Shown: in pieces, positions 1-51,839 of the stretch
Numbering within the stretch: position 1 is the first letter of the stretch
Layout: every line of letters begins with the position of its first letter
NCBI GenBank assembly: GCA_902500715.1
Contig: CABVRO010000010.1
Coordinates: forward strand, 1 to 51,839
DNA: 51,839 nucleotides
Direction: 5' to 3'
Source: an uncultured Nitrospira sp.
GTDB lineage: Bacteria > Nitrospirota > Nitrospiria > Nitrospirales > Nitrospiraceae
Program-made: the position numbers and the translations under genes
The notes under the pieces: generated by a model
What the model was told of the DNA's origin: nothing
The model's input: the letters and a program-made list of their open reading frames with translations, nothing else
Databases searched by the model: none

Positions 1-1361
1 AACGGTTGGAAGACCTGGGCGCCGATACCATCTGCATCAAAGACATGGCCGGGCTGCTGGCGCCTGTCGATGCCTACCGTCTGGTCAAAAACCTCAAAGC
101 GGCGGTTCGCGTACCCATTCACCTGCACTCCCACTATACGTCGGGCATGGGAACCATGTCGGCCCTGATGGCGGTCATGGCGGGACTCGATCTCCTAGAC
201 ACCTCCATTTCTCCGCTTGCCGGAGGCGCCTCACATCCCCCCACCGAATCTATGGTGGCTGCGTTACGTGGCACGCCCTATGACAGCGGATTGGACCTGG
301 AGGATCTGCAGCCCATTGCAGAGCATTTCCGGAACGTGCGCCGGAAGTACCGGCAATTTGAAAGCGACTTCACCGGCGTGGATGCGGAAATCCTGACCTC
401 ACAAATTCCCGGCGGCATGCTGTCCAATCTCGCAGCCCAATTGGCCGAACAAGACGCGTTGGATCGAATGAAGGAAGTGATGGACGAAATCCCCCGTGTC
501 CGCAAAGACATGGGGTATCCGCCGCTCGTCACGCCGACCAGCCAGATCGTCGGCACGCAGGCCACCCTCAACGTGCTCACGGGTGAACAGGGCGAGCGGT
601 ACAAAGTCATCACCACGGAAACCAAGAATTATTTCCTCGGTCTCTACGGTCGGGCTCCCGGCCCGGTCGATAAGGAAATCATGGCACGGGCCATCGGGGA
701 CGAAGAACCGGTCAAAGGCCGGCCCGCGGATCGCCTGGAATCGGAATTTGAAAAACTCAAAAAAGACATGCCCGAGTCCGCCGCGACCCTGGAGGACCAG
801 TTGTCCTTCGCCCTCTTTCCTGCGATTGCGAGAGATTTCTTCGAAGCGCGCGAACGCGGAGAACTCCGCACCGAGCCGCTGGAACCGACCGAAACCAAGG
901 GTCCTGCCGTGGCCCACGATCTCCACCTCGCGCCTGCTGAATTCAACATCACCGTGCACGGCGAGAATTATCATGTCGTGGTCTCTGGCTCAGGCCGCAC
1001 CACCGACGGCCGTAAGCCTTACTACATCCGGGTCAACGACCGGCTGCAGGAAGTCTCACTGGAACCGCTGCAGGAAGTGCTGGCCGGTGTACCCGAATCC
1101 CCCGGAGCCGACAGCACGAGCAAGCCGAAACGGCCCCGGCCGACCAAACCCGGCGATGTCGCCCCGCCCATGCCCGGTCGTGTGGTGAAAGTCCTGGTAG
1201 CGGACGGCGCCCTGGTAAAGACCGGCGATCCCCTCCTGATCATTGAGGCCATGAAAATGGAAAGCCAAGTTCCGGCGCCGATGGACGGGCGAGTCGCGGC
1301 GATTCTGGTCGTCGAAGGCGACAACGTCAAGATCGACGAAACCGTCATTCAATTGGAGTAG
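1..1361 (+). CDS. pycB: Biotin-dependent carboxylase/oxaloacetate decarboxylase alpha-type subunit (PycB/OadA-like), 5' end missing
   Basis: This is the carboxyltransferase plus biotin-carrier subunit of a split pyruvate carboxylase or an oxaloacetate decarboxylase. The frame is open from the left edge, so the N-terminal part of the TIM barrel is absent. Visible barrel signatures are IKDMAGLL, HLHSHYTSGMG (metal-ligand His pair) and the LAGGASHPPTES stretch. The conserved C-terminal carboxylase domain follows, then a Pro/Lys-rich linker and a biotinyl domain with EAMKMES, whose lysine between the methionines would carry biotin. In this family the biotin swings between a separate ATP-dependent biotin carboxylase and the barrel to carboxylate pyruvate. 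The partner is not in view. A decarboxylase role would need membrane beta/gamma subunits, which are also not seen. A lipoprotein gene follows 2 bases after the stop, suggesting co-transcription. Confidence 0.88.
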   Translation, partial: RLEDLGADTICIKDMAGLLAPVDAYRLVKNLKAAVRVPIHLHSHYTSGMGTMSALMAVMAGLDLLDTSISPLAGGASHPPTESMVAALRGTPYDSGLDLEDLQPIAEHFRNVRRKYRQFESDFTGVDAEILTSQIPGGMLSNLAAQLAEQDALDRMKEVMDEIPRVRKDMGYPPLVTPTSQIVGTQATLNVLTGEQGERYKVITTETKNYFLGLYGRAPGPVDKEIMARAIGDEEPVKGRPADRLESEFEKLKKDMPESAATLEDQLSFALFPAIARDFFEARERGELRTEPLEPTETKGPAVAHDLHLAPAEFNITVHGENYHVVVSGSGRTTDGRKPYYIRVNDRLQEVSLEPLQEVLAGVPESPGADSTSKPKRPRPTKPGDVAPPMPGRVVKVLVADGALVKTGDPLLIIEAMKMESQVPAPMDGRVAAILVVEGDNVKIDETVIQLE

Positions 1362-1363
1362 CC

Positions 1364-2329
1364 GTGAGGCTCCCGGCGTGGCAGGTCCGGTGTCCCGCCG
1401 TCGCGTCGTCACACGTCCTAACCTTCTGTCTCGCAGCGGTCCTCATGAGCGGTTGTGCGGCGCCTCCAGAGATTCCCCGCTGGTTCGACGGCTTCCAACG
1501 ATTCCCCATCCGCACCGCTTCGGTCAACGGCCACCGCATCGCCTATCTCGACGAAGGCCAGGGCCCGCCGCTCATCCTGCTCCACGGGTACGGCGGTTCG
1601 ATGTGGCAGTGGGAATATCAACAGATCCCCCTCGCCCGCCGATTCCGCGTCATCACGCCCGACCTGATCGGCTCAGGCCTCTCGGACAAACCTCCTCTCG
1701 ACTACCGGCCTGAAGAGTTGATCGAATCGATCCGCGGCCTCATGGATGCACTCGACCTTCCGACCGCCACCTTGATCGGCAACTCCATGGGCGGAGGCGT
1801 GGCTATCGGCATGGCCCTGACCCATCCCGATCGGGTGTCGCGCCTAGTGTTACTCGACGGTTTGCCCGATCATGTCCGCGAACGCCTGGCCAGCCCGCTG
1901 ATGCAACGCGCCCTGAACACCAGTGTCCCGGCCTGGCTGGCTCGCTTCGGAGCCCTGTTCCTCGGCGACCGCACCATGGAGGCCGTGCTGAAAGAAATCA
2001 TCTACGATCACCGGCTGATCACGCCGGCTGTCCTGGATCGCTCCAACCGGAATCGGCGGCGGGAAGACATGATCACGCCCCTCATGTCGCTCCGTGATAA
2101 CCTACCCCTGTGGGAACAGCACTTTGCGCCCAGGCTCAAGGATATCCGCCATTCCACCCTGATTCTCTGGGGCGAACAGGATCGCCTCTTCCCCCCGCAG
2201 GTCGGCCGCGAACTTCAAGCCACGATTCCGCAGGCCCGGCTCATCATCATTCCCGACGCCGGCCATATCCCGCAGTGGGAACAACCGGAGGTGGTGAACC
2301 GGTACATTACGGAATTCCTGCAACCTTGA
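1364..2329 (+). CDS. Alpha/beta hydrolase, predicted lipoprotein
   Basis: This 321-residue alpha/beta-hydrolase-fold protein is likely tethered to a membrane. The N-terminus has a hydrophobic stretch ending in LMSGC, a lipobox with Cys31 as the lipidation site; this supports the GTG start at 1364 over the ATG inside the lipobox. The hydrolase core shows the oxyanion-side HGYGG, the nucleophile elbow GNSMGG (Ser141), an acid in WGEQDRLFP and the catalytic histidine in DAGHIPQWEQP. The sequence most resembles C-C hydrolases/epoxide-hydrolase-like esterases, but the substrate cannot be told. It starts 2 bases after the biotin subunit, so the two are probably translated from one message, although no functional link is evident. 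Confidence 0.85.
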   Translation: MRLPAWQVRCPAVASSHVLTFCLAAVLMSGCAAPPEIPRWFDGFQRFPIRTASVNGHRIAYLDEGQGPPLILLHGYGGSMWQWEYQQIPLARRFRVITPDLIGSGLSDKPPLDYRPEELIESIRGLMDALDLPTATLIGNSMGGGVAIGMALTHPDRVSRLVLLDGLPDHVRERLASPLMQRALNTSVPAWLARFGALFLGDRTMEAVLKEIIYDHRLITPAVLDRSNRNRRREDMITPLMSLRDNLPLWEQHFAPRLKDIRHSTLILWGEQDRLFPPQVGRELQATIPQARLIIIPDAGHIPQWEQPEVVNRYITEFLQP

Positions 2330-2399
2330 CAGCTCAACGAACCGGCCATACAGTGACAGAGTCCACTAAGACGACAGTCCTCTTCGATGGAGATATGCT

Positions 2400-3086
2400 A
2401 TGGTAACGCCCCCTATCCGCATGATCCCCGGCGCTCCGACGTCTCACTTTCTATCGGCACTCCTGTGCCTGAGCCTCAGCGGCTGCGGAACCTTGCCCAG
2501 CTCCGGCCATTCTGATTTTTCATACAAGAATATGCCGGTGGCCGACGGCAGCGCCGCCGCCGGAGAAGGCAACAACGTCTTGTTTCAGGGCAAGCCGTTG
2601 ATGCTCTCAGGGATGGGCATCAAAGTCGGCGACAAGCTGCGCGACGTGAAGCTCACCCAGACCGATTTATCGATGGTGCCGATCAACGACACGAAAGGGA
2701 AGGGCAAGGTCCGTATTATCAGTATCGTGCCGTCCCTCGACACCAGGGTCTGTGAGCAACAGACCCACTACCTGAGCGAGAAAAACATGGGGTTGGATCG
2801 CATGGTCGAGCTCATCACGATCAGCATCGACACCCCTTTTGCGCAGAAACGTTTCGCCGAGGAAGCGAAGATCACGAATGTGACGTTCCTCTCCGATTTC
2901 CGCGCCGCCGATTTCGGCAAGGCCCACGGGCTCCTGCTGAAAGATCCTCATCTCCTGAGTCGCGCGCTGCTTGTGGTGGACAAGGACAACAAGGTTCGAT
3001 ATCTCCAAATCACCCCCGAACTCGCGCAGCTGCCGGACCTTGAAGAAGCATTCCGATTCGCGCGTAAACTGGTCACGGCCAGCTAA
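2400..3086 (+). CDS. tpx: Thiol peroxidase (Tpx-type peroxiredoxin) with lipoprotein signal and no resolving cysteine
   Basis: This is an atypical peroxiredoxin that would reduce hydroperoxides at the cell envelope. The 228-residue protein carries a ~65-residue N-terminal extension with a lipobox (LSLSGC, Cys29), unlike the cytosolic ~165-residue Tpx. The Tpx fold starts near residue 60. The active-site segment is PSLDTRVCEQQT with the peroxidatic Cys118 (family form DTPVC, here Arg for Pro). The segment that normally holds the resolving cysteine (PFAQxRFC in E. coli) reads PFAQKRFAEE, with Ala153 at the expected spacing. It should therefore act as a 1-Cys enzyme needing an external thiol, or have a changed role. 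It follows the hydrolase by 70 bases. Confidence 0.87.
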   Translation: MVTPPIRMIPGAPTSHFLSALLCLSLSGCGTLPSSGHSDFSYKNMPVADGSAAAGEGNNVLFQGKPLMLSGMGIKVGDKLRDVKLTQTDLSMVPINDTKGKGKVRIISIVPSLDTRVCEQQTHYLSEKNMGLDRMVELITISIDTPFAQKRFAEEAKITNVTFLSDFRAADFGKAHGLLLKDPHLLSRALLVVDKDNKVRYLQITPELAQLPDLEEAFRFARKLVTAS

Positions 3087-3258
3087 GATCAGCGTCCACC
3101 CGTGAAGCGTCGCCCGTCTGTCGCGAGCGTAGAGAAGAGCGTATGGCGAATGGCTGAGGACAGGGAAGGGCAGGACACCTTCTCTATGAATGCGAGATTT
3201 CGTTTGCCGGCGAGTTGCACTTCACGCTTCCCGAAGCACGGATACTAATCAAGACACC

Positions 3259-4662
3259 ATGGCGCACTACGATCTGCTGGTCATCGGAACCGGCCCGGCA
3301 GGACAGAAAGCCGCCATCCAGGCGGCTAAGCTGGGGAAAAAAGTAGGCATCGTCGAATGCAAACGGGTCGTCGGCGGCGTCTGCACCAACACCGGCACCA
3401 TCCCCAGCAAATCGCTCCGCGAGGCCGCACTCTATCTGTCGGGTTTCCATCAGCGCAGCCTGTATGGCGCCAGTTATCGCGTCAAACAGGACATCACGAT
3501 GGAAGATCTCACCTTCCGCGCCAACCACGTCATCAACCGGGAAATCGAGATCATCCAGAACCAGATGACGCGCAACCATGTCGATCTCTGGTTCGGCACC
3601 GCCAACTTCGTCGATTCGCACCGCCTGCGCATCGAACGCGCCGACGATCTTGTGGAGCATACGGCCGACTTCGTGGTCATCGCCTGCGGAACCGTTCCGG
3701 CCCGGCCCTCGCACATTCCCTTCGACGCTCACAGCATCATCGACACCGACGGCCTGCTGACCCTGAAAACACTCCCCAAGTCGATCACCATCATCGGCGG
3801 CGGGGTCATCGGCGCGGAATATGCCTCGATCCTGGCGACCATGGGCATTCACGTCACCCTCATCGAACGCCGTCCGCGCCTGCTGGAGTTTGTCGATCAG
3901 GAAACGATCGAGGCCCTCCAGTACCACATGCGCAGCATCGGCGTGACCCTCCGGTTCAACGAAGAAGTCGTGTCCGTCGAGCGACAGCCTCAGGAGCAGG
4001 TCATCGTCCGCCTGAAAAGCGGCAAGGAAATCGCCGCAACCACGGTGCTCTATTCGGTCGGCCGCACCGGCGCCAGCGCCACCCTCAACCTGGAGACGAT
4101 CGGACTCGCAGCGGACGACCGTGGACGACTGAAGGTCAACGAGCACTATCAGACGACGGTGCCGCACATCTATGCGGCGGGCGACATCATCGGCTTTCCC
4201 GCGCTCGCCTCGACGTCCATGCAGCAAGGACGCCATGCCGCCTGCCATGCCTTCGGCATTCCCTGCCAGACCCAGTCCGAGCTGATGCCATACGGCATTT
4301 ATTCGATCCCGGAAATTTCCATGGTCGGCCGCAACGAGGATGACTTGACCAAAAACGGCGTCCCCTATGCCGTCGGCATCGCCCGCTACAGAGAGATCGC
4401 CCGTGGACAGATCATCGGCGACGAACTCGGTATGCTGAAACTGCTCTTTCACAACAAGACCCGGCAACTGCTCGGCGTGCATGCGATCGGCGACGGCGCC
4501 ACGGAACTCATCCACATCGGCCAGACCGTCATGGCCTATCAGGGCCAGATCGATTATTTCATCGAAGCCGTGTTCAACTACCCGACACTCGCGGAGTGTT
4601 ACCGCGTCGCCGCCCTCGACGGCATCAATCAGTTGCCCAGACCATGGCCGCCGAGAGTGTGA
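3259..4662 (+). CDS. sthA: Soluble (Si-specific) NAD(P)+ transhydrogenase
   Basis: This flavoprotein of the pyridine nucleotide-disulfide reductase family transfers hydride between NADPH and NAD+. At 467 residues it matches the usual SthA length. An FAD-binding GTGPAGQ lies near residue 10, and the redox-site segment GGVCTNTGTIPSK has only one cysteine (Cys42). SthA proteins lack the second cysteine of lipoamide dehydrogenase, so this separates it from Lpd. A second Rossmann motif (IIGGGVIGAEYA) is near residue 180, and the C-terminal dimer domain has HAIGDGATELIH. ATG 3259 fits family length; the frame is open upstream to 3190 but that part is not family-like. It is flanked on both sides by short inverted GTGAAGCG-type repeats. 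Confidence 0.92.
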   Translation: MAHYDLLVIGTGPAGQKAAIQAAKLGKKVGIVECKRVVGGVCTNTGTIPSKSLREAALYLSGFHQRSLYGASYRVKQDITMEDLTFRANHVINREIEIIQNQMTRNHVDLWFGTANFVDSHRLRIERADDLVEHTADFVVIACGTVPARPSHIPFDAHSIIDTDGLLTLKTLPKSITIIGGGVIGAEYASILATMGIHVTLIERRPRLLEFVDQETIEALQYHMRSIGVTLRFNEEVVSVERQPQEQVIVRLKSGKEIAATTVLYSVGRTGASATLNLETIGLAADDRGRLKVNEHYQTTVPHIYAAGDIIGFPALASTSMQQGRHAACHAFGIPCQTQSELMPYGIYSIPEISMVGRNEDDLTKNGVPYAVGIARYREIARGQIIGDELGMLKLLFHNKTRQLLGVHAIGDGATELIHIGQTVMAYQGQIDYFIEAVFNYPTLAECYRVAALDGINQLPRPWPPRV

Positions 4663-4664
4663 CC

Positions 4665-4770
4665 CGTCGTTCGTGAAACGTGAAGCAGCCAATGAATGAA
4701 CCGGCATGAGTCTGTATGGGGAATTGCCCGCGAGATACGCTTCACGATCGACGAGATACGCGTGACGTCG
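4665..4770. repeat. Intergenic copy of a dispersed GTGAARCGTGA-type repeat
   Basis: The sthA-tenA gap holds CGTCGTTCGTGAAACGTGA (4665-4683) and, about 50 bases on, CGAGATACGCTTCACGAT (4731-4748), whose TTCACG part is inverted relative to the first arm; a second CGAGATACGCGTGACG follows. The 4665 word matches 42231-42249 inside lhr with one difference, and the 4731 word closely matches 44720-44744, also inside lhr. A weaker pair of arms (CGTGAAGCG at 3101, TTCACGCTT at 3221) sits on the other side of sthA. Confidence 0.6.
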
Positions 4771-4786
4771 ACAAAGGAGGAACCGG

Positions 4787-5455
4787 ATGTCGTTTTCGAA
4801 TCATCTTCGTAAATTGGCCCAGCCCGTCTGGGATGCCCAGCTGACGCACCCGTTCGTCGTGGCCCTTGGAAAGGGCACGCTGGCGGAGCGGAAGTTCCGC
4901 TACTATATCCTGCAGGATGCCCGCTTTCTCGCGGATCTCGCCCGCGTATTTGCCGCCGGATCTTTGCGGGCACCCGACTCGGAGTCGGCCCTGCGCTTCG
5001 CCAAGCTGGCGGAAGAAACCATCACCGTGGAACGCAGCCTCCACGAGAACTACGGCAAGCGCTGGAAACTCTCCCCCCACGATATGCTGAACGAACCGAT
5101 GGCTCCCACCAACTATGCCTATACCCGCCACATGCTCGCCGTCGCTCAAGGCGGTACGGCCACCGAGATCGCCGTCGTGGCGCTGCCCTGCGCCTGGATC
5201 TACTGCGTGGTCGGCAAACATTTACTCAAAAACGGATCGCCGCCGGCCAAACATCCCTATCGGGACTGGCTGATGCTCTATGCCTCGCCGGAGTTCGAGG
5301 CCGTCCAGGAATGGATGCGGGCCCGGGTGGATACCTGGGCTCGGACGGCGGGGCACGAGGAAAAGAAACGCATGGAGCAGGCGTTTCTGATCAGCTCGAA
5401 ATATGAATGGATGTTTTGGGAGATGGCCTGGAACGAGGAAAAGTGGCCGGTGTGA
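4787..5455 (+). CDS. tenA: TenA/thiaminase II family aminopyrimidine aminohydrolase
   Basis: This 222-residue all-helical TenA-family protein is predicted to hydrolyse damaged thiamine pyrimidines (aminopyrimidine to hydroxymethylpyrimidine) for thiamine salvage. Residues expected in the TenA pocket are present: Asp44 in YILQDARFL, Cys135 in VVALPCAWIY (same number as the B. subtilis catalytic cysteine) and a C-terminal SSKYEWMFWEMAW segment with Glu207/Glu212. The start is fixed by a strong AAAGGAGG ribosome site 8 bases upstream. ThiD, which phosphorylates the salvage product, is encoded 4.5 kb downstream on the same strand. PqqC-like or other TenA-fold roles remain possible, but the cysteine favours true TenA chemistry. 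Confidence 0.85.
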   Translation: MSFSNHLRKLAQPVWDAQLTHPFVVALGKGTLAERKFRYYILQDARFLADLARVFAAGSLRAPDSESALRFAKLAEETITVERSLHENYGKRWKLSPHDMLNEPMAPTNYAYTRHMLAVAQGGTATEIAVVALPCAWIYCVVGKHLLKNGSPPAKHPYRDWLMLYASPEFEAVQEWMRARVDTWARTAGHEEKKRMEQAFLISSKYEWMFWEMAWNEEKWPV

Positions 5456-5533
5456 GGGGGCAGGCAGGCGTGGCGGCACTCTGCACGCCGGGAACAAAGC
5501 ACCAGCAGGATTCGTCAGTGAGATGAGCTTTGT

Positions 5534-5589
5534 CGCCTCAACTTGCTCCGTTCCGTGCACCGCACGAACGGAGCTTCGAACAAGAGGCG
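5534..5589. repeat. Hairpin element, copy A of a ~250-bp tandem unit
   Basis: A 56-base stem-loop lies in non-coding DNA. The outer stem is CGCCTC/GAGGCG. The inner stem is GCTCCGTTC (5545-5553)/GAACGGAGC (5566-5574), continued by GTGC/GCAC around a 3-base loop. The shared unpaired words AACTTGCT and AGCTTCGAACA recur in copy B. The stems of the two copies differ in sequence but both pair. A downstream tail CGCCAGTCACAC...CCAC (from 5679) is also repeated in unit B (from 5927). Confidence 0.65.
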
Positions 5590-5785
5590 CCACCTGCTAG
5601 AGGCAGGACAGCTCACCCCGCTGCCGAACGAGTTCCTGCTGCTGCTTTGAGGGCGTTCCGAGCGTCGCCACACCCGCCCGCCAGTCACACATCCACTGAG
5701 AGGAATGGAAGTAAGGGGCAGGGGAAATGACCAGGCTCTTCCGCGCACAAGCAAAACACTGGCGGGCTCTGCCAGAAAGAGCCTT

Positions 5786-5842
5786 GGCGTCTGAACTTGC
5801 TGCGTCTCGCCATGCGACCCGCAGCTTCAAACAGCAGACGCC
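5786..5842. repeat. Hairpin element, copy B of a ~250-bp tandem unit
   Basis: This 57-base stem-loop is built like copy A, about 252 bases downstream. The outer stem is GGCGTCTG (5786-5793)/CAGACGCC (5835-5842), the inner stem GCTGCG (5799-5804)/CGCAGC (5820-5825), and the terminal stem TCGC/GCGA around CAT. Compared with copy A, several stem pairs have changed on both sides at once while the AACTTGCT and AGCTTC words are kept. The remaining bases of 5456-6035 show no convincing gene. Confidence 0.65.
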
Positions 5843-6035
5843 GCCTGCAGGGTAGGGCGGTCTGTCTCAGGGCAGCGCACACACATCGTCGATGCTGTGC
5901 AATCGCTCAGAGCCAGGCCCCACCCTCGCCAGTCGCACGTCCACGGAAGAATGGATCATAGCCCGAAGACACACACCCACTCATGACTCTGCGCTACCCT
6001 TGTGGAACATTCACGATGAGCTCTACGACTGGCAT

Positions 6036-6203
6036 CTAACTCGCCTTTTTATATTCCTGCTGCTGTTCGTGCGTCTGAACGTCCCAATCTGAGGGCGGAA
6101 TTGAGTCCACCTTCGTGGATTCGGCCTCTTCTTCTGCAACCGTCGCGTAGACTGCAATCACGAGGATGAGGATTGTGAGGCCGATGAGGAAGTAGATGGG
6201 CAT
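6036..6203 (-). CDS. Small single-span membrane protein (55 residues)
   Basis: This short protein starts MPIYFLIGLTILILVIAVYA, one N-terminal membrane helix, and continues with an acidic, polar tail containing PPSDWDVQ and ending QQQEYKKAS. The start at 6203 is strongly supported by a perfect AGGAGGT ribosome site 4 bases upstream; the frame is open 36 bases further but without such a site. I do not recognise a family. It stands alone, facing away from the next gene, with the two hairpin repeats downstream of it. Its function is unknown. The tail would lie in the cytoplasm or periplasm depending on insertion. Confidence 0.7.
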   Translation of the reverse strand: MPIYFLIGLTILILVIAVYATVAEEEAESTKVDSIPPSDWDVQTHEQQQEYKKAS

Positions 6204-6372
6204 GGTGACCTCCTGTGTTGCTGGTGGTCCTACTGTCATGCTAGCCCTGCTGTCGGCCGTGGACTACGAGGGAAATCCCCAGGTCGTGCGTGGAATATCC
6301 CCGTAGTAGAAACATGGACAGCCGGCCACCGCGGCCTAATCTCCAGCGCCCCCGTGCTAGACTTCCTTCAGC

Positions 6373-7200
6373 ATGCAATCATTCCCCGCCAGGCTTCATG
6401 TGCTGCTCGCCAGGGAGGCGCCGGTTGGATTGGTCATCCGCCGGGGGCCGTCTCGGCAGGTCTGCACTCTGTTATGGGATCGCCGGACTGATCGTTTCAC
6501 GCTTGGGCAATGGTTCAAGGGCCGGATCTATGAGCGGCGGTGCGATCTCTCACCGGATGGTACCCACTTCATCTACTTTGCAATGGACGGCAAGTGGAGT
6601 GGCTTGTCGAAGGGATCCTGGTCGGCTATTTCACGGGCACCGTACCTGAAAGCCTCAGCCTTCTTTCCTAAAGGCGATTGTTGGAACGGCGGCGGGCTCT
6701 TCATTGATAATGATCGATATTGGCTGAACGGCGACGGTTGCCATCTGCCAGGGCGCGACTCGACAAGACTGCATCGTGATCAGGTCTATCGCCCTGCGGG
6801 TGGCCGGGGCGGGGAATGTTTAGGCGTCTACTACCCACGCCTGCTGCGGGATGGCTGGGTGTTGACCGATCGCCTCTCAGACGGCAGCACGGATCAATGC
6901 GACATCTTTGAGAAACCTCTCGTGGACGGATGGATCTTGCGAAAATATGCCCATGCGCAAATCGGCAGCCCTTCCGGCAAAGGCTGCTACTGGGATGAAC
7001 ATGAGCTTGTCCAGGCCCAATCCGATCTCTACTTAAAACAGCCGGGATGGGAATGGGCCGACCGGGATGGCCCCAGGTTAACCTGGGCAGAATCCGGGTG
7101 CCTCTGGACTGCCTCGCTCACCGCCTCCGGTCTGGCCGAACCCCGCCTGCTGCACGACTTCAACCACATGACCTTCGAACGCCGCACGGCCCCCTACTGA
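6373..7200 (+). CDS. Hypothetical protein, Trp/Gly-rich, 275 residues
   Basis: I do not recognise this family. The protein has no signal peptide and no membrane segment. It is rich in Trp, Gly, Asp and Arg, with loose recurrences such as GKWSGLSKGSW, GGLFIDNDRYWLNGDG, RDGWVLTDR, VDGWILRKYAH and GWEWADRDGPRLTW. These suggest a beta-propeller-like or WD-type fold, in which DG-W/Y turns repeat. Phrases like LSPDGTHFIYFAMDGKW resemble blades of TolB/WD40-type propellers. The ATG at 6373 lacks a clear ribosome site. Codon use is like the neighbours and the frame is uninterrupted, so it is probably a real gene. It stands alone, with 115 bases before the HEAT-repeat gene frame. Confidence 0.7.
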   Translation: MQSFPARLHVLLAREAPVGLVIRRGPSRQVCTLLWDRRTDRFTLGQWFKGRIYERRCDLSPDGTHFIYFAMDGKWSGLSKGSWSAISRAPYLKASAFFPKGDCWNGGGLFIDNDRYWLNGDGCHLPGRDSTRLHRDQVYRPAGGRGGECLGVYYPRLLRDGWVLTDRLSDGSTDQCDIFEKPLVDGWILRKYAHAQIGSPSGKGCYWDEHELVQAQSDLYLKQPGWEWADRDGPRLTWAESGCLWTASLTASGLAEPRLLHDFNHMTFERRTAPY

Positions 7201-7342
7201 TCCGGCGTCTCCTTCCGCAACCATCCGATCTCCACCTTCTTATGCAGCGCTGAAGGTCGATGCTCACTTGCCCCCTCAGCTTCCCCCTCCGTTGTGATAG
7301 GCTGATCTCGGCACCTTGCACTTCACGAGAGTGGCCCTCCGC

Positions 7343-8389
7343 ATGACCGGCAACGCTTCGTCGCCCACCGTCCTGACCCCGCGCGAGATTACGCTGCACC
7401 TGCTTGGGCTCGTTCTCTTCCTCGGCCTGCTGGGTCTGTGGTATTGGCTTTCCACCGGCGCGCGAGCGGTGCCGACATTGATCGAGATGCTCCAGGACGA
7501 CGATCCATCCACACGCATCGTCGCAGCGGAGCAGCTTGGACAGGTCGGGCCAGCCGCGCAGGCAGCACTTCCTCAATTGCTGGCCCAAGCCACGGGGGAC
7601 GGCAGTCAGCACGCGAACACCACCGCGGCTGCGGCGCTGAAATCGATCGATCTCAAGGCGGCGCGACAGGTCATGACCCACTTCATGCCGCGCCTGCAAG
7701 ACCACGACGCGCAACAGCGCCGCACCGCCTGCGCCGTGCTCGGGAGCCTGGGCCCGGTGGCCAAACCGGCAGTGCCGACCCTGCTACCGCTGGCGCATGA
7801 TTCCGATGAACTCGTGCGCCGCAATGCGCTGATAGCCCTGGCCAGCATCGGCATTCCATCCCCACCGGTCATGACTGCGTTGCTGGAGGGACTGCGCGAT
7901 TCTTCAGCGCTGGTCCGGCAGACAGCCGCCACCCAATTCGCCTTTACGGTTCCCCTGACACAGCCTGCCATCGCGGCGTTGACCCCGCTGCTGAACGATC
8001 CGGATAGATCCATTGCCACGCTGGCTCGCAGTGCGCTGGACAAGGCAAGGCCGGACGATGCGGCCCAACTCGAATCATTGGGCATGATGGTCCAACATTC
8101 AGCCGCGCGTGACTATGCCTTGCATCAGCTGGCCCAGTTCGGTCCGGCGGCAGGCGATGCCCTGCTGCCGGTCCTGCCGCTGCTCCAGGATGACCGGCCG
8201 CTCGTTCGGTACCTCGCGGCAGAAGCCCTGGGCGCGATGGGGCCCGCCGCGAAGCAAGCGCTCCCGCTCCTTCAGCGGCAACGGCAAGATCCTGATCCCG
8301 TCGTACGGGAAGCCGTTGCCGACGCCATCGCCGGGATTGAGGCCGCTATGGTACCGGCGGAATCCTCCGACAAGGCGGCTCGTCCATGA
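7343..8389 (+). CDS. HEAT-repeat protein with N-terminal membrane anchor
   Basis: A single membrane helix (LHLLGLVLFLGLLGLWYWL, about residues 20-38) is followed by ~300 residues of HEAT/PBS-lyase-type helical repeats. These show the recurring pattern VPTLIEMLQDDDPSTRIVA, VPTLLPLAHDSDELVRRNA and LPVLPLLQDDRPLVRYLA, alternating with alanine-rich GPAA/LG-x-A turns. Such solenoids bind other proteins. With the anchor, this one would face the periplasm or the cytoplasm as a scaffold. I chose ATG 7343; a GTG at 7331 and a TTG at 7316 are in frame but less likely. The stop overlaps the next start (ATGA), so it is translationally coupled to the membrane protein downstream, a likely partner. Confidence 0.8.
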   Translation: MTGNASSPTVLTPREITLHLLGLVLFLGLLGLWYWLSTGARAVPTLIEMLQDDDPSTRIVAAEQLGQVGPAAQAALPQLLAQATGDGSQHANTTAAAALKSIDLKAARQVMTHFMPRLQDHDAQQRRTACAVLGSLGPVAKPAVPTLLPLAHDSDELVRRNALIALASIGIPSPPVMTALLEGLRDSSALVRQTAATQFAFTVPLTQPAIAALTPLLNDPDRSIATLARSALDKARPDDAAQLESLGMMVQHSAARDYALHQLAQFGPAAGDALLPVLPLLQDDRPLVRYLAAEALGAMGPAAKQALPLLQRQRQDPDPVVREAVADAIAGIEAAMVPAESSDKAARP

Positions 8390-8886
8390 TCGCGACGACA
8401 CCCGAAACCTCCTCGAGACTCCGCGTCCTGACTCGCCTGGGCTTCTGGGGACATGCGATCGGCGGGCTCCTGCTCCCCTGGGCCATCATGCTGGCGGTGG
8501 AGGTCGTAGTACACCAGGTCCCTCTTGCACGGGCCTGGCGATCGTTTACCTTGCATCTCTTCGCTCCGGGCTACAATTTCTTCCTCATCGGCCTGTTGAC
8601 AGCCGTTCCCTTCGTGATCTTCGCGGTGTTGATTCTGCTGCACCTGGGAGCCGCTCCTGCTCAGGACCCGCTGATTCCGCGTCGGCGGGCATTGGGACTC
8701 GCCGGCGCAGGCCTTGGTATGCTGGTCCTTGCGGGTTGGACCCATCTTGAGGTGTTGCTCCATCCGGATGCGCAGGGAGCGCTTGCCTATCTCTATCTGC
8801 CGGTCATCCTGCTCGCGAGTATGCCGATCGGGTACGGGTCGGGGCGTGTCATCGCCAGAATCCTCCTGCCGAAGGCTTCCGCCTGA
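8386..8886 (+). CDS. Four-helix integral membrane protein, function unknown
   Basis: This 166-residue protein has about four membrane helices: WGHAIGGLLLPWAIMLAVEV, NFFLIGLLTAVPFVIFAVLI, ALGLAGAGLGMLVLAGWTHL and AYLYLPVILLASMPIGYGSG. It begins inside the stop of the HEAT-repeat gene (ATGA overlap), so the pair is one transcription unit. No catalytic motif is visible. A role as membrane partner of the HEAT protein is an inference from coupling only. Confidence 0.72.
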   Translation: MIATTPETSSRLRVLTRLGFWGHAIGGLLLPWAIMLAVEVVVHQVPLARAWRSFTLHLFAPGYNFFLIGLLTAVPFVIFAVLILLHLGAAPAQDPLIPRRRALGLAGAGLGMLVLAGWTHLEVLLHPDAQGALAYLYLPVILLASMPIGYGSGRVIARILLPKASA

Positions 8887-8961
8887 ATGACGCGGGCTGG
8901 ACAGTCTCGACGGCGTGAGTATAATGTGGGCCATGCGTTATCATGCCGTGAGTGCCTCCCG

Positions 8962-9939
8962 ATGATCCGTCTCCTCTGCTCCCTCATCCTGCTCGTGCTC
9001 TGGCACTCCGCCGCCTTGGCTGCGTCGAAGTATGAAGACAGCGTGAAGGAACTGGCCGAAGGGGTGGCCGCAGAAGCCATCAAGATGAAAAAGTCACGGC
9101 TCGCGCTGTTGGATTTCGTGGACAGCACGGGTGAGGTGACGCCCATCGGCCAATTCCTCGCCGAGGAACTGGCGACCCACCTGCTGGTGGCCGGGGAGCT
9201 GAAAGTCGTCGATCGCAAGCTCCTGGTCGCCACCATGGAGAAACACCAGCTCACCCATCTCGACACGTCGCAGGCCAAAGCCGCCAAGAAGGTGGCCAAG
9301 GCATTACGCGCCGATCTCTACGTCACCGGCACCTATCTTGAAATTCCCGAAGGCGTACAAGTCACCGCCAAATTGATCGGCCCCTACACGGTATTCCCGG
9401 TGGGCGCCTCCCGGGCGATCGTGCCGAAAGCGGGCCCGCTCGCCGCGCTCCTCAAGCAAGCGAATACCCCTAAACCGCCCGCACCGGCGACTCTTCCGGA
9501 GCCGACTACCCCGGTCTTGAACGCCCATGAGAATGAGTTGTACAAAGTCAGCGTCATGGCCATCTCCAGGCAGGATGACCAGATCGAGCTCGACCTACTG
9601 TTTGTCAATCGCAGCACCCATCCGGTCAAGATCGGGTGCCAGCTTCTCGATACGTATCTGGTGGATGAACAGGGCGAACAGTGGCGGCAGGATGTTGCTC
9701 AGAATCGCGAAGGCCTCTGTACTCGCGGCATGGAACTGAATCCCAGACGGCAGCAGCATGCGAACCTCTCATTCATCGCGACGAACAAGCCGCCCAAGGG
9801 ACCCGTGACGCTGCATTACCACGAGACCTCGCCGAGACCCGATCGCGTCGTCACTCTGGATGGACTGAAACTCGAAGCCGCGCCGGTCGCCGAGGCCGAA
9901 GCGCCGGCTCCCCAGGCAGCAGACATCCCCACACCCTAA
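8962..9939 (+). CDS. Exported FlgO/CsgG-like domain protein
   Basis: The 325-residue protein has a signal peptide (MIRLLCSLILLVLWHSAALAA). A ~130-residue domain of the FlgO/CsgG N-terminal type follows: SRLALLDFVDSTGEVTPIG, a LAEELATHLL helix, LKVVDRKLL and a LRADLYVTGTYLE strand. Such domains assemble in the periplasm or outer membrane around flagella or curli-type secretion. A Pro-rich linker (residues ~165-185) precedes a second beta-rich domain with two cysteines (GCQLLDTYL, EGLCTRGMELN) that could form a disulfide, and an Ala/Pro tail. ATG 8962 is chosen because it directly precedes the signal peptide; the frame opens 75 bases earlier. No lipobox is visible. ThiD follows after 36 bases. 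Confidence 0.72.
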   Translation: MIRLLCSLILLVLWHSAALAASKYEDSVKELAEGVAAEAIKMKKSRLALLDFVDSTGEVTPIGQFLAEELATHLLVAGELKVVDRKLLVATMEKHQLTHLDTSQAKAAKKVAKALRADLYVTGTYLEIPEGVQVTAKLIGPYTVFPVGASRAIVPKAGPLAALLKQANTPKPPAPATLPEPTTPVLNAHENELYKVSVMAISRQDDQIELDLLFVNRSTHPVKIGCQLLDTYLVDEQGEQWRQDVAQNREGLCTRGMELNPRRQQHANLSFIATNKPPKGPVTLHYHETSPRPDRVVTLDGLKLEAAPVAEAEAPAPQAADIPTP

Positions 9940-9975
9940 TCGATGACCTCCGGAACATAGGCACAGGAAACCTTC

Positions 9976-10770
9976 ATGATTAAACAAGTCTTGACGATAG
10001 CTGGTTCGGACTCGGGCGGCGGAGCAGGGATTCAGGCGGATTTGAAGGCCATGTCGGCCAACGGGGTCTATGCCATGTCGGTCATCACCGCCATTACCGC
10101 CCAGAACACGGAAGAGGTAACCGACGTGTTTGAGCTGCCGACCTCGATCATTGCCGCCCAACTCGACGCGATCTTCGACGATTTCGACGTCGCGGCGGTC
10201 AAAACCGGCATGCTCTCCTCCACCGACATCGTCAAGACCGTCGTGAAACTCCTCAAACCGCAGCAGGTGAAGAACCTGGTGGTAGACCCCGTGATGATCG
10301 CCAAGGGCGGTCAGGCCCTCCTGAAGCCCGACGCCATCGACACGATCAAGAAGGAACTGTTTCCCCTGGCCCTGCTGGTGACACCGAACGTACACGAAGC
10401 CCAACAGCTCTCAGGCATCGAAATCACCTCGCTCGCCGATGCCCGCCGGGCCGCCAAGATCATTCACCAGTTCGGATGCGCCAACATCCTCATCAAAGGA
10501 GGACACTTAGCGAGCGACCGGGCCACCGACCTGCTGTATGACGGCCGCTTCTTCAACATCTACAAGGGGGAGTTCATCGATACGCCGCATACCCACGGGA
10601 CCGGCTGTACGTTTGCGTCAGCCATCGCGGCGCATATCGCCCGGGGGAAAACCGTTCCCGACGCGGTGCAAACCGCCAAGACCTATCTCACCGAGGCCAT
10701 CCGGCACAGCCTGGCCATCGGACACGGAAAAGGTCCCACCAACCACTTCTTTTTCTTGAATCAGGGTTAG
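9976..10770 (+). CDS. thiD: Hydroxymethylpyrimidine/phosphomethylpyrimidine kinase
   Basis: ThiD phosphorylates hydroxymethylpyrimidine twice to give the pyrimidine diphosphate used in thiamine synthesis. The 264-residue protein has the ribokinase-fold signatures: GSDSGGGAGIQADLKAM at the N-terminus, the conserved VVDPVMIAKGG and NVHEAQQLSG segments, and the anion-hole motif HGTGCTFASAIAA near residue 210 that holds the phosphate-transfer aspartate region. Length is normal for monofunctional ThiD, with no ThiE or ThiN fusion. It pairs functionally with the TenA-like protein at 4.8 kb. The next gene starts 4 bases after the stop, probably by cotranscription. No THI-box riboswitch is obvious upstream. 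Confidence 0.93.
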   Translation: MIKQVLTIAGSDSGGGAGIQADLKAMSANGVYAMSVITAITAQNTEEVTDVFELPTSIIAAQLDAIFDDFDVAAVKTGMLSSTDIVKTVVKLLKPQQVKNLVVDPVMIAKGGQALLKPDAIDTIKKELFPLALLVTPNVHEAQQLSGIEITSLADARRAAKIIHQFGCANILIKGGHLASDRATDLLYDGRFFNIYKGEFIDTPHTHGTGCTFASAIAAHIARGKTVPDAVQTAKTYLTEAIRHSLAIGHGKGPTNHFFFLNQG

Positions 10771-10774
10771 CGCG

Positions 10775-12067
10775 ATGAGTCGAGGGCTCGGATCACCACT
10801 TTCATTCTTGCTGGCCGGATGGGGCTGGCTGCTGCTGACGTCACTGATCGGACTGGCAACCTTCCTGGGCATCGTACGCGGCTCCCCGCTGCCTCCCGGG
10901 CTACGCCTGTTACATGTGCATGGAGCGCTCATAGGAGGCCTCCTTCAGCTCCTGACCGGCCTGGCACTCACCGCGGTCGCCCTCGCCGACCAGGACGCCA
11001 AAGGGCCGAAACACCGCCTGCTGTTCGTCAGCATGAATCTCGCCGCCATCGGGCTCGCTGCCGGGGCCTGGTTGCGGGACTCCACACTGACCATAGGCGC
11101 CGGGCTATTGCTGGCCGCGCTATTTGTTCCCATGGCGCGCCATCTGATGACGGGACTTCGGACCGGTTCCGGCTGGACTCCCCTGTCGGCCTTCTTTTTT
11201 GGCATCAGCCTCACCGGACTGTTCGGCACCCTGGTCCTGGGCGAGTTCCTGGCCGGCGCCTGGTTCCCGACCTGGCACGGCATCCTGCGGCTGGGGCATC
11301 TGCACGCGGGCCTGTTGCTCTTCCTCACACTGGGGGTCGTCGGAGCGATGCAAACGGCGATGCCCGGGTTGATGAACCGCCCGCTACGCAGCGCCGGCCT
11401 CGGGCAGCTGGTCCTGCTTCTTCTGCCGGCTTGCGCCGCGGGACTGATCACAGGATTTTTATTGTCCTCCGTTCACATTCAACTGGTCGCCGGCGCTGGA
11501 TTTCTGGTGACACTGGCCCTCGGCAGCGTCAATCTTCTTCACACCTGGATCCAGGCCGGTCAGCCGGGAACCGCCGCCACCGACCACCTCATGATCGCCC
11601 TGTGCCTGCTGCTCATCATGACCTGCATCGGCATGGCGATCGGGATCAATGTCCTGTGGACTCCGCCGGTGATGCCTTACGGGACACTTCACCTGGTCGC
11701 CTATACCCACACCGCGTTCCTGGGATTTTTCCTACAAGCGACCGTCGCCGGACTGTCTTATGCGTTACCTGCGCTGCTGGCAGCGCAACGGATCACCAGC
11801 CACAAAAAGCGGACCGCTTATCAGGACACCCTTGCGCAAATCGCGAACCGATGGCGGGCGCTGCAGGTCTCCACGCTCAGCTTCGGAACCTTAGGGCTAG
11901 TCCTCGTCGCCTCGCTGACCTGGAATCTCCCGCTCTCTTCGAGCTGGATCCAGGCTGGAGCCTGGGGAAGTCTGGCGCTTCTCCTGATCCACTTGACAAT
12001 GGTCACCGTCAAGATCACGCAGATGATCGGAACGATGCCGACCGGCGACCGTGCAGCCACGCACTAA
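10775..12067 (+). CDS. Polytopic membrane protein, possibly heme-copper oxidase subunit I-like
   Basis: The 430-residue protein consists of about 12 hydrophobic helices and has histidines placed like heme or metal ligands: LLHVHGALIGG near residue 50, PTWHG and GHLHAGLLLFLTLG around 165-180, HLVAYTHTAF near 310 and LLIHLT close to the end. The HxH-in-helix pattern with ...VVGAMQTAMPG resembles stand-alone relatives of cytochrome oxidase subunit I or NnrS-like proteins. The full set of catalytic copper ligands cannot be confirmed by eye, so a respiratory role is tentative. The start lies 4 bases after thiD, and a hydrolase gene follows 20 bases downstream, so the three may form an operon. Confidence 0.6.
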   Translation: MSRGLGSPLSFLLAGWGWLLLTSLIGLATFLGIVRGSPLPPGLRLLHVHGALIGGLLQLLTGLALTAVALADQDAKGPKHRLLFVSMNLAAIGLAAGAWLRDSTLTIGAGLLLAALFVPMARHLMTGLRTGSGWTPLSAFFFGISLTGLFGTLVLGEFLAGAWFPTWHGILRLGHLHAGLLLFLTLGVVGAMQTAMPGLMNRPLRSAGLGQLVLLLLPACAAGLITGFLLSSVHIQLVAGAGFLVTLALGSVNLLHTWIQAGQPGTAATDHLMIALCLLLIMTCIGMAIGINVLWTPPVMPYGTLHLVAYTHTAFLGFFLQATVAGLSYALPALLAAQRITSHKKRTAYQDTLAQIANRWRALQVSTLSFGTLGLVLVASLTWNLPLSSSWIQAGAWGSLALLLIHLTMVTVKITQMIGTMPTGDRAATH

Positions 12068-12087
12068 CCAGACTCAGATCACCGCTC

Positions 12088-12906
12088 ATGGCAACGATTG
12101 GGCCCAGGGAAGAAACGGTCTTTTTCCACGACACGCTCGGCCACCGAATCGCAGCCGTCCTGGCCAGACCTGAACAGGCGACCGATCACGTCGCGGTCCT
12201 TTGTCACGGGTTTCTCTCCCATAAAAACAGTTCGAGCAACCAGGCTCTGACCGAGCTCTTGATCGGCCGAGGGATTGCCACGTTCCGGTTCGATTGCTTC
12301 GGGCATGGCGACAGCGATGGCCCTTTCGCCAAACTGACGACCACCATCGGAGTCGGCCAGGCGCTCGCAGCCTTGCACTACCTCCTCACACGGGGGTACC
12401 ACCGGCTGGCACTCGTGGGCTCCAGCTTCGGTGGTCTCCTGTCGATTCTCGCCGCCGCTGACTGGACAAGAATGCACACCTCGAAACCGGCATCCATTCC
12501 GCCACTGGCCTGCCTCGCGCTGAAATGCCCTGTGGTCGACTTCGGAGAAGAGCTTCGACTGGAGCTGGGGGAAAACGGCCTGCAAGAATGGAAACAAACC
12601 GACACGATACCCGATCTTCACGGAGGGGCCGCTCGCCTTCCCCTCGACTATGTCTTCTACCAGGACTGCCTCAACCGGATCGCCTACGAACCGGCGCGAA
12701 CCATCGCCGTTCCCACGTTGATCGTCCAGGGCGATCATGACGAGTACGTGCCCCTCCACCAGAGTCAGCGACTCTTCGAGGCCTTACCGGGGCCGAAGCG
12801 ATTAGACATTCTTCCTGGTGCCGACCACCGCTTCACGAAAGCCTCCGACTTTCAGCGGATGTTGACGCTCCTCACCGAGTGGGTCTCCCGACATCCCAGG
12901 ACCTGA
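12088..12906 (+). CDS. Alpha/beta hydrolase (serine aminopeptidase/esterase type)
   Basis: A 272-residue cytosolic hydrolase with the full catalytic set: the oxyanion segment CHGFLSHKNSSSN, a nucleophile elbow GSSFGG (near residue 112), an acid in GDHDEYVPLHQ and histidine in LPGADHRFTKASDF. It fits the S33/S9-like family of YqgA/2-hydroxymuconate-hydrolase-like proteins that includes many acyl esterases; the substrate is unknown. ATG 12088 is taken because it begins family-like sequence. The same reading frame stays open far upstream, across the preceding membrane gene, but that part is plainly the shadow of that gene. An inverted repeat CTGAACGA (12932-12939)/TCGTTCAG (12956-12963) follows the stop and may end the transcript. 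Confidence 0.85.
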   Translation: MATIGPREETVFFHDTLGHRIAAVLARPEQATDHVAVLCHGFLSHKNSSSNQALTELLIGRGIATFRFDCFGHGDSDGPFAKLTTTIGVGQALAALHYLLTRGYHRLALVGSSFGGLLSILAAADWTRMHTSKPASIPPLACLALKCPVVDFGEELRLELGENGLQEWKQTDTIPDLHGGAARLPLDYVFYQDCLNRIAYEPARTIAVPTLIVQGDHDEYVPLHQSQRLFEALPGPKRLDILPGADHRFTKASDFQRMLTLLTEWVSRHPRT

Positions 12907-12988
12907 CACCAGCCGGTTCCTACTTCGCAGACTGAACGACGACGATTCCTGAGCTTCGTTCAGAATCCCGATTGCTCATCGATGTTGC

Positions 12989-13045
12989 TGCACAGCATCC
13001 CGCCGGAGGCTTTCTCCTGCAGCCACTGCTCTATCTTGCACAGCA
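12989..13045. promoter_or_regulatory. Direct TGCACAGCA pair, possible enhancer upstream of the sigma-54 promoter
   Basis: The word TGCACAGCA occurs at 12989-12997 and again at 13037-13045, each preceded by TTG/CT-rich sequence; the first is part of a small dyad TGCTG-CA-CAGCA. The pair lies 90-145 bases upstream of the -24 element at 13132, where activators of sigma-54 promoters usually bind. That this is a regulator site is inference from position and repetition. Confidence 0.35.
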
Positions 13046-13131
13046 AAAAATAACGAATAGAAACCCGCAGCTCAATTGCCCGCAAAATGGCTCGTGACGT
13101 GGCTTTCTGGCGATCGCACCATTTCTTCTCG

Positions 13132-13147
13132 TGGCACGACGGTTGCT
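13132..13147 (+). promoter_or_regulatory. Sigma-54 (-24/-12) promoter
   Basis: The sequence TGGCACG-ACGG-TTGCT matches the RpoN consensus TGGCACG-N4-TTGCW at every defined position, with GG and GC separated by 10 bases. Transcription would begin near 13158, giving a ~24-base leader with a GGAGGA ribosome site (13170-13175) before the ATG at 13182. A sigma-54-dependent activator (PrsR-like) is encoded at 27.9 kb. Confidence 0.85.
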
Positions 13148-13181
13148 CATCCAGCGTCTCGACTTTTTCGGAGGAAACAAA

Positions 13182-15005
13182 ATGAAGACGCCAACAAGTA
13201 TATTCGTGATGGGTGCGGTCGGGTGTTTGTCTTTCGCGCCGCTACAAGCCGGGCTGCCTTCACCCGCGACAGCCGCAGACAGCGCGACCACGATCAGCCT
13301 GCTGCAACAGCCATCGCTTGCCGAAGCCGTCGCGAAAGCCCAGGGCAGCGGAACCGCGCCCATCCTGCCCAACCCGACGGCACTGGTCCTGACGGCCAAG
13401 AAAGGACAAACCGCTGTCGGCACGCTCATGCTCAAGAAATCCAGCACGGATCGGCACACGTATTATCTCAGCACGAACCAGCCGTGGGTCTGGATGAACC
13501 CGCCCTACGGCAGCACCCAATCCATCACTTCCGAAACCGATCAACTGCTCATCACGGCGCAAACGGCCAACCTGCAGGCCGGAACACACTCGGCGGTGGT
13601 CTATGTCGTCGACTCGGGACCCAATAACTTCATCAATATGCTGCGGATCCCGGTCACCCTCACTGTGACGGCCTCGCCGGTCGCGACACCGCCACCCCCG
13701 CCCGCAGCACCGTCGGCCGTAACTCCGCCGCAGCCTAAACCGGTCGTGCTGACGCCCCCCCCACCACCCGCTCCCGTAGCGGTGCCGCCTCCGCCGGCCC
13801 CCGCTCCCCCGGCATCGCCGGTGGTCTCCGGAAGCGGGATGGTTGCCACTCCCGTAGCACTCACGATGATGGCAGCGAAGGGACAGCCGGCCGTCGGCAC
13901 CTTGGCGCTCCGCAAAGGCGGCACCGCTCAGCACACCTACTCCCTCAGCACGAACCAGTCGTGGATCTGGATGAATCCGCCCTACGGCAGCACCCAATTC
14001 ATTACAACAGAAACAGATCACCTCGTGATCACGGCGCAAACGGCCAACCTGCCGTCCGGAACACATTCGGCCGTGATCTACATCGTCGAATCAGGCCCCA
14101 ACAACTTCAGGAATATGCTGCGGATCCCGGTCACGCTCACTGTCACGGCCTCGCCGGTTGCGACACCGCCCCCGCCGCCCGCAGCGCCGCCGGCCGTGAC
14201 CCCGCCGGCGCCTAAGCCCATCGTGCAGACGCCGCCCCCACCGCCGCCCGCCCCCGTAGCCGTCCCGCCTCCGCCGGCTCCCGCTCCCCCGGCCCCCTCA
14301 CCGGTTGCCACCGGACCGGTTGCCACCGGACCGATCCAGGCCAATCCGGCTTCACTGGCACTCACGAGCGCCAACGCAGTCGGCACCTTGAGCCTCCGCA
14401 AAACAGGAACGGACCAGCATATCTATTCGCTCAGCACCAGCCAGCCCTGGGTGTGGCTCAACCCTCCGTACGGAAGTACGCAGACGATCACCACTGAAAC
14501 GGATCAAATTGTCGTGACGGCCAAGTCCACCGGTCTTGCGGCAGGAACCTATTCAGCGGTGGTGTATATCGTCGAGTCCGGCCCGAACAATTTCTCCAGT
14601 ACGCTGCGCGTTCCAGTGACCTTCACGATTGCTGCCGGCCAGACGGCCGCTGCAGCACCGTCGACGCCGACGCAATCGTCGGTCACCACACCGCCTCCTC
14701 CGCCCCCCAGTCCGACGGCACCGCTCCCGGTGGCGGGCACGCCTTCGTCGACGGCGCCCAAGACTGCCAGTGCCACGGTCAGTTGGAATGCGAATACCGA
14801 GGCGGACCTGGCAGGGTATCGGATCTACGTCGGAACGCGATCGGGCAGCTATGGAGTCATGGGCCCCTTCGAGGTCAACAACCGGACCAGCTTCACGATC
14901 ACCAATCTGCCGGTCGGCGCGACCTATTTCTTTGCCGTATCGGCCTTCGACAAGTCTGGGAACGAAAGCGCCAAGTCTGCGGAGGTCAGCAAGAGCCTGT
15001 TCTGA
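13182..15005 (+). CDS. Exported surface protein with three BACON-like repeats, Pro-rich linkers and a fibronectin III domain
   Basis: The 607-residue exported protein has a signal peptide (MKTPTSIFVMG...SPATAA). Three near-identical ~100-residue beta-sandwich repeats start at about residues 61, 222 and 385. Each contains the pattern HTYxLSTNQPWVWMNPPYGST followed by TETDxLxITAQT, AGTHSAVVYIVxSGPNNF and RIPVTLTVTAS. This resembles BACON-type carbohydrate- or matrix-binding domains. Long Pro-Pro-Pro/Ala linkers separate them, and the last ~80 residues form a fibronectin type III domain (VSWNANTEADLAGYRIYVG...FFAVSAFDKSGNES). There is no membrane anchor or sorting tail. The start is set by GGAGGA 6 bases upstream. 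The sigma-54 promoter directly in front suggests strict regulation, as for matrix or exopolysaccharide genes. Confidence 0.82.
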   Translation: MKTPTSIFVMGAVGCLSFAPLQAGLPSPATAADSATTISLLQQPSLAEAVAKAQGSGTAPILPNPTALVLTAKKGQTAVGTLMLKKSSTDRHTYYLSTNQPWVWMNPPYGSTQSITSETDQLLITAQTANLQAGTHSAVVYVVDSGPNNFINMLRIPVTLTVTASPVATPPPPPAAPSAVTPPQPKPVVLTPPPPPAPVAVPPPPAPAPPASPVVSGSGMVATPVALTMMAAKGQPAVGTLALRKGGTAQHTYSLSTNQSWIWMNPPYGSTQFITTETDHLVITAQTANLPSGTHSAVIYIVESGPNNFRNMLRIPVTLTVTASPVATPPPPPAAPPAVTPPAPKPIVQTPPPPPPAPVAVPPPPAPAPPAPSPVATGPVATGPIQANPASLALTSANAVGTLSLRKTGTDQHIYSLSTSQPWVWLNPPYGSTQTITTETDQIVVTAKSTGLAAGTYSAVVYIVESGPNNFSSTLRVPVTFTIAAGQTAAAAPSTPTQSSVTTPPPPPPSPTAPLPVAGTPSSTAPKTASATVSWNANTEADLAGYRIYVGTRSGSYGVMGPFEVNNRTSFTITNLPVGATYFFAVSAFDKSGNESAKSAEVSKSLF

Positions 15006-15034
15006 GTGAACGCGAAATAGAGAAGAGCGAGGAA

Positions 15035-15070
15035 CCGTAAGCTGGAGCGCAGTAGGCGCCCAGCTTACGG
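15035..15070. terminator. Bidirectional hairpin between convergent genes
   Basis: A perfect 11-base inverted repeat CCGTAAGCTGG (15035-15045)/CCAGCTTACGG (15060-15070) encloses a 14-base loop. It sits between the three-repeat protein gene and the convergent gene whose stop codon lies in the right arm. No T-run follows, so Rho-independent termination is possible but not certain. Confidence 0.55.
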
Positions 15071-15901
15071 CGAAGCGATCGGGAGGACCGGCCTGGCGCA
15101 GCGAAATCCCGTATAGCTATTGCGAGTCTCCGGCGGCAACTTCGACCGAGCGTAGGTCAGCAGATACTTCGGCAAGTCCGACCAGGAACCGCCACGCACG
15201 ACACGAAACGCTCCCCGTTCCGGTCCGACGGGATTCTTCGAAGGGCTGGTTTCGTAGTAATTCGCCCCGTACCGATCGGCCACCCATTCCCCGACATTCC
15301 CCGCCATCTGATGCAGCCCATAGGGGCTGCGACCGGTATCGTACCGTTGAACAGGCGCAAGCACTTGGCTGTAGCTGAATCTGGCGCCGAGGCCGAAATT
15401 CGCCACCTCATCAGTCGGAGACTGATTACCCCAGGGGAACAATCGACCATCGCTGCCCCGCGCTGCCTTCTCCCACTCGGCTTCGGTCGGAAGCCGTGCA
15501 CCCCGCCAGCGGCAATAGGCCTCCGCATCGAACCAACTGACGCCGACGATGGGACGATCATGATGCTGTACCGGATCCACCGCCTCCCATTGCCAGGGCG
15601 GCAACACCTTCTCCTGCACCAGAAAGGCCGCATATTGCCCAGTCGTCACCTCGTACGTATCGATCGCGTACCGGTCCAGCCACACTCGGTGCTGTGGCTT
15701 CTCGTCCTCCAACGCATCCGTTCCATTCGCCCCCATGAGAAAGTCGCCTTCGGGAATCGAGACCATGGGCGGGTCGGGAATCGGCGCAGCAGGAATGTCT
15801 TTGTGTTTCCGCAGTCGCTCAAGCTGGGCGTATGCTGAATCGCCGATTGCCGAATCGGCAATCCATAGAGACAGAATGAGGAGACTCACTAGCAATCGCA
15901 T
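15065..15901 (-). CDS. Exported formylglycine-generating-enzyme (SUMF1)-like protein without catalytic cysteines
   Basis: This 278-residue protein has a signal peptide (MRLLVSLLILSLWIADSAIG) and a complete FGE-sulfatase domain: MVSIPEGDFLMGAN, the DTYEVTTGQYAAF segment, PIVGVSWFDAEAYCRWRGARLPTEAEWEKAARG, LHQMAGNVGEWVADRY, RVVRGGSW and the closing GFRCAR. In true formylglycine enzymes two cysteines lie in the stretch after GGSW; here that region (SDLPKYLLTYARSKLPPET) has none. Oxidation of sulfatase cysteines is therefore unlikely, and a binding or structural role, as in many bacterial homologues, is more probable. ATG 15901 fits the signal peptide; an ATG at 15919 is in frame. It converges with the surface-protein gene. 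Confidence 0.83.
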   Translation of the reverse strand: MRLLVSLLILSLWIADSAIGDSAYAQLERLRKHKDIPAAPIPDPPMVSIPEGDFLMGANGTDALEDEKPQHRVWLDRYAIDTYEVTTGQYAAFLVQEKVLPPWQWEAVDPVQHHDRPIVGVSWFDAEAYCRWRGARLPTEAEWEKAARGSDGRLFPWGNQSPTDEVANFGLGARFSYSQVLAPVQRYDTGRSPYGLHQMAGNVGEWVADRYGANYYETSPSKNPVGPERGAFRVVRGGSWSDLPKYLLTYARSKLPPETRNSYTGFRCARPVLPIASP

Positions 15902-16100
15902 GCCGGGAAGCATACACAAACAGACCCTTGGGCGCGAGCGCTCGGCGAGACTGGGGAAGAAGTCATCTGCATAACAGGGCAGTCAAACCGGACATCCAGC
16001 AGGGCCTCAGCCGACGATCACAGCGCAGGCGTGCCCTCAGGGGTACGTTGAGGATGTGACCGAGGTGAGAGCGCAGCCGGGGCTCATTTCACTACCCGGA

Positions 16101-16760
16101 TTAAAGAAGGACTCCACCGACGATCCAATGCCGGTCATCCGGCACGTCGATGAGGAGCCGGGAAAGGTTCATCTCGGCCAATTGCGCCGCGACATCATCC
16201 TCGGTGAATGCGGCCAGCAGCGAGTTGTAAAAATCGCGTTTCAAGATCGGATCTTCGTCGCCTGCATACCGATCCACTAGGGCCTGAGCCGCTTCAGGCG
16301 AATCCGGCCGCAAAAGATCCATCACCAGAACACAAGCGCCGGGCTTGGCCAATTGCTTCAGGCGAAACCAGAACTGCAGCGGATTCGGGACATGGTGCAG
16401 GAGACTGTTGGACAACAGGGCATCGGCTTGTTCCGGCAGGCCGAGCACTTGAAACTGCTCACAACGGAGGGTGATACGATTCGTCAGTCCCGCACCGGCG
16501 ATCGCCTCCGCCGCCAAATCCAGCATGGGACGGCTGGCATCCACGGCCGTCACTCGGGCGTCCGGGAAGGAGCGGAGAAAACGAATGGGAATATCTCCCG
16601 GTCCGCATCCCAGATCGACGACATGACCGCCGGCCCAATCGGGAAAGTATTCGCGAAAACGATCGACGAAACCCTGATTCTCCTCAGCGAAATCCGCCTT
16701 CGCATAGGCACGGGCCTGCGCCGCATCGTCCATCAGCTCCGGTTCCAGCACGCGCTTCAT
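16101..16760 (-). CDS. Class I SAM-dependent methyltransferase
   Basis: A 219-residue methyltransferase. Motif I VVDLGCGPGDIPIRF binds S-adenosylmethionine, motif II ends in VTAVDASRPML, and LLSNSLLHHVPNP is the usual post-motif II/III strand with LVMDLLRPDS after it. These are features of the UbiE/COQ5-like 'methyltransf_11/25' families acting on small molecules; the substrate is not evident. The ATG overlaps the stop of the MOSC gene upstream by 4 bases, so it is the last gene of a minus-strand prmA-MOSC-methyltransferase unit. Confidence 0.85.
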   Translation of the reverse strand: MKRVLEPELMDDAAQARAYAKADFAEENQGFVDRFREYFPDWAGGHVVDLGCGPGDIPIRFLRSFPDARVTAVDASRPMLDLAAEAIAGAGLTNRITLRCEQFQVLGLPEQADALLSNSLLHHVPNPLQFWFRLKQLAKPGACVLVMDLLRPDSPEAAQALVDRYAGDEDPILKRDFYNSLLAAFTEDDVAAQLAEMNLSRLLIDVPDDRHWIVGGVLL

Positions 16761-17290
16761 CGATCACCCCACCCGCTTAGGTCGTCCGATTCCAGCACAA
16801 CAGGATCTCCCGGCCGCACCGTCCCTTCGTGAAGAACCCGCGCATAGAGCCGGCTCCATCCGGGATGCGTCTCCTGAGCAATTCGTTCATAGTCCCCATC
16901 CTTGAACCACTGCGCATTGTATCGACAAGGCGTCGTATAACTCGTCATCTCCAACTGCACCTGCCCACCGATTCGAAGTCGATCACCGGGCCGCATGACG
17001 GACCAGTCGAGCCCCGCCAGAGTGAGATTCTCACCGGACGAACCAGGACCGATCGAATGCCCTTCGGCCCGAAGGGCTTCGATGACCTCCAGGGAAAAGA
17101 GGCAGACCGCCCGATCCGGCCCGCCGTGATATTTCCGGTTGCGCTGACGATCCCCCACTAATCCGTCACGCGTCACCTGCGCAGACAGTACCGCCGACTT
17201 CGGCACCCCGCCGTCGGACAGACTCACCTGATGCACCTGTGGAATTACCGGTTGTGCCATCTCGGTATCAGGAGCAGAGCCCGCCGTCAC
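16757..17290 (-). CDS. MOSC domain protein (YiiM-like)
   Basis: The 177-residue protein is a MOSC domain, the C-terminal domain of molybdenum-cofactor sulfurases, which binds Moco or handles a persulfide. Visible signatures are GLVGDRQRNRKYHGGPDRAV (the conserved GDxxxxxxHGG region), GSSGENLTLAGLDW, RIGGQVQLEMTSYTTPC with the conserved cysteine, and a C-terminal GTVRPGDPV strand. YiiM-type proteins reduce N-hydroxylated compounds with Moco, but that role is only suggested here. The GTG at 17290 has GGAG 4 bases upstream and overlaps prmA by 23 bases; an ATG at 17260 is an alternative. It overlaps the methyltransferase by 4 bases. Confidence 0.87.
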   Translation of the reverse strand: MTAGSAPDTEMAQPVIPQVHQVSLSDGGVPKSAVLSAQVTRDGLVGDRQRNRKYHGGPDRAVCLFSLEVIEALRAEGHSIGPGSSGENLTLAGLDWSVMRPGDRLRIGGQVQLEMTSYTTPCRYNAQWFKDGDYERIAQETHPGWSRLYARVLHEGTVRPGDPVVLESDDLSGWGDR

Positions 17291-18203
17291 AGGACTCCAT
17301 GCCGGTGGCCTCCAGGGCGACCCATCCGTCCCGTTCTCTCGATGCCCTCACGTAGACTCCATGCCCGGCATAGGCGGCTTCGATCTCCCCCCGCTGATCG
17401 ATCAGCAGACCGGACAGCAGCAGGCGCGCGCCGCCTGACGCATATCCACAGAGCGCCTCCGCGGCAGTCAACAGGGTCTGCCGATCCAAATTCGCGAGGA
17501 CCAGAGTGGGCTCGAATCCGTTATGAGACCGCTGCGTCTGAGCATCTTCCACCGTTAGCGTCAGCCGCTTATCGAACCCGTTGACCTGAGCATAGTCTCG
17601 CGCGCACGCAATCGCCACCGGATCGAAATCCTCCCCGACCGCCTCCGCCGCCCCGAGCCGGAGCGCCACCATCGCCAACACACCGCTCCCGGTTCCCACA
17701 TCCAGGACGCGATCGGTCGGCGTCACGACCTCTTGCAGCCATTCGATCAGCAGTTGGGTCGTCGCATGATGGCCGGTGCCGAATGCCTGCTTGGGATCGA
17801 TGATCAATTCGATGTCGCCGGGGTTCAGCGCCAGAGACTTCCAACTTGGCCTGATGACCACCTGCCGGATTCTGATCGGCTCCACCAGACGTGACCACTG
17901 GGCGTTCCAATCGCGGTCCGCCAAATGGTTGATCGTGAGGGCACCGGCCGGATCGGGATGCCCGAGCTGGGTCAACGCAAGCCTCAGGCCTTGCCACGTA
18001 TCCGGTCCGCAACGGGCCGCGGGCCAGTAGAGATGGATACAATCCTGTTCCTGCCAGGCCCCGGTCACATCCGGATCGTTCAGTACCCCCAGGAGCTCAC
18101 CGGCATCGAGCGATGTCTGCACATCGACTTGAATCCAGTCGCCCGGACCCGGCTTGTCGGACACATCAGTGGGACAATCAGCTGTCTTCGAGGTTGACGC
18201 CAT
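17268..18203 (-). CDS. prmA: Ribosomal protein L11 methyltransferase-like protein
   Basis: PrmA methylates lysines of ribosomal protein L11. The 311-residue protein has an N-terminal substrate-recognition region (residues ~25-130, with DRDWNAQWSRLVEPIRI, family form WxxxWKxxxxP) and a SAM domain: IDPKQAFGTGHHATT, VLDVGTGSGVLAMVALRLGA as motif I, and VLANLDRQTLL replacing the usual VANI/L-x-x-x-xL, then LLLSGLLIDQ. The C-terminal EATGMESCDGGLCS ends in two extra cysteines not typical of PrmA. It leads the minus-strand unit with MOSC and methyltransferase genes and is divergent from the MutS-like gene, 29 bases away. Confidence 0.85.
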   Translation of the reverse strand: MASTSKTADCPTDVSDKPGPGDWIQVDVQTSLDAGELLGVLNDPDVTGAWQEQDCIHLYWPAARCGPDTWQGLRLALTQLGHPDPAGALTINHLADRDWNAQWSRLVEPIRIRQVVIRPSWKSLALNPGDIELIIDPKQAFGTGHHATTQLLIEWLQEVVTPTDRVLDVGTGSGVLAMVALRLGAAEAVGEDFDPVAIACARDYAQVNGFDKRLTLTVEDAQTQRSHNGFEPTLVLANLDRQTLLTAAEALCGYASGGARLLLSGLLIDQRGEIEAAYAGHGVYVRASRERDGWVALEATGMESCDGGLCS

Positions 18204-18232
18204 CTCAGACTCCCAGTATCGTCAGCGATACG

Positions 18233-20125
18233 ATGACACTCAATATAGAATCGATACCATCGCCAAGGTCGCCCACACGGGAACACAGTCTCGTGCGCAT
18301 GTTGCGCCGCGCGGCACAGCTGGAGACAAATGCCCGCCGGGCCAGCGCAAGGTTTACGACCTGGCGGCTCGCCATCTTTGCCGTCGGACTCTTCGGCTCT
18401 ATCATTCCACATAAATTGGGATGGACCCTGCTCGGCAATGCTATCCTCGCGTTCAGCTTCATGCTGTTCCTCATTGTGGCCTGGTATCATAACAGGCTCG
18501 AAGACCGCTTGCACCGACTCCGCCGCTGGCAGGGCATCAAACAGGTGCACCTCGCGCGCATGCGTCTGGGCTGGCCCGAGATTCCATTTCGCCCGGTACC
18601 CGTACCCGAACGACACGGGTACGCGACCGATCTCGACCTCGCCGGCCCCCATTCACTCCTGCATCTCATCAACAACACCATCTCGTCACAGGGCCAGGAA
18701 CGGCTCGCCTCGTGGTTGTTCGATCAACCGCCGGAACCCGCGCAGTGGGCCGTCCGGCAGGCTCTCATCAGGGAATTGACTCCGCTTTCTCTGCTCAGGG
18801 ACCGGTTGTCATTGGAAGCGCAGGCGGTGGAGGAGGCCGACATCGACGGCCGGCGGCTCCTCGCAGTGCTCCAAAAGCGAGTCAATAGTCCCAGCTTCAT
18901 GCCCATGTTGTTGGCCGAAACCTTCCTCGCCCTTGCCACGGCCGGGCTCATGCTGGCCGATCTCCTGTCCGGAATCGGCAACTATTGGATGTTGTCGTTC
19001 GGTCTCTATGCATTTCTGTTTCTCTCCGTTCGCAGCCGCTCGGAAGAAATCTTCGACCATGCCCAATCACTGCACCGGCAACTGGAGCGGCTCAGCGCAA
19101 TCCTGGGCTATCTGGAACGGCGATCGTACCGTGCCACTCCCCGGTTGGCGGAACTATGCCGGCCGCTCCTGCAACATGACACCAGTCCTTCCACCTCGCT
19201 GAAACAGGCCGCCTCCCTGATGAACCGGCTCAGCGTCCGGGCCCATCCGCTGGTGCATTACCTCATCAACGCCTTCGGTCCCTGGGACCTTTACCACACC
19301 TATCGTCTCCAGCACCTACAAGATAGGATTGCCGCCGTCGCGCCGCAATGGTTCGAGCTGCTGGCCGAACTTGACGCCGCCGCCGCCCTGGCAACGTTCG
19401 CCTACCTGCATCCGGACTACCCCTGGCCCTCGCTGCAACAGCCGGATGATGCCGCCCATCTCAACGGTGCCGGACCGATCCTCGATGCGCAGGGACTGGC
19501 GCATCCGCTCATCCCCGCGAAGGCCCGCGTGGCCAATGACATTGTGTTTCAGGAACGCGGACGCATGTTCCTGGTAACCGGCTCCAACATGTCCGGCAAG
19601 AGTACCTTTCTCCGAACCATCGGCATCAACACCTGTCTTGCGCAGGCCGGGGGCCCGGTCTGTGCCGTCTCCTTCCGCTGGTCGTTGGTGCGGATCGGCA
19701 GCTGCATCCGCGTAGACGATTCCCTCGACGGCGGCCTCTCCTTTTTTTATGCCGAGGTGAAACGGCTCAAGAAAATTCTCGACAGCACGCGAGACATCAA
19801 CGGACCGCCTGTGCTCTGGCTGATCGATGAAGTCTTCAAAGGCACCAACAACCGGGAGCGGCTCATCGGAGGACGCGCCCTCATTGCGGCCCTCGCCGGA
19901 GGAAACGGGTTCGGCCTCGTCACCACCCACGACCTCGAACTGGCCGAGTTGGAGCGCCAACTCCCCACCGTCACCAATGTGCACTTTCAGGAAACCGTCG
20001 CGGAAGGCGCGCTGCATTTCGATTATCGATTGAAACCTGGGCCCTGCCCCACCACCAATGCGCTGCGGATCATGGCACTCGAAGGGCTGCCGGTGGAAAG
20101 TCCACCCTCGACGACATCACGATAG
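18233..20125 (+). CDS. Membrane-anchored MutS-family ATPase
   Basis: This 630-residue MutS relative lacks the mismatch-recognition domain. Two membrane helices lie near residues 35-80 (LAIFAVGLFGS, LAFSFMLFLIVAW), a helical core follows, two more helices sit at ~220-265 (MLLAETFLALATAGLMLADL, YWMLSFGLYAFLFL), then the clamp-like region and the ABC-type ATPase. Walker A is TGSNMSGKST (near 485), Walker B is VLWLIDEVFKGTN, and the switch histidine lies in LVTTHDLELAE. Such proteins are common in Bacteroidetes and related groups; their role, perhaps in DNA or RNA transactions at the membrane, is unproven. ATG 18233 is chosen because it clears the divergent prmA; earlier in-frame starts would overlap it. 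Confidence 0.82.
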   Translation: MTLNIESIPSPRSPTREHSLVRMLRRAAQLETNARRASARFTTWRLAIFAVGLFGSIIPHKLGWTLLGNAILAFSFMLFLIVAWYHNRLEDRLHRLRRWQGIKQVHLARMRLGWPEIPFRPVPVPERHGYATDLDLAGPHSLLHLINNTISSQGQERLASWLFDQPPEPAQWAVRQALIRELTPLSLLRDRLSLEAQAVEEADIDGRRLLAVLQKRVNSPSFMPMLLAETFLALATAGLMLADLLSGIGNYWMLSFGLYAFLFLSVRSRSEEIFDHAQSLHRQLERLSAILGYLERRSYRATPRLAELCRPLLQHDTSPSTSLKQAASLMNRLSVRAHPLVHYLINAFGPWDLYHTYRLQHLQDRIAAVAPQWFELLAELDAAAALATFAYLHPDYPWPSLQQPDDAAHLNGAGPILDAQGLAHPLIPAKARVANDIVFQERGRMFLVTGSNMSGKSTFLRTIGINTCLAQAGGPVCAVSFRWSLVRIGSCIRVDDSLDGGLSFFYAEVKRLKKILDSTRDINGPPVLWLIDEVFKGTNNRERLIGGRALIAALAGGNGFGLVTTHDLELAELERQLPTVTNVHFQETVAEGALHFDYRLKPGPCPTTNALRIMALEGLPVESPPSTTSR

Positions 20126-20197
20126 CGCATTGCATCAGTTCAATAATTTCGGCAGACTGATCCTCGATTCCGGACACGAACGACGGCACATAGACAC

Positions 20198-20211
20198 AGG
20201 AGGCACCCATC
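20198..20211 (+). promoter_or_regulatory. Perfect ribosome site followed by ATC, likely non-canonical start of the Aas-type gene
   Basis: AGGAGG (20198-20203) is followed after 5 bases by ATC (20209-20211). The frame is closed upstream by TAG at 20191-20193, and no ATG, GTG or TTG exists before TTG 20248, which has no ribosome site. An ATC start, or a sequence error for ATG, explains the layout best. Confidence 0.6.
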
Positions 20212-23200
20212 GACCCCCAGCCCGACTCCTCATCGACCCGACTTCCCTTGCGCGGACTCCTGATCGCACAGTTCTGCGGCGCCTTCAACGACAACGCCTG
20301 GAAATTCATGGTCGCGCTCCTGGGTATCCGGGCAGCCACAGCCGCACTCGCGCCGGGCCAGGATCTGGAAACCGCATCTCAGACCCAGACGACCCTCGCC
20401 ATGGTCGTGTTCACCCTGCCGCTGGTCCTGACGTCATTCGTGGCCGGATTCTTTGCCGACCGTATCAGCAAGCGCACCGTCATCATCACGATGAAGGCGG
20501 TGGAGGTCCTACTCATGGCCGGCGCAACCTTTGCTTTGCTGTCCCATCCGACAGGAGGCCTTTGGGCACTCGTCGTCCTCGCCGGAATGGGTGTCCACAG
20601 CGCGATTTTCAGCCCTGCCAAGTATGGCATTCTTCCCGAACTGCTCCCGCACGTACAACTCGCGCGCGGCAACAGCATCCTGGAACTGTTCACGTTCCTG
20701 GCAATCTTGACCGGCACGACAGCGGGAGGATTCCTGTTAGCCGGGGCGGGGCAGCAGCCCTGGCTCGCGCCCCTCGCGTTGACCCTGCTCGCCCTGGTCG
20801 GGTTTGCTGCGGCCTGGGCTGTCCCGTCGGTGCCACGCGCGCGCGCAGCAGGCGGCTTATTCGACACCTTGCGCGGCGCAGTATCGGCCTTGCAGACAGA
20901 TCGCCTGTTGCGTCTGGCCATTACCGGCGCAGTTTTTTTCTGGACCATCGCGAGCCTCGTCGTTCAAAACGTGCTGGTCTATGCCAAGGCCGTGCTGGGC
21001 CTCTCGGATGCACTGGCGACCGTTCCCTCCGCCCTGATCTCGGTCGGCATCGGCATGGGAGCCCTCGTCGTCGGTCGCCTCTCACGTTCCCGCGTGGAAT
21101 ACGGACTAGTGCCCCTGGGAGCGGCCGGTGTCGCCACCTTCCTCTTGATCCTCGGCTGGTGGACACCCCCGTTCAGCGGCACCCTCGCGCTGATGATCGC
21201 CCTGGGTATGTCGAGCGCGCTCATCTTCATTCCCATCAACGCCTTGGTGCAATGGCGCGCCCCGCACGACCGGCGAGGATCGGTCATCGCCCTCGAAAAC
21301 ATCTGTGTCTTCACCGGCATTCTGCTGGGGTCCCTGAGCGGCGGCATGCTTGCCCACGCAGGCCTTTCGACGGTCGGCATTTTCCTCGCGACCGCCCTTG
21401 TCACGACCATTGGAACTGCCTGGGCCATGTGGCTCATGCCGGAAACCTTTCTGCGATTGGTCCTCGTGCTGCTGACCCATACCATCTACCAATTGCGCAT
21501 CGTCGGACAGCAGCAGGTGCCGGTTACGGGCGGCGCCTTGCTGGTCCCCAATCACATCTCCTTCATCGATGGATTTCTCCTGATTGCGAGCCTGGATCGT
21601 CCCATCCGGTTCGTGGTGGATGCCCAATACGTCGATCACCCGTTTTTTAAGCCGTTCATGCGGGCGTTGCAGGTCATCCCGATTTCATCGGCCGGCGGCC
21701 CACGCGTAATTCTCCGCGCCCTGCGAGAGGCGGGTCATGCGCTCGATGCCGGCGACCTTGTCTGCATTTTCCCTGAGGGACAAATCACACGCACCGGCAA
21801 CCTTCTCCCCTTCCGCCGCGGATTCGAACGGATCGTCAAAGGACGCACGGTCCCGGTCGTACCGGTTCACCTGGATCGTGTCTGGGGCAGCATTTTCAGT
21901 TTTGTGGGGGGGCGATTCCTCACCAAATGGCCGGAGCGTGTTCCCTATCCGGTCACCGTCTCGTTCGGCACTCCAGTTCCCGCCGAGACGCCCGCGCATG
22001 AACTGCGCCGCCTCGTGCTCGAGCTCGGTGAAGCAGCCTGGCAGTTGCGGAAATCGACAAGGCGGCCGTTGCACGAGGCCTTCATCCGCGCGATGCGCCG
22101 ACATCCCTTCCGCATGGCGATGGCCGATACAACGAAACCCCACGTGTCTTCACTCCAGGCCTTGATCGGGGCGATTGCCCTGGCGCGCGCGCTGAAAACA
22201 CACTGGCAGGGCCAACAGAACGTGGGGCTGCTGTTGCCGCCAACCGTGGTAGGAGCCCTCACCACGGTCGCCGCCACGCTCGCCGGTCGCACGTGCGTCA
22301 ACCTCAACTATACTGTGGGCAAGTCCGGACTGGAATCGGCCGTACGCCAGGCGCAGCTGCGTACCATCGTCACCAGTCGCAAGTTTATCGAGAAGGCCAA
22401 GCTCGAACTCCCGGAGGGTCCCGCCATTCTCTGGCTGGAAGACATCGGCGCTACCATCGGTACGAAGGAGAAACTCACCGCCGCGGCCCTTGCCGCACTG
22501 GCGCCGCTCCGTTTTCTGGAATCGGCCTGCGGACAGACCGGGCGCGTGACCATGGATCATCTCGCCACCATCATCTTCAGCAGCGGGAGCACCGGCGAGC
22601 CAAAGGGGGTGATGCTGTCGCACTTCAGCATCGACGCGAATGTGCAAGCCGTCTCGCAGGTCCTCCCCCTGGACGCGGATGATCGAATCTTGGGCGTTCT
22701 TCCGCTCTTCCACTCCTTCGGCTACCTGATGTTCTGGTTCGTCACGCTGAACGGCGCGGCAACCGTCTTCCATCCTTCGCCGCTCGATGTGACGGCCATC
22801 GGCGACCTCTGCGCCAAACATCGCCTGACGTTTCTGGTCTGCACTCCCACCTTTCTGCAGCTCTATCAACGACGCTGCACCCCGGAACAGTTCAGCACGC
22901 TACGGGTCGTTCTCACGGGGGCGGAGAAATTGCCCCTGCGCCTCTGCGAATCGTTCCAAGACCGGTTCGGTATCGGACCGATCGAGGGGTATGGCGTGAC
23001 CGAATGTGCGCCGGTCATCGCCGTGAACTGCCCGGACTTCCGGGCTGCCGGATTTTTCCAGCCGGCGTCTCGACGTGGAACGGTCGGTCAGCCGCTCCCC
23101 GGTGTCTCCGTCCGCATCGTCGATCCCGACAGCTTCGCCATCCTCCCGCCCGGCACAGCGGGCATGCTGTTGGTGAAAGGTCCGAACGTCATGAACGGAT

Positions 23201-23646
23201 ATCTTGGTCGCGAAGATTTGACGGCCCAGGCCATGCGCGATGGATGGTATATTACGGGTGACATCGCCGCACTCGACGACGATGGGTTTTTGACCATTAC
23301 CGATCGGCTCTCACGTTTTTCGAAGATCGGCGGTGAAATGGTGCCGCATCGACGGGTGGAGGAGGCGCTCCAACTGGCATCCGGCGAGGAACTGCAAATC
23401 TGCGCCGTCACCGGCGTACCGGATGAGCGCAAAGGTGAACAGTTAGCTGTATTGCATACGCTTCCTGAAGAGAGGATCCCCCAGATCCTTGCCAAGGCGG
23501 CAGCCGGCGGCCTGCCCAATCTATTCCTGCCCTCGCGCACGCACTGCATCAGAGTCGAGGCCCTCCCGATCCTGGGAACGGGCAAGCTGGATCTCAGGGC
23601 CCTCAAGCGGATCGCGATGGAACGGCTGGGGGAGCGTGAAGCGTGA
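20209..23646 (+). CDS. aas: Aas-type fusion: MFS transporter + PlsC acyltransferase + acyl-ACP/CoA ligase
   Basis: This ~1145-residue trifunctional protein is predicted to flip and re-acylate lysophospholipids. Residues ~15-410 form a 12-helix major-facilitator domain (LIAQFCGAFNDNAWKF, FFADRISKRTVII), like LplT. Residues ~440-640 are a glycerophosphate-type acyltransferase with VPNHISFIDG (the HxxxxD motif) and FPEGQITRTG. Residues ~665-1145 are an AMP-forming ligase with IIFSSGSTGEPKGVMLSH, the A5 region GYGVTECAPV, WYITGDIAALDDDGF and a C-terminal catalytic lysine in GTGKLDLRAL. E. coli separates LplT and Aas; three-domain fusions occur in other phyla. The start is taken at ATC 20209 (see ribosome site); TTG 20248 is the fallback. 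The stop lies inside a GTGAAGCG repeat. Confidence 0.88.
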   Translation: MDPQPDSSSTRLPLRGLLIAQFCGAFNDNAWKFMVALLGIRAATAALAPGQDLETASQTQTTLAMVVFTLPLVLTSFVAGFFADRISKRTVIITMKAVEVLLMAGATFALLSHPTGGLWALVVLAGMGVHSAIFSPAKYGILPELLPHVQLARGNSILELFTFLAILTGTTAGGFLLAGAGQQPWLAPLALTLLALVGFAAAWAVPSVPRARAAGGLFDTLRGAVSALQTDRLLRLAITGAVFFWTIASLVVQNVLVYAKAVLGLSDALATVPSALISVGIGMGALVVGRLSRSRVEYGLVPLGAAGVATFLLILGWWTPPFSGTLALMIALGMSSALIFIPINALVQWRAPHDRRGSVIALENICVFTGILLGSLSGGMLAHAGLSTVGIFLATALVTTIGTAWAMWLMPETFLRLVLVLLTHTIYQLRIVGQQQVPVTGGALLVPNHISFIDGFLLIASLDRPIRFVVDAQYVDHPFFKPFMRALQVIPISSAGGPRVILRALREAGHALDAGDLVCIFPEGQITRTGNLLPFRRGFERIVKGRTVPVVPVHLDRVWGSIFSFVGGRFLTKWPERVPYPVTVSFGTPVPAETPAHELRRLVLELGEAAWQLRKSTRRPLHEAFIRAMRRHPFRMAMADTTKPHVSSLQALIGAIALARALKTHWQGQQNVGLLLPPTVVGALTTVAATLAGRTCVNLNYTVGKSGLESAVRQAQLRTIVTSRKFIEKAKLELPEGPAILWLEDIGATIGTKEKLTAAALAALAPLRFLESACGQTGRVTMDHLATIIFSSGSTGEPKGVMLSHFSIDANVQAVSQVLPLDADDRILGVLPLFHSFGYLMFWFVTLNGAATVFHPSPLDVTAIGDLCAKHRLTFLVCTPTFLQLYQRRCTPEQFSTLRVVLTGAEKLPLRLCESFQDRFGIGPIEGYGVTECAPVIAVNCPDFRAAGFFQPASRRGTVGQPLPGVSVRIVDPDSFAILPPGTAGMLLVKGPNVMNGYLGREDLTAQAMRDGWYITGDIAALDDDGFLTITDRLSRFSKIGGEMVPHRRVEEALQLASGEELQICAVTGVPDERKGEQLAVLHTLPEERIPQILAKAAAGGLPNLFLPSRTHCIRVEALPILGTGKLDLRALKRIAMERLGEREA

Positions 23647-23652
23647 AGCGTC
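23633..23652. repeat. Short GTGAAGCG tandem repeat over the aas stop codon
   Basis: AGCGTGAAGCGTGAAGCGTC contains two and a half copies of GTGAAGC and includes the TGA stop of the Aas-type gene. It is related to the dispersed repeat words near sthA and inside lhr. Confidence 0.5.
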
Positions 23653-23689
23653 TGGTGCAAAAGACGGGCATCGGGCTGCCCCACAGTCT

Positions 23690-24682
23690 ATGACGAACCT
23701 GGACACAAAGACACTGATCGATTGCCATGTCCATCTGGCCGCGCTGCCGGAGGGAGACAACGGTTGCTATATTTCGCCCAAGACGCTCAAGAGCCCGCTA
23801 TTCCGGTTTCTGCTTTGGAAACACGGGCTCTCACCGGACAAGCCACGCGAGGCGAATCACAAATATCTTGCCGACCTCCTGACGGAGCTACGAGCCTCAC
23901 GCCACGTGCAAAAGGCCGTGCTCCTCGGCATGGACGGGGTCTATGACCACAATGGTCATCTTAACCGGGCACACACCGACTTTCTCATCGGCAACGACTA
24001 TGTGCTCAAGACCGCGCAGGCCCATCCCGACGAATTGCTGGCGGGCGTGTCGATCAACCCGCAGCGACGGAATGCCATCGACGAAGTGCATCGCTGCGCG
24101 GATGCCGGAGCGGTGCTGGTCAAGGTGCTGCCGAATGCGAAACAATTCGACCCGGCTAATCCGAAATACAAACCATTTTATCGCGCCCTGGCAGAGCGAA
24201 AACTGCCGTTTCTCAGTCATGTCGGCTACGAATTCAGCCTCATCGGGAAAGACCAGTCCGTGGGCGAACCGGACCGGTTGCGCCTGGCGCTGGATGAAGG
24301 CGCCACCGTCATCGCGGCCCACGCCTGCAGCTATGGCTTGATGCTCTATGAGAAATTTCTTCCGACTCTGCGCGACCTCGTGGCGCGTTACCCGCATTTC
24401 TATGCGGATATTTCCGCGCTCACCTTGCCGAACCGAATGCGGATGCTTCTGCACTTGCGGAAATATCCGGAGGTGCATGAACGCCTGCTCTTCGGCACCG
24501 ACTATCCATTATCGGTGTTCCATATGGCAGCCTGGGGTAGGGTTGCACTCGGGACATTGCGCAAGATGATCAGCACCAAGAACCGCTTCGACCGGCAGGT
24601 CGAGATCTGTAATGGCCTGCAGCTCGGGTTCCGCTCTCTCGGAGACCTGCTTCCCCATTCAACACGAATGACAAGCCGCTGA
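23690..24682 (+). CDS. Amidohydrolase family (TIM-barrel metal-dependent hydrolase)
   Basis: A 330-residue amidohydrolase-2-type enzyme. Metal ligands are visible in order: LIDCHVHL (HxH at the N-terminus), LSHVGYEF (His near 180), VIAAHACSYG (His near 215) and LFGTDYPLS (Asp near 285). This set is typical for decarboxylases and hydrolases of the ACMSD/amidohydrolase-related class, often with one zinc. The substrate is unknown. ATG 23690 begins family-like sequence; the open frame upstream overlaps the Aas gene and is not meaningful. It ends 2 bases before the ECF sigma gene. Confidence 0.85.
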   Translation: MTNLDTKTLIDCHVHLAALPEGDNGCYISPKTLKSPLFRFLLWKHGLSPDKPREANHKYLADLLTELRASRHVQKAVLLGMDGVYDHNGHLNRAHTDFLIGNDYVLKTAQAHPDELLAGVSINPQRRNAIDEVHRCADAGAVLVKVLPNAKQFDPANPKYKPFYRALAERKLPFLSHVGYEFSLIGKDQSVGEPDRLRLALDEGATVIAAHACSYGLMLYEKFLPTLRDLVARYPHFYADISALTLPNRMRMLLHLRKYPEVHERLLFGTDYPLSVFHMAAWGRVALGTLRKMISTKNRFDRQVEICNGLQLGFRSLGDLLPHSTRMTSR

Positions 24683-24684
24683 GC

Positions 24685-25191
24685 ATGCTTGCCATGACGC
24701 GAGACGAGATACTCACCAGCCTGCGCGAAAGGATTCTGGCCTTCGCGACATCACGTGTATCGAAGGATCTCGCCGAGGATCTCACTCAGGAAGTGTTGAT
24801 CCTCCTTCACGAAAAATATGCCCACGTCACTGAACTGACCGAACTGGTCCCCCTGGCCTTTCAAGTGCTCCGGTTCAAAATGCTGGATGTCCATCGCAAG
24901 TCACTGCGGCGGGGCGAATACAATCAGGAATCGGTCGATGAACTGTCGTTGGCTAATCCCGGTGACGATCCGGCGACATTACTGGATCAGAAGCAGCGAG
25001 TGGATCGACTCTTAGCCGCCGTCGCCCGACTCGGAGAACGTTGCCGCGAGCTTTTCACTTTGAAATTGGAGGGAAACAGTTTCCCTGAAATTCAAACTCT
25101 CATGGGACAGCATTCGATCAACACCATTTACACCTGGGATCTCCGCTGCCGGAAACAGTTATTGAGTTTGATGGGCGGCACATGGAAATGA
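24685..25191 (+). CDS. ECF-type RNA polymerase sigma factor
   Basis: The 168-residue protein has sigma region 2 (LAEDLTQEVLILLHEKY, the family DxxQExF pattern, then PLAFQVLRFKMLDVHRK for promoter melting) and region 4 (LGERCRELFTLKLEGNSFPEIQTLMGQ with the helix-turn-helix, then NTIYTWDLRCRKQL). It would direct RNA polymerase to a small regulon. The start is either ATG 24685 or ATG 24694. A membrane-spanning partner gene begins 54 bases after the stop, the usual arrangement for ECF sigma factor and anti-sigma factor. Confidence 0.87.
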   Translation: MLAMTRDEILTSLRERILAFATSRVSKDLAEDLTQEVLILLHEKYAHVTELTELVPLAFQVLRFKMLDVHRKSLRRGEYNQESVDELSLANPGDDPATLLDQKQRVDRLLAAVARLGERCRELFTLKLEGNSFPEIQTLMGQHSINTIYTWDLRCRKQLLSLMGGTWK

Positions 25192-25245
25192 TGGTATTGG
25201 CAGCCATTTCACCTCTTACATTTCACGTATTATGCAGTGACAGAG

Positions 25246-26646
25246 ATGTCTGAACACGATCTCGAAAAATTGCTCGGTGGATTCGCAGCGAATACGCTGA
25301 CGCCGGAGGAGCGCTCGCAACTCTACACAGCCGCCCTGCAGGATCAGCAATTATTCAATGCCCTGGCGGATGAACAGGCGTTGAAAGAATTGCTGTCCGA
25401 TCCCGCCGTGCGCCGGAGGCTGCTGGAGACCCTGAAGCAGCCCCACACATCCGAAGCCGGTGGATCGCTTCCCTGGTGGGCATGGTTCAAGCGACCGGCC
25501 GGCCTCGCCTTCGCAGGCGGTCTCGCCGCCGTGATCTTCGCGCTGGCGTTCGGCACTAGAATCTACCAGGAAAGTCTCGAACGAACCTCCAGACCTGCGG
25601 AGACTGAGGATGTGAAGCAGGTCAGACCGTCAGTCCAGGCCCCTCAACCGTCCGATTCGCTCAGATCGCCCGAGGCGGAATCACGACTCAACGCACAAGC
25701 GCCGGACGAACCGGCACAGGCTCCAGCGAAGAAGGATGGGCGCACCGACAAAGCAGCCGAGCGAGCGCGATCCGCAGCGGCCAAACTGCAAGAACAACGC
25801 GCCCCTGAAACGGCGAGCGATAGTACTATGCCCCTACGCGAACGCGACGAAACGCGGAAACAGGTCCAGGCCCCCGTCGCAGCATCGGGCAGGACGGCGG
25901 AGCAGGCAGCAGCATCAACCGACAAAAAACTCTCGCCCGGCGCACCAACACCGCCTGCTGCCCCGGCAACGGCTCCGGCTCCGCTACAAGCGCCGGCCGC
26001 AAGCGCTCTCGCCCCAAAGCACAGTGCCCGCGCCCTCTTCTATGGCGACGCGTCTCCCCCTGCCGATGGAAACCGTCTTGCGCAAGAACGTGATCAGGCC
26101 AACCAGCCTGAGCGAAGAATGGACCAATTTGCTGCGGCAGGAAAGGCTGGGGCGATCGGCCACGTGAGGCCGTTGGGTCTGCGGTATAGCTTTGTGACCA
26201 GGGACACCGACGGGCAGAACCGGGAAGTAACTGCGGCGATTGCTGCCGGAAGCAAAGAGCCGGTGCGCATCACGGTGGAGACTACTCAGGATGCGTATCT
26301 GCAAATCCTTCAAAATCTCGGCTCCGCCGGGACCAGACTCTGGTGGCCGCCACAAGAAACGGGGAAAATCTCTCTCAAGCTGCTGGCGGGAAAACGAAGC
26401 GAGATTCCGTTGCCTCCCCCGGCGGAGAATGGATTGTTGGCGCTGACGATCCGTCTGTCACCGAAACCGTTCGGGCCACTGACCATGCAGGAAGTCGGCA
26501 TGCTGGACCGGTTCTCCAGTAATCTGCTGATCGAAACGGTTTCTCCAGCCGACACGTCCGGGGCACAGGAACAGGCCACCTACGTCGTGAATCCCGAGGC
26601 ATCACCCACCGCCCAGCTCGCCGTCGACATTCCGATCAGTCAGTAA
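25246..26646 (+). CDS. Membrane anti-sigma-like protein with C-terminal DUF4384 domain
   Basis: The 466-residue protein starts with a helical zinc-less anti-sigma-type region (LEKLLGGFAANTLTPEERSQLYTAALQDQQLFNALADEQAL, residues ~4-50). One membrane helix follows (PAGLAFAGGLAAVIFALAFG, ~80-100), then ~150 residues rich in Ala, Pro, Gln and charged residues as a flexible linker. The C-terminal ~160 residues form a DUF4384-like beta domain (LRYSFVTRDTDGQNREVTA, ITVETTQDAYLQILQ, RLWWPPQETGKISLKLLAG). It probably holds the sigma factor encoded just upstream, with the outer domain sensing or binding something outside. The ATG at 25246 is chosen over a GTG 9 bases upstream. Confidence 0.8.
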   Translation: MSEHDLEKLLGGFAANTLTPEERSQLYTAALQDQQLFNALADEQALKELLSDPAVRRRLLETLKQPHTSEAGGSLPWWAWFKRPAGLAFAGGLAAVIFALAFGTRIYQESLERTSRPAETEDVKQVRPSVQAPQPSDSLRSPEAESRLNAQAPDEPAQAPAKKDGRTDKAAERARSAAAKLQEQRAPETASDSTMPLRERDETRKQVQAPVAASGRTAEQAAASTDKKLSPGAPTPPAAPATAPAPLQAPAASALAPKHSARALFYGDASPPADGNRLAQERDQANQPERRMDQFAAAGKAGAIGHVRPLGLRYSFVTRDTDGQNREVTAAIAAGSKEPVRITVETTQDAYLQILQNLGSAGTRLWWPPQETGKISLKLLAGKRSEIPLPPPAENGLLALTIRLSPKPFGPLTMQEVGMLDRFSSNLLIETVSPADTSGAQEQATYVVNPEASPTAQLAVDIPISQ

Positions 26647-26695
26647 CCCGAGAGCTACTCACATGTTCCGTGCTGCTCTTTTCCATCCTCTCCAT

Positions 26696-26720
26696 ATCAT
26701 GATACAGTACGAATCATGAT
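26696..26720. promoter_or_regulatory. Operator candidate: two ATCATGAT palindromes
   Basis: The self-complementary word ATCATGAT occurs at 26696-26703 and 26713-26720, 17 bases centre to centre, 20 bases before the antitoxin start. It overlaps TATCAT, a likely -10. Type II antitoxins usually repress their own promoter at paired palindromes, so this is the likely autoregulatory site. Confidence 0.6.
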
Positions 26721-26740
26721 AGCCACTAGGAGAACCTGCC

Positions 26741-27013
26741 ATGCCGATCATCAAACCTGTTTCGGATCTGAGGAATAAGACCAATCAGATTTCTGAGTTG
26801 GTGCACAAGAGTCATGAACCGGTCTTCATTACAAAAAACGGCGAAGGCGATATGGTGCTCATGTCTTTAGCCACATACGGTGAAATCGAGCGCACCTTGG
26901 ATCTATACGGGAAACTCGCCGTGGCAGAAGCAGAGACCGCAAAAGGAAGTCGGGGGCGCCCACTCAGCCAGGTAATGACCGACCTGAGGAAGCGGATCCG
27001 TGCGTTCAAATAA
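26741..27013 (+). CDS. Type II antitoxin, Phd/YefM family
   Basis: The 90-residue protein has the Phd/YefM fold signatures: MPIIKPVSDLRNKTNQISELVHKSHEPVFITKNGEGDMVLMSL at the N-terminus, which forms the DNA-binding dimer, and a charged C-terminal helix that would bind the toxin. GGAGAA precedes the ATG. It overlaps the downstream toxin gene by 14 bases, and the palindromic pair just upstream is a probable self-operator. Residues after 60 are lineage-specific. Confidence 0.9.
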   Translation: MPIIKPVSDLRNKTNQISELVHKSHEPVFITKNGEGDMVLMSLATYGEIERTLDLYGKLAVAEAETAKGSRGRPLSQVMTDLRKRIRAFK

Positions 27014-27314
27014 TTATATCGTCCGACTCCTCTCGGTCGCCGAGCGGGATCTGCAAGAACTGCTTTCCTATCTGGCCGCGGAGAACCCTACTGCAGCAGC
27101 CATAGCGCTCGATCGCATCGAAAGCCGGCTGCATGCCTTGGAACACCATCCTTTCCTTGGCCGAACGCCCAATGACCGAACAGTCGCGGAACTGGGCTAT
27201 CGGGTCCTCGTCATCGACAACTATCTCGCCTTTTACAAGGTCAAAGGAAAGACGGTCTTGATCCACCGAGGCCTGCATGGCGCACGAGACTTCGTGCGTC
27301 TCTTGATGGACTAG
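27000..27314 (+). CDS. Type II toxin, RelE/ParE family
   Basis: A 104-residue RelE/ParE-fold toxin. Recognisable parts are the N-terminal YIVRLLSVAERDLQELLSYL helices, the LHALEHHPFLGRTPND loop, GYRVLVIDNYLAFYKVKGKTVLIHRGLHGARDF and a final LLMD helix. The Arg/His residues in the last strands are typical of the family. Whether it cleaves mRNA (RelE) or poisons gyrase (ParE) cannot be told from sequence; the helical spacing is closer to ParE. The start is GTG 27000, inside the antitoxin, so expression is coupled to it. Confidence 0.87.
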   Translation: MRSNNYIVRLLSVAERDLQELLSYLAAENPTAAAIALDRIESRLHALEHHPFLGRTPNDRTVAELGYRVLVIDNYLAFYKVKGKTVLIHRGLHGARDFVRLLMD

Positions 27315-27645
27315 GGCAAGACCTTTGAAAAATTCTTCCAACAAGAGTTCGCCAAGCATCAGCAATGTCAGCGCTGGGAAAACCCGACTGTATCTGATTA
27401 GATTCGATGTTTATCAAAAAGGATTCAGTTGAGATCGTCTAGATCATCTTGCTCTCGCACCGCCTTCCTTTCGACATTTCGAACCCCCTGAAATTCTGGG
27501 ATAATCAGAAAGGATTACTCAACGCCGGTTTGAGAACAGGCCGGCACATATATTGTATCGATGCCTGATCGAGATACCATCTTCATTCTAGAGACACGCT
27601 CTTAAGAATGAGGGGATATAGATGTCGGACCACCAGGTTGACCGA

Positions 27646-27675
27646 GTAGGACCGTGTAGAACAACGTAGGACACT
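27646..27675. promoter_or_regulatory. Three 10-base direct repeats (GTAGGAC type), possible regulator site
   Basis: GTAGGACCGT (27646), GTAGAACAAC (27656) and GTAGGACACT (27666) follow each other with exact 10-base spacing, one helical turn, and end 18 bases before a possible -35. Such phased direct repeats are typical response-regulator sites; which regulator is not known. Confidence 0.5.
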
Positions 27676-27693
27676 GCGTTTAAGTGGAAACTA

Positions 27694-27723
27694 TTGTACG
27701 CTTAATACTTACTATGCTATACG
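27694..27723 (+). promoter_or_regulatory. Possible sigma-70-type promoter of the PrsR-like gene
   Basis: TTGTAC (27694-27699) and TATACG (27718-27723) are separated by 18 bases, 128 bases before the ATG. The match is moderate (TTGACA/TATAAT). The repeats upstream would place an activator next to the -35. Confidence 0.35.
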
Positions 27724-27851
27724 TGTTCGTCGCTAGGCTTCGGCATGATGCACGACATGACCAACCGATCACGTCCACCTTCATAATCGTGGCGTGTACG
27801 TCGATTCTTCGTGAGGTAGTCGTTTTCCTGAACAGCCTGTGAGGGAACATC

Positions 27852-29276
27852 ATGACAGCCGGAAAAGTCCTCGTCGTAGAAGATGACGAAGGGGTTCAAA
27901 CGCTCCTGAAGGCTACCTTGGAGCCTGAATTTGAGATCCTGATCACGTCGGACCCCGACAAGGCGCTCTGCCTTCTCAACCGCGAGTCACCAGATCTGGT
28001 TTTACTCGATTTGGGTCTCCCGCCCTCCCCACAGGACCACAAGATAGGAATCCAACTGCTCAGGAAGATGAGAAGAGCGACCCCTGGCACACAAGTGATT
28101 GTCTGTACCGGCTTGTCCGGATACGAGGCGGCAAGCCACGCCATCAGTCTTGGCGCCCACGATGTCATCTATAAACCCTTTTGCATCCAAGCCCTTCAAG
28201 CGGCGGTGCGGAGAGTGTGTTGGATAGCGCGCATCAATCGGCTGCAGGGCCTGGATGCACCGAAGGATGAGTTCCTGGAAGAAATGGTCGGAACCAGTCC
28301 CGCCATGCGCCAGGTCTTCGATATGATCCGTAAGGTCGGCACGACCGACATGCCCGTGCTGATCACGGGAGAAACGGGGACGGGCAAGGAACTGACCGCC
28401 AAAGCGATTCACGAACGGAGCCGGCGAAATAAGGGCCCGTTTGTGCCGATCAATTGCGGCGCCATTCCTGAAACATTGCTGGAATCCGAACTCTACGGAC
28501 ATGAACGAGGAGCCTTTACCGGAGCCCTGCAGCTGAAGAAAGGCAAGTTCGAAGCGGCGGACGGCGGGACATTGTTTCTTGATGAAGTCGGCGACCTGCT
28601 TCCATCACTCCAAGTCAAATTGCTTCGTTTTCTGCAGGAGGGAACATTCGAACGGGTCGGCGGTCAGCAGGCTCTACGGCTCGACCTTCGTGTGATTACG
28701 GCGACCAACGTCGACCTACAGGCCGCCATCGCCAAGAACGTATTTCGAGAAGATCTCTATTACCGGCTGGGCATGCTGCACATTCATCTCCCCCCGCTCA
28801 GGGAACGTGGCGAAGACACGCTGCTCATGGCCACGACCTTTCTTAAGAGAGCCGCCTTCTCTGCCGGAAAGCGGGTCCGAGGCTATACCCGAGAGGCCGT
28901 CGAAACCATCCAATCCTACCATTGGCCCGGCAATGTGCGGGAGTTAAGCAATAGGGTGAGGCGAGCCACCGTCATGGCGGAAGGTCCGGAGATTACGCCT
29001 CAGGACCTGGGGCTGACCTGCGAGGCCTCGCCTTCGGCAAACAGCCTCGATTCCTTGAGAACCGCACATCGCCGGATTGAAATGGAGTTGATCATCAAGG
29101 CAATGAGTGTACATCACGGGAATTTGAGCCGCGCAGCGCAAGAGCTCGAAGTGAGTCGCTCGACGTTATATCGAAAAATTCAAGCATTCAGTCTCGAACA
29201 GTTCGTCCTCTCAGCCAACCTTACCCATTACACAGCCCCCTCACTCACGAAGTCCTCGGCAGAACGCCTTCAGTAG
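27852..29276 (+). CDS. Sigma-54-dependent response regulator, PrsR-like (NtrC family)
   Basis: This 474-residue activator opens sigma-54 promoters using ATP. The receiver domain (1-125) has the acidic pair in VVEDDEG and phospho-acceptor Asp53 in [12 protein letters not shown]. The LGLPPxP stretch after the Asp is a mark of the PEP-CTERM-box regulators (PrsR) that control exopolysaccharide and PEP-CTERM genes. The AAA+ domain has Walker A GETGTGKE (173-180), the sigma-54-contact loop GAFTGA (220-225) and [12 protein letters not shown] as Walker B. A Fis-type helix-turn-helix ([21 protein letters not shown]) ends the protein. No partner kinase (PrsK) lies nearby. Its position upstream of the Fap-like operon suggests it controls that operon; the strong sigma-54 promoter at 13.1 kb is another candidate target. 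Confidence 0.9.
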
Positions 29277-29971
29277 CCCGGGATTCTCAGGGAACGCTTC
29301 CATTCTTCAGCCTGCATCGGGCCCCTCCTCGGTGTTGCCTGAAACGAAGAGGAGAGGCTGTTGCATCATCAGGCACTTGCGATGATCGGAGCGATCCTGG
29401 CCTTAATACACGTATTTCCTCACATTTCATGTGAGTTCAATTACTTAAGGCGATGCTAAGACAGGTCGCGTCAGATCAGGCGAAAGGAGCCATTAAATCT
29501 GTCACTGAATTGCGATACACGCGCTCGTCGATGCTCGACGAGGCATTGAAGATCGATCGACTGCAACATGTAGCGGGAGTCGCATCAACATCCCCAATAT
29601 GTATTGGACTCACCAGCCTTCCTCTCAAAGAAATGAACATGACGCGGAGGCTGGGACTGTACAAAGATTAGTCAATCACGAGATCTTGCTTCAATTCCTC
29701 GCCTGCCCTTCCCACGCTCCATCGAATAACACAGCGCGGATCGATGTTTTCTTCGATCAGGCACGTTATTTGAGTATGTCCGAACTGTGGATGTCGTAGA
29801 CGATGCGCAGAGCCGGATGTGCGGAGTCGATGGGGACGAGACAATGAAACTGTCGCGCCAAGCTCTTCAGCATGTCCTGTGGTTGGCCGTATCCAAGCGA
29901 GGCGTTTTCCCTCGTTCTCTCAGCCTATGGGCGTGCGGATGGCTCACCAGACAAGGTTCTGGGGTTCGATT
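29277..29971. other. Non-coding region between the regulator and the Fap-like operon, with dyads and a sigma-54-like site
   Basis: Short open frames here (for example from 29453, and from 29844 beginning MKLSRQALQHVLW) are not convincing. Two perfect dyads stand out: CTCACAT-TTC-ATGTGAG (29419-29435) and CTCGTCGA-TGC-TCGACGAG (29524-29542). A near-consensus -24 element follows at 29759. The region could be the control region of the operon starting at 30408. Confidence 0.5.
29759..29774 (+). promoter_or_regulatory. Near-consensus sigma-54 promoter with a defective -12
   Basis: AGGCACG-TTAT-TTGAG resembles TGGCACG-N4-TTGCW: six of seven -24 positions match and spacing is right, but the invariant GC at -12 is GA. 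It lies 649 bases before the first clear gene of the Fap-like operon and 217 bases after the 29524 dyad. It is either weak, or degenerate. Confidence 0.35.
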
Positions 29972-30388
29972 ATGTCCACTGGTGCTCGAAACGAGAAGAA
30001 GAAGAATGAGAAGCAGAAAGACCGCTCGAAAAACGAGCAGCCCACGAGTCAGCCCGCTCCTGCGGTGCAGCAGATTCACGTCGTGTTATGGGATGAACCC
30101 CCTAAACGCGACCCACAGGAAAACGACACCGATCTTGAGCCCGACCTTCTTCGAGCGAACCCCATTGGGGCCAGCTATGTCACAGCATCGTCATCGGAAC
30201 ATGCAGACCCTTTTGGCCAATCAGCCGAATGCGCCCGATTCACGTTCAGGCTGATGGGATTGAATCTCTCGAGGGACGCGGTCTCGAGGACTCAAGTGCA
30301 GGACGAGCCATGTGGAAAGGAGGTGACGAGCCGTCGCAGTCCGAGTGTCAGTCAGTATGGTTCGACAGTGATTCTCTTTAACCGCTAA
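29972..30388 (+). CDS. Hypothetical, low-confidence open frame (138 residues)
   Basis: The frame reads MSTGARNEKKKNEKQKDRS, a Lys/Glu/Asn-rich start, then QQIHVVLWDEPPKRDP and an acidic middle, without a recognisable domain or signal peptide. It has no clear ribosome site. An overlapping frame from ATG 29844 (MKLSRQALQHVLW...) is also possible. Codon use in the first half is acceptable, but the second half looks random. If real, it would be the first gene of the Fap-like operon, ending 19 bases before the next start. Confidence 0.3.
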   Translation: MSTGARNEKKKNEKQKDRSKNEQPTSQPAPAVQQIHVVLWDEPPKRDPQENDTDLEPDLLRANPIGASYVTASSSEHADPFGQSAECARFTFRLMGLNLSRDAVSRTQVQDEPCGKEVTSRRSPSVSQYGSTVILFNR

Positions 30389-30407
30389 TGATTGTGAGGA
30401 GGGTGTC

Positions 30408-31475
30408 ATGAAGAAAGTGATGATTACGACGGCAGCGTTGGCATTGGCCCTCGGCCTTGCGCCCCACTCGGGCGCTCAAACAGCCGACAACAGCAGCGCC
30501 GCGGCATCGGACCAATCGAAGGCCCTGGTGAAGACAAAGGTCGATGACAGCTATAACGACATCACAAAGACTAAGGACAGCTACAACGAGTCTACGAAGA
30601 CCATTACCAAAACGGACGAAAGCTCGAAGGTTAAAGATAGTTATAACGAGAAGACAGTCTATAAGGGAAAAGCTGAGAACGATCACTCCCCCTTTGGAGC
30701 GGCGGCCAACAACTACTCGACGGCCACTAGCTCGCTGACTGCGAATCTGACCAACGCATACAACCACAGCAAAGTAGTGAATATGACCAAACTCGATGGA
30801 TATGTGTCAGGTAACAAGATCTCCCACATCGGCAATGTCGGTGGGGACGCCCTGGCCTTCAAATCTGGGAACGGCGACCGTGGCGGAGATGGCGGCTACG
30901 CTGCGGTTAAGGCCCGGTCTGGCGATGCCATGGGTGGCGACGGCAATAAGGGTGGCTATGCCAGAGCCAATGGTGGCTATGCCGACGGCGGTAATGGTGG
31001 TAAGGCCAAAGCTGGTGATGGTGGCTATGCCAAGGGTGGTCCCGGCGGCACTTCCAACGGTAATAACGGTGGCCAATCCAACGGTGGCGCTAATCATGAC
31101 AATACCGCCCATGATGCCGAATGGACAGCTGGGAACGGCGGCCAGGCACAAGGTGGGAACGGTGGCCAAGCTAACGGTGGAAACGGTGGCCAGGCCAACG
31201 GTGGAAACGGCGGAACGGCCACCGGTGGAGCCGGCGGTGCAGGTGGCTCCGCGACCAGCGGAAACGCGACCGCGACTGCTAATGGTGGAAACGGTGGAAA
31301 CGGCGGTAATGGAGGTAGCGTGAACGGTGGAAGCGCAGGAACCTTCAACGCCTCCAACGCGATCTCTGGGATGAGCGGCGCGGCCGGAGTCACCGTCGCC
31401 ATGCAGAACACCGGAATGGCCAGTCTCCAGCAGATCGGCGTCACCACGATGGCGAACGTCACGATCGGTCATTAA
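30408..31475 (+). CDS. Exported Gly/Asn-rich repeat protein, candidate fibre (Fap-like) subunit
   Basis: The 355-residue protein has a signal peptide (MKKVMITTAALALALGLAPHSGAQ). A charged segment repeats DSYN(D/E)xTKT at residues 47, 57 and 77. Residues ~142-312 are a low-complexity Gly/Asn/Ala region of GGNGGQANGGNGG and GGYAxANGGY units. A final Gln/Asn motif (GVTVAMQNTG...LQQIGVTTMANVT) matches the ends of the two small exported proteins of the cluster. There is no cysteine after the signal. It resembles amyloid or matrix proteins such as FapC/FapB in plan, although the repeats differ. GAGGAGG precedes the ATG. A 14-base-pair hairpin after the stop probably raises its expression over the downstream genes. 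Confidence 0.7.
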   Translation: MKKVMITTAALALALGLAPHSGAQTADNSSAAASDQSKALVKTKVDDSYNDITKTKDSYNESTKTITKTDESSKVKDSYNEKTVYKGKAENDHSPFGAAANNYSTATSSLTANLTNAYNHSKVVNMTKLDGYVSGNKISHIGNVGGDALAFKSGNGDRGGDGGYAAVKARSGDAMGGDGNKGGYARANGGYADGGNGGKAKAGDGGYAKGGPGGTSNGNNGGQSNGGANHDNTAHDAEWTAGNGGQAQGGNGGQANGGNGGQANGGNGGTATGGAGGAGGSATSGNATATANGGNGGNGGNGGSVNGGSAGTFNASNAISGMSGAAGVTVAMQNTGMASLQQIGVTTMANVTIGH

Positions 31476-31482
31476 GCCACGT

Positions 31483-31514
31483 CTGGCTGGAGGAGCACCG
31501 GCTCCTCCAGCCAG
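31483..31514 (+). terminator. Perfect 14-base-pair hairpin after the Gly-rich gene
   Basis: CTGGCTGGAGGAGC (31483-31496), loop ACCG, GCTCCTCCAGCCAG (31501-31514). It lies 8 bases after the Gly-rich gene and 33 before the next start. No T-run follows, so it likely stabilises the upstream message or partly terminates transcription rather than ending the operon. Confidence 0.7.
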
Positions 31515-31546
31515 AGGGAGCCATCTACGACAAGAGCGAGGGCATC

Positions 31547-31891
31547 ATGCGTATTTATTTCTCAACAGTGATGACGGTCCTTGGGCTCTGCCTGGGCATG
31601 GCTCACGCCGGTTCGCCGGACAAGCCCGCGATGACATCCTGGGGCAACCCGATTCCTGCGGCCCAGTTGGACACTCAACGTGGAGGAACGGACCCCGGTC
31701 CGATCACGATCAACGCGAACATGCTGAACGCCAAGTTATTCGATAATGCGGCCACAGACAACGTGACCGGCAATAATACTGTGACCGGCGGCGCGTTTGC
31801 CGGATCGAGCGGTCTTGCGACAGTCATCCAAAATTCCGGGAATAACGTGATCATTCAGAACGGCACCGTTCTGAACTTGACACTGAAGTAG
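31547..31891 (+). CDS. Small exported protein with double-glycine site, Fap-like cluster
   Basis: This 114-residue protein has a signal peptide (MRIYFSTVMTVLGLCLGMAHA) and, after ~25 residues, the sequence AAQLDTQRGG, which is like a C39-type double-glycine site at residues 46-47 (Ile at -12, Leu at -7, Gly-Gly at -2/-1). The rest is Asn/Thr/Gly-rich (NANMLNAKLFDNAATDN, GNNTVTGGAF) and ends in TVIQNSGNNVIIQNGTVLN, a Gln/Asn motif shared with its neighbours. The peptidase gene begins 6 bases after the stop. I infer it is a minor secreted fibre or nucleator-type subunit trimmed by that peptidase. It has no close family I can name. Confidence 0.7.
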   Translation: MRIYFSTVMTVLGLCLGMAHAGSPDKPAMTSWGNPIPAAQLDTQRGGTDPGPITINANMLNAKLFDNAATDNVTGNNTVTGGAFAGSSGLATVIQNSGNNVIIQNGTVLNLTLK

Positions 31892-31897
31892 ACATCG

Positions 31898-32590
31898 ATG
31901 CCGACGAAACATCCTATCGGGTATGTGCTGGCCTTGCTGCTCTCCGCCTCTACCGGAGCGACGGCGGCCACGGTGGAGGTCACTCCTGGAGTCGGGAGTC
32001 GCATGTTGCTCCAAGTCTGGAGTATGCGCGAACTCAAAGTCCGATCAGTCATCCTCCAGAAATATGACTACAGCTGCGGCTCGGCCGCCGTCGCCACACT
32101 CCTGACTTACCACTATGGGAATGCCATCACTGAAGAAGTGGCCTTCCGCGCGATGTTCGACCACGGCGACCAGCAAAAAATCCAACGCGAAGGCTTTTCG
32201 CTCCTGGACATGAAGCGGTTTTTGGAGGCGCAGGGCTATCGCGCAGATGGGTTTGAGGTCTCTCTGGGCGAGGTGGCCAAAGCCGGCATTCCGGCGATCG
32301 TGCTGATCGTGGATAACGGCTATCACCATTTTGTGGTGATCAAAGGCATGCGGGGCAATAAGGTCCTGCTCGGCGACCCGGCAATCGGCATGCGGGTGGT
32401 CGCGCGCGAGGAATTTGAAGCCGCATGGCCGAACCGCATTGTTTTTGTCATCCATGAGGCCCCGACACGAGCCGAATTCAATACCGTCCGCGATTGGAGC
32501 GTCCGTCCGAGATCGCCTCTCGGACAACCGCTCAGCGCCGACACCTTGAACAGTGTGATTCTTTTTCGTCCCGGCGGGAGGGATTTCTAA
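31898..32590 (+). CDS. Periplasmic C39-family peptidase (FapD-like)
   Basis: This 230-residue cysteine peptidase has a signal peptide (YVLALLLSASTGATAA). The papain-like triad is visible: Cys60 in DYSCGSAAVATLLTYHYG, His143/144 in GYHHFVVIKG and Asp160 in VLLGDPAIGM; Gln54 in VILQKYDYSC can serve as the oxyanion-hole glutamine. There is no ABC transporter domain, unlike bacteriocin exporters, so it acts alone in the periplasm, as FapD does in the Fap amyloid systems. Its neighbours on both sides carry double-glycine sites that fit as substrates. Its stop overlaps the next start (TAATG), meaning tight coupling. Confidence 0.85.
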   Translation: MPTKHPIGYVLALLLSASTGATAATVEVTPGVGSRMLLQVWSMRELKVRSVILQKYDYSCGSAAVATLLTYHYGNAITEEVAFRAMFDHGDQQKIQREGFSLLDMKRFLEAQGYRADGFEVSLGEVAKAGIPAIVLIVDNGYHHFVVIKGMRGNKVLLGDPAIGMRVVAREEFEAAWPNRIVFVIHEAPTRAEFNTVRDWSVRPRSPLGQPLSADTLNSVILFRPGGRDF

Positions 32591-33099
32591 TGAGCTGCCC
32601 ATTCATAAGATCGCTTCGCCACATGACGACCCTGTTCATGCTCACCCTGTGCGTGCAATCCATGACTTCAGCCATAGCATCCGAGAGAAACGAGTATTTT
32701 ATGCAACGGATACCGGTGAGCGAAGTGGTATTGGACCACATGCGAGGAGGGTTTCAAAGCAGCCCGAACAGTCCGATCCTCTCATTCGGGATCGAACGGA
32801 CTGTGCATCTGAATGGTAAACTCATCAGTTCAACGGTGCTCAATATCCCGGACTTGATGCAACTCGCGGGTAATTCGAGTCGTCCGTTCACCCTCGTTCA
32901 GACCGGAAGCGGCAACTCATTGACGACTGCCGCCGCCGCATTGCCCGCGTTCATGACCGTCTTACAAAACTCTCTCGACAATCAAAACATTCAGAATCAA
33001 ACCGTCATGAACGCCACGGCGGGAGCGCTTGGCTGGGCCCGGTCGCTCGCACTGGGCAACGCGCTCTCTGAGGCCACCATCGGCGCTATCCGGCATTAA
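32590..33099 (+). CDS. Small exported protein with double-glycine site, Fap-like cluster
   Basis: This 169-residue protein has a signal peptide ending near residue 31 (MTTLFMLTLCVQSMTSAIA) and, just after it, IPVSEVVLDHMRGGFQ, a double-glycine-type site at residues 53-54 with Val -12, Leu -7 and Met -4. The mature part starts FQSSPNSPILSFGIERTVHLNGK and holds Thr/Asn-rich strands. The C-terminal motif TVLQNSLDNQNIQNQTVMN matches that of the 114-residue neighbour and, more loosely, the Gly-rich protein. It is coupled to both neighbours by TAATG overlaps. Probably a secreted accessory of the fibre system (FapE- or FapA-like in role, though I see no clear homology). Confidence 0.72.
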   Translation: MSCPFIRSLRHMTTLFMLTLCVQSMTSAIASERNEYFMQRIPVSEVVLDHMRGGFQSSPNSPILSFGIERTVHLNGKLISSTVLNIPDLMQLAGNSSRPFTLVQTGSGNSLTTAAAALPAFMTVLQNSLDNQNIQNQTVMNATAGALGWARSLALGNALSEATIGAIRH

Positions 33100-34475
33100 T
33101 GATGCGCGTCTCGTGCAAACCGGCAGGTCGTCCGGCGGACAAGAGCGGTCGAGCCATTCCCACCTCAACAGCATTGACCATCGCGATTCGGTCGACACAA
33201 CCCATTGAGGTGTCGAGGGCTGTCGGAACAACTCGTAAAAGCGTTTGGATTGCCTTCGCTCTGGGGCTCGCGTTGAGCCTGACGACCGCTCCGATCGGCG
33301 CGGCCCCGCCCGTGCTCGTCAACATACATGCGAATCCGTCACATGTAGACAGGTGGAAGAACCTTCTAGGTCCGAGGTCTCAATGGTCGACCGACCCACC
33401 CCGGTATCTTGCCGCAAACAATCAGACGGTCGGACCTGAGATGTCCGAGCAGGATGGGCCCGCGGCACAAGATCAGGCTGCGGGTGATCCGAAATCGAAA
33501 TCTGCCAGCCCGGTGGGGGTCGCTCCGGAGACTCCACAAGAAGAACCACTCCCTCCATGGATGGTTCGGACATTCGATTTGCCGGGGGCCGGGGTGCTGA
33601 CCCCGAAGGGCACACTCATCGTGGAGCCGTATCTGCAATATGCCCATCTCAGCAGTAATCGAGTCACGCTGACCGGATTTACGATCGTCCCGGCCCTCAC
33701 GATCGGCCTCATCAACATCCAAGGAGTGAGTCGGGACATTTATACCGCAGCACTTGTAGGGCGCTACGGCCTCACGAATCGACTGGAGATCGAAGTGAGA
33801 GTGCCCTATCTCTATCGGGAGGACTCGATTACGCAACGACCTCTTGCCACGCCTTCTACAGCTGATACCGTGTCTACCGCCAACGGTTCTGGTCTCGGAG
33901 ACATTGAAACAACAGGCCGGTATCAAATAAACAAAGGTGGGGCCGACGAACCGTATTTCGTGGCCTTCACGCGATTCAAGAGCACGACCGGGAAAGGTCC
34001 GTTCGAAGTACCGACAGACCCGATCACGGGGTTCCAAACAGAATTACCAACGGGGTCCGGCTTTTACATTCTCCAACCGGGCTTTACCGCCCTCTTTCCC
34101 AGCGATCCGGTCGTCCTTTTCAGCAGTATCAGCTACATCTGGAATATGTCGCGTAACCTCGGAGGCCAGATCGGACGCATCAATCCAGGAAGTGGCGGCA
34201 ACTTTAATGTGGGTCTCGGCATTTCGTTGAATGAAAAGCTGTCATTGACGCTGGGGTACGACCATACCGTCTTTGAGAGACCCACGTCTGCCTCCAACCT
34301 GCTCCTCACGACGACGCCGCAGATCACTCAAATCGGGGTCTTGCTCCTTGGAGGCGCGTATCGATTGAGCGATCGCAGCTTTGTGAATTTCGTCGTCGGG
34401 GTCGGCGCGACTCGGGAAGCGCCGGATCTCCAAGTGACGGTTCGGATCCCGACCGCAATCTTTATGGGGAATTAG
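33099..34475 (+). CDS. Outer-membrane beta-barrel transporter (FapF/MetA-pathway-like)
   Basis: The 458-residue protein has a hydrophobic export segment at residues ~48-70 (SVWIAFALGLALSLTTAPIGA), preceded by a long basic N-region; a GTG at 33210 would give a standard signal peptide, so the start is uncertain. A polar, Pro-rich linker (residues ~90-155) is followed by ~300 residues of alternating amphipathic strands (GTLIVEPYLQYAHLSSN, DIYTAALVGRYGLTNRLEIEVRVPYLY, FILQPGFTALF and others), as in barrels of the phenol-degradation MetA-pathway family. FapF, the Fap exporter, has this plan. It probably carries the neighbouring proteins through the outer membrane. It ends VRIPTAIFMGN rather than with the usual terminal Phe. 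Confidence 0.75.
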   Translation: MMRVSCKPAGRPADKSGRAIPTSTALTIAIRSTQPIEVSRAVGTTRKSVWIAFALGLALSLTTAPIGAAPPVLVNIHANPSHVDRWKNLLGPRSQWSTDPPRYLAANNQTVGPEMSEQDGPAAQDQAAGDPKSKSASPVGVAPETPQEEPLPPWMVRTFDLPGAGVLTPKGTLIVEPYLQYAHLSSNRVTLTGFTIVPALTIGLINIQGVSRDIYTAALVGRYGLTNRLEIEVRVPYLYREDSITQRPLATPSTADTVSTANGSGLGDIETTGRYQINKGGADEPYFVAFTRFKSTTGKGPFEVPTDPITGFQTELPTGSGFYILQPGFTALFPSDPVVLFSSISYIWNMSRNLGGQIGRINPGSGGNFNVGLGISLNEKLSLTLGYDHTVFERPTSASNLLLTTTPQITQIGVLLLGGAYRLSDRSFVNFVVGVGATREAPDLQVTVRIPTAIFMGN

Positions 34476-34563
34476 GATTGAAATCCAATTACAAGCGTCG
34501 ACACGATCTGGCAAACGGCTCGTATGTATCATTCTTCAACAGCCCCCGACCTCGGTCCCAGTG

Positions 34564-34926
34564 TCACGGATAAAACCGGAGCACCAACAATCCTGAGATC
34601 GCCGCGACCCCTCCGGCAAGGCACAGAAAAAACCCCAGCGCGCCCGCAACGAACCAGGGTCGCACGATCTGGTATTCGGCAGGCGCCAGCAATGGATGCA
34701 GCTCCACCGGCCTTCGCCACCAGCGACGCGGAAGCGCCATGCGCGCTGCCAATGTCCGATAGAGGACGACGTGATACCACCAGCCGGTCGGGATACCGAT
34801 GAAGAGCCCCACGGCCAGCCCCCACAATCCCAGTTCAACCATGAGCGGTGGTGTCATCGCGACTGTCACCAGGCCGATCAGCGCGATGGCCACGACAGTC
34901 CCGAGCACAAGGAGCGACTCAAGCAT
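34564..34926 (-). CDS. Small membrane protein, about three helices
   Basis: The 120-residue protein has three hydrophobic segments: VLGTVVAIALIGLVTVAM, LGLWGLAVGLFIGIPTGWWY and VAGALGFFLCLAGGVAAISG. Between them lies a basic loop (LPRRWWRRPVELHP). No family is recognised. The ATG at 34926 sits only 7 bases after TATAAT (34934-34939), so it may be translated from a leaderless message; no ribosome site is present. It converges with the barrel gene, leaving 88 bases. Confidence 0.65.
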   Translation of the reverse strand: MLESLLVLGTVVAIALIGLVTVAMTPPLMVELGLWGLAVGLFIGIPTGWWYHVVLYRTLAARMALPRRWWRRPVELHPLLAPAEYQIVRPWFVAGALGFFLCLAGGVAAISGLLVLRFYP

Positions 34927-34933
34927 GTGATGG

Positions 34934-34939
34934 ATTATA
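34934..34939 (-). promoter_or_regulatory. Consensus -10 (TATAAT) for a leaderless transcript
   Basis: On the minus strand TATAAT is followed after 7 bases by the ATG of the small membrane protein. Transcription would start at or next to the A of the ATG. A -35 is not clear. Confidence 0.4.
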
Positions 34940-35061
34940 CCGGACGAGTTGCATGGATACAGAGAATGGACGGGTCTCGGCGGTGATGGAACCGGCCCCA
35001 TTGGCTTCCACGCCGCATGCGATCAGCGGGCCCGCTTCAGCAGGCCCGCCGGAAGGCCCGG

Positions 35062-36057
35062 TCAGGATTTGGACCTCGATCGGGGCAATTCCAAAATACT
35101 CGACTTGCGGGACTCATCGTTCGGAAACACGCGGCCGGTCAGGACCGTGTCGAAGATATGGTCGAACACCACGCCGGGCTGACCTTTTCTCCTTCCGGAT
35201 CTGAAATACGAATGGCCTTTCGGGGGATCGTACACCGTGTTGACGTCATCGCAGTCGATGGCATAGACGTTCTTGGGTGTCAGATCCATGTCTTCCGGGC
35301 CGGTGTGCCCGAGACGGCGAGAGGCTTCGGCGTTCTTGAGATTCGAGACCTTGCTTGCCCGAAGCGCCAGGTCGTCCGAGGCGTAATAGACCACCACGTT
35401 GCGCGAGGCATGACTGATCGGCTCGCCGGCCTCGCCCTTGTGCAGAGATTCGTTCAAGATATCCGCGGCGATCAGAAAAGTATTTCGAAACAGGAGCGGC
35501 AGTCCGCCCGGTTGATCGTACTTCTGCCAGAGGCTTAGCGTCTGACGGAGCACGCGATTGCCCATGGAGTGCGCCAGGACATTGATGCGCTTCAGGCAAG
35601 GATCCTCGTCTGGATTCGCGTCGGACGAATTTCTCCATTCCATGAACTTCTGAAACATGCGGGCGAAGGCAAAGGCGCTTTGATCCGCCGCCTTCTGATC
35701 GTCCCAATAGTCTTTGACGAGGCCCAGATCGTTATCGCAGGGCCAGATGATGGGGACCACGAGCAACTCCCCGTTCTTTTCCTTATTGCAGAGGGCTTGA
35801 AACTCCTCTGCGTCGTTGAAGACATCCTCGGGAAGATTCGAGAAGCCGTGAATATAAAGAAGCACCTGCCGGTATTGGGACTCCTTGATCGCCGTCAAAA
35901 AATTCTTGCTGCCGAGTTCTTCAATCGCGCCGTTCCTGTTCCGGCTGCAGCAGAAAAATCCACGACTCGACGAATTATTACGAAGATCGAAGATAAAGTT
36001 CGGATTCAGTGCGGGCTCGGTATTGACCGTCGGCATTCGACTGGTGATGAAGAGCAT
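35062..36057 (-). CDS. DUF900-type alpha/beta hydrolase
   Basis: This 331-residue hydrolase of the DUF900 group has YIHGFSNLPEDVF as the oxyanion strand, the nucleophile elbow AHSMGNRVLRQTL and HSYFRSG with the candidate histidine. Such proteins are lipase- or esterase-like, many of them phage- or secretion-linked; the substrate is unknown. An AAGGAGA ribosome site precedes the ATG at 36057. The segment FFCCSRNRNG near the N-terminus contains paired cysteines. The C-terminus ends in basic SRSKS. It stands alone between the small membrane protein and the IS remnant. Confidence 0.75.
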   Translation of the reverse strand: MLFITSRMPTVNTEPALNPNFIFDLRNNSSSRGFFCCSRNRNGAIEELGSKNFLTAIKESQYRQVLLYIHGFSNLPEDVFNDAEEFQALCNKEKNGELLVVPIIWPCDNDLGLVKDYWDDQKAADQSAFAFARMFQKFMEWRNSSDANPDEDPCLKRINVLAHSMGNRVLRQTLSLWQKYDQPGGLPLLFRNTFLIAADILNESLHKGEAGEPISHASRNVVVYYASDDLALRASKVSNLKNAEASRRLGHTGPEDMDLTPKNVYAIDCDDVNTVYDPPKGHSYFRSGRRKGQPGVVFDHIFDTVLTGRVFPNDESRKSSILELPRSRSKS

Positions 36058-36383
36058 GGTGAGGTCTCCTTGGTGAACGGTGATCGGCAGAGCCTGACGC
36101 TCAAGCAACTGTCAGGCAGCAACCGCCGACGTTCGCGGGCAGCCTTCTGTGTGAGACAGGTCTATCGCCGGAGCGCGCGTTGCATCTTGCGCCGCGCAGG
36201 GGAACCAAACCTGTCATCGGCGTGGGGATTCTAGCAGGACGGAGGAAATTGGCAAGACGAGGGATATTGGGAAGCACGGACACTACGCCGAAATAACTGC
36301 CGCTGCCTATTCTTGTCCCTTACTTCCATGTTCGAAATTTCATGTACAGAGCAAACCTCCCTTTGAGTTCAGGAAGTTGAAGT
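36058..36383. other. Intergenic stretch without recognisable gene
   Basis: Upstream of the DUF900 gene (minus strand) I see only short open frames without family signatures or ribosome sites. The right part leads into the IS3-like remnant at 36384. Confidence 0.5.
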
Positions 36384-36502
36384 TGACCTTCCCACCGAAA
36401 ACTAGACCATTGGCTTGGAAGTGCCTCTGTGCTGAGATACGCCCCACAGGAGGGGCCAAGACACGGAAACGGCATACCGAGGAACAAATCATTGGCGTGC
36501 CA
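36384..36502 (+). mobile_element. Remnant of an IS3-family insertion sequence (left end and transposase OrfA start)
   Basis: TGACCTTCCCACCGAAAACTAGACCA (from 36384) looks like the terminal repeat of IS3/IS407-type elements. About 60 bases on, after a GGAGGGG ribosome-site-like run, the reading frame at 36461-36502 gives TRKRHTEEQIIGV, the N-terminus of OrfA (usual MxKxRxTEEQIIGVL), with ACA at the expected ATG. The sequence then departs from the family, so only ~120 bases remain. No right end was found. Confidence 0.6.
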
Positions 36503-36620
36503 TATATGCAGGGCTCAGGGCGCGCGTTCCGCGAGCAAAGAGCCTGGGTCCGCTGCCTCGCCCCTCCCCTCTGAAAGGATTCAGATTCTCGCCCCATACC
36601 CTCCTGTGAAGGGAGGACAC

Positions 36621-38900
36621 ATGGAGCGCATCGAGGGCAAATCCCCATCGAACCCATCGACGAACCGGCGCGATCCCCGCCTCTATCAAATCGCCAGCCT
36701 GGGAACGTTGCTGGCGTATGGTCTCTTCTGGCTCCACTTCGACCTGAGCCTCTGGCAGATCGCCGTCACGATTGGAACAGCGGTGCTCACTCAATATGCC
36801 GGAACCCGCCTCGCCAAGCTTCCGTTCTTCGATCCCAAGAGCGCGCTCATCTCGTCGCTCTCCCTCTGCATCCTCCTCCGCTGCGATCACCTCGCGATCG
36901 CAGCATTGGCCTCAGTCGTCGCCATCGGCAGCAAGTTCGTCTTCCGCTGGCAAGACAAACATCTGTTCAATCCGACGAATCTCGCCCTCGCCGTCATGCT
37001 CGATACCGGGCTAGGTTGGATCTCGCCGGGACAATGGGGGCAGGTCGCCTGGTTCGGCTTTCTCATTACTTGCCTCGGTAGCCTCGTGGTTACACGCGCC
37101 GCGCGGGCGGATGTGACGTGCGCCTTTCTCGCCGTCTACGTCGGCTTCTTCTTCGCTCGAGCGCTCTGGCTCGGCGATCCGCTGGCGATTCCGTTCCACC
37201 AGGTCGAAAGCGGAGCACTCCTCATCTTTGCCTTCTTCATGATCTCCGATCCCAAAACCACACCGGACTCCCTCGCCGGGCGAATGGTCTATGCCCTCTG
37301 CGTTGCCCTCGCCGCGCTTTACGTCCAGTTCGGATTGTTTCGCCCGAACGGATCGCTGTGGGGACTGATCGCCTGCGCGCCACTTGTACCACTACTCGAT
37401 CATCTGTTTCCCGGTACTCGTTACGCTTGGACCAGGACATCGACTGGTAGCGCGTCACCAAACTCGTCGTTACACATCGATGCCCAACCGTCAGCCGGTA
37501 GTCATTCCCAGTCTGTCTCCGTTTCTCTCGTGTCACTAACCAAGGAGGTTCTTATGAGACGTACCATCGTGCCTTCATTGTTATTCGCCCTCGGCCTGCT
37601 CGCATGGAGCGGCGAGGCCTCGGCCTTTTGCGGTTTCTACGTCGGCAAGGCCGACACCAGACTGTTCAACAAGGCCTCTGAAGTGGCCATCGCCCGCCAC
37701 GACAACAAAACCGTGATCACCATGGCGAACGATTTCAAAGGAGATGTGACGGAGTTTGCGCTGGTGGTTCCGGTGCCGACCGTCCTGGAGAAGGAGCAGA
37801 TTCATGTCGGCGATCCGGCGGTACTGAAACATCTGGCCGACTACTCGGCGCCGAGACTGGTCGAATACTTCGACGAGAATCCCTGCCTGCGTTCTGAACT
37901 CATGGAGCGCCGGAGCATGGATGCGATGAAGAGCATGGTCCCGGCCGCAGCGCCGGCCCGTGAGCGCGACAAGGCCTTAGGGGTCACGGTCGAAGCCCAA
38001 TACACGGTCGGCGAATACGACATCCTGATCCTCTCGGCCAAAGAAAGTAACGGGCTCGAAACCTGGCTGGTCGAGAACGACTACCGCATCCCGAAGGGAG
38101 CGTCGGCCGTCCTCCATAGCTATCTCAAACAGGGCATGAAATTTTTCGTCGCCAAGGTGAATCTGGGCGAGCAGACGAAGCTCGGCTTGACGCACCTCCG
38201 ACCGCTTCAGATTGCATTCGAATCGCCGAAGTTCATGTTGCCGATCCGGCTCGGCACGGTGAATGCCGACGGCGCACAGGAGCTGTTTATCTATTTCCTG
38301 ACGAAGCAGGGCCGGGTAGAGACGACAAACTACCGGACCGTGCGACTCCCTGAGGCACAGGAAGTTCCGCTCTACGTGAAAAACAAGTTCGGCGACTTCT
38401 ATCGCGATCTGTTCACGCAGCAGGTGAACCGGGAGAGCGAACGCGGCCTGTTCATGGAGTATGCCTGGGACATGAACTGGTGCGACCCCTGCGCGGCCGA
38501 TCCGCTCACTGCCGACGAACTCCGCGGTTTGGGCGTGTTCTGGCAGGATGGAACCGGACGGACGGGCAAGAGCCTGCCGATGGCGCAGAACGTGTTCCTT
38601 ACTCGGCTGCACCTGCGCTACGACGCCGCGCATTTTCCTGAAGACCTGATGTTCCAGGAGACCTCGGATCGCAGTAATTTCCAGGCGCGTTATATCCTAC
38701 GCCATCCCTGGACTGGAACCGATGAATGCGCCGCCGCCACGGCATACCGGCATCAACTGCGGGAGCGATATGAGCGGGAGGCACATACACTGGCGTCACT
38801 CACAGGCTGGAATATCGGTGACATCCGCAAGACGATGAACATCGCCTCGCCGACACCCGGCGAAGAGAAAAAATGGTATCAGCGCTTGTGGACGAACTAG
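36621..38900 (+). CDS. RnfD/NqrB-like membrane protein fused in frame to a DUF2330 protein
   Basis: A single open frame of 759 residues reads through two units. Residues ~1-275 form an RnfD/NqrB-like membrane protein with about nine helices, LFNPTNLALAVML and FFMISDPKTTP being family signatures, of the type that takes part in membrane electron transfer. No FMN-binding SGAT motif was found. A ~35-residue low-complexity stretch (SPNSSLHIDAQPSAG) follows, then the start of a signal peptide (MRRTIVPSLLFALG) and a DUF2330 domain. A ribosome site (AAGGAGG, 37542-37548) sits in front of that internal ATG. The normal RnfD stop seems missing; a stop exists in another frame at 37448. I think two proteins are made, or the fusion is recent. 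GGAGG precedes ATG 36621. Confidence 0.75.
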   Translation: MERIEGKSPSNPSTNRRDPRLYQIASLGTLLAYGLFWLHFDLSLWQIAVTIGTAVLTQYAGTRLAKLPFFDPKSALISSLSLCILLRCDHLAIAALASVVAIGSKFVFRWQDKHLFNPTNLALAVMLDTGLGWISPGQWGQVAWFGFLITCLGSLVVTRAARADVTCAFLAVYVGFFFARALWLGDPLAIPFHQVESGALLIFAFFMISDPKTTPDSLAGRMVYALCVALAALYVQFGLFRPNGSLWGLIACAPLVPLLDHLFPGTRYAWTRTSTGSASPNSSLHIDAQPSAGSHSQSVSVSLVSLTKEVLMRRTIVPSLLFALGLLAWSGEASAFCGFYVGKADTRLFNKASEVAIARHDNKTVITMANDFKGDVTEFALVVPVPTVLEKEQIHVGDPAVLKHLADYSAPRLVEYFDENPCLRSELMERRSMDAMKSMVPAAAPARERDKALGVTVEAQYTVGEYDILILSAKESNGLETWLVENDYRIPKGASAVLHSYLKQGMKFFVAKVNLGEQTKLGLTHLRPLQIAFESPKFMLPIRLGTVNADGAQELFIYFLTKQGRVETTNYRTVRLPEAQEVPLYVKNKFGDFYRDLFTQQVNRESERGLFMEYAWDMNWCDPCAADPLTADELRGLGVFWQDGTGRTGKSLPMAQNVFLTRLHLRYDAAHFPEDLMFQETSDRSNFQARYILRHPWTGTDECAAATAYRHQLRERYEREAHTLASLTGWNIGDIRKTMNIASPTPGEEKKWYQRLWTN
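37542..37556 (+). promoter_or_regulatory. Internal ribosome site and start of the DUF2330 protein
   Basis: AAGGAGG (37542-37548), 5-base spacer, ATG (37554-37556), directly before a signal peptide. It lies inside the open frame that runs on from the RnfD-like part. Confidence 0.7.
37554..38900 (+). CDS. DUF2330 exported protein (internal start)
   Basis: From the internal ATG the protein has 448 residues with a signal peptide (MRRTIVPSLLFALGLLAWSGEASA). Then comes FCGFYVGKADTRLFNKAS, the DUF2330 entry segment with its conserved cysteine, and TVITMANDFKGDVTEFALVVPVP, PRLVEYFDENPC and a Cys pair in WDMNWCDPCAADP. A C-terminal segment HPWTGTDECAAATAY adds another cysteine. DUF2330 proteins are predicted exported proteins of unknown function found with membrane electron-transfer or sulfur genes. 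No C-terminal anchor is present. The same frame continues upstream into the RnfD-like gene, so the same stretch is also listed as a fusion. Confidence 0.75.
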   Translation: MRRTIVPSLLFALGLLAWSGEASAFCGFYVGKADTRLFNKASEVAIARHDNKTVITMANDFKGDVTEFALVVPVPTVLEKEQIHVGDPAVLKHLADYSAPRLVEYFDENPCLRSELMERRSMDAMKSMVPAAAPARERDKALGVTVEAQYTVGEYDILILSAKESNGLETWLVENDYRIPKGASAVLHSYLKQGMKFFVAKVNLGEQTKLGLTHLRPLQIAFESPKFMLPIRLGTVNADGAQELFIYFLTKQGRVETTNYRTVRLPEAQEVPLYVKNKFGDFYRDLFTQQVNRESERGLFMEYAWDMNWCDPCAADPLTADELRGLGVFWQDGTGRTGKSLPMAQNVFLTRLHLRYDAAHFPEDLMFQETSDRSNFQARYILRHPWTGTDECAAATAYRHQLRERYEREAHTLASLTGWNIGDIRKTMNIASPTPGEEKKWYQRLWTN

Positions 38901-38919
38901 CGGGAGCAGGCGAAACGCA

Positions 38920-38943
38920 GGAGGCCGGGACAACCCGGCCTCC
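38920..38943. terminator. Bidirectional hairpin GGAGGCCGGG/CCCGGCCTCC
   Basis: A perfect 10-base-pair stem (38920-38929/38934-38943) around ACAA lies between the DUF2330 and DUF3617 genes, which converge. No T-run is present; it may end transcription from both sides. Confidence 0.65.
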
Positions 38944-38988
38944 CCATCAACAGACAGATCGAAGATTCGACACGCGGCCTGAATGACA

Positions 38989-39429
38989 TCACTTGCCGGG
39001 ACAATCCCCGGTTCGTCTCGCATCGACTTTCATGGTCACCGACAACGCATGATCACCCTTGGGCGTCGCTTTGCGTACCACCGAAAACCCGGTGGGAGAC
39101 ACCGTCCCCTCCACGCGAGTGATTGCATAGACGCCTTCGATATCATAACTGACCTTCCCGCCTTGGATCGACACGTTCACTACCTTGCTGGATGGGTTGG
39201 GCTGAAACCCGTTCAAGGCATAGTAGTTAAAGACGGCATCCGGATTGGCGAGATGCTCCTCCTTCACACAGCGAGTGCGGGTGTCCGGTTTCCCCGCCTC
39301 GCCGTTGCTGGCATCCGTAACCGCCGTCACTTGATACTCGCCAGGCTTCAACGGAACCGATTCCGCCCGCACCGGCGCAACGCCAAGCACCACGCCGACA
39401 AGCCCATACAGCAATACGCGTGTCTTCAT
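38989..39429 (-). CDS. DUF3617-family exported protein
   Basis: The 146-residue protein has a signal peptide (MKTRVLLYGLVGVVLGVAPVRA) and the DUF3617 plan: LKPGEYQVTAVTD at the start (family LxPGlWe), a cysteine in TRCVKEEHL, SYDIEGVYAITRVEGTV strands and a final TGDCPG cysteine, likely a disulfide with the first. The function of the family is unknown; it is periplasmic. GGAGG 7 bases before ATG 39429 fixes the start. Confidence 0.8.
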   Translation of the reverse strand: MKTRVLLYGLVGVVLGVAPVRAESVPLKPGEYQVTAVTDASNGEAGKPDTRTRCVKEEHLANPDAVFNYYALNGFQPNPSSKVVNVSIQGGKVSYDIEGVYAITRVEGTVSPTGFSVVRKATPKGDHALSVTMKVDARRTGDCPGK

Positions 39430-39680
39430 CTTCAAGCCTCCTCATCTTGCCGGGGTGCGTCGGCCCCTGGGTCCGTTGTCCCCCAGACCGCCTCGCCCGA
39501 AGTTCTGCCCCATTAAGGCCTTGGCGATTGTGCTCATGCTCCGCGTTATTGTCAACGGTGACGGCCCGAGAACCATCCGGAGTTGTGCGGCCACATCCGA
39601 CTTCTGACTTGGCTCAATTTGCTCTCCACTATGGTATAGTCGCGGCACGAGTCTGTTCGCTTCCCGAAAGGAGTCTACGC

Positions 39681-40076
39681 ATGATTGCCAATCATCGCCG
39701 GTCCGTCGTCGCATTCGGAGGATTCTCTCTCGTCTTGTTGCTCTCGGCCTGCTCGTTCAAAGCGACCTTCAAGGAAACGACGGACACGACCTCGAACATC
39801 ACCGGCACCACCTCGGGACGCATCTGGTGGAACGAAGACGGCCTGCTGAACCCCGAACACAAGGTTGCGGCCTTCACCGCCTACAATGCGGACAATCTTC
39901 AAGCCGATACGGCTCACGGACAGGGCGAGTACCTGGCTTCCTTGGACCGCCTCTCGGGCGCCTCCCACGCATCGGTCTTTCAACCGTCCGCGCAGGATTC
40001 ATTCGCTCGATGGATCCGGTCCGGTAGCGCTTCAACCATCGACTTAGTAAACGATCTTCACCCCGGACGGCACTAG
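39681..40076 (+). CDS. DUF3015-family lipoprotein
   Basis: A 131-residue predicted lipoprotein: MIANHRRSVVAFGGFSLVLLLSAC ends in a lipobox (Cys24). The mature part has the DUF3015 pattern FKETTDTTSNITGTTSGRIWWNEDGLLNPEHKVAAFTAYN followed by GQGEYLASLDRL. The family is usually exported; its role is unknown. AAAGGAG precedes the ATG at a good distance. TATAGT about 40 bases upstream is a possible -10. Confidence 0.82.
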   Translation: MIANHRRSVVAFGGFSLVLLLSACSFKATFKETTDTTSNITGTTSGRIWWNEDGLLNPEHKVAAFTAYNADNLQADTAHGQGEYLASLDRLSGASHASVFQPSAQDSFARWIRSGSASTIDLVNDLHPGRH

Positions 40077-40144
40077 TCGTTCCGTCCGAACAATGGGCCG
40101 GCAGCCGTGACGATCACAGCACCTCACTGGAGTTCGACATCGAC

Positions 40145-40999
40145 ATGAATGCGTGGCGCCCTCCGTTCACGATTCATCGAATCTTCCACCCGACCGATTT
40201 TTCGCAGGACAGCCAGGTGGCTTTCGCCCATGCACTCAAGCTGGCGCTGGTGTTTCGCGCCGAGCTGACGATCATGCATGTGGACCCGGCGGTCTCTCCG
40301 GAGGGATTCGAGGACTTCCCCCGTATTCGCCCGACCCTGGCTCGGTGGGGATTGCTGCCGGCATCCAGCTCCAAGGGCGATGTGACCAAACTAGGCATCC
40401 GGATCAGGAAGGTGCGCGCCCTGGCCTCCGATGCCAAACAGGCCATCATTCATCATCTGACGGCATCGCCGACGGATTTGATGGTGCTCGCCACACACCA
40501 GCATGAGGGGTTCGCTCGGTGGATACATCATGCACTCGCAGAACCGGTTTCGCGTGAAATGCAGGTGAAAACGTTGTTTGTCCCGTCGCACGTGGAAGGA
40601 TTTGTTTCCAGAGAGACCGGTCAGACCTCGGTCCAGCGCCTGCTTCTGCCGATTTCCATCCAGCCGCCTTCTCAACCCGCCATCGACGCCGCAAGCGCGC
40701 TGATCTCGGAATTGAGCGCCCCACCCGTCGCGCTGACCCTGGTTCATGCGGGAAAGGAACCGGACGTCCACGCACTGGAACTGCCTCAAAAACCAGGCTG
40801 GTCCTGGAATCAGTTATTCGGCAAAGGCGATCCGGTGGAATGGATTCTGGCGGCCGGCGCCGAGTTCGACGTGGACTTGATTGTCATGGCGACGAAGGCA
40901 CAGGACAGCCTGCTGGACATGCTACGCGGCAGTACCACGGAACGCGTGCTCCGCGGCGCGCGCTGTCCTTTGCTGGCGATTCCGGCCAAACTCATCTGA
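40145..40999 (+). CDS. Universal stress protein, tandem UspA domains
   Basis: The 284-residue protein has two Usp domains. The first (residues ~8-150) begins IHRIFHPTDFSQDSQVAFAHALKLAL and holds LMVLATHQHEG; the second (~160-284) begins VQRLLLPISIQPPSQPAIDAAS and ends LIVMATKAQDSLLDMLRGSTTERVLRGARCPLLAIP. The ATP-binding GxxGx8-9GS pattern is not complete in the first domain; the second ends with a degraded form (LRGSTTERVL), so it may not bind ATP strongly. The family helps cells survive starvation, heat or oxidative stress. It is followed by a 31-base convergent gap to lhr. Confidence 0.85.
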   Translation: MNAWRPPFTIHRIFHPTDFSQDSQVAFAHALKLALVFRAELTIMHVDPAVSPEGFEDFPRIRPTLARWGLLPASSSKGDVTKLGIRIRKVRALASDAKQAIIHHLTASPTDLMVLATHQHEGFARWIHHALAEPVSREMQVKTLFVPSHVEGFVSRETGQTSVQRLLLPISIQPPSQPAIDAASALISELSAPPVALTLVHAGKEPDVHALELPQKPGWSWNQLFGKGDPVEWILAAGAEFDVDLIVMATKAQDSLLDMLRGSTTERVLRGARCPLLAIPAKLI

Positions 41000-41030
41000 T
41001 CCACACAAGCCACGTACGGCAGCCTGTGTA

Positions 41031-44000
41031 TTATCCGCTGACGCGACCGGCCTCGACGACCGGCGACACCTGCCGGTCGTTCGTTTCGCGCCCCGTCACC
41101 GTACGCACGACCATCCCCTCTCGAAAGACCACAAAGTTCGACGGCACCGCGGCAATGCGGGGACCCGGCAGAATGAGGCCTGCGAGGTTCAACGGATCGG
41201 CGGCGGAAATTTTGATATCCTGCTCAGTCGCAGCAGCAGGCCGCTTCCTGAGTGCCCGCAACGCTTCCAATGCGCCGGGCAACGCAAACTGCTCGCCCGT
41301 AAAGCCGCTCACAAACCGCCCCCCGCGAATTTCGCCCGTCAATTCGAGCCGCCGGTAACAGACCAGTAGATCGCGCCAGGATGAGACCGTCGACTCCCGC
41401 CCCAATAAATCCCGGAACACCACGCCATACCGCTGCAACAGCTGTCGCGCCAGATGCTCTGTAGCGCTGATGGCCGAGAGTGGACCGCGCTCAGCCGATC
41501 TCAGGAGCGACCAGCGTCCACCCACATGGCGAGGCCGGCGACTTCGATCCGATGCCTCCGCACGCCGCCGCTTCGGGTCGATCAGCGAACGAAGATTGTC
41601 GAACCCGTCGGCGGTCACCAGGCCGGCTGCGACAAGTTCCCACAAGCCGTCTTCCACTTCGGAGGCCAACAACCTCGTCCCCTGCAACAGCTCGCTGAAA
41701 AAACTCGCGCCTCGCGCCTGCAGGCAATGTCGGATGGCTTGCGCCGAACCACTCAAGCGTGCGGACAGATCGAGGCGCGCCAACTCCTCACCGGCCACCG
41801 CCAGCAAGACCGGCCCATCTTCGCGCGCAAAGATGCCGACGGGCGCAACCCGGGTCGGAATCACCCGGCGCCCCGACACAGGATTCAACTCCTGCATCAG
41901 GCGGGGATGCGGCGTCAGACGACCCCACATCAGTGCGCCGCTCAAACAGAGCCGATCGAGCCACTCCGGCTGATACTTGGCCATGCGAACGCGCAGGATC
42001 TGTGATTCCCAGGCCGAGGCAGCGGCCTCAAATCCACCGAGTTGTTTGACGACTTCAAGAAGCCCGGCTTCTCCGTGCAGGCGCGCGCCGGGCGCCGCAT
42101 GTTGCCACTGAAACAGGAACCGCATGAACTCGGCAGCCGTGACCGGCTCGATTTCTTTGCGCAACCGCCCGATCGTCAACCGGTGAATCCGGGCGAGCAG
42201 GCGGCGATGACACCACTCAACGACGTCACTCGTCGTTCGTGAAGCGTGACTCGAAAATAGGCCACGGAGCAGATGGCCCTGGGACTCGAGTCGCAGAAAC
42301 GTGGACTGAATGTCCGACTCGGACAGATGCAGCGTCCGAGACAGTTCCCCGGCTGACGTTGGCCCGATACTCTCCATCCATCCCAGCACCACCCGGTTCA
42401 GGACCTCTTCCTGCTCAACCTGTTCCGTCGGATCAACCGGGCCGGTCGCCGGATCGATCCTCGCATCGGGAAAGAGCAGGCGAGCGTAATCCCGGTACTC
42501 CGCGGCCAACCATCCCAGCTTCGTCTCTCCCTGCCAGAGAGTCGCGACACGACCGGCCGCCGCCAGCTTCGGCACCAGCAAGTCCCAGCCGGGCATTCGC
42601 TCACAAGGCACCCAGCCCAGCGACAACAGCGCATCGTGGAATTCCTCCGCGTCCCGCACCACCGGCCAGGACTCCTCACTGACCTGATCGATGGCCGATT
42701 GATCCAGCGCGCCCATGCCGCCCGCCAGTTCAGACGGCAAGCTGCGCCGCATATCCACCGCCCGGGCCCGGCGTTCCTCCAACGGCGCGTCATCGAGAAA
42801 GGCATACGGATTGGCGTTCAAGATTTCGTGGCAGAAGGCCGAAGGCATCGGCGTATCGACGGCCAGGCATGTAATCGCACCGCATTCGATCTTCTCCAGC
42901 ACCGCAATCAAGCCGTCGAGATCCATCGCTTCCGTCAGACAATCGCGGATCGTTTCCTGCGCCAACGGATGGTCCGGAATCTGCCGAACCGTTCGCGTTC
43001 CCTGGAAATTATCCTGGCAGGCAATCGCATCGGGAAACACCGCAGCGAGGAGATCTTCGGCGCGCATTCGTTGAATTTGCGGCGGCACCCGCTTCCCTCC
43101 GACAAACCGGAGCAACGCCAGAGCCCGCGCGGCATTCCACCGCCACCGCGTCATGAACATCGGCGCTTGCAGCACCGCCTGCGTGAGCACCTCCCGCAAC
43201 GTGTTGACGTTCAAGAACGCAAACACCGTCTCGAGCGGAAAGCTATGCTTCTCCCCCAACGAGAGGACGATGCCTTCATCCGTGGCGGCGGCCTGCAACT
43301 CGAAGTCGAACGTCACACAAAACCGCTTCCGCAATGCCAATCCCCAGGCTCGATTGATGCGCCCGCCGAACGGCGCATGGATGACCAGCTGCATCCCGCC
43401 GCTTTCGTCGAAGAATCGCTCCGCCACGACGGTCTGCTGCGTCGGGACCGTCCCCAGCACCGCCTTGCCTGCCAGGATATATTCGACCGCCTGTTGCGCC
43501 CCCCGTTGATCGAGGCCGCATTCCTGCTTCAGCCATTGCACCGGCGGTGCAGAAGCCGTGGAGAGGGCCTGGTCGGCAGCAAGTCGATGGTCGATGTCGG
43601 ACTTCAGCCGTGCCACTTCCGCCGACAGTTCCGCCGTACGGGCCGGCGCTTCCCCGCGCCAGAACGGAATCGTCGGCGGAGCGCCTTGTGCATCCTCTAC
43701 CCGCATCTTGCCGGCCTCCACACCTTTGATCCTCCAGGACGTGTTGCCCAGGAGGATGATGTCTCCGGCCAAACTCTCGACGGCGAAATCCTCGTCGACC
43801 GACCCCACCACCGTGCCGTCCGGCTCCGCAATCACGGCATAGTTGGCCGTGTCGGGGATCGCCCCACCTGAGGTGATGGCCGCCAGGCGAGCGCCGCGAC
43901 GGCCCCGAATGTGGCGATTGATGCGGTCGTGATGGAGGTAGGCCCGTCCCCGGCCCCGGCTGGTCACGTACCCATCGGCGAGCATGGTGACGACGGCATC

Positions 44001-45410
44001 GAAGGTCGACCGATCCAGATCGCGGTAGGGCATCGCGCGCCGGCAGAGATCGTAGAGCTCCGCCTCCTCCCACGATTGAGTCGCCGCGGCGGCTACGATC
44101 TGCTGGGCTAATACATCCAGCGGCGCAGGCGGTACCTCGATGCGGTCCAGCACTCCGGCCCTGATCGCCCGGATCAACGCGGCGCATTCGATCAATTCGT
44201 CGCGGGTGGTCGCAAAGAGCCGGCCCTTGGGAATGGCATGAACCCAATGGCCCGCGCGCCCGATCCGCTGGAGTCCGGTGGCGATCGACCGCGGCGACCC
44301 GATCTGGCATACGAGATCGACGGTTCCGACATCGATGCCGAGTTCCAGCGAGGCCGTGGCCACCACCACGCGCACCGCGCCCGTTTTCAATCGATCTTCG
44401 GCCGACAGGCGGATCGTTCGCGACAGACTGCCGTGATGCGCCGCCACCACCTCGTCCCCCAGATGCCGCAACCGCTCTTCCAAATAGTGCGAGACCCGCT
44501 CAGCCAGCCGTCGCGTATTCACAAACACCAGGGTGGAACGATGCGCTTCGACCAGCGCGGCGACACGATCATAGATATCGCTCCAGATCGCATTCGTCGC
44601 GACGGCCCCGAGTTCATCCTTCGGCACTTCCACGGCCAGATCCATATCGCGGCGATGGCCCACATCGATGACCATTGCGTCGTTCGTCGTTCGTATCTCA
44701 TCGTTCGTCCCGTCGCCCACGAGATAGGCTTCACGCTTCACGATTGAGGAGGTTCTATTTCCGACCAAAAACTCCGCGATGGTTTCGATGGGCCGCTGCG
44801 TTGCCGACAGGCCGATGCGTTGAACCTCGGCGCCGGTGAGCGCCGTTACCCGCTCCAGCGACAGGGCCAGATGCGCCCCTCGCTTATTGGGCGCCACGGC
44901 ATGAATTTCATCCACGATGACCGTGCGCACGGTCTTCAGCATGGTCCGGCTTTTTTCTGCCGTCAGCAGGAGAAACAACGATTCGGGAGTTGTGATTAGA
45001 ATGTGCGGCGGCCGCCGAAGCATCTGTTGCCGCTCGGTCATGGGCGTGTCGCCGGTACGGACGATCACCCGCAGCTCCGGCAGCAGCAGGCCGGCAGCCA
45101 ACGCGGCCTGCCCGATCTCGTTGAGCGGCTGTTGCAGATTTTTCTGCACATCGTTGCTTAGGGCTTTCAGCGGGGAGACATAGAGCACCTGCGTCTCATC
45201 CCGCAGCGCACAGCGTACCGCCTGCTGAAAGAGCGTATCGATGCAGGAGAGAAAGGCCGCGAGGGTCTTCCCCGAACCCGTCGGCGCTGAAATCAGCACG
45301 TCACCACCGGATTGAATCGCAGGCCAGGCCTGCATCTGAACATTCGTCGCAGAGACGAATCGGGTCGTGAACCACTCGGCAATGATGGGATGAAACGGCA
45401 GGGCGGACAT
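41031..45410 (-). CDS. lhr: Large helicase-related protein Lhr (DEAD/H superfamily 2)
   Basis: This 1459-residue ATP-dependent DNA helicase is similar to long Lhr of E. coli (about 1540 residues). Motifs: I APTGSGKT, II VDEIHAVAPNKRGAHLALSLERV, III GLSATQ, then in the second domain FVNTRRLAERVSHYL and VVATASLELGIDVGTVDLVCQIGSPRSIATGLQRIGRAGH. A winged helix and the Lhr core domain (~500-880) and the C-terminal extension follow. Two insertions not usual in Lhr carry translations of a dispersed repeat: residues ~218-243 (SIVKREAYLVGDGTND...) and ~1050-1061 (SSHASRTTSDV). Both keep the frame. ATG 45410 starts family-like sequence (MSALPFHPIIAEWF). Lhr is linked to DNA repair; no operon partner is visible. 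Confidence 0.9.
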   Translation of the reverse strand: MSALPFHPIIAEWFTTRFVSATNVQMQAWPAIQSGGDVLISAPTGSGKTLAAFLSCIDTLFQQAVRCALRDETQVLYVSPLKALSNDVQKNLQQPLNEIGQAALAAGLLLPELRVIVRTGDTPMTERQQMLRRPPHILITTPESLFLLLTAEKSRTMLKTVRTVIVDEIHAVAPNKRGAHLALSLERVTALTGAEVQRIGLSATQRPIETIAEFLVGNRTSSIVKREAYLVGDGTNDEIRTTNDAMVIDVGHRRDMDLAVEVPKDELGAVATNAIWSDIYDRVAALVEAHRSTLVFVNTRRLAERVSHYLEERLRHLGDEVVAAHHGSLSRTIRLSAEDRLKTGAVRVVVATASLELGIDVGTVDLVCQIGSPRSIATGLQRIGRAGHWVHAIPKGRLFATTRDELIECAALIRAIRAGVLDRIEVPPAPLDVLAQQIVAAAATQSWEEAELYDLCRRAMPYRDLDRSTFDAVVTMLADGYVTSRGRGRAYLHHDRINRHIRGRRGARLAAITSGGAIPDTANYAVIAEPDGTVVGSVDEDFAVESLAGDIILLGNTSWRIKGVEAGKMRVEDAQGAPPTIPFWRGEAPARTAELSAEVARLKSDIDHRLAADQALSTASAPPVQWLKQECGLDQRGAQQAVEYILAGKAVLGTVPTQQTVVAERFFDESGGMQLVIHAPFGGRINRAWGLALRKRFCVTFDFELQAAATDEGIVLSLGEKHSFPLETVFAFLNVNTLREVLTQAVLQAPMFMTRWRWNAARALALLRFVGGKRVPPQIQRMRAEDLLAAVFPDAIACQDNFQGTRTVRQIPDHPLAQETIRDCLTEAMDLDGLIAVLEKIECGAITCLAVDTPMPSAFCHEILNANPYAFLDDAPLEERRARAVDMRRSLPSELAGGMGALDQSAIDQVSEESWPVVRDAEEFHDALLSLGWVPCERMPGWDLLVPKLAAAGRVATLWQGETKLGWLAAEYRDYARLLFPDARIDPATGPVDPTEQVEQEEVLNRVVLGWMESIGPTSAGELSRTLHLSESDIQSTFLRLESQGHLLRGLFSSHASRTTSDVVEWCHRRLLARIHRLTIGRLRKEIEPVTAAEFMRFLFQWQHAAPGARLHGEAGLLEVVKQLGGFEAAASAWESQILRVRMAKYQPEWLDRLCLSGALMWGRLTPHPRLMQELNPVSGRRVIPTRVAPVGIFAREDGPVLLAVAGEELARLDLSARLSGSAQAIRHCLQARGASFFSELLQGTRLLASEVEDGLWELVAAGLVTADGFDNLRSLIDPKRRRAEASDRSRRPRHVGGRWSLLRSAERGPLSAISATEHLARQLLQRYGVVFRDLLGRESTVSSWRDLLVCYRRLELTGEIRGGRFVSGFTGEQFALPGALEALRALRKRPAAATEQDIKISAADPLNLAGLILPGPRIAAVPSNFVVFREGMVVRTVTGRETNDRQVSPVVEAGRVSG
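42231..42249. repeat. In-frame repeat word inside lhr (C-terminal part)
   Basis: CGTCGTTCGTGAAGCGTGA differs by one base from the word at 4665-4683 between sthA and tenA. It encodes part of SHASRTTSD, absent from the usual Lhr sequence here (family ...RF...EEWCHRRLLARIHR). Confidence 0.55.
44678..44748. repeat. In-frame repeat insertion inside lhr (after helicase motif III)
   Basis: The ~70 bases contain CGTCGTTCGTCGTTCGTATCTC and ACGAGATAGGCTTCACGCTTCACGAT, words shared with intergenic repeats (4665-4770, 23633). The ATCTC/GAGAT arms are inverted. The translation is an extra ~25 residues (SIVKREAYLVGDGTND...) between SATQ and VIDVGHRRDMDLAVEVP. The interruption keeps the frame. Confidence 0.55.
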
Positions 45411-45624
45411 TAGAGAATCATCGTAGCACAACGGGAAACGACAACACATCGTGCAAGCCGCCACCGATGCGGATTAAGGAGATGGAAGACGAGGCAGCGG
45501 CGATCCTGACCATGGGGAGGTTCAGAACAGAGAGAACGGGCCGATCAGAACCGGCGTGATGCGACGCGACTGACGATATTCACGAGACGCTTCGGAGGAA
45601 ATGTTTCGAGAGGTGGGCTTCGTC

Positions 45625-45828
45625 CTATTGTCCCCCGTAGGTTTTCAGGATGTCGTAGGAGAGCCGGCATTCACTGCAGTAGTCTCTGGAAAACCGCACC
45701 AGAGAGGGCGGCACGACATGTCGTGCCAAGTAACTGGGAAAGTCGACCCAGCTGGTTGTCCCCCAGGGCGAGGCCCCCTCATCACGAACCCGGCGGCACA
45801 ACTCACACATCGGTACGACTCGAACCAT
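45625..45828 (-). CDS. Small protein with two CxxC motifs, zinc-binding candidate
   Basis: The 67-residue protein reads MVRVVPMCELCRRVRDEGASPWG, then WVDFPSYLARHVVPPSLVRFSRDYCSECRLSYDI. CELC and CSEC are spaced as a zinc ribbon-like or iron-binding pair; I cannot name the family. Start 45828 is favoured by AAAGGAG 8 bases upstream; the frame is open farther but overlaps the regulator. It is the last gene of a minus-strand unit with a lone receiver, NarL-type regulator and kinase. Confidence 0.65.
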   Translation of the reverse strand: MVRVVPMCELCRRVRDEGASPWGTTSWVDFPSYLARHVVPPSLVRFSRDYCSECRLSYDILKTYGGQ

Positions 45829-45877
45829 CGTCGGTCTCCTTTTGCGCGAATCCATCGCATGGCCGGACAGCAAGCGG

Positions 45878-46297
45878 TCAGGTGTCTTTCGTGCGAGCCA
45901 CCCGCGTGTGAAGACCATCCGGACAGCAGACCCGTTCACCTTGCAGCACCCGGCCGAGATAATGCCCGAGATCGACCGTGAGATGCTTGACGAGATATCC
46001 CCTGGCGCCTGCCTCGAACGCGGCCGTGACGTAGACAGGGTCTTCGTGCGAAGAGAAAAACACGACCTTGCTGCTCGGCATCGTCTCATACAACTGCCGC
46101 GCAGCCCCGAGCCCTTCGAGAAACGAGAGGGAGAAATCCAGAATGACCAACTCCGGCGCGATTTTCCTTGCAATCACTACAACGGTTTCCGCTTCAGTTT
46201 CGGAAGACACAACTTCATAGTGAGGTTCCAACAGAATCTCCAGAAAGGCCAGCATAGCCCGTGATGTATCGCCGATGAGGACACGTGGACGTGACAT
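45878..46297 (-). CDS. Stand-alone response-regulator receiver domain
   Basis: A 139-residue CheY-like receiver without output domain: MSRPRVLIGDTSRAMLAFLEIL (only one of the usual acidic pair, Asp), the phospho-acceptor in LVILDFSLSFLEGL, and SYLVK-type GYLVKHLTVD with the conserved lysine. It keeps VVFFSSHED. Missing one acidic residue may alter magnesium binding. The start is ATG 46297 or 46309; upstream frame is open to a GTG. It lies downstream of the kinase/NarL pair and could be an alternate phosphate sink. Confidence 0.8.
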   Translation of the reverse strand: MSRPRVLIGDTSRAMLAFLEILLEPHYEVVSSETEAETVVVIARKIAPELVILDFSLSFLEGLGAARQLYETMPSSKVVFFSSHEDPVYVTAAFEAGARGYLVKHLTVDLGHYLGRVLQGERVCCPDGLHTRVARTKDT

Positions 46298-46462
46298 TCT
46301 CTTTCTCATATTCCTACGAGTCACTGCTTAGAAACGGAGACGCATAGTAGACAAGTGAAGGGAAAACCACACGCGTAATAACGCGGGTCTGAATGGTTAA
46401 AAAATACCTGCGCTCTGACTGGTAAATCAAGGGCCGAAGGCGAGGTACCGGTAGGAAGGTGC

Positions 46463-47107
46463 CTACATCTGGCTGGTTAGCCCCTGTGCGAGGGCATATT
46501 TGACGAGCTCGACGGTGGTGTGAAGATTGAGCTGTTCCATGATCTGGCCTTTATGGAACTCAACCGTGCGCGGGGAGATTTTGAGGGTGCCGGCAATATC
46601 CTTCACTGTATGGCCTTCGGCCAGCAATTGCAGGACTTCGCGCTGGCGGGTGGTCAGTTCCGGACCCGACGGTGCCACGCCGTCGATCCCGCGCAACATG
46701 CTTTCCACCACATCCTTGGTCACCAGAGGGGTCACGTAGAAGTTCCCGCTCCGCACAGCTCGTATCGCCTGCCCCAGTTCTTCGCCCACGCAGCGTTTGA
46801 GCAGGTAGGCGGAGGCGCCGGCCTCGAAGGCCGCCCGCACATAGGCCGGATCGGCATGCATCGTAATAAAGACCACTTTGATCTGGGGAAACTTGACCTT
46901 CAGGACACGGGCCGCATCGATCCCGTTCAACACCGGCATCGAGATGTCGAGAATCACGATATCCGGCTTCAACTCCGGAATGGCCTCCAGCAGGGCACGC
47001 CCGTCCCCCACGGTCCCGACCAGTTCACACTGGTCATCCAGCAGTCGCCGAAATCCTTCCAACACCAGGGTGTGATCATCCGCCAGCAGCACACGTGGTA
47101 GGGTCAT
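46463..47107 (-). CDS. NarL/FixJ-family response regulator
   Basis: This 214-residue two-domain regulator has a receiver (1-125: VLLADDHTLVLEGFRRLL acidic pair, DIVILDISMPVLNG acceptor, ASAYLLKRCVGEE lysine) and a LuxR-type helix-turn-helix (150-214: LTTRQREVLQLLAEGHTVKDIAGTLKISPRTVEFHKGQIMEQL). It overlaps the kinase gene by 4 bases (ATGA), so the two are made together and probably form one two-component system. Targets are unknown. Confidence 0.92.
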   Translation of the reverse strand: MTLPRVLLADDHTLVLEGFRRLLDDQCELVGTVGDGRALLEAIPELKPDIVILDISMPVLNGIDAARVLKVKFPQIKVVFITMHADPAYVRAAFEAGASAYLLKRCVGEELGQAIRAVRSGNFYVTPLVTKDVVESMLRGIDGVAPSGPELTTRQREVLQLLAEGHTVKDIAGTLKISPRTVEFHKGQIMEQLNLHTTVELVKYALAQGLTSQM

Positions 47108-48246
47108 GTCGCCACCCGCGCTAACGGTACATACATCGACACCGTCGTTCCCCTTCCCGGAATAGATTCCACCTCGCAGGATCCCTGCACCGCCAGCACA
47201 CGCTCTCGCATGTTCAACAACCCCAAGCCACCCTCGGCCCGATCGATCGCCAGCTGATCGAACCCTCTGCCGTCGTCACGCACCACTACGACCAGCCCCT
47301 CGTCTTCGACCGTCACTTCCACCTCCACCCGGGTAGCCTTGGCATGTCGCGCAATATTCGACAGACTTTCCTGAATCACCCGGTACACAGCGGTCGATGT
47401 GGTTTTGTCGAGCTGGTGATCGAGCGGTTGATGCACAAACAACGCCTTCACCCCTGTACGGCTCGAAAAGTCATCCAGCAACCGCTGCAAGGCCGCTTTC
47501 AACCCCAGATCATCCAGGATGGAAGGATGGAATCGATACGCCATAAACCGCACATCGTCCGACAGCTCCTCCAGCCCCTTCAGAGCGTTGCGGATACCTT
47601 CCTGAGCTTCCGTCGGAGCGGAACCGATCCGCCGGTCGACTGCCTGCAAATCCAGCATCAGCAAGGCCAGCCGTTGATTGATGTCATCGTGCAAATCCTG
47701 TGCGATCCGCCGGCGCTCCTCTTCCTGGGCCGTGAGAATCCGACCGGTCAACGTATGCAGCTGCTCTTCGCTTCGCTCCAAGGCCAGACGGCTCGCGGCC
47801 AGGTCCGCCGTACGCGCCTCCACGCCTTGCTCAAGCCGCTCGTTGACGTCCTTCAGCAGTAACTCCGTGCGCCGCCGCTGATAGATAAACATGACCGGAG
47901 TCCAGATGCCGAACAGGCTGAAGAAGTGATTGCCCCACTCAAACCATGCCGGAAGGCCCGGCACACGGGGACTGAATGGAGCGGCCATGATGGTCAAGAG
48001 CGAGCAGGTGCCGGCTGTGACGATCGGCAGCCATCGGTATGGGCTGGCGGCAGACAGAAAGACAACGGCACTGTAGAGCACCGCATTCGCCACTCCGAGC
48101 GGCAACTGGAGATCCAGAATGAAAAAGACGCATGCCAGCAGGCCCGCCGCCCCGACCATGGGACGCTGTCGCCGATGCGACGGGTCGTAGGCCGATTGCC
48201 TGCTCGCTTTCCCCGTCTCCTCCTGCCTGGCGCTGAAGGGTCCCAT
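47104..48246 (-). CDS. Membrane sensor histidine kinase (HisKA_3 type)
   Basis: This 380-residue NarX/DegS-type kinase has an N-terminal set of hydrophobic segments (residues ~30-115: AAGLLACVFFILDLQL, VLYSAVVFLSAASPY, LPIVTAGTCSLLTIMAAP, FFSLFGIWTPVMFIY), a coiled linker (LNERLEQGVEARTADLAASRLALERSEEQL), the dimerisation motif with the phospho-histidine in EERRRIAQDLHDDINQRLALLMLDLQ, and an ATPase domain with DDGRGFDQLA and GGLGLLNMRERVLAVQG. No large periplasmic sensor is present, so it senses within or at the membrane. It is coupled to the NarL-type regulator downstream. Confidence 0.9.
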   Translation of the reverse strand: MGPFSARQEETGKASRQSAYDPSHRRQRPMVGAAGLLACVFFILDLQLPLGVANAVLYSAVVFLSAASPYRWLPIVTAGTCSLLTIMAAPFSPRVPGLPAWFEWGNHFFSLFGIWTPVMFIYQRRRTELLLKDVNERLEQGVEARTADLAASRLALERSEEQLHTLTGRILTAQEEERRRIAQDLHDDINQRLALLMLDLQAVDRRIGSAPTEAQEGIRNALKGLEELSDDVRFMAYRFHPSILDDLGLKAALQRLLDDFSSRTGVKALFVHQPLDHQLDKTTSTAVYRVIQESLSNIARHAKATRVEVEVTVEDEGLVVVVRDDGRGFDQLAIDRAEGGLGLLNMRERVLAVQGSCEVESIPGRGTTVSMYVPLARVAT

Positions 48247-48347
48247 AGGGGCAGGATCTTAGCATGTGTCGCTCGCCGGAGACCAGAACCAGAATAAGCC
48301 GGAGTCGACCGCAGCAAACCGATCAGCCGTTCAGGTATGATGCGCCG

Positions 48348-49166
48348 ATGACCACGCCGCGCTCTCTCGTCATTCTGGGATCCGGGTATACCGGCCGCTG
48401 GATTTACAAGTTGGCCGTGCAACAATCCTTGCCCATCCTGGCCAGCAGCCGTCGGCCCGATCGCCACTTGAGTGAGATCGATCCATCGAGACGCATTCGA
48501 TTCGACCTGGCCGAACCGAGCACCTGGTCCGGACTTCCTGCCGGCGCAGACCTGATCTGGACATTTCCCGCCACGCCGCTCGAAGAAGTCCAAGCATTTG
48601 CCCGACACTCTTGCCGCCCTCCCGGAAGGCTGGTGGTGCTGGGCAGCACCTCTGCGTACGACCGGGAAGGCAGCCCTGTGGATGACCTTCCTCCCTGGAT
48701 CGACGAAACCTATCCCCTCAATACCGGCCTTCCCCGCGTGCAGGGCGAAGAGTACCTGCGTATGCATCACGGAGCGATCATTCTACGCGTCGCCGGCATC
48801 TACGGCCCGAATCGAAATCCCGTGGAATGGATCCGGCAAGGGCGTGTCGGTCCGACGAACAAGTTCGTCAACCTCATCCATGTCGAAGATCTGGCGCACC
48901 TCTGTCTCCTGGCGCTGCAACGCGGACAGGCCGGAGACACCTACAATGTGAGCGACGGACACCCGCGCCGCTGGGCCGATATTTGCGCGGAAGTCTCCGG
49001 CAGATGGGGGGTCGTGAGTGCTCGACAGGTAGATCGCAGCGAATCAGGCAAACGCATCAGGAATCACAAGATCCTGACACATGTGGGGTATACGCTCCGA
49101 CACCCGGAACTCTATGACGCGCTTCAGTCGATCGAAGCGCACAGGCAGCCCCCGATCAGGCGGTGA
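48348..49166 (+). CDS. NAD-dependent epimerase/dehydratase-like (SDR) protein
   Basis: The 272-residue SDR-fold protein has a Rossmann motif at the N-terminus in reduced form (LVILGSGYTGRWIYKLA, GxGYTGR as in YeeZ-type proteins), LGSTSAYDREG where the SDR serine lies, RVQGEEYLRM in place of the YxxxK pair, and LRVAGIYGPNRNP. The catalytic Tyr-Lys is not seen, so it resembles YeeZ-like atypical SDRs of unknown activity. ATG 48348 begins the Rossmann fold. It is divergent from the kinase by ~100 bases. Confidence 0.8.
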   Translation: MTTPRSLVILGSGYTGRWIYKLAVQQSLPILASSRRPDRHLSEIDPSRRIRFDLAEPSTWSGLPAGADLIWTFPATPLEEVQAFARHSCRPPGRLVVLGSTSAYDREGSPVDDLPPWIDETYPLNTGLPRVQGEEYLRMHHGAIILRVAGIYGPNRNPVEWIRQGRVGPTNKFVNLIHVEDLAHLCLLALQRGQAGDTYNVSDGHPRRWADICAEVSGRWGVVSARQVDRSESGKRIRNHKILTHVGYTLRHPELYDALQSIEAHRQPPIRR

Positions 49167-49187
49167 GAGTCCGTGGACGACCGGTGT

Positions 49188-50681
49188 TCAGGATCGTAAT
49201 AACGCCATCACACTCAAACAGACCAGCAGATTATTGATGGCATGCCCGATCATCCCCGGCCAGAGGCTGCCGGTCCGTTCATAGGCCCAGGCCCAAATCA
49301 ACCCGCTCCAGAAAACACTGAGAAAGCCGATCAACCCATACCCATGGGCGATCGCAAACAACGCCGCGCTCAGCATGGCGGCCACGCCCCACTGAAACCG
49401 GCGACGGAACACACCGAACAACAAGCCGCGGAAGGCCAGTTCTTCGAAGACGGGCGCAAAGAAGACATATTCCATCAGGCTCACCATGAGGGTCGGCGAC
49501 GATCCCCACACGAGATCCGCATCGAACCACTCGGTCCAGTGACTGATCAACTTCAACGGTTCCGCAATCCTGCCCAGTACCCATTCACCTACGAGACCCG
49601 CTGCGACGACCGCCAGCACTGCCAACCCCAATTGCCCCAGATGGCGCGGTTCAATGCGCAACCCGAATCCATGCCAGAACGTCTGCCGCTGGGGCCGGAG
49701 CAGATGGTAGTAGGCCAAGGCCAACAGAGGAAGGTTCGACAGCGGCACCGCGACGACTCGCAACGATGGAAAATCGCCGGCAATATAGAGAAACGCCACA
49801 GTCAACAGGGCGCCCACCGCCCCCCCGCGCAGTAACACTCCAGCGCCTAATCGGCCGGCCCAGAGGGGCGGAAGCTCCGCGGACCCCACGCGAAACATCG
49901 CCGTCCCTCGCCCCCACTGAACCCACAACAGCAGCACGAACAACCCCACGATCATGAGCGTCAATTCGAGAACGGCAAACGCCCGGGAGCGCCACAACAA
50001 TGCTTCCACCCGTTGCAGCGACGAGCTCTCGATCGTCACCAGCAAGAGCCGGTCTCCGGCTCGTTCTGCGATTCGAGTGGCCAGGCGGCTGTAGAACCAC
50101 CCTGACACGGGCTGCTCGGCCAGATAGGCCTGCAACTCGAAGCCCGAAGCGGGAGGCACGCGAGGCTCCACGTATCCCGCTTGCAGAAGCCTGACAAAGG
50201 TCGGGTACGGTTCCCCCTGCCGGACCCATCGAGCCATTTTCTGTTGCACATCCGGAAGGTGCCCCGACTCGGCCTCCAGAATTGCCAGGTGCAGATCGAC
50301 AGAAGGGTCTGACGATTCCTCAGCCAGTTCGCGATACCATTCAATCGCCTGTTCACGATCGTTCGCGTCACTGCCCATCGTGGCTTCATAGAGAAACTGT
50401 TCCCAAACCGGCAGGGTCTTGAGCCCGTCTTCCTGATCCATCAAGCGCCCGACCATGTGACTGAGCGCTCGCTCGGCATCCGGCACCCGCTCCACACGCG
50501 GCACATCGAACGATAACCAGGCAACCACCGCAATTGACGAACCGAGCACGACCGCCGACAACCAGGTGATGGCACGGGAGAAGCCGGGATCGTAGGCATG
50601 CGGGGGAGGAGGGGCCCCGACGCAGGACAGCGGAGATGCGAGCCTCTGCGATGTCGGGCCGGTCGATTCGTCTGCGTCCAC
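49188..50681 (-). CDS. CPBP-family intramembrane metalloprotease with N-terminal soluble extension
   Basis: The 497-residue membrane protein has one helix near the N-terminus (SAVVLGSSIAVVAWL), a ~190-residue helical soluble part (REQAIEWYRELAEESSDPSVDLHLAILEAESG, tetratricopeptide-like), then eight or so helices with the CPBP motifs: FFAPVFEELAFRGLLFG (EExxxR), ALFAIAHG and MIGHAINNLLV. Such proteases cut within membranes (Rce1/CAAX-like). The GTG at 50681 is preferred: GGAGG precedes it and TATACT (50710-50715) is a fitting -10; a GTG at 50750 is open too. It converges with the epimerase-like gene. Confidence 0.82.
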   Translation of the reverse strand: MDADESTGPTSQRLASPLSCVGAPPPPHAYDPGFSRAITWLSAVVLGSSIAVVAWLSFDVPRVERVPDAERALSHMVGRLMDQEDGLKTLPVWEQFLYEATMGSDANDREQAIEWYRELAEESSDPSVDLHLAILEAESGHLPDVQQKMARWVRQGEPYPTFVRLLQAGYVEPRVPPASGFELQAYLAEQPVSGWFYSRLATRIAERAGDRLLLVTIESSSLQRVEALLWRSRAFAVLELTLMIVGLFVLLLWVQWGRGTAMFRVGSAELPPLWAGRLGAGVLLRGGAVGALLTVAFLYIAGDFPSLRVVAVPLSNLPLLALAYYHLLRPQRQTFWHGFGLRIEPRHLGQLGLAVLAVVAAGLVGEWVLGRIAEPLKLISHWTEWFDADLVWGSSPTLMVSLMEYVFFAPVFEELAFRGLLFGVFRRRFQWGVAAMLSAALFAIAHGYGLIGFLSVFWSGLIWAWAYERTGSLWPGMIGHAINNLLVCLSVMALLRS

Positions 50682-50893
50682 AGGTCCTCCGGGGCGTGAT
50701 TGGCGCCGGAGTATACCACCGGCTTTCAAGAGACGAAACTGGGGCGGCACAGCGAAGATCGCAGGCGGAAACTGCGGATAATCCCATGGCTGAATCCCAT
50801 TCGATTTCGTTATACTACGCCCCTCTGAGTGACAGGCCGTGAACTACACGGTGATCCCCCTCCCGGGACCAACAACGACGACCAGCACCAACG

Positions 50894-51839
50894 ATGTCTA
50901 CGGACGCCCGGTATCAGGACTTTGTTCCGCCGCATCGCCTGCTCATGGGCCCGGGCCCGAGTATGGTCCATCCCCGAGTGTTGCAGGCCCTTAGTCAGCC
51001 GCTGCTCGGCCACCTCGACCCGGTTTTTCACGCGCTGATGAACGAGACCCAAACCTTGCTCCGTGCCACCTTCCACACACGAAACGAGTTTACGATTGCC
51101 TTGTTTGGAACCGGATCGGCAGGGATGGAAGCGGTGATCGCCAATCTTATCGAGCCCGGCGATCGTGCGATCGTGGGAGTTAACGGCCTGTTCGGTTCCA
51201 GGCTGGCGACCATGATCGAACGAAACGGCGGTATCCCGATCCGCATCGAAGCACCCTGGGGAACGACAATTCCCCTCGAGGCGCTGGAAGAGGAACTGAC
51301 GCGGTCTGCTCCGGTCAAAGCCGTGGTCCTGGTCCATGCGGAAACGTCGACCGGCGCCCGCCAGCCTCTTAAGGACGTGGGGGCACTGTGCCACGCTCAC
51401 AATGCATTATTCATCGTGGACGCCGTCACCTCCCTGGGAGGCATCCCGGTCGAGGTCGATACCTGGGGAATCGACGCCTGCTACAGCGGCACTCAGAAGT
51501 GCCTGAGCTGTCCCCCCGGCCTGGCCCCGCTCACCGTCAGCGCGCGAGGCATGGGGGCCATCAGGCAGCGCCGCGTCCCCTGCCACAGCTGGTACCTCGA
51601 TCTGTCACTCATCGCCGACTACTGGAACGACCACAGCCGTGCCTATCACCACACCGCCCCGATCTCGATGCTCTATGGGCTTCGGGAAGCCCTGCGGCTG
51701 GTGCACGAAGAAGGGCTTCCGGCGCGTACCGCGCGACATCAATTGAACAGCGACGCGTTGATGGCCGGACTGCAGACCCTGGGACTGAGTCCCCTGCCTC
51801 CGCCGGGCCATCGACTCCCGATGCTCAACTGTGTCACGC
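50894..51839 (+). CDS. Alanine/serine-glyoxylate-type aminotransferase (class V), 3' end cut by the window
   Basis: The frame runs from ATG 50894 to the right edge without a stop (315 codons). It begins FVPPHRLLMGPGPSMVHPRVL (family LLxGPGPxxvxPrVL), then FTIALFGTGSAGMEAVIANL, the aspartate of the PLP ring in LFIVDAVTSLGGIPVEVDTWG and the Schiff-base lysine in CYSGTQKCLSCPPGLAPL. This is the class V AGXT/SGAT family that transfers amino groups between alanine or serine and glyoxylate. The C-terminal domain is partly missing. No strong ribosome site is seen. TATACT at ~50811 may be its -10. Confidence 0.88.
   Translation, partial: MSTDARYQDFVPPHRLLMGPGPSMVHPRVLQALSQPLLGHLDPVFHALMNETQTLLRATFHTRNEFTIALFGTGSAGMEAVIANLIEPGDRAIVGVNGLFGSRLATMIERNGGIPIRIEAPWGTTIPLEALEEELTRSAPVKAVVLVHAETSTGARQPLKDVGALCHAHNALFIVDAVTSLGGIPVEVDTWGIDACYSGTQKCLSCPPGLAPLTVSARGMGAIRQRRVPCHSWYLDLSLIADYWNDHSRAYHHTAPISMLYGLREALRLVHEEGLPARTARHQLNSDALMAGLQTLGLSPLPPPGHRLPMLNCVT

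Follow-up and report, generated by a model that had tools for sequence, protein, structure and literature searches.

A Fap-like operon in Nitrospira with candidate double-glycine leaders on two small, seemingly exported proteins

The window analysed here, a stretch of 51,839 nucleotides from an uncultured Nitrospira sp., carries five consecutive genes, G2 to G6, which place a bacteriocin-type C39 peptidase beside a FapF-like outer-membrane barrel and raise the question of what such a peptidase would do in an amyloid-type operon. We consider it probable that the five genes form a conserved operon, related to yet distinct from the operons for Fap amyloid secretion, and export fibre-related proteins through the barrel, two of these proteins being first cut, as is likely, at a double-glycine site by the peptidase in the periplasm. 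The double-glycine leaders of these two proteins are the most informative feature of the locus and were absent from the initial annotation of this DNA; if the reading is true, they would explain the presence of a bacteriocin-type peptidase in an amyloid operon. Both the cutting of G3 and G5 after RGG and the formation of amyloid are inferred.

The five genes and their neighbours

The initial annotation described five consecutive plus-strand genes for exported proteins, and an ORF check recovered all five at 30408-34475, with 6-base spacing ahead of the peptidase gene G4 and TAATG overlaps at G4/G5 and G5/G6, as claimed; all features given below lie on the plus strand. The Gly-rich gene had been placed at 29972, a position that instead starts a sixth ORF, and G2 itself starts at 30408. 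Export is a more qualified matter, as signal peptides were seen in G2-G6 by eye rather than assigned by a predictor, and the G6 signal is preceded by a long N-terminal segment, which makes the G6 start codon uncertain. The sixth ORF (29972..30388, 138 aa), which matched nothing in Pfam and NCBIfam searches, shows no visible signal peptide, carries a VVLWDE motif and may be a remnant; [VIL][VIL]LWDE recurs upstream of the peptidase in 9/13 Nitrospira, 1/7 N2 and 4/16 classic loci, and in none of 78 proteobacterial and seven other loci. Further upstream, a sigma-54 response regulator of PEP-CTERM type (27852..29276; Sigma54_activat E 3.2e-70), which scores 486.3 bits against TIGR02915 (cut-off 502.6), is a possible regulator of the operon. 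A homologue (E <= 1e-20) lies at some point in the DNA around the peptidase at 12/13 Nitrospira loci, the source window included, and at 3/7 N2, 20/23 class-sample and classic, and 33/78 proteobacterial loci; a sigma-54 promoter search of the window gave no excess, with 15 matches against 23.6 expected.

G4 (31898..32590, 230 aa) encodes a FapD-like C39 cysteine peptidase with a Sec signal by eye (Pfam Peptidase_C39, E 1.1e-22). It reaches 137.5 bits with the FapD model NF058616 (E 3.8e-40), far below the equivalog cut-off of 330, of which classic-type peptidases at 192-284 bits also fall short; FilB is the second-best NCBIfam model (E 9.8e-37, 126.8 bits). Its nearest solved relative is the double-glycine protease 6mpz, and Gln54, Cys60, His144 and Asp160 are among the invariant columns of a ten-row alignment, with the predicted nucleophile Cys60 (codon 32075..32077) aligned with 6mpz. 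G6 (33099..34475, 458 aa) similarly stays far below the equivalog cut-off of 700 for the FapF model NF058560 (E 6.5e-32, 110.8 bits), followed by FilC (E 5.4e-15, 55.6 bits). The structural comparison with FapF that the initial annotation proposed returned FapF as the best PDB match by fold (5o65_B, Foldseek E 1.2e-17, TMt 0.78), as it is by sequence (5o67, phmmer E 5.2e-26). In the AlphaFold2 model, the predicted beta-barrel domain spans residues about 170-455 (33606..34463), with pLDDT >= 80 in most barrel blocks and a mean of 70.2 overall. Visual inspection showed no counterpart of the periplasmic coiled coil of FapF at the N-terminal side of the source G6, nor in loci L139 and L149 of the G6 alignment; most other rows hold a coiled-coil-like stretch.

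The remaining three proteins are small or repetitive and seemingly exported. G2 (30408..31475, 355 aa; 22% Gly, 11% Asn), predicted to be the main fibre subunit and FapC-like in role, matched no Pfam or NCBIfam family at E <= 1. FapB/FapC-type repeats were not found; the models NF058557 and NF058558, which do match a classic Fap locus, gave no match here. The C-terminal family of G2 was recovered in 80/121 loci after four profile rounds, a count that was still rising. Its conserved C-terminal motif (...GVTVAMQNTGMASLQQIGVTTMANVTIG, 31323..31472) matches the G3 C-terminus at hhalign E 2.1e-7, and profile comparison identifies QN[ST] as the motif common to G2, G3 and G5 (hhalign E 2.1e-7 and 2.4e-7). 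The corresponding motif of G3 (SGLATVIQNSGNNVIIQNGTVLNLTLK, 31808..31888) aligns weakly, though in register, with the Fap repeat (hhalign E 2.3e-4), whereas the same comparison did not find the repeat in the C-termini of G2 and G5 (E 0.097 and 0.21).

G3 (31547..31891, 114 aa), the hallmark of the branch and a predicted peptidase substrate and minor subunit, has no Pfam or NCBIfam family at E <= 1 apart from a chance-level Pfam match (E 0.17), and its structure model is poor and largely unfolded (pTM 0.24). G5 (32590..33099, 169 aa), also a predicted substrate, matched neither NCBIfam, the FapE model included, nor Pfam at E <= 1. HMM comparison nevertheless points to a remote relation to FapE: a classic FapE HMM matches 4/13 Nitrospira proteins of the G5 family (best in locus L021, E 2.9e-5) as well as those of L139 (E 3.4e-9) and L057 (E 6e-11), all E-values being computed for a small local set, and hhalign from small seed sets gives a probability of 78.7; the source window's own G5 is unmatched by the classic HMM. 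The earlier remark that these sequences are not obviously alignable to FapB/C thus stands for FapB and FapC, but misses the probable relation to FapE. The Fap-like label is upheld by the FapD-like G4 and the FapF-like G6; since G4 and G6 stay under the NCBIfam cut-offs and no FapB/FapC-type repeats were found, we call the system, judged by its sequences, Fap-like and not Fap.

A separate peptidase clade in Nitrospira and Proteobacteria

A tree was built from 121 peptidases, of which 98 fall into one clade (100/99) made up of 78 proteobacterial sequences, 13 from Nitrospira and seven from a sample of Dyella's class; the 16 classic FapD are separate (100/97), and G4 lies outside their clade. The G3 HMM family is found at exactly the 98 loci of this clade (78/78 proteobacterial, 13/13 Nitrospira and 7/23 class-sample and classic loci), with none in the 16 classic and seven N2 loci. 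The peptidase has a FapF-type barrel gene in its neighbourhood in 115/121 loci, six being without a barrel match. Across 235 genomes of the order, G5 occurs in 13, and G4 exceeds 400 bits in these 13 and no others, adjoining G5 in each by its coordinates. The initial annotation would have been contradicted by a barrel and peptidase occurring apart from the repeat proteins in related genomes; instead G4, G6, G3, G5-like genes and the Gly-rich C-terminus with its motif stand together in 13/13 Nitrospira loci, and this conservation argues that the grouping is not chance.

Assignment of the DNA to a Nitrospira-type genome agrees with the listed G5 relatives that carry an organism name, all of them Nitrospira sp. 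and 45-84% identical. The suggestion of a branch outside Proteobacteria does not hold: a genome scan found at least 80 loci, and 78 of the 80 listed belong to Proteobacteria as broadly defined in the past, the proteobacterial set being these 78 once the Nitrospira loci L072 and L073, on contigs of the same length as those of G110 and G114, are taken out. In 38 genomes, a chosen rather than random subset of the 80 loci, the branch and the classic system stand side by side in eight, and the FapD NCBIfam cut-off is exceeded in none. Further loci came from the eight highest of this check and from a sample of 369 genomes, 77 of them with a match, from which 15 loci were taken, mostly the best-scoring with some from the middle and thus not at random. 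The branch of Fap-like secretion described here is unnamed and occurs in some Nitrospira and many Proteobacteria, and we point out a proteobacterial operon set that NCBIfam cut-offs have overlooked. Nitrospira are key nitrifiers, and the operon likely adds a matrix-fibre system to them.

Double-glycine leaders in G3 and G5

Behind their apparent Sec signals, G3 and G5 bear a leader of the C39-bacteriocin type, with a hydrophobic residue at -12, Leu at -7, often a hydrophobic residue at -4, and then RGG. The RGG occupies residues 45-47 of G3 (31679..31687; placed by position profile) and residues 52-54 of G5 (32743..32751), and a cut behind the second Gly, as predicted in both, would leave 67 and 115 residues, respectively. 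LxxxRGG is present in 120/120 G3 relatives listed (of 216 found) and [LM]xxxRGG[FL] in 120/120 G5 relatives listed (of 290 found), with RGGFQ invariant in 32/32 aligned G5 sequences, drawn from the 121 that comprise the source window's and the 120 listed relatives. The source G5 leader (V-12, L-7, M-4, GG) conforms to the double-glycine substrate pattern, and that of G3 has I-12, L-7 and GG, but Gln at -4. According to the cited passages, leader residues -4, -7 and -12 occupy a hydrophobic groove in LahT, ComA recognises Leu(-12)x3Glu(-8)Leu(-7) (both PMC6363468), and PCAT1 uses the same groove for a leader helix at -10 to -4, with a narrow cleft (PMC6959990). The only helix beyond the signal peptide in the poor G3 model covers residues 38-44, that is, -10 to -4.

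Classic FapE has [RT]G[RK] at the same place, RG[RK] appearing in 19/20 classic FapE relatives; in the remaining one the predicted gene begins within the motif. Counted at the first RG[GRK] only, positions -12 and -7 are both in LIVMF in 12/13 classic FapE (which leaves out 3/16 with TGK), 72/84 branch E and 64/76 G3 proteins (RG[GRK] after residue 30, which leaves out 22/98), against 87/1390 control sites taken from ORFs at these loci; a second control, 26 RG[GRK] sites within the peptidases, shows a pattern of its own, hydrophobic in 0% at -12, 8% at -7 and 62% at -4. The wider pattern [LIVMF]xx(x)[RT]G[GRK] is found somewhere in 102/102 E genes, picked by HMM and not by motif; this set omits 19 loci without an HMM-found E-like gene (14/78 proteobacterial, 5/7 N2), and the motif was counted over the full length, as a limit of 200 residues would miss 8/64 E proteins of the proteobacterial set. 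Of the 78 motif matches counted in G3, the two in L077 and L142 are fortuitous and lie close to wrongly called starts. Position -4 is hydrophobic in 36% of G3, and Arg at -3 is replaced in 18/98 (13 Ser, 3 Thr, 1 Cys, 1 Asn), a count in which the choice of site favours the motif.

We are less confident in extending the cut site to classic Fap, since all 16/16 classic FapE have Arg or Lys immediately ahead of the presumed cut, a residue unlikely to suit a cleft as narrow as that of PCAT1. The ComA-type Glu(-8) is found in 12/16 classic FapE, but in 6/84 branch E. Passages of PMC5557850 describe FapE as the sole Fap protein with complete N-terminal processing, FapA-D being unprocessed, and passages there and in PMC6173800 give the FapD target as unclear or undetermined. 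The FapE peptide gap reported there spans about 70 residues (PMC5557850), compared with a site that we infer at around position 40 in the FapE model. A search for Pseudomonas FapE with classic FapE gave 20 proteins, the named ones from Halomonas, Aidingimonas and Methylohalomonas, and an order search around G404 covered four genomes, two with FapE and none over the cut-off; the site was therefore not placed on Pseudomonas FapE itself.

A proposed mechanism and its place among known systems

In the mechanism that we propose, Sec would carry the five proteins, by their signal peptides, to the periplasm or outer membrane, where G4, with its Gln-Cys-His-Asp set, would grip the short leader helix of G3 and G5 at -12, -7 and -4, by analogy with LahT, PCAT1 and ComA on bacteriocin leaders, and cleave them behind RGG. 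Once shortened, G3 and G5 would exit together with G2 through G6, whose FapF-like fold is predicted, and the shared QN[ST] motif may let all three join a single fibre at the cell surface, in which G2 would be the main subunit and G3 and G5 would nucleate or anchor it. Cleavage would then act as a licence, such that export or nucleation proceeds only with processed minor subunits, a view that fits the published need of the FapD active-site Cys for FapC secretion (PMC5557850, section 8).

Other products and other substrates may be envisaged for the same genes. The exporter logic could be shared by a non-amyloid system like Fil of Acinetobacter, building a pilus or other surface fibre whose product, fimbria or adhesive coat, would have no cross-beta structure; FilB and FilC rank second among the models, and G2 is Gly-rich without FapC repeats, yet FapD outscores FilB (137.5 vs 126.8 bits), FapF outscores FilC (110.8 vs 55.6 bits) and G5 has FapE features, and we regard this as unlikely. 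The likeness of leader and RGG to bacteriocin precursors, and of G4 to solved double-glycine peptidases, would also suit a bacteriocin or signalling-peptide system in which the freed G3 and G5 cores pass the barrel and target other cells. We hold this to be very unlikely, as G4 has no ABC transporter fused to it, the FapF-type barrel accompanies the peptidase at nearly all loci, the parts after RGG are long, and G5 is probably a remote FapE relative and shares a C-terminal motif with G2 and G3.

Two further explanations centre on the barrel. Passages of PMC5557850 propose that FapD frees the FapF coiled coil, and a peptidase acting chiefly on the barrel rather than on the small proteins would find [LIVM]x(2-4)RG[GRA] in the N-terminal part of 36/72 proteobacterial branch barrels and 5/16 classic, 3/7 N2 and 1/7 class-sample barrels, all uncontrolled counts. 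That motif is in 0/13 Nitrospira barrels, and the source barrel is without a coiled coil, yet the peptidase is kept, as are the G3 and G5 sites in every listed relative, which makes this explanation quite doubtful. Least probable, and strongly disfavoured, is an uptake channel whose gating the peptidase and small proteins would only regulate: Foldseek also returns COG4313 (4rl8, E 6.0e-11) and FadL (E 8.2e-9), but FapF is the best match of G6 by sequence and fold, and in Nitrospira and Proteobacteria alike the genes are kept beside those of two proteins that bear leaders.

Beyond the trimming of G3 and G5, we give about even credence to a broader proposal, that Fap-type systems share one code, a Sec signal followed by a double-glycine leader read by a free periplasmic C39 peptidase. 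The same cut would license FapE, G3, G5 and other leader-bearing operon proteins for export across the outer membrane, and the Nitrospira and proteobacterial branch would be an amyloid-type secretion system in its own right, the second and as yet unnamed, in which the true GG is kept. With LahT, PCAT1, ComA and the double-glycine precursors the branch shares the C39 family, the catalytic residues, the -12/-7/(-4) leader code and GG; in contrast, its peptidase is free and by prediction periplasmic, the five genes include no ABC transporter, and its substrates seemingly have a Sec signal ahead of the leader. The putative pilus FilA-F of Acinetobacter offers detectable relatives in the C39 peptidase FilB and the barrel FilC, the two proteins compared, with scores weaker than those of Fap. 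FapD-FapF gene pairs were noticed outside Proteobacteria before, in five further phyla (PMC6173800), in a passage that names neither small substrates nor a leader. The closest likeness is to fapABCDEF of Pseudomonas, in the FapD-like C39 peptidase, the FapE-like protein directly behind it, the FapF-like barrel and the sigma-54 regulators near loci of both systems, whereas the branch has its own peptidase clade and the extra small protein G3, shows no repeats recognisable as those of FapB/FapC, carries RGG in its E protein where classic FapE has [RT]G[RK] and, in the source window, has a barrel without coiled coil. It is this comparison of the branch with classic Fap that provides named candidate substrates, G3 and G5, with residue numbers and a bond to test.

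A probable five-gene export operon in Nitrospira

Five plus-strand genes at 30408-34475 encode a Gly/Asn-rich protein (G2, 355 aa), a small protein (G3, 114 aa), a C39 peptidase (G4, 230 aa), a FapE-like small protein (G5, 169 aa) and a barrel (G6, 458 aa), and they very probably constitute a Fap-like secretion operon. The ORFs confirm the layout described in the initial annotation, with a 6-base gap between G3 and G4 and TAATG overlaps at G4/G5 and at G5/G6, but position 29972, which it gave as the start of the set, belongs to an additional small plus-strand ORF (G1, 29972-30388) with no visible signal peptide. Signal peptides of the operon proteins were judged by eye alone. A long ORF at 36429-38900 looks by eye like a fusion of a membrane part to an exported part and is possibly two genes in one frame.

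The peptidase matched the NCBIfam models FapD (E 3.8e-40, 137.5 bits, cut-off 330) and FilB (E 9.8e-37), and the barrel matched FapF (E 6.5e-32, 110.8 bits, cut-off 700) and FilC (E 5.4e-15). Double-glycine proteases, 6mpz first, are the closest solved relatives of G4, whose Gln54, Cys60, His144 and Asp160 do not vary across the ten aligned peptidases and line up with 6mpz. Four FapF sequences were the sole convincing PDB sequence matches of G6 (5o67, E 5.2e-26), and the structural comparison with FapF proposed at the outset agreed: the AlphaFold2 model of G6 (mean pLDDT 70.2, at least 80 in most blocks of the barrel part) had FapF 5o65 as its top fold match (E 1.2e-17, TM 0.78 on target).

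The operon is real, conserved and mechanistically informative. Full-length G4 is present in 5 of the 29 genomes of the genus, a sixth match being a fragment of a different C39 peptidase, and G5 in 13 of the 235 genomes of the order; in these same 13, G4 scores above 400 bits and adjoins G5 by coordinates in each, and G3, G5-like and barrel genes were found at every locus, as was the G2 C-terminus. Seven further loci of the order (N2) carry FapD-like but more distant peptidases (90-130 bits), all seven with a FapF-like barrel nearby. A regulator that precedes an N2-type Fap-like operon of a second genome (L058, 2102-3520) is 81% identical to the sigma-54 regulator of the window (27852-29276), as though differing export systems had been swapped behind one regulator. 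The sigma-54 promoter pattern TGGCACNNNNNTTGCW has a perfect match at 13132-13147, distant from the operon, and across the whole window its matches fall below expectation.

Proteobacterial relatives and the boundary with Fap

A genome-contig scan using an alignment of ten peptidases as query returned at least 80 loci, 2 from Nitrospira and 78 from elsewhere. The initial placement of this branch outside Proteobacteria does not stand, as the 78 come mainly from Cupriavidus, Massilia, Burkholderia, Dyella, Luteibacter and kin, with 45-54% identity to G4 among those listed, and include loci from Geobacteraceae (L139) and Deltaproteobacteria (L149). Proteobacterial loci inspected gene by gene and by HMM have the same gene set, with the barrel at times on the opposite strand.

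As a type, the operon stands next to Fap rather than within it. When the FapD model was run against the genomes of 38 listed loci, all 38 matched and none exceeded the cut-off; 8 held a second peptidase (192-254 bits) that outscored the one of this branch, and 5 of those second loci, examined gene by gene, resemble fapBCDEF, with fapA in some. FapD matches occurred in 77 of 369 sampled genomes from the class of genome G248, again with none above the cut-off, and 15 loci taken from this sample divided into 8 classic (Fap-type) and 7 of this branch, on which tree and G3 agree. All 16 classic loci have Fap repeats ahead of their peptidase gene; at L219 the NCBIfam models FapC (E 6.1e-53), FapB (6.9e-29) and FapE (6.6e-33) all matched, each under its cut-off. 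In a tree of 121 peptidases, classic FapD (16 rows, 100/97) and Nitrospira (13 rows, 100/99) each group together, and one clade of 98 rows (100/99) unites 78 proteobacterial, 13 Nitrospira and 7 class-sample sequences; G3, detected by HMM independently of the tree, occurs in exactly the 98 loci of that clade. The tree is midpoint-rooted and does not fix the branching order among this clade, classic FapD and N2: the fork linking two N2 rows with the clade has support of 93/55, and the tree program warned that the grouping of five N2 rows with classic rows is possibly false. The proteobacterial row closest to Nitrospira (L078) joins it with support of only 85/87.

Judged by sequence, G5 is remotely FapE-like. 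An HMM built from 14 classic FapE proteins was run on a limited local collection of ORFs lying downstream; it matched proteins at the N2 locus L057 (6e-11) and at L139, a locus of this branch (3.4e-9), as well as 4 of 13 Nitrospira proteins (L021 at 2.9e-5, L019, L071 and L067), the window's own G5 not being among them. An HMM of Nitrospira G5 proteins matched proteobacterial ones at up to 1.4e-33, and seed-to-seed hhalign of G5 against FapE gave a probability of 78.7, with the RG site and an FG[IV]E block aligned.

Leaders and candidate substrates

After the presumed signal peptide comes a leader, PVSEVVLDHMRGG followed by F in G5 and NPIPAAQLDTQRGG followed by T in G3, and G4 is the probable agent of a predicted cut at the end of each leader, behind residue 54 of G5 and residue 47 of G3. 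The motif [LIVMF]xx(x)[RT]G[GRK] is present in 102 of 102 FapE-like (E) genes, picked by HMM alone. With the site taken simply as the first RG[GRK] in each protein, the residue at -7 (-1 preceding the cut) is in LIVMF in 100% of classic E (n=13), 95% of E of this branch (n=84) and 97% of G3 (n=76); the corresponding values are 92%, 86% and 84% at -12 and 77%, 70% and 36% at -4, against 18-21% at these positions in 1390 control sites from other ORFs of the same loci, spurious ORFs included. Both -12 and -7 are in LIVMF in 12/13, 72/84 and 64/76, respectively, and in 87/1390 controls. RGG is found in 120 of 120 G5 relatives (best 120 of 290) and 120 of 120 G3 relatives (best 120 of 216) among the matches listed, and 19 of 20 listed classic FapE relatives have RG[RK], the remaining one being a gene model that begins inside the motif. 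At sites chosen by score, 83 of the 84 E proteins of this branch have Gly at -1, whereas all 16 classic E have Arg or Lys there and either Arg (13) or Thr (3) at -3; Glu occupies -8 in 12/16 classic E versus 6/84 of this branch. A poor model of G3 (mean pLDDT 61.6, pTM 0.24) has helices at the signal peptide and residues 38-44 only, the latter (block means 88 and 66) spanning -10 to -4 of the leader.

Other proteins carry similar stretches. In the barrel alignment, most proteobacterial sequences show by eye a coiled-coil-like stretch, which in several ends in L...RG[GRA]; a count of such patterns, made without a control, gave 36/72 proteobacterial, 5/16 classic, 3/7 N2, 1/7 class-sample and 0/13 Nitrospira barrels, and by eye the coiled-coil-like stretch is absent from G6. 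These counts fit the published suggestion that FapF may be cut by FapD too (PMC5557850). A small upstream gene with the motif V[IV]LWDE occurs at 9/13 Nitrospira, 4/16 classic and 1/7 N2 loci (for example at 29972-30388 in the window and at L219, L220, L221, L225 and L057). Because a leader-like stretch precedes this motif in classic and N2 cases (such as LNDDQLGQVRG and LSPEELATIAG), its product may be an additional candidate substrate of the peptidase; in Nitrospira the gene product has no visible signal peptide and may be a remnant. At L059-L063, which are distant FapD-like loci of the order, exported-looking neighbors have leader-like motifs with different endings (LSDDELDQVTAAG, LTDAELDDITAAG, LTDDQLDTVAGG, MNDSELAAIEGQ, LSASEMANITGE), and the L059 and L061 peptidases have such motifs inside their own C-terminal extension. 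Genome G016, which lacks a G5 match, has an incomplete FapD-like peptidase (L009/L022); a small protein encoded close by begins like a signal peptide and contains LSDTELATVEGG.

At their C-termini, the families of G2, G3 and G5 have a common motif (hhalign 2.1e-7 for G2-G3, 2.4e-7 for G5-G3), and classic Fap repeats matched the G3 C-terminus weakly and in register (2.3e-4) and left the G2 and G5 C-termini unmatched. Given this common motif together with the peptidase and barrel, the operon products likely form a predicted surface fiber, for which an amyloid nature is plausible and slightly favored.

Comparison with Fap and double-glycine peptidases

According to section 8 of PMC5557850, FapD acts in the periplasm, FapC secretion needs its Cys38, and what it targets "remains unclear"; a canonical C39 sequence is absent from the Fap proteins, FapE has GG and GA motifs that hint at processing, and FapE is the sole protein with complete N-terminal processing, peptides being absent from its first ~70 residues. 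As that paper already suggests FapE processing, FapE as a candidate FapD substrate is not new; the predicted cut position and the leader code are new here. On the FapE profile the site falls at about position 40 (residue 38 of L219 corresponds to profile 22, with RG at 55-56). The published gap likewise points to a lost N-terminus, but it extends to about 70, so the two differ on where the loss ends. A 2018 review again calls the FapD substrate undetermined and reports FapD-FapF pairs in five further phyla (PMC6173800), and a 2013 survey confines Fap to Proteobacteria and considers FapD and FapF likely members of larger families (PMC3792158). Among titles and abstract starts, with subscription journals and preprints mostly outside the search, we found no paper on point for Fap in Nitrospira, the FapD cut site or Fil, which does not prove absence.

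The leader positions have counterparts in double-glycine peptidases. A hydrophobic groove of LahT holds leader residues -4, -7 and -12, the ComA consensus reads Leu(-12)-x3-Glu(-8)-Leu(-7), and Glu(-8) was found dispensable in the LahT study (PMC6363468); PCAT1 resembles LahT, with a leader helix from -10 to -4 (PMC6959990). Arg/Lys before the proposed cut, as in classic FapE, is unusual for a C39 peptidase of the double-glycine type, and this branch, with its true GG, is a cleaner case than classic FapE.
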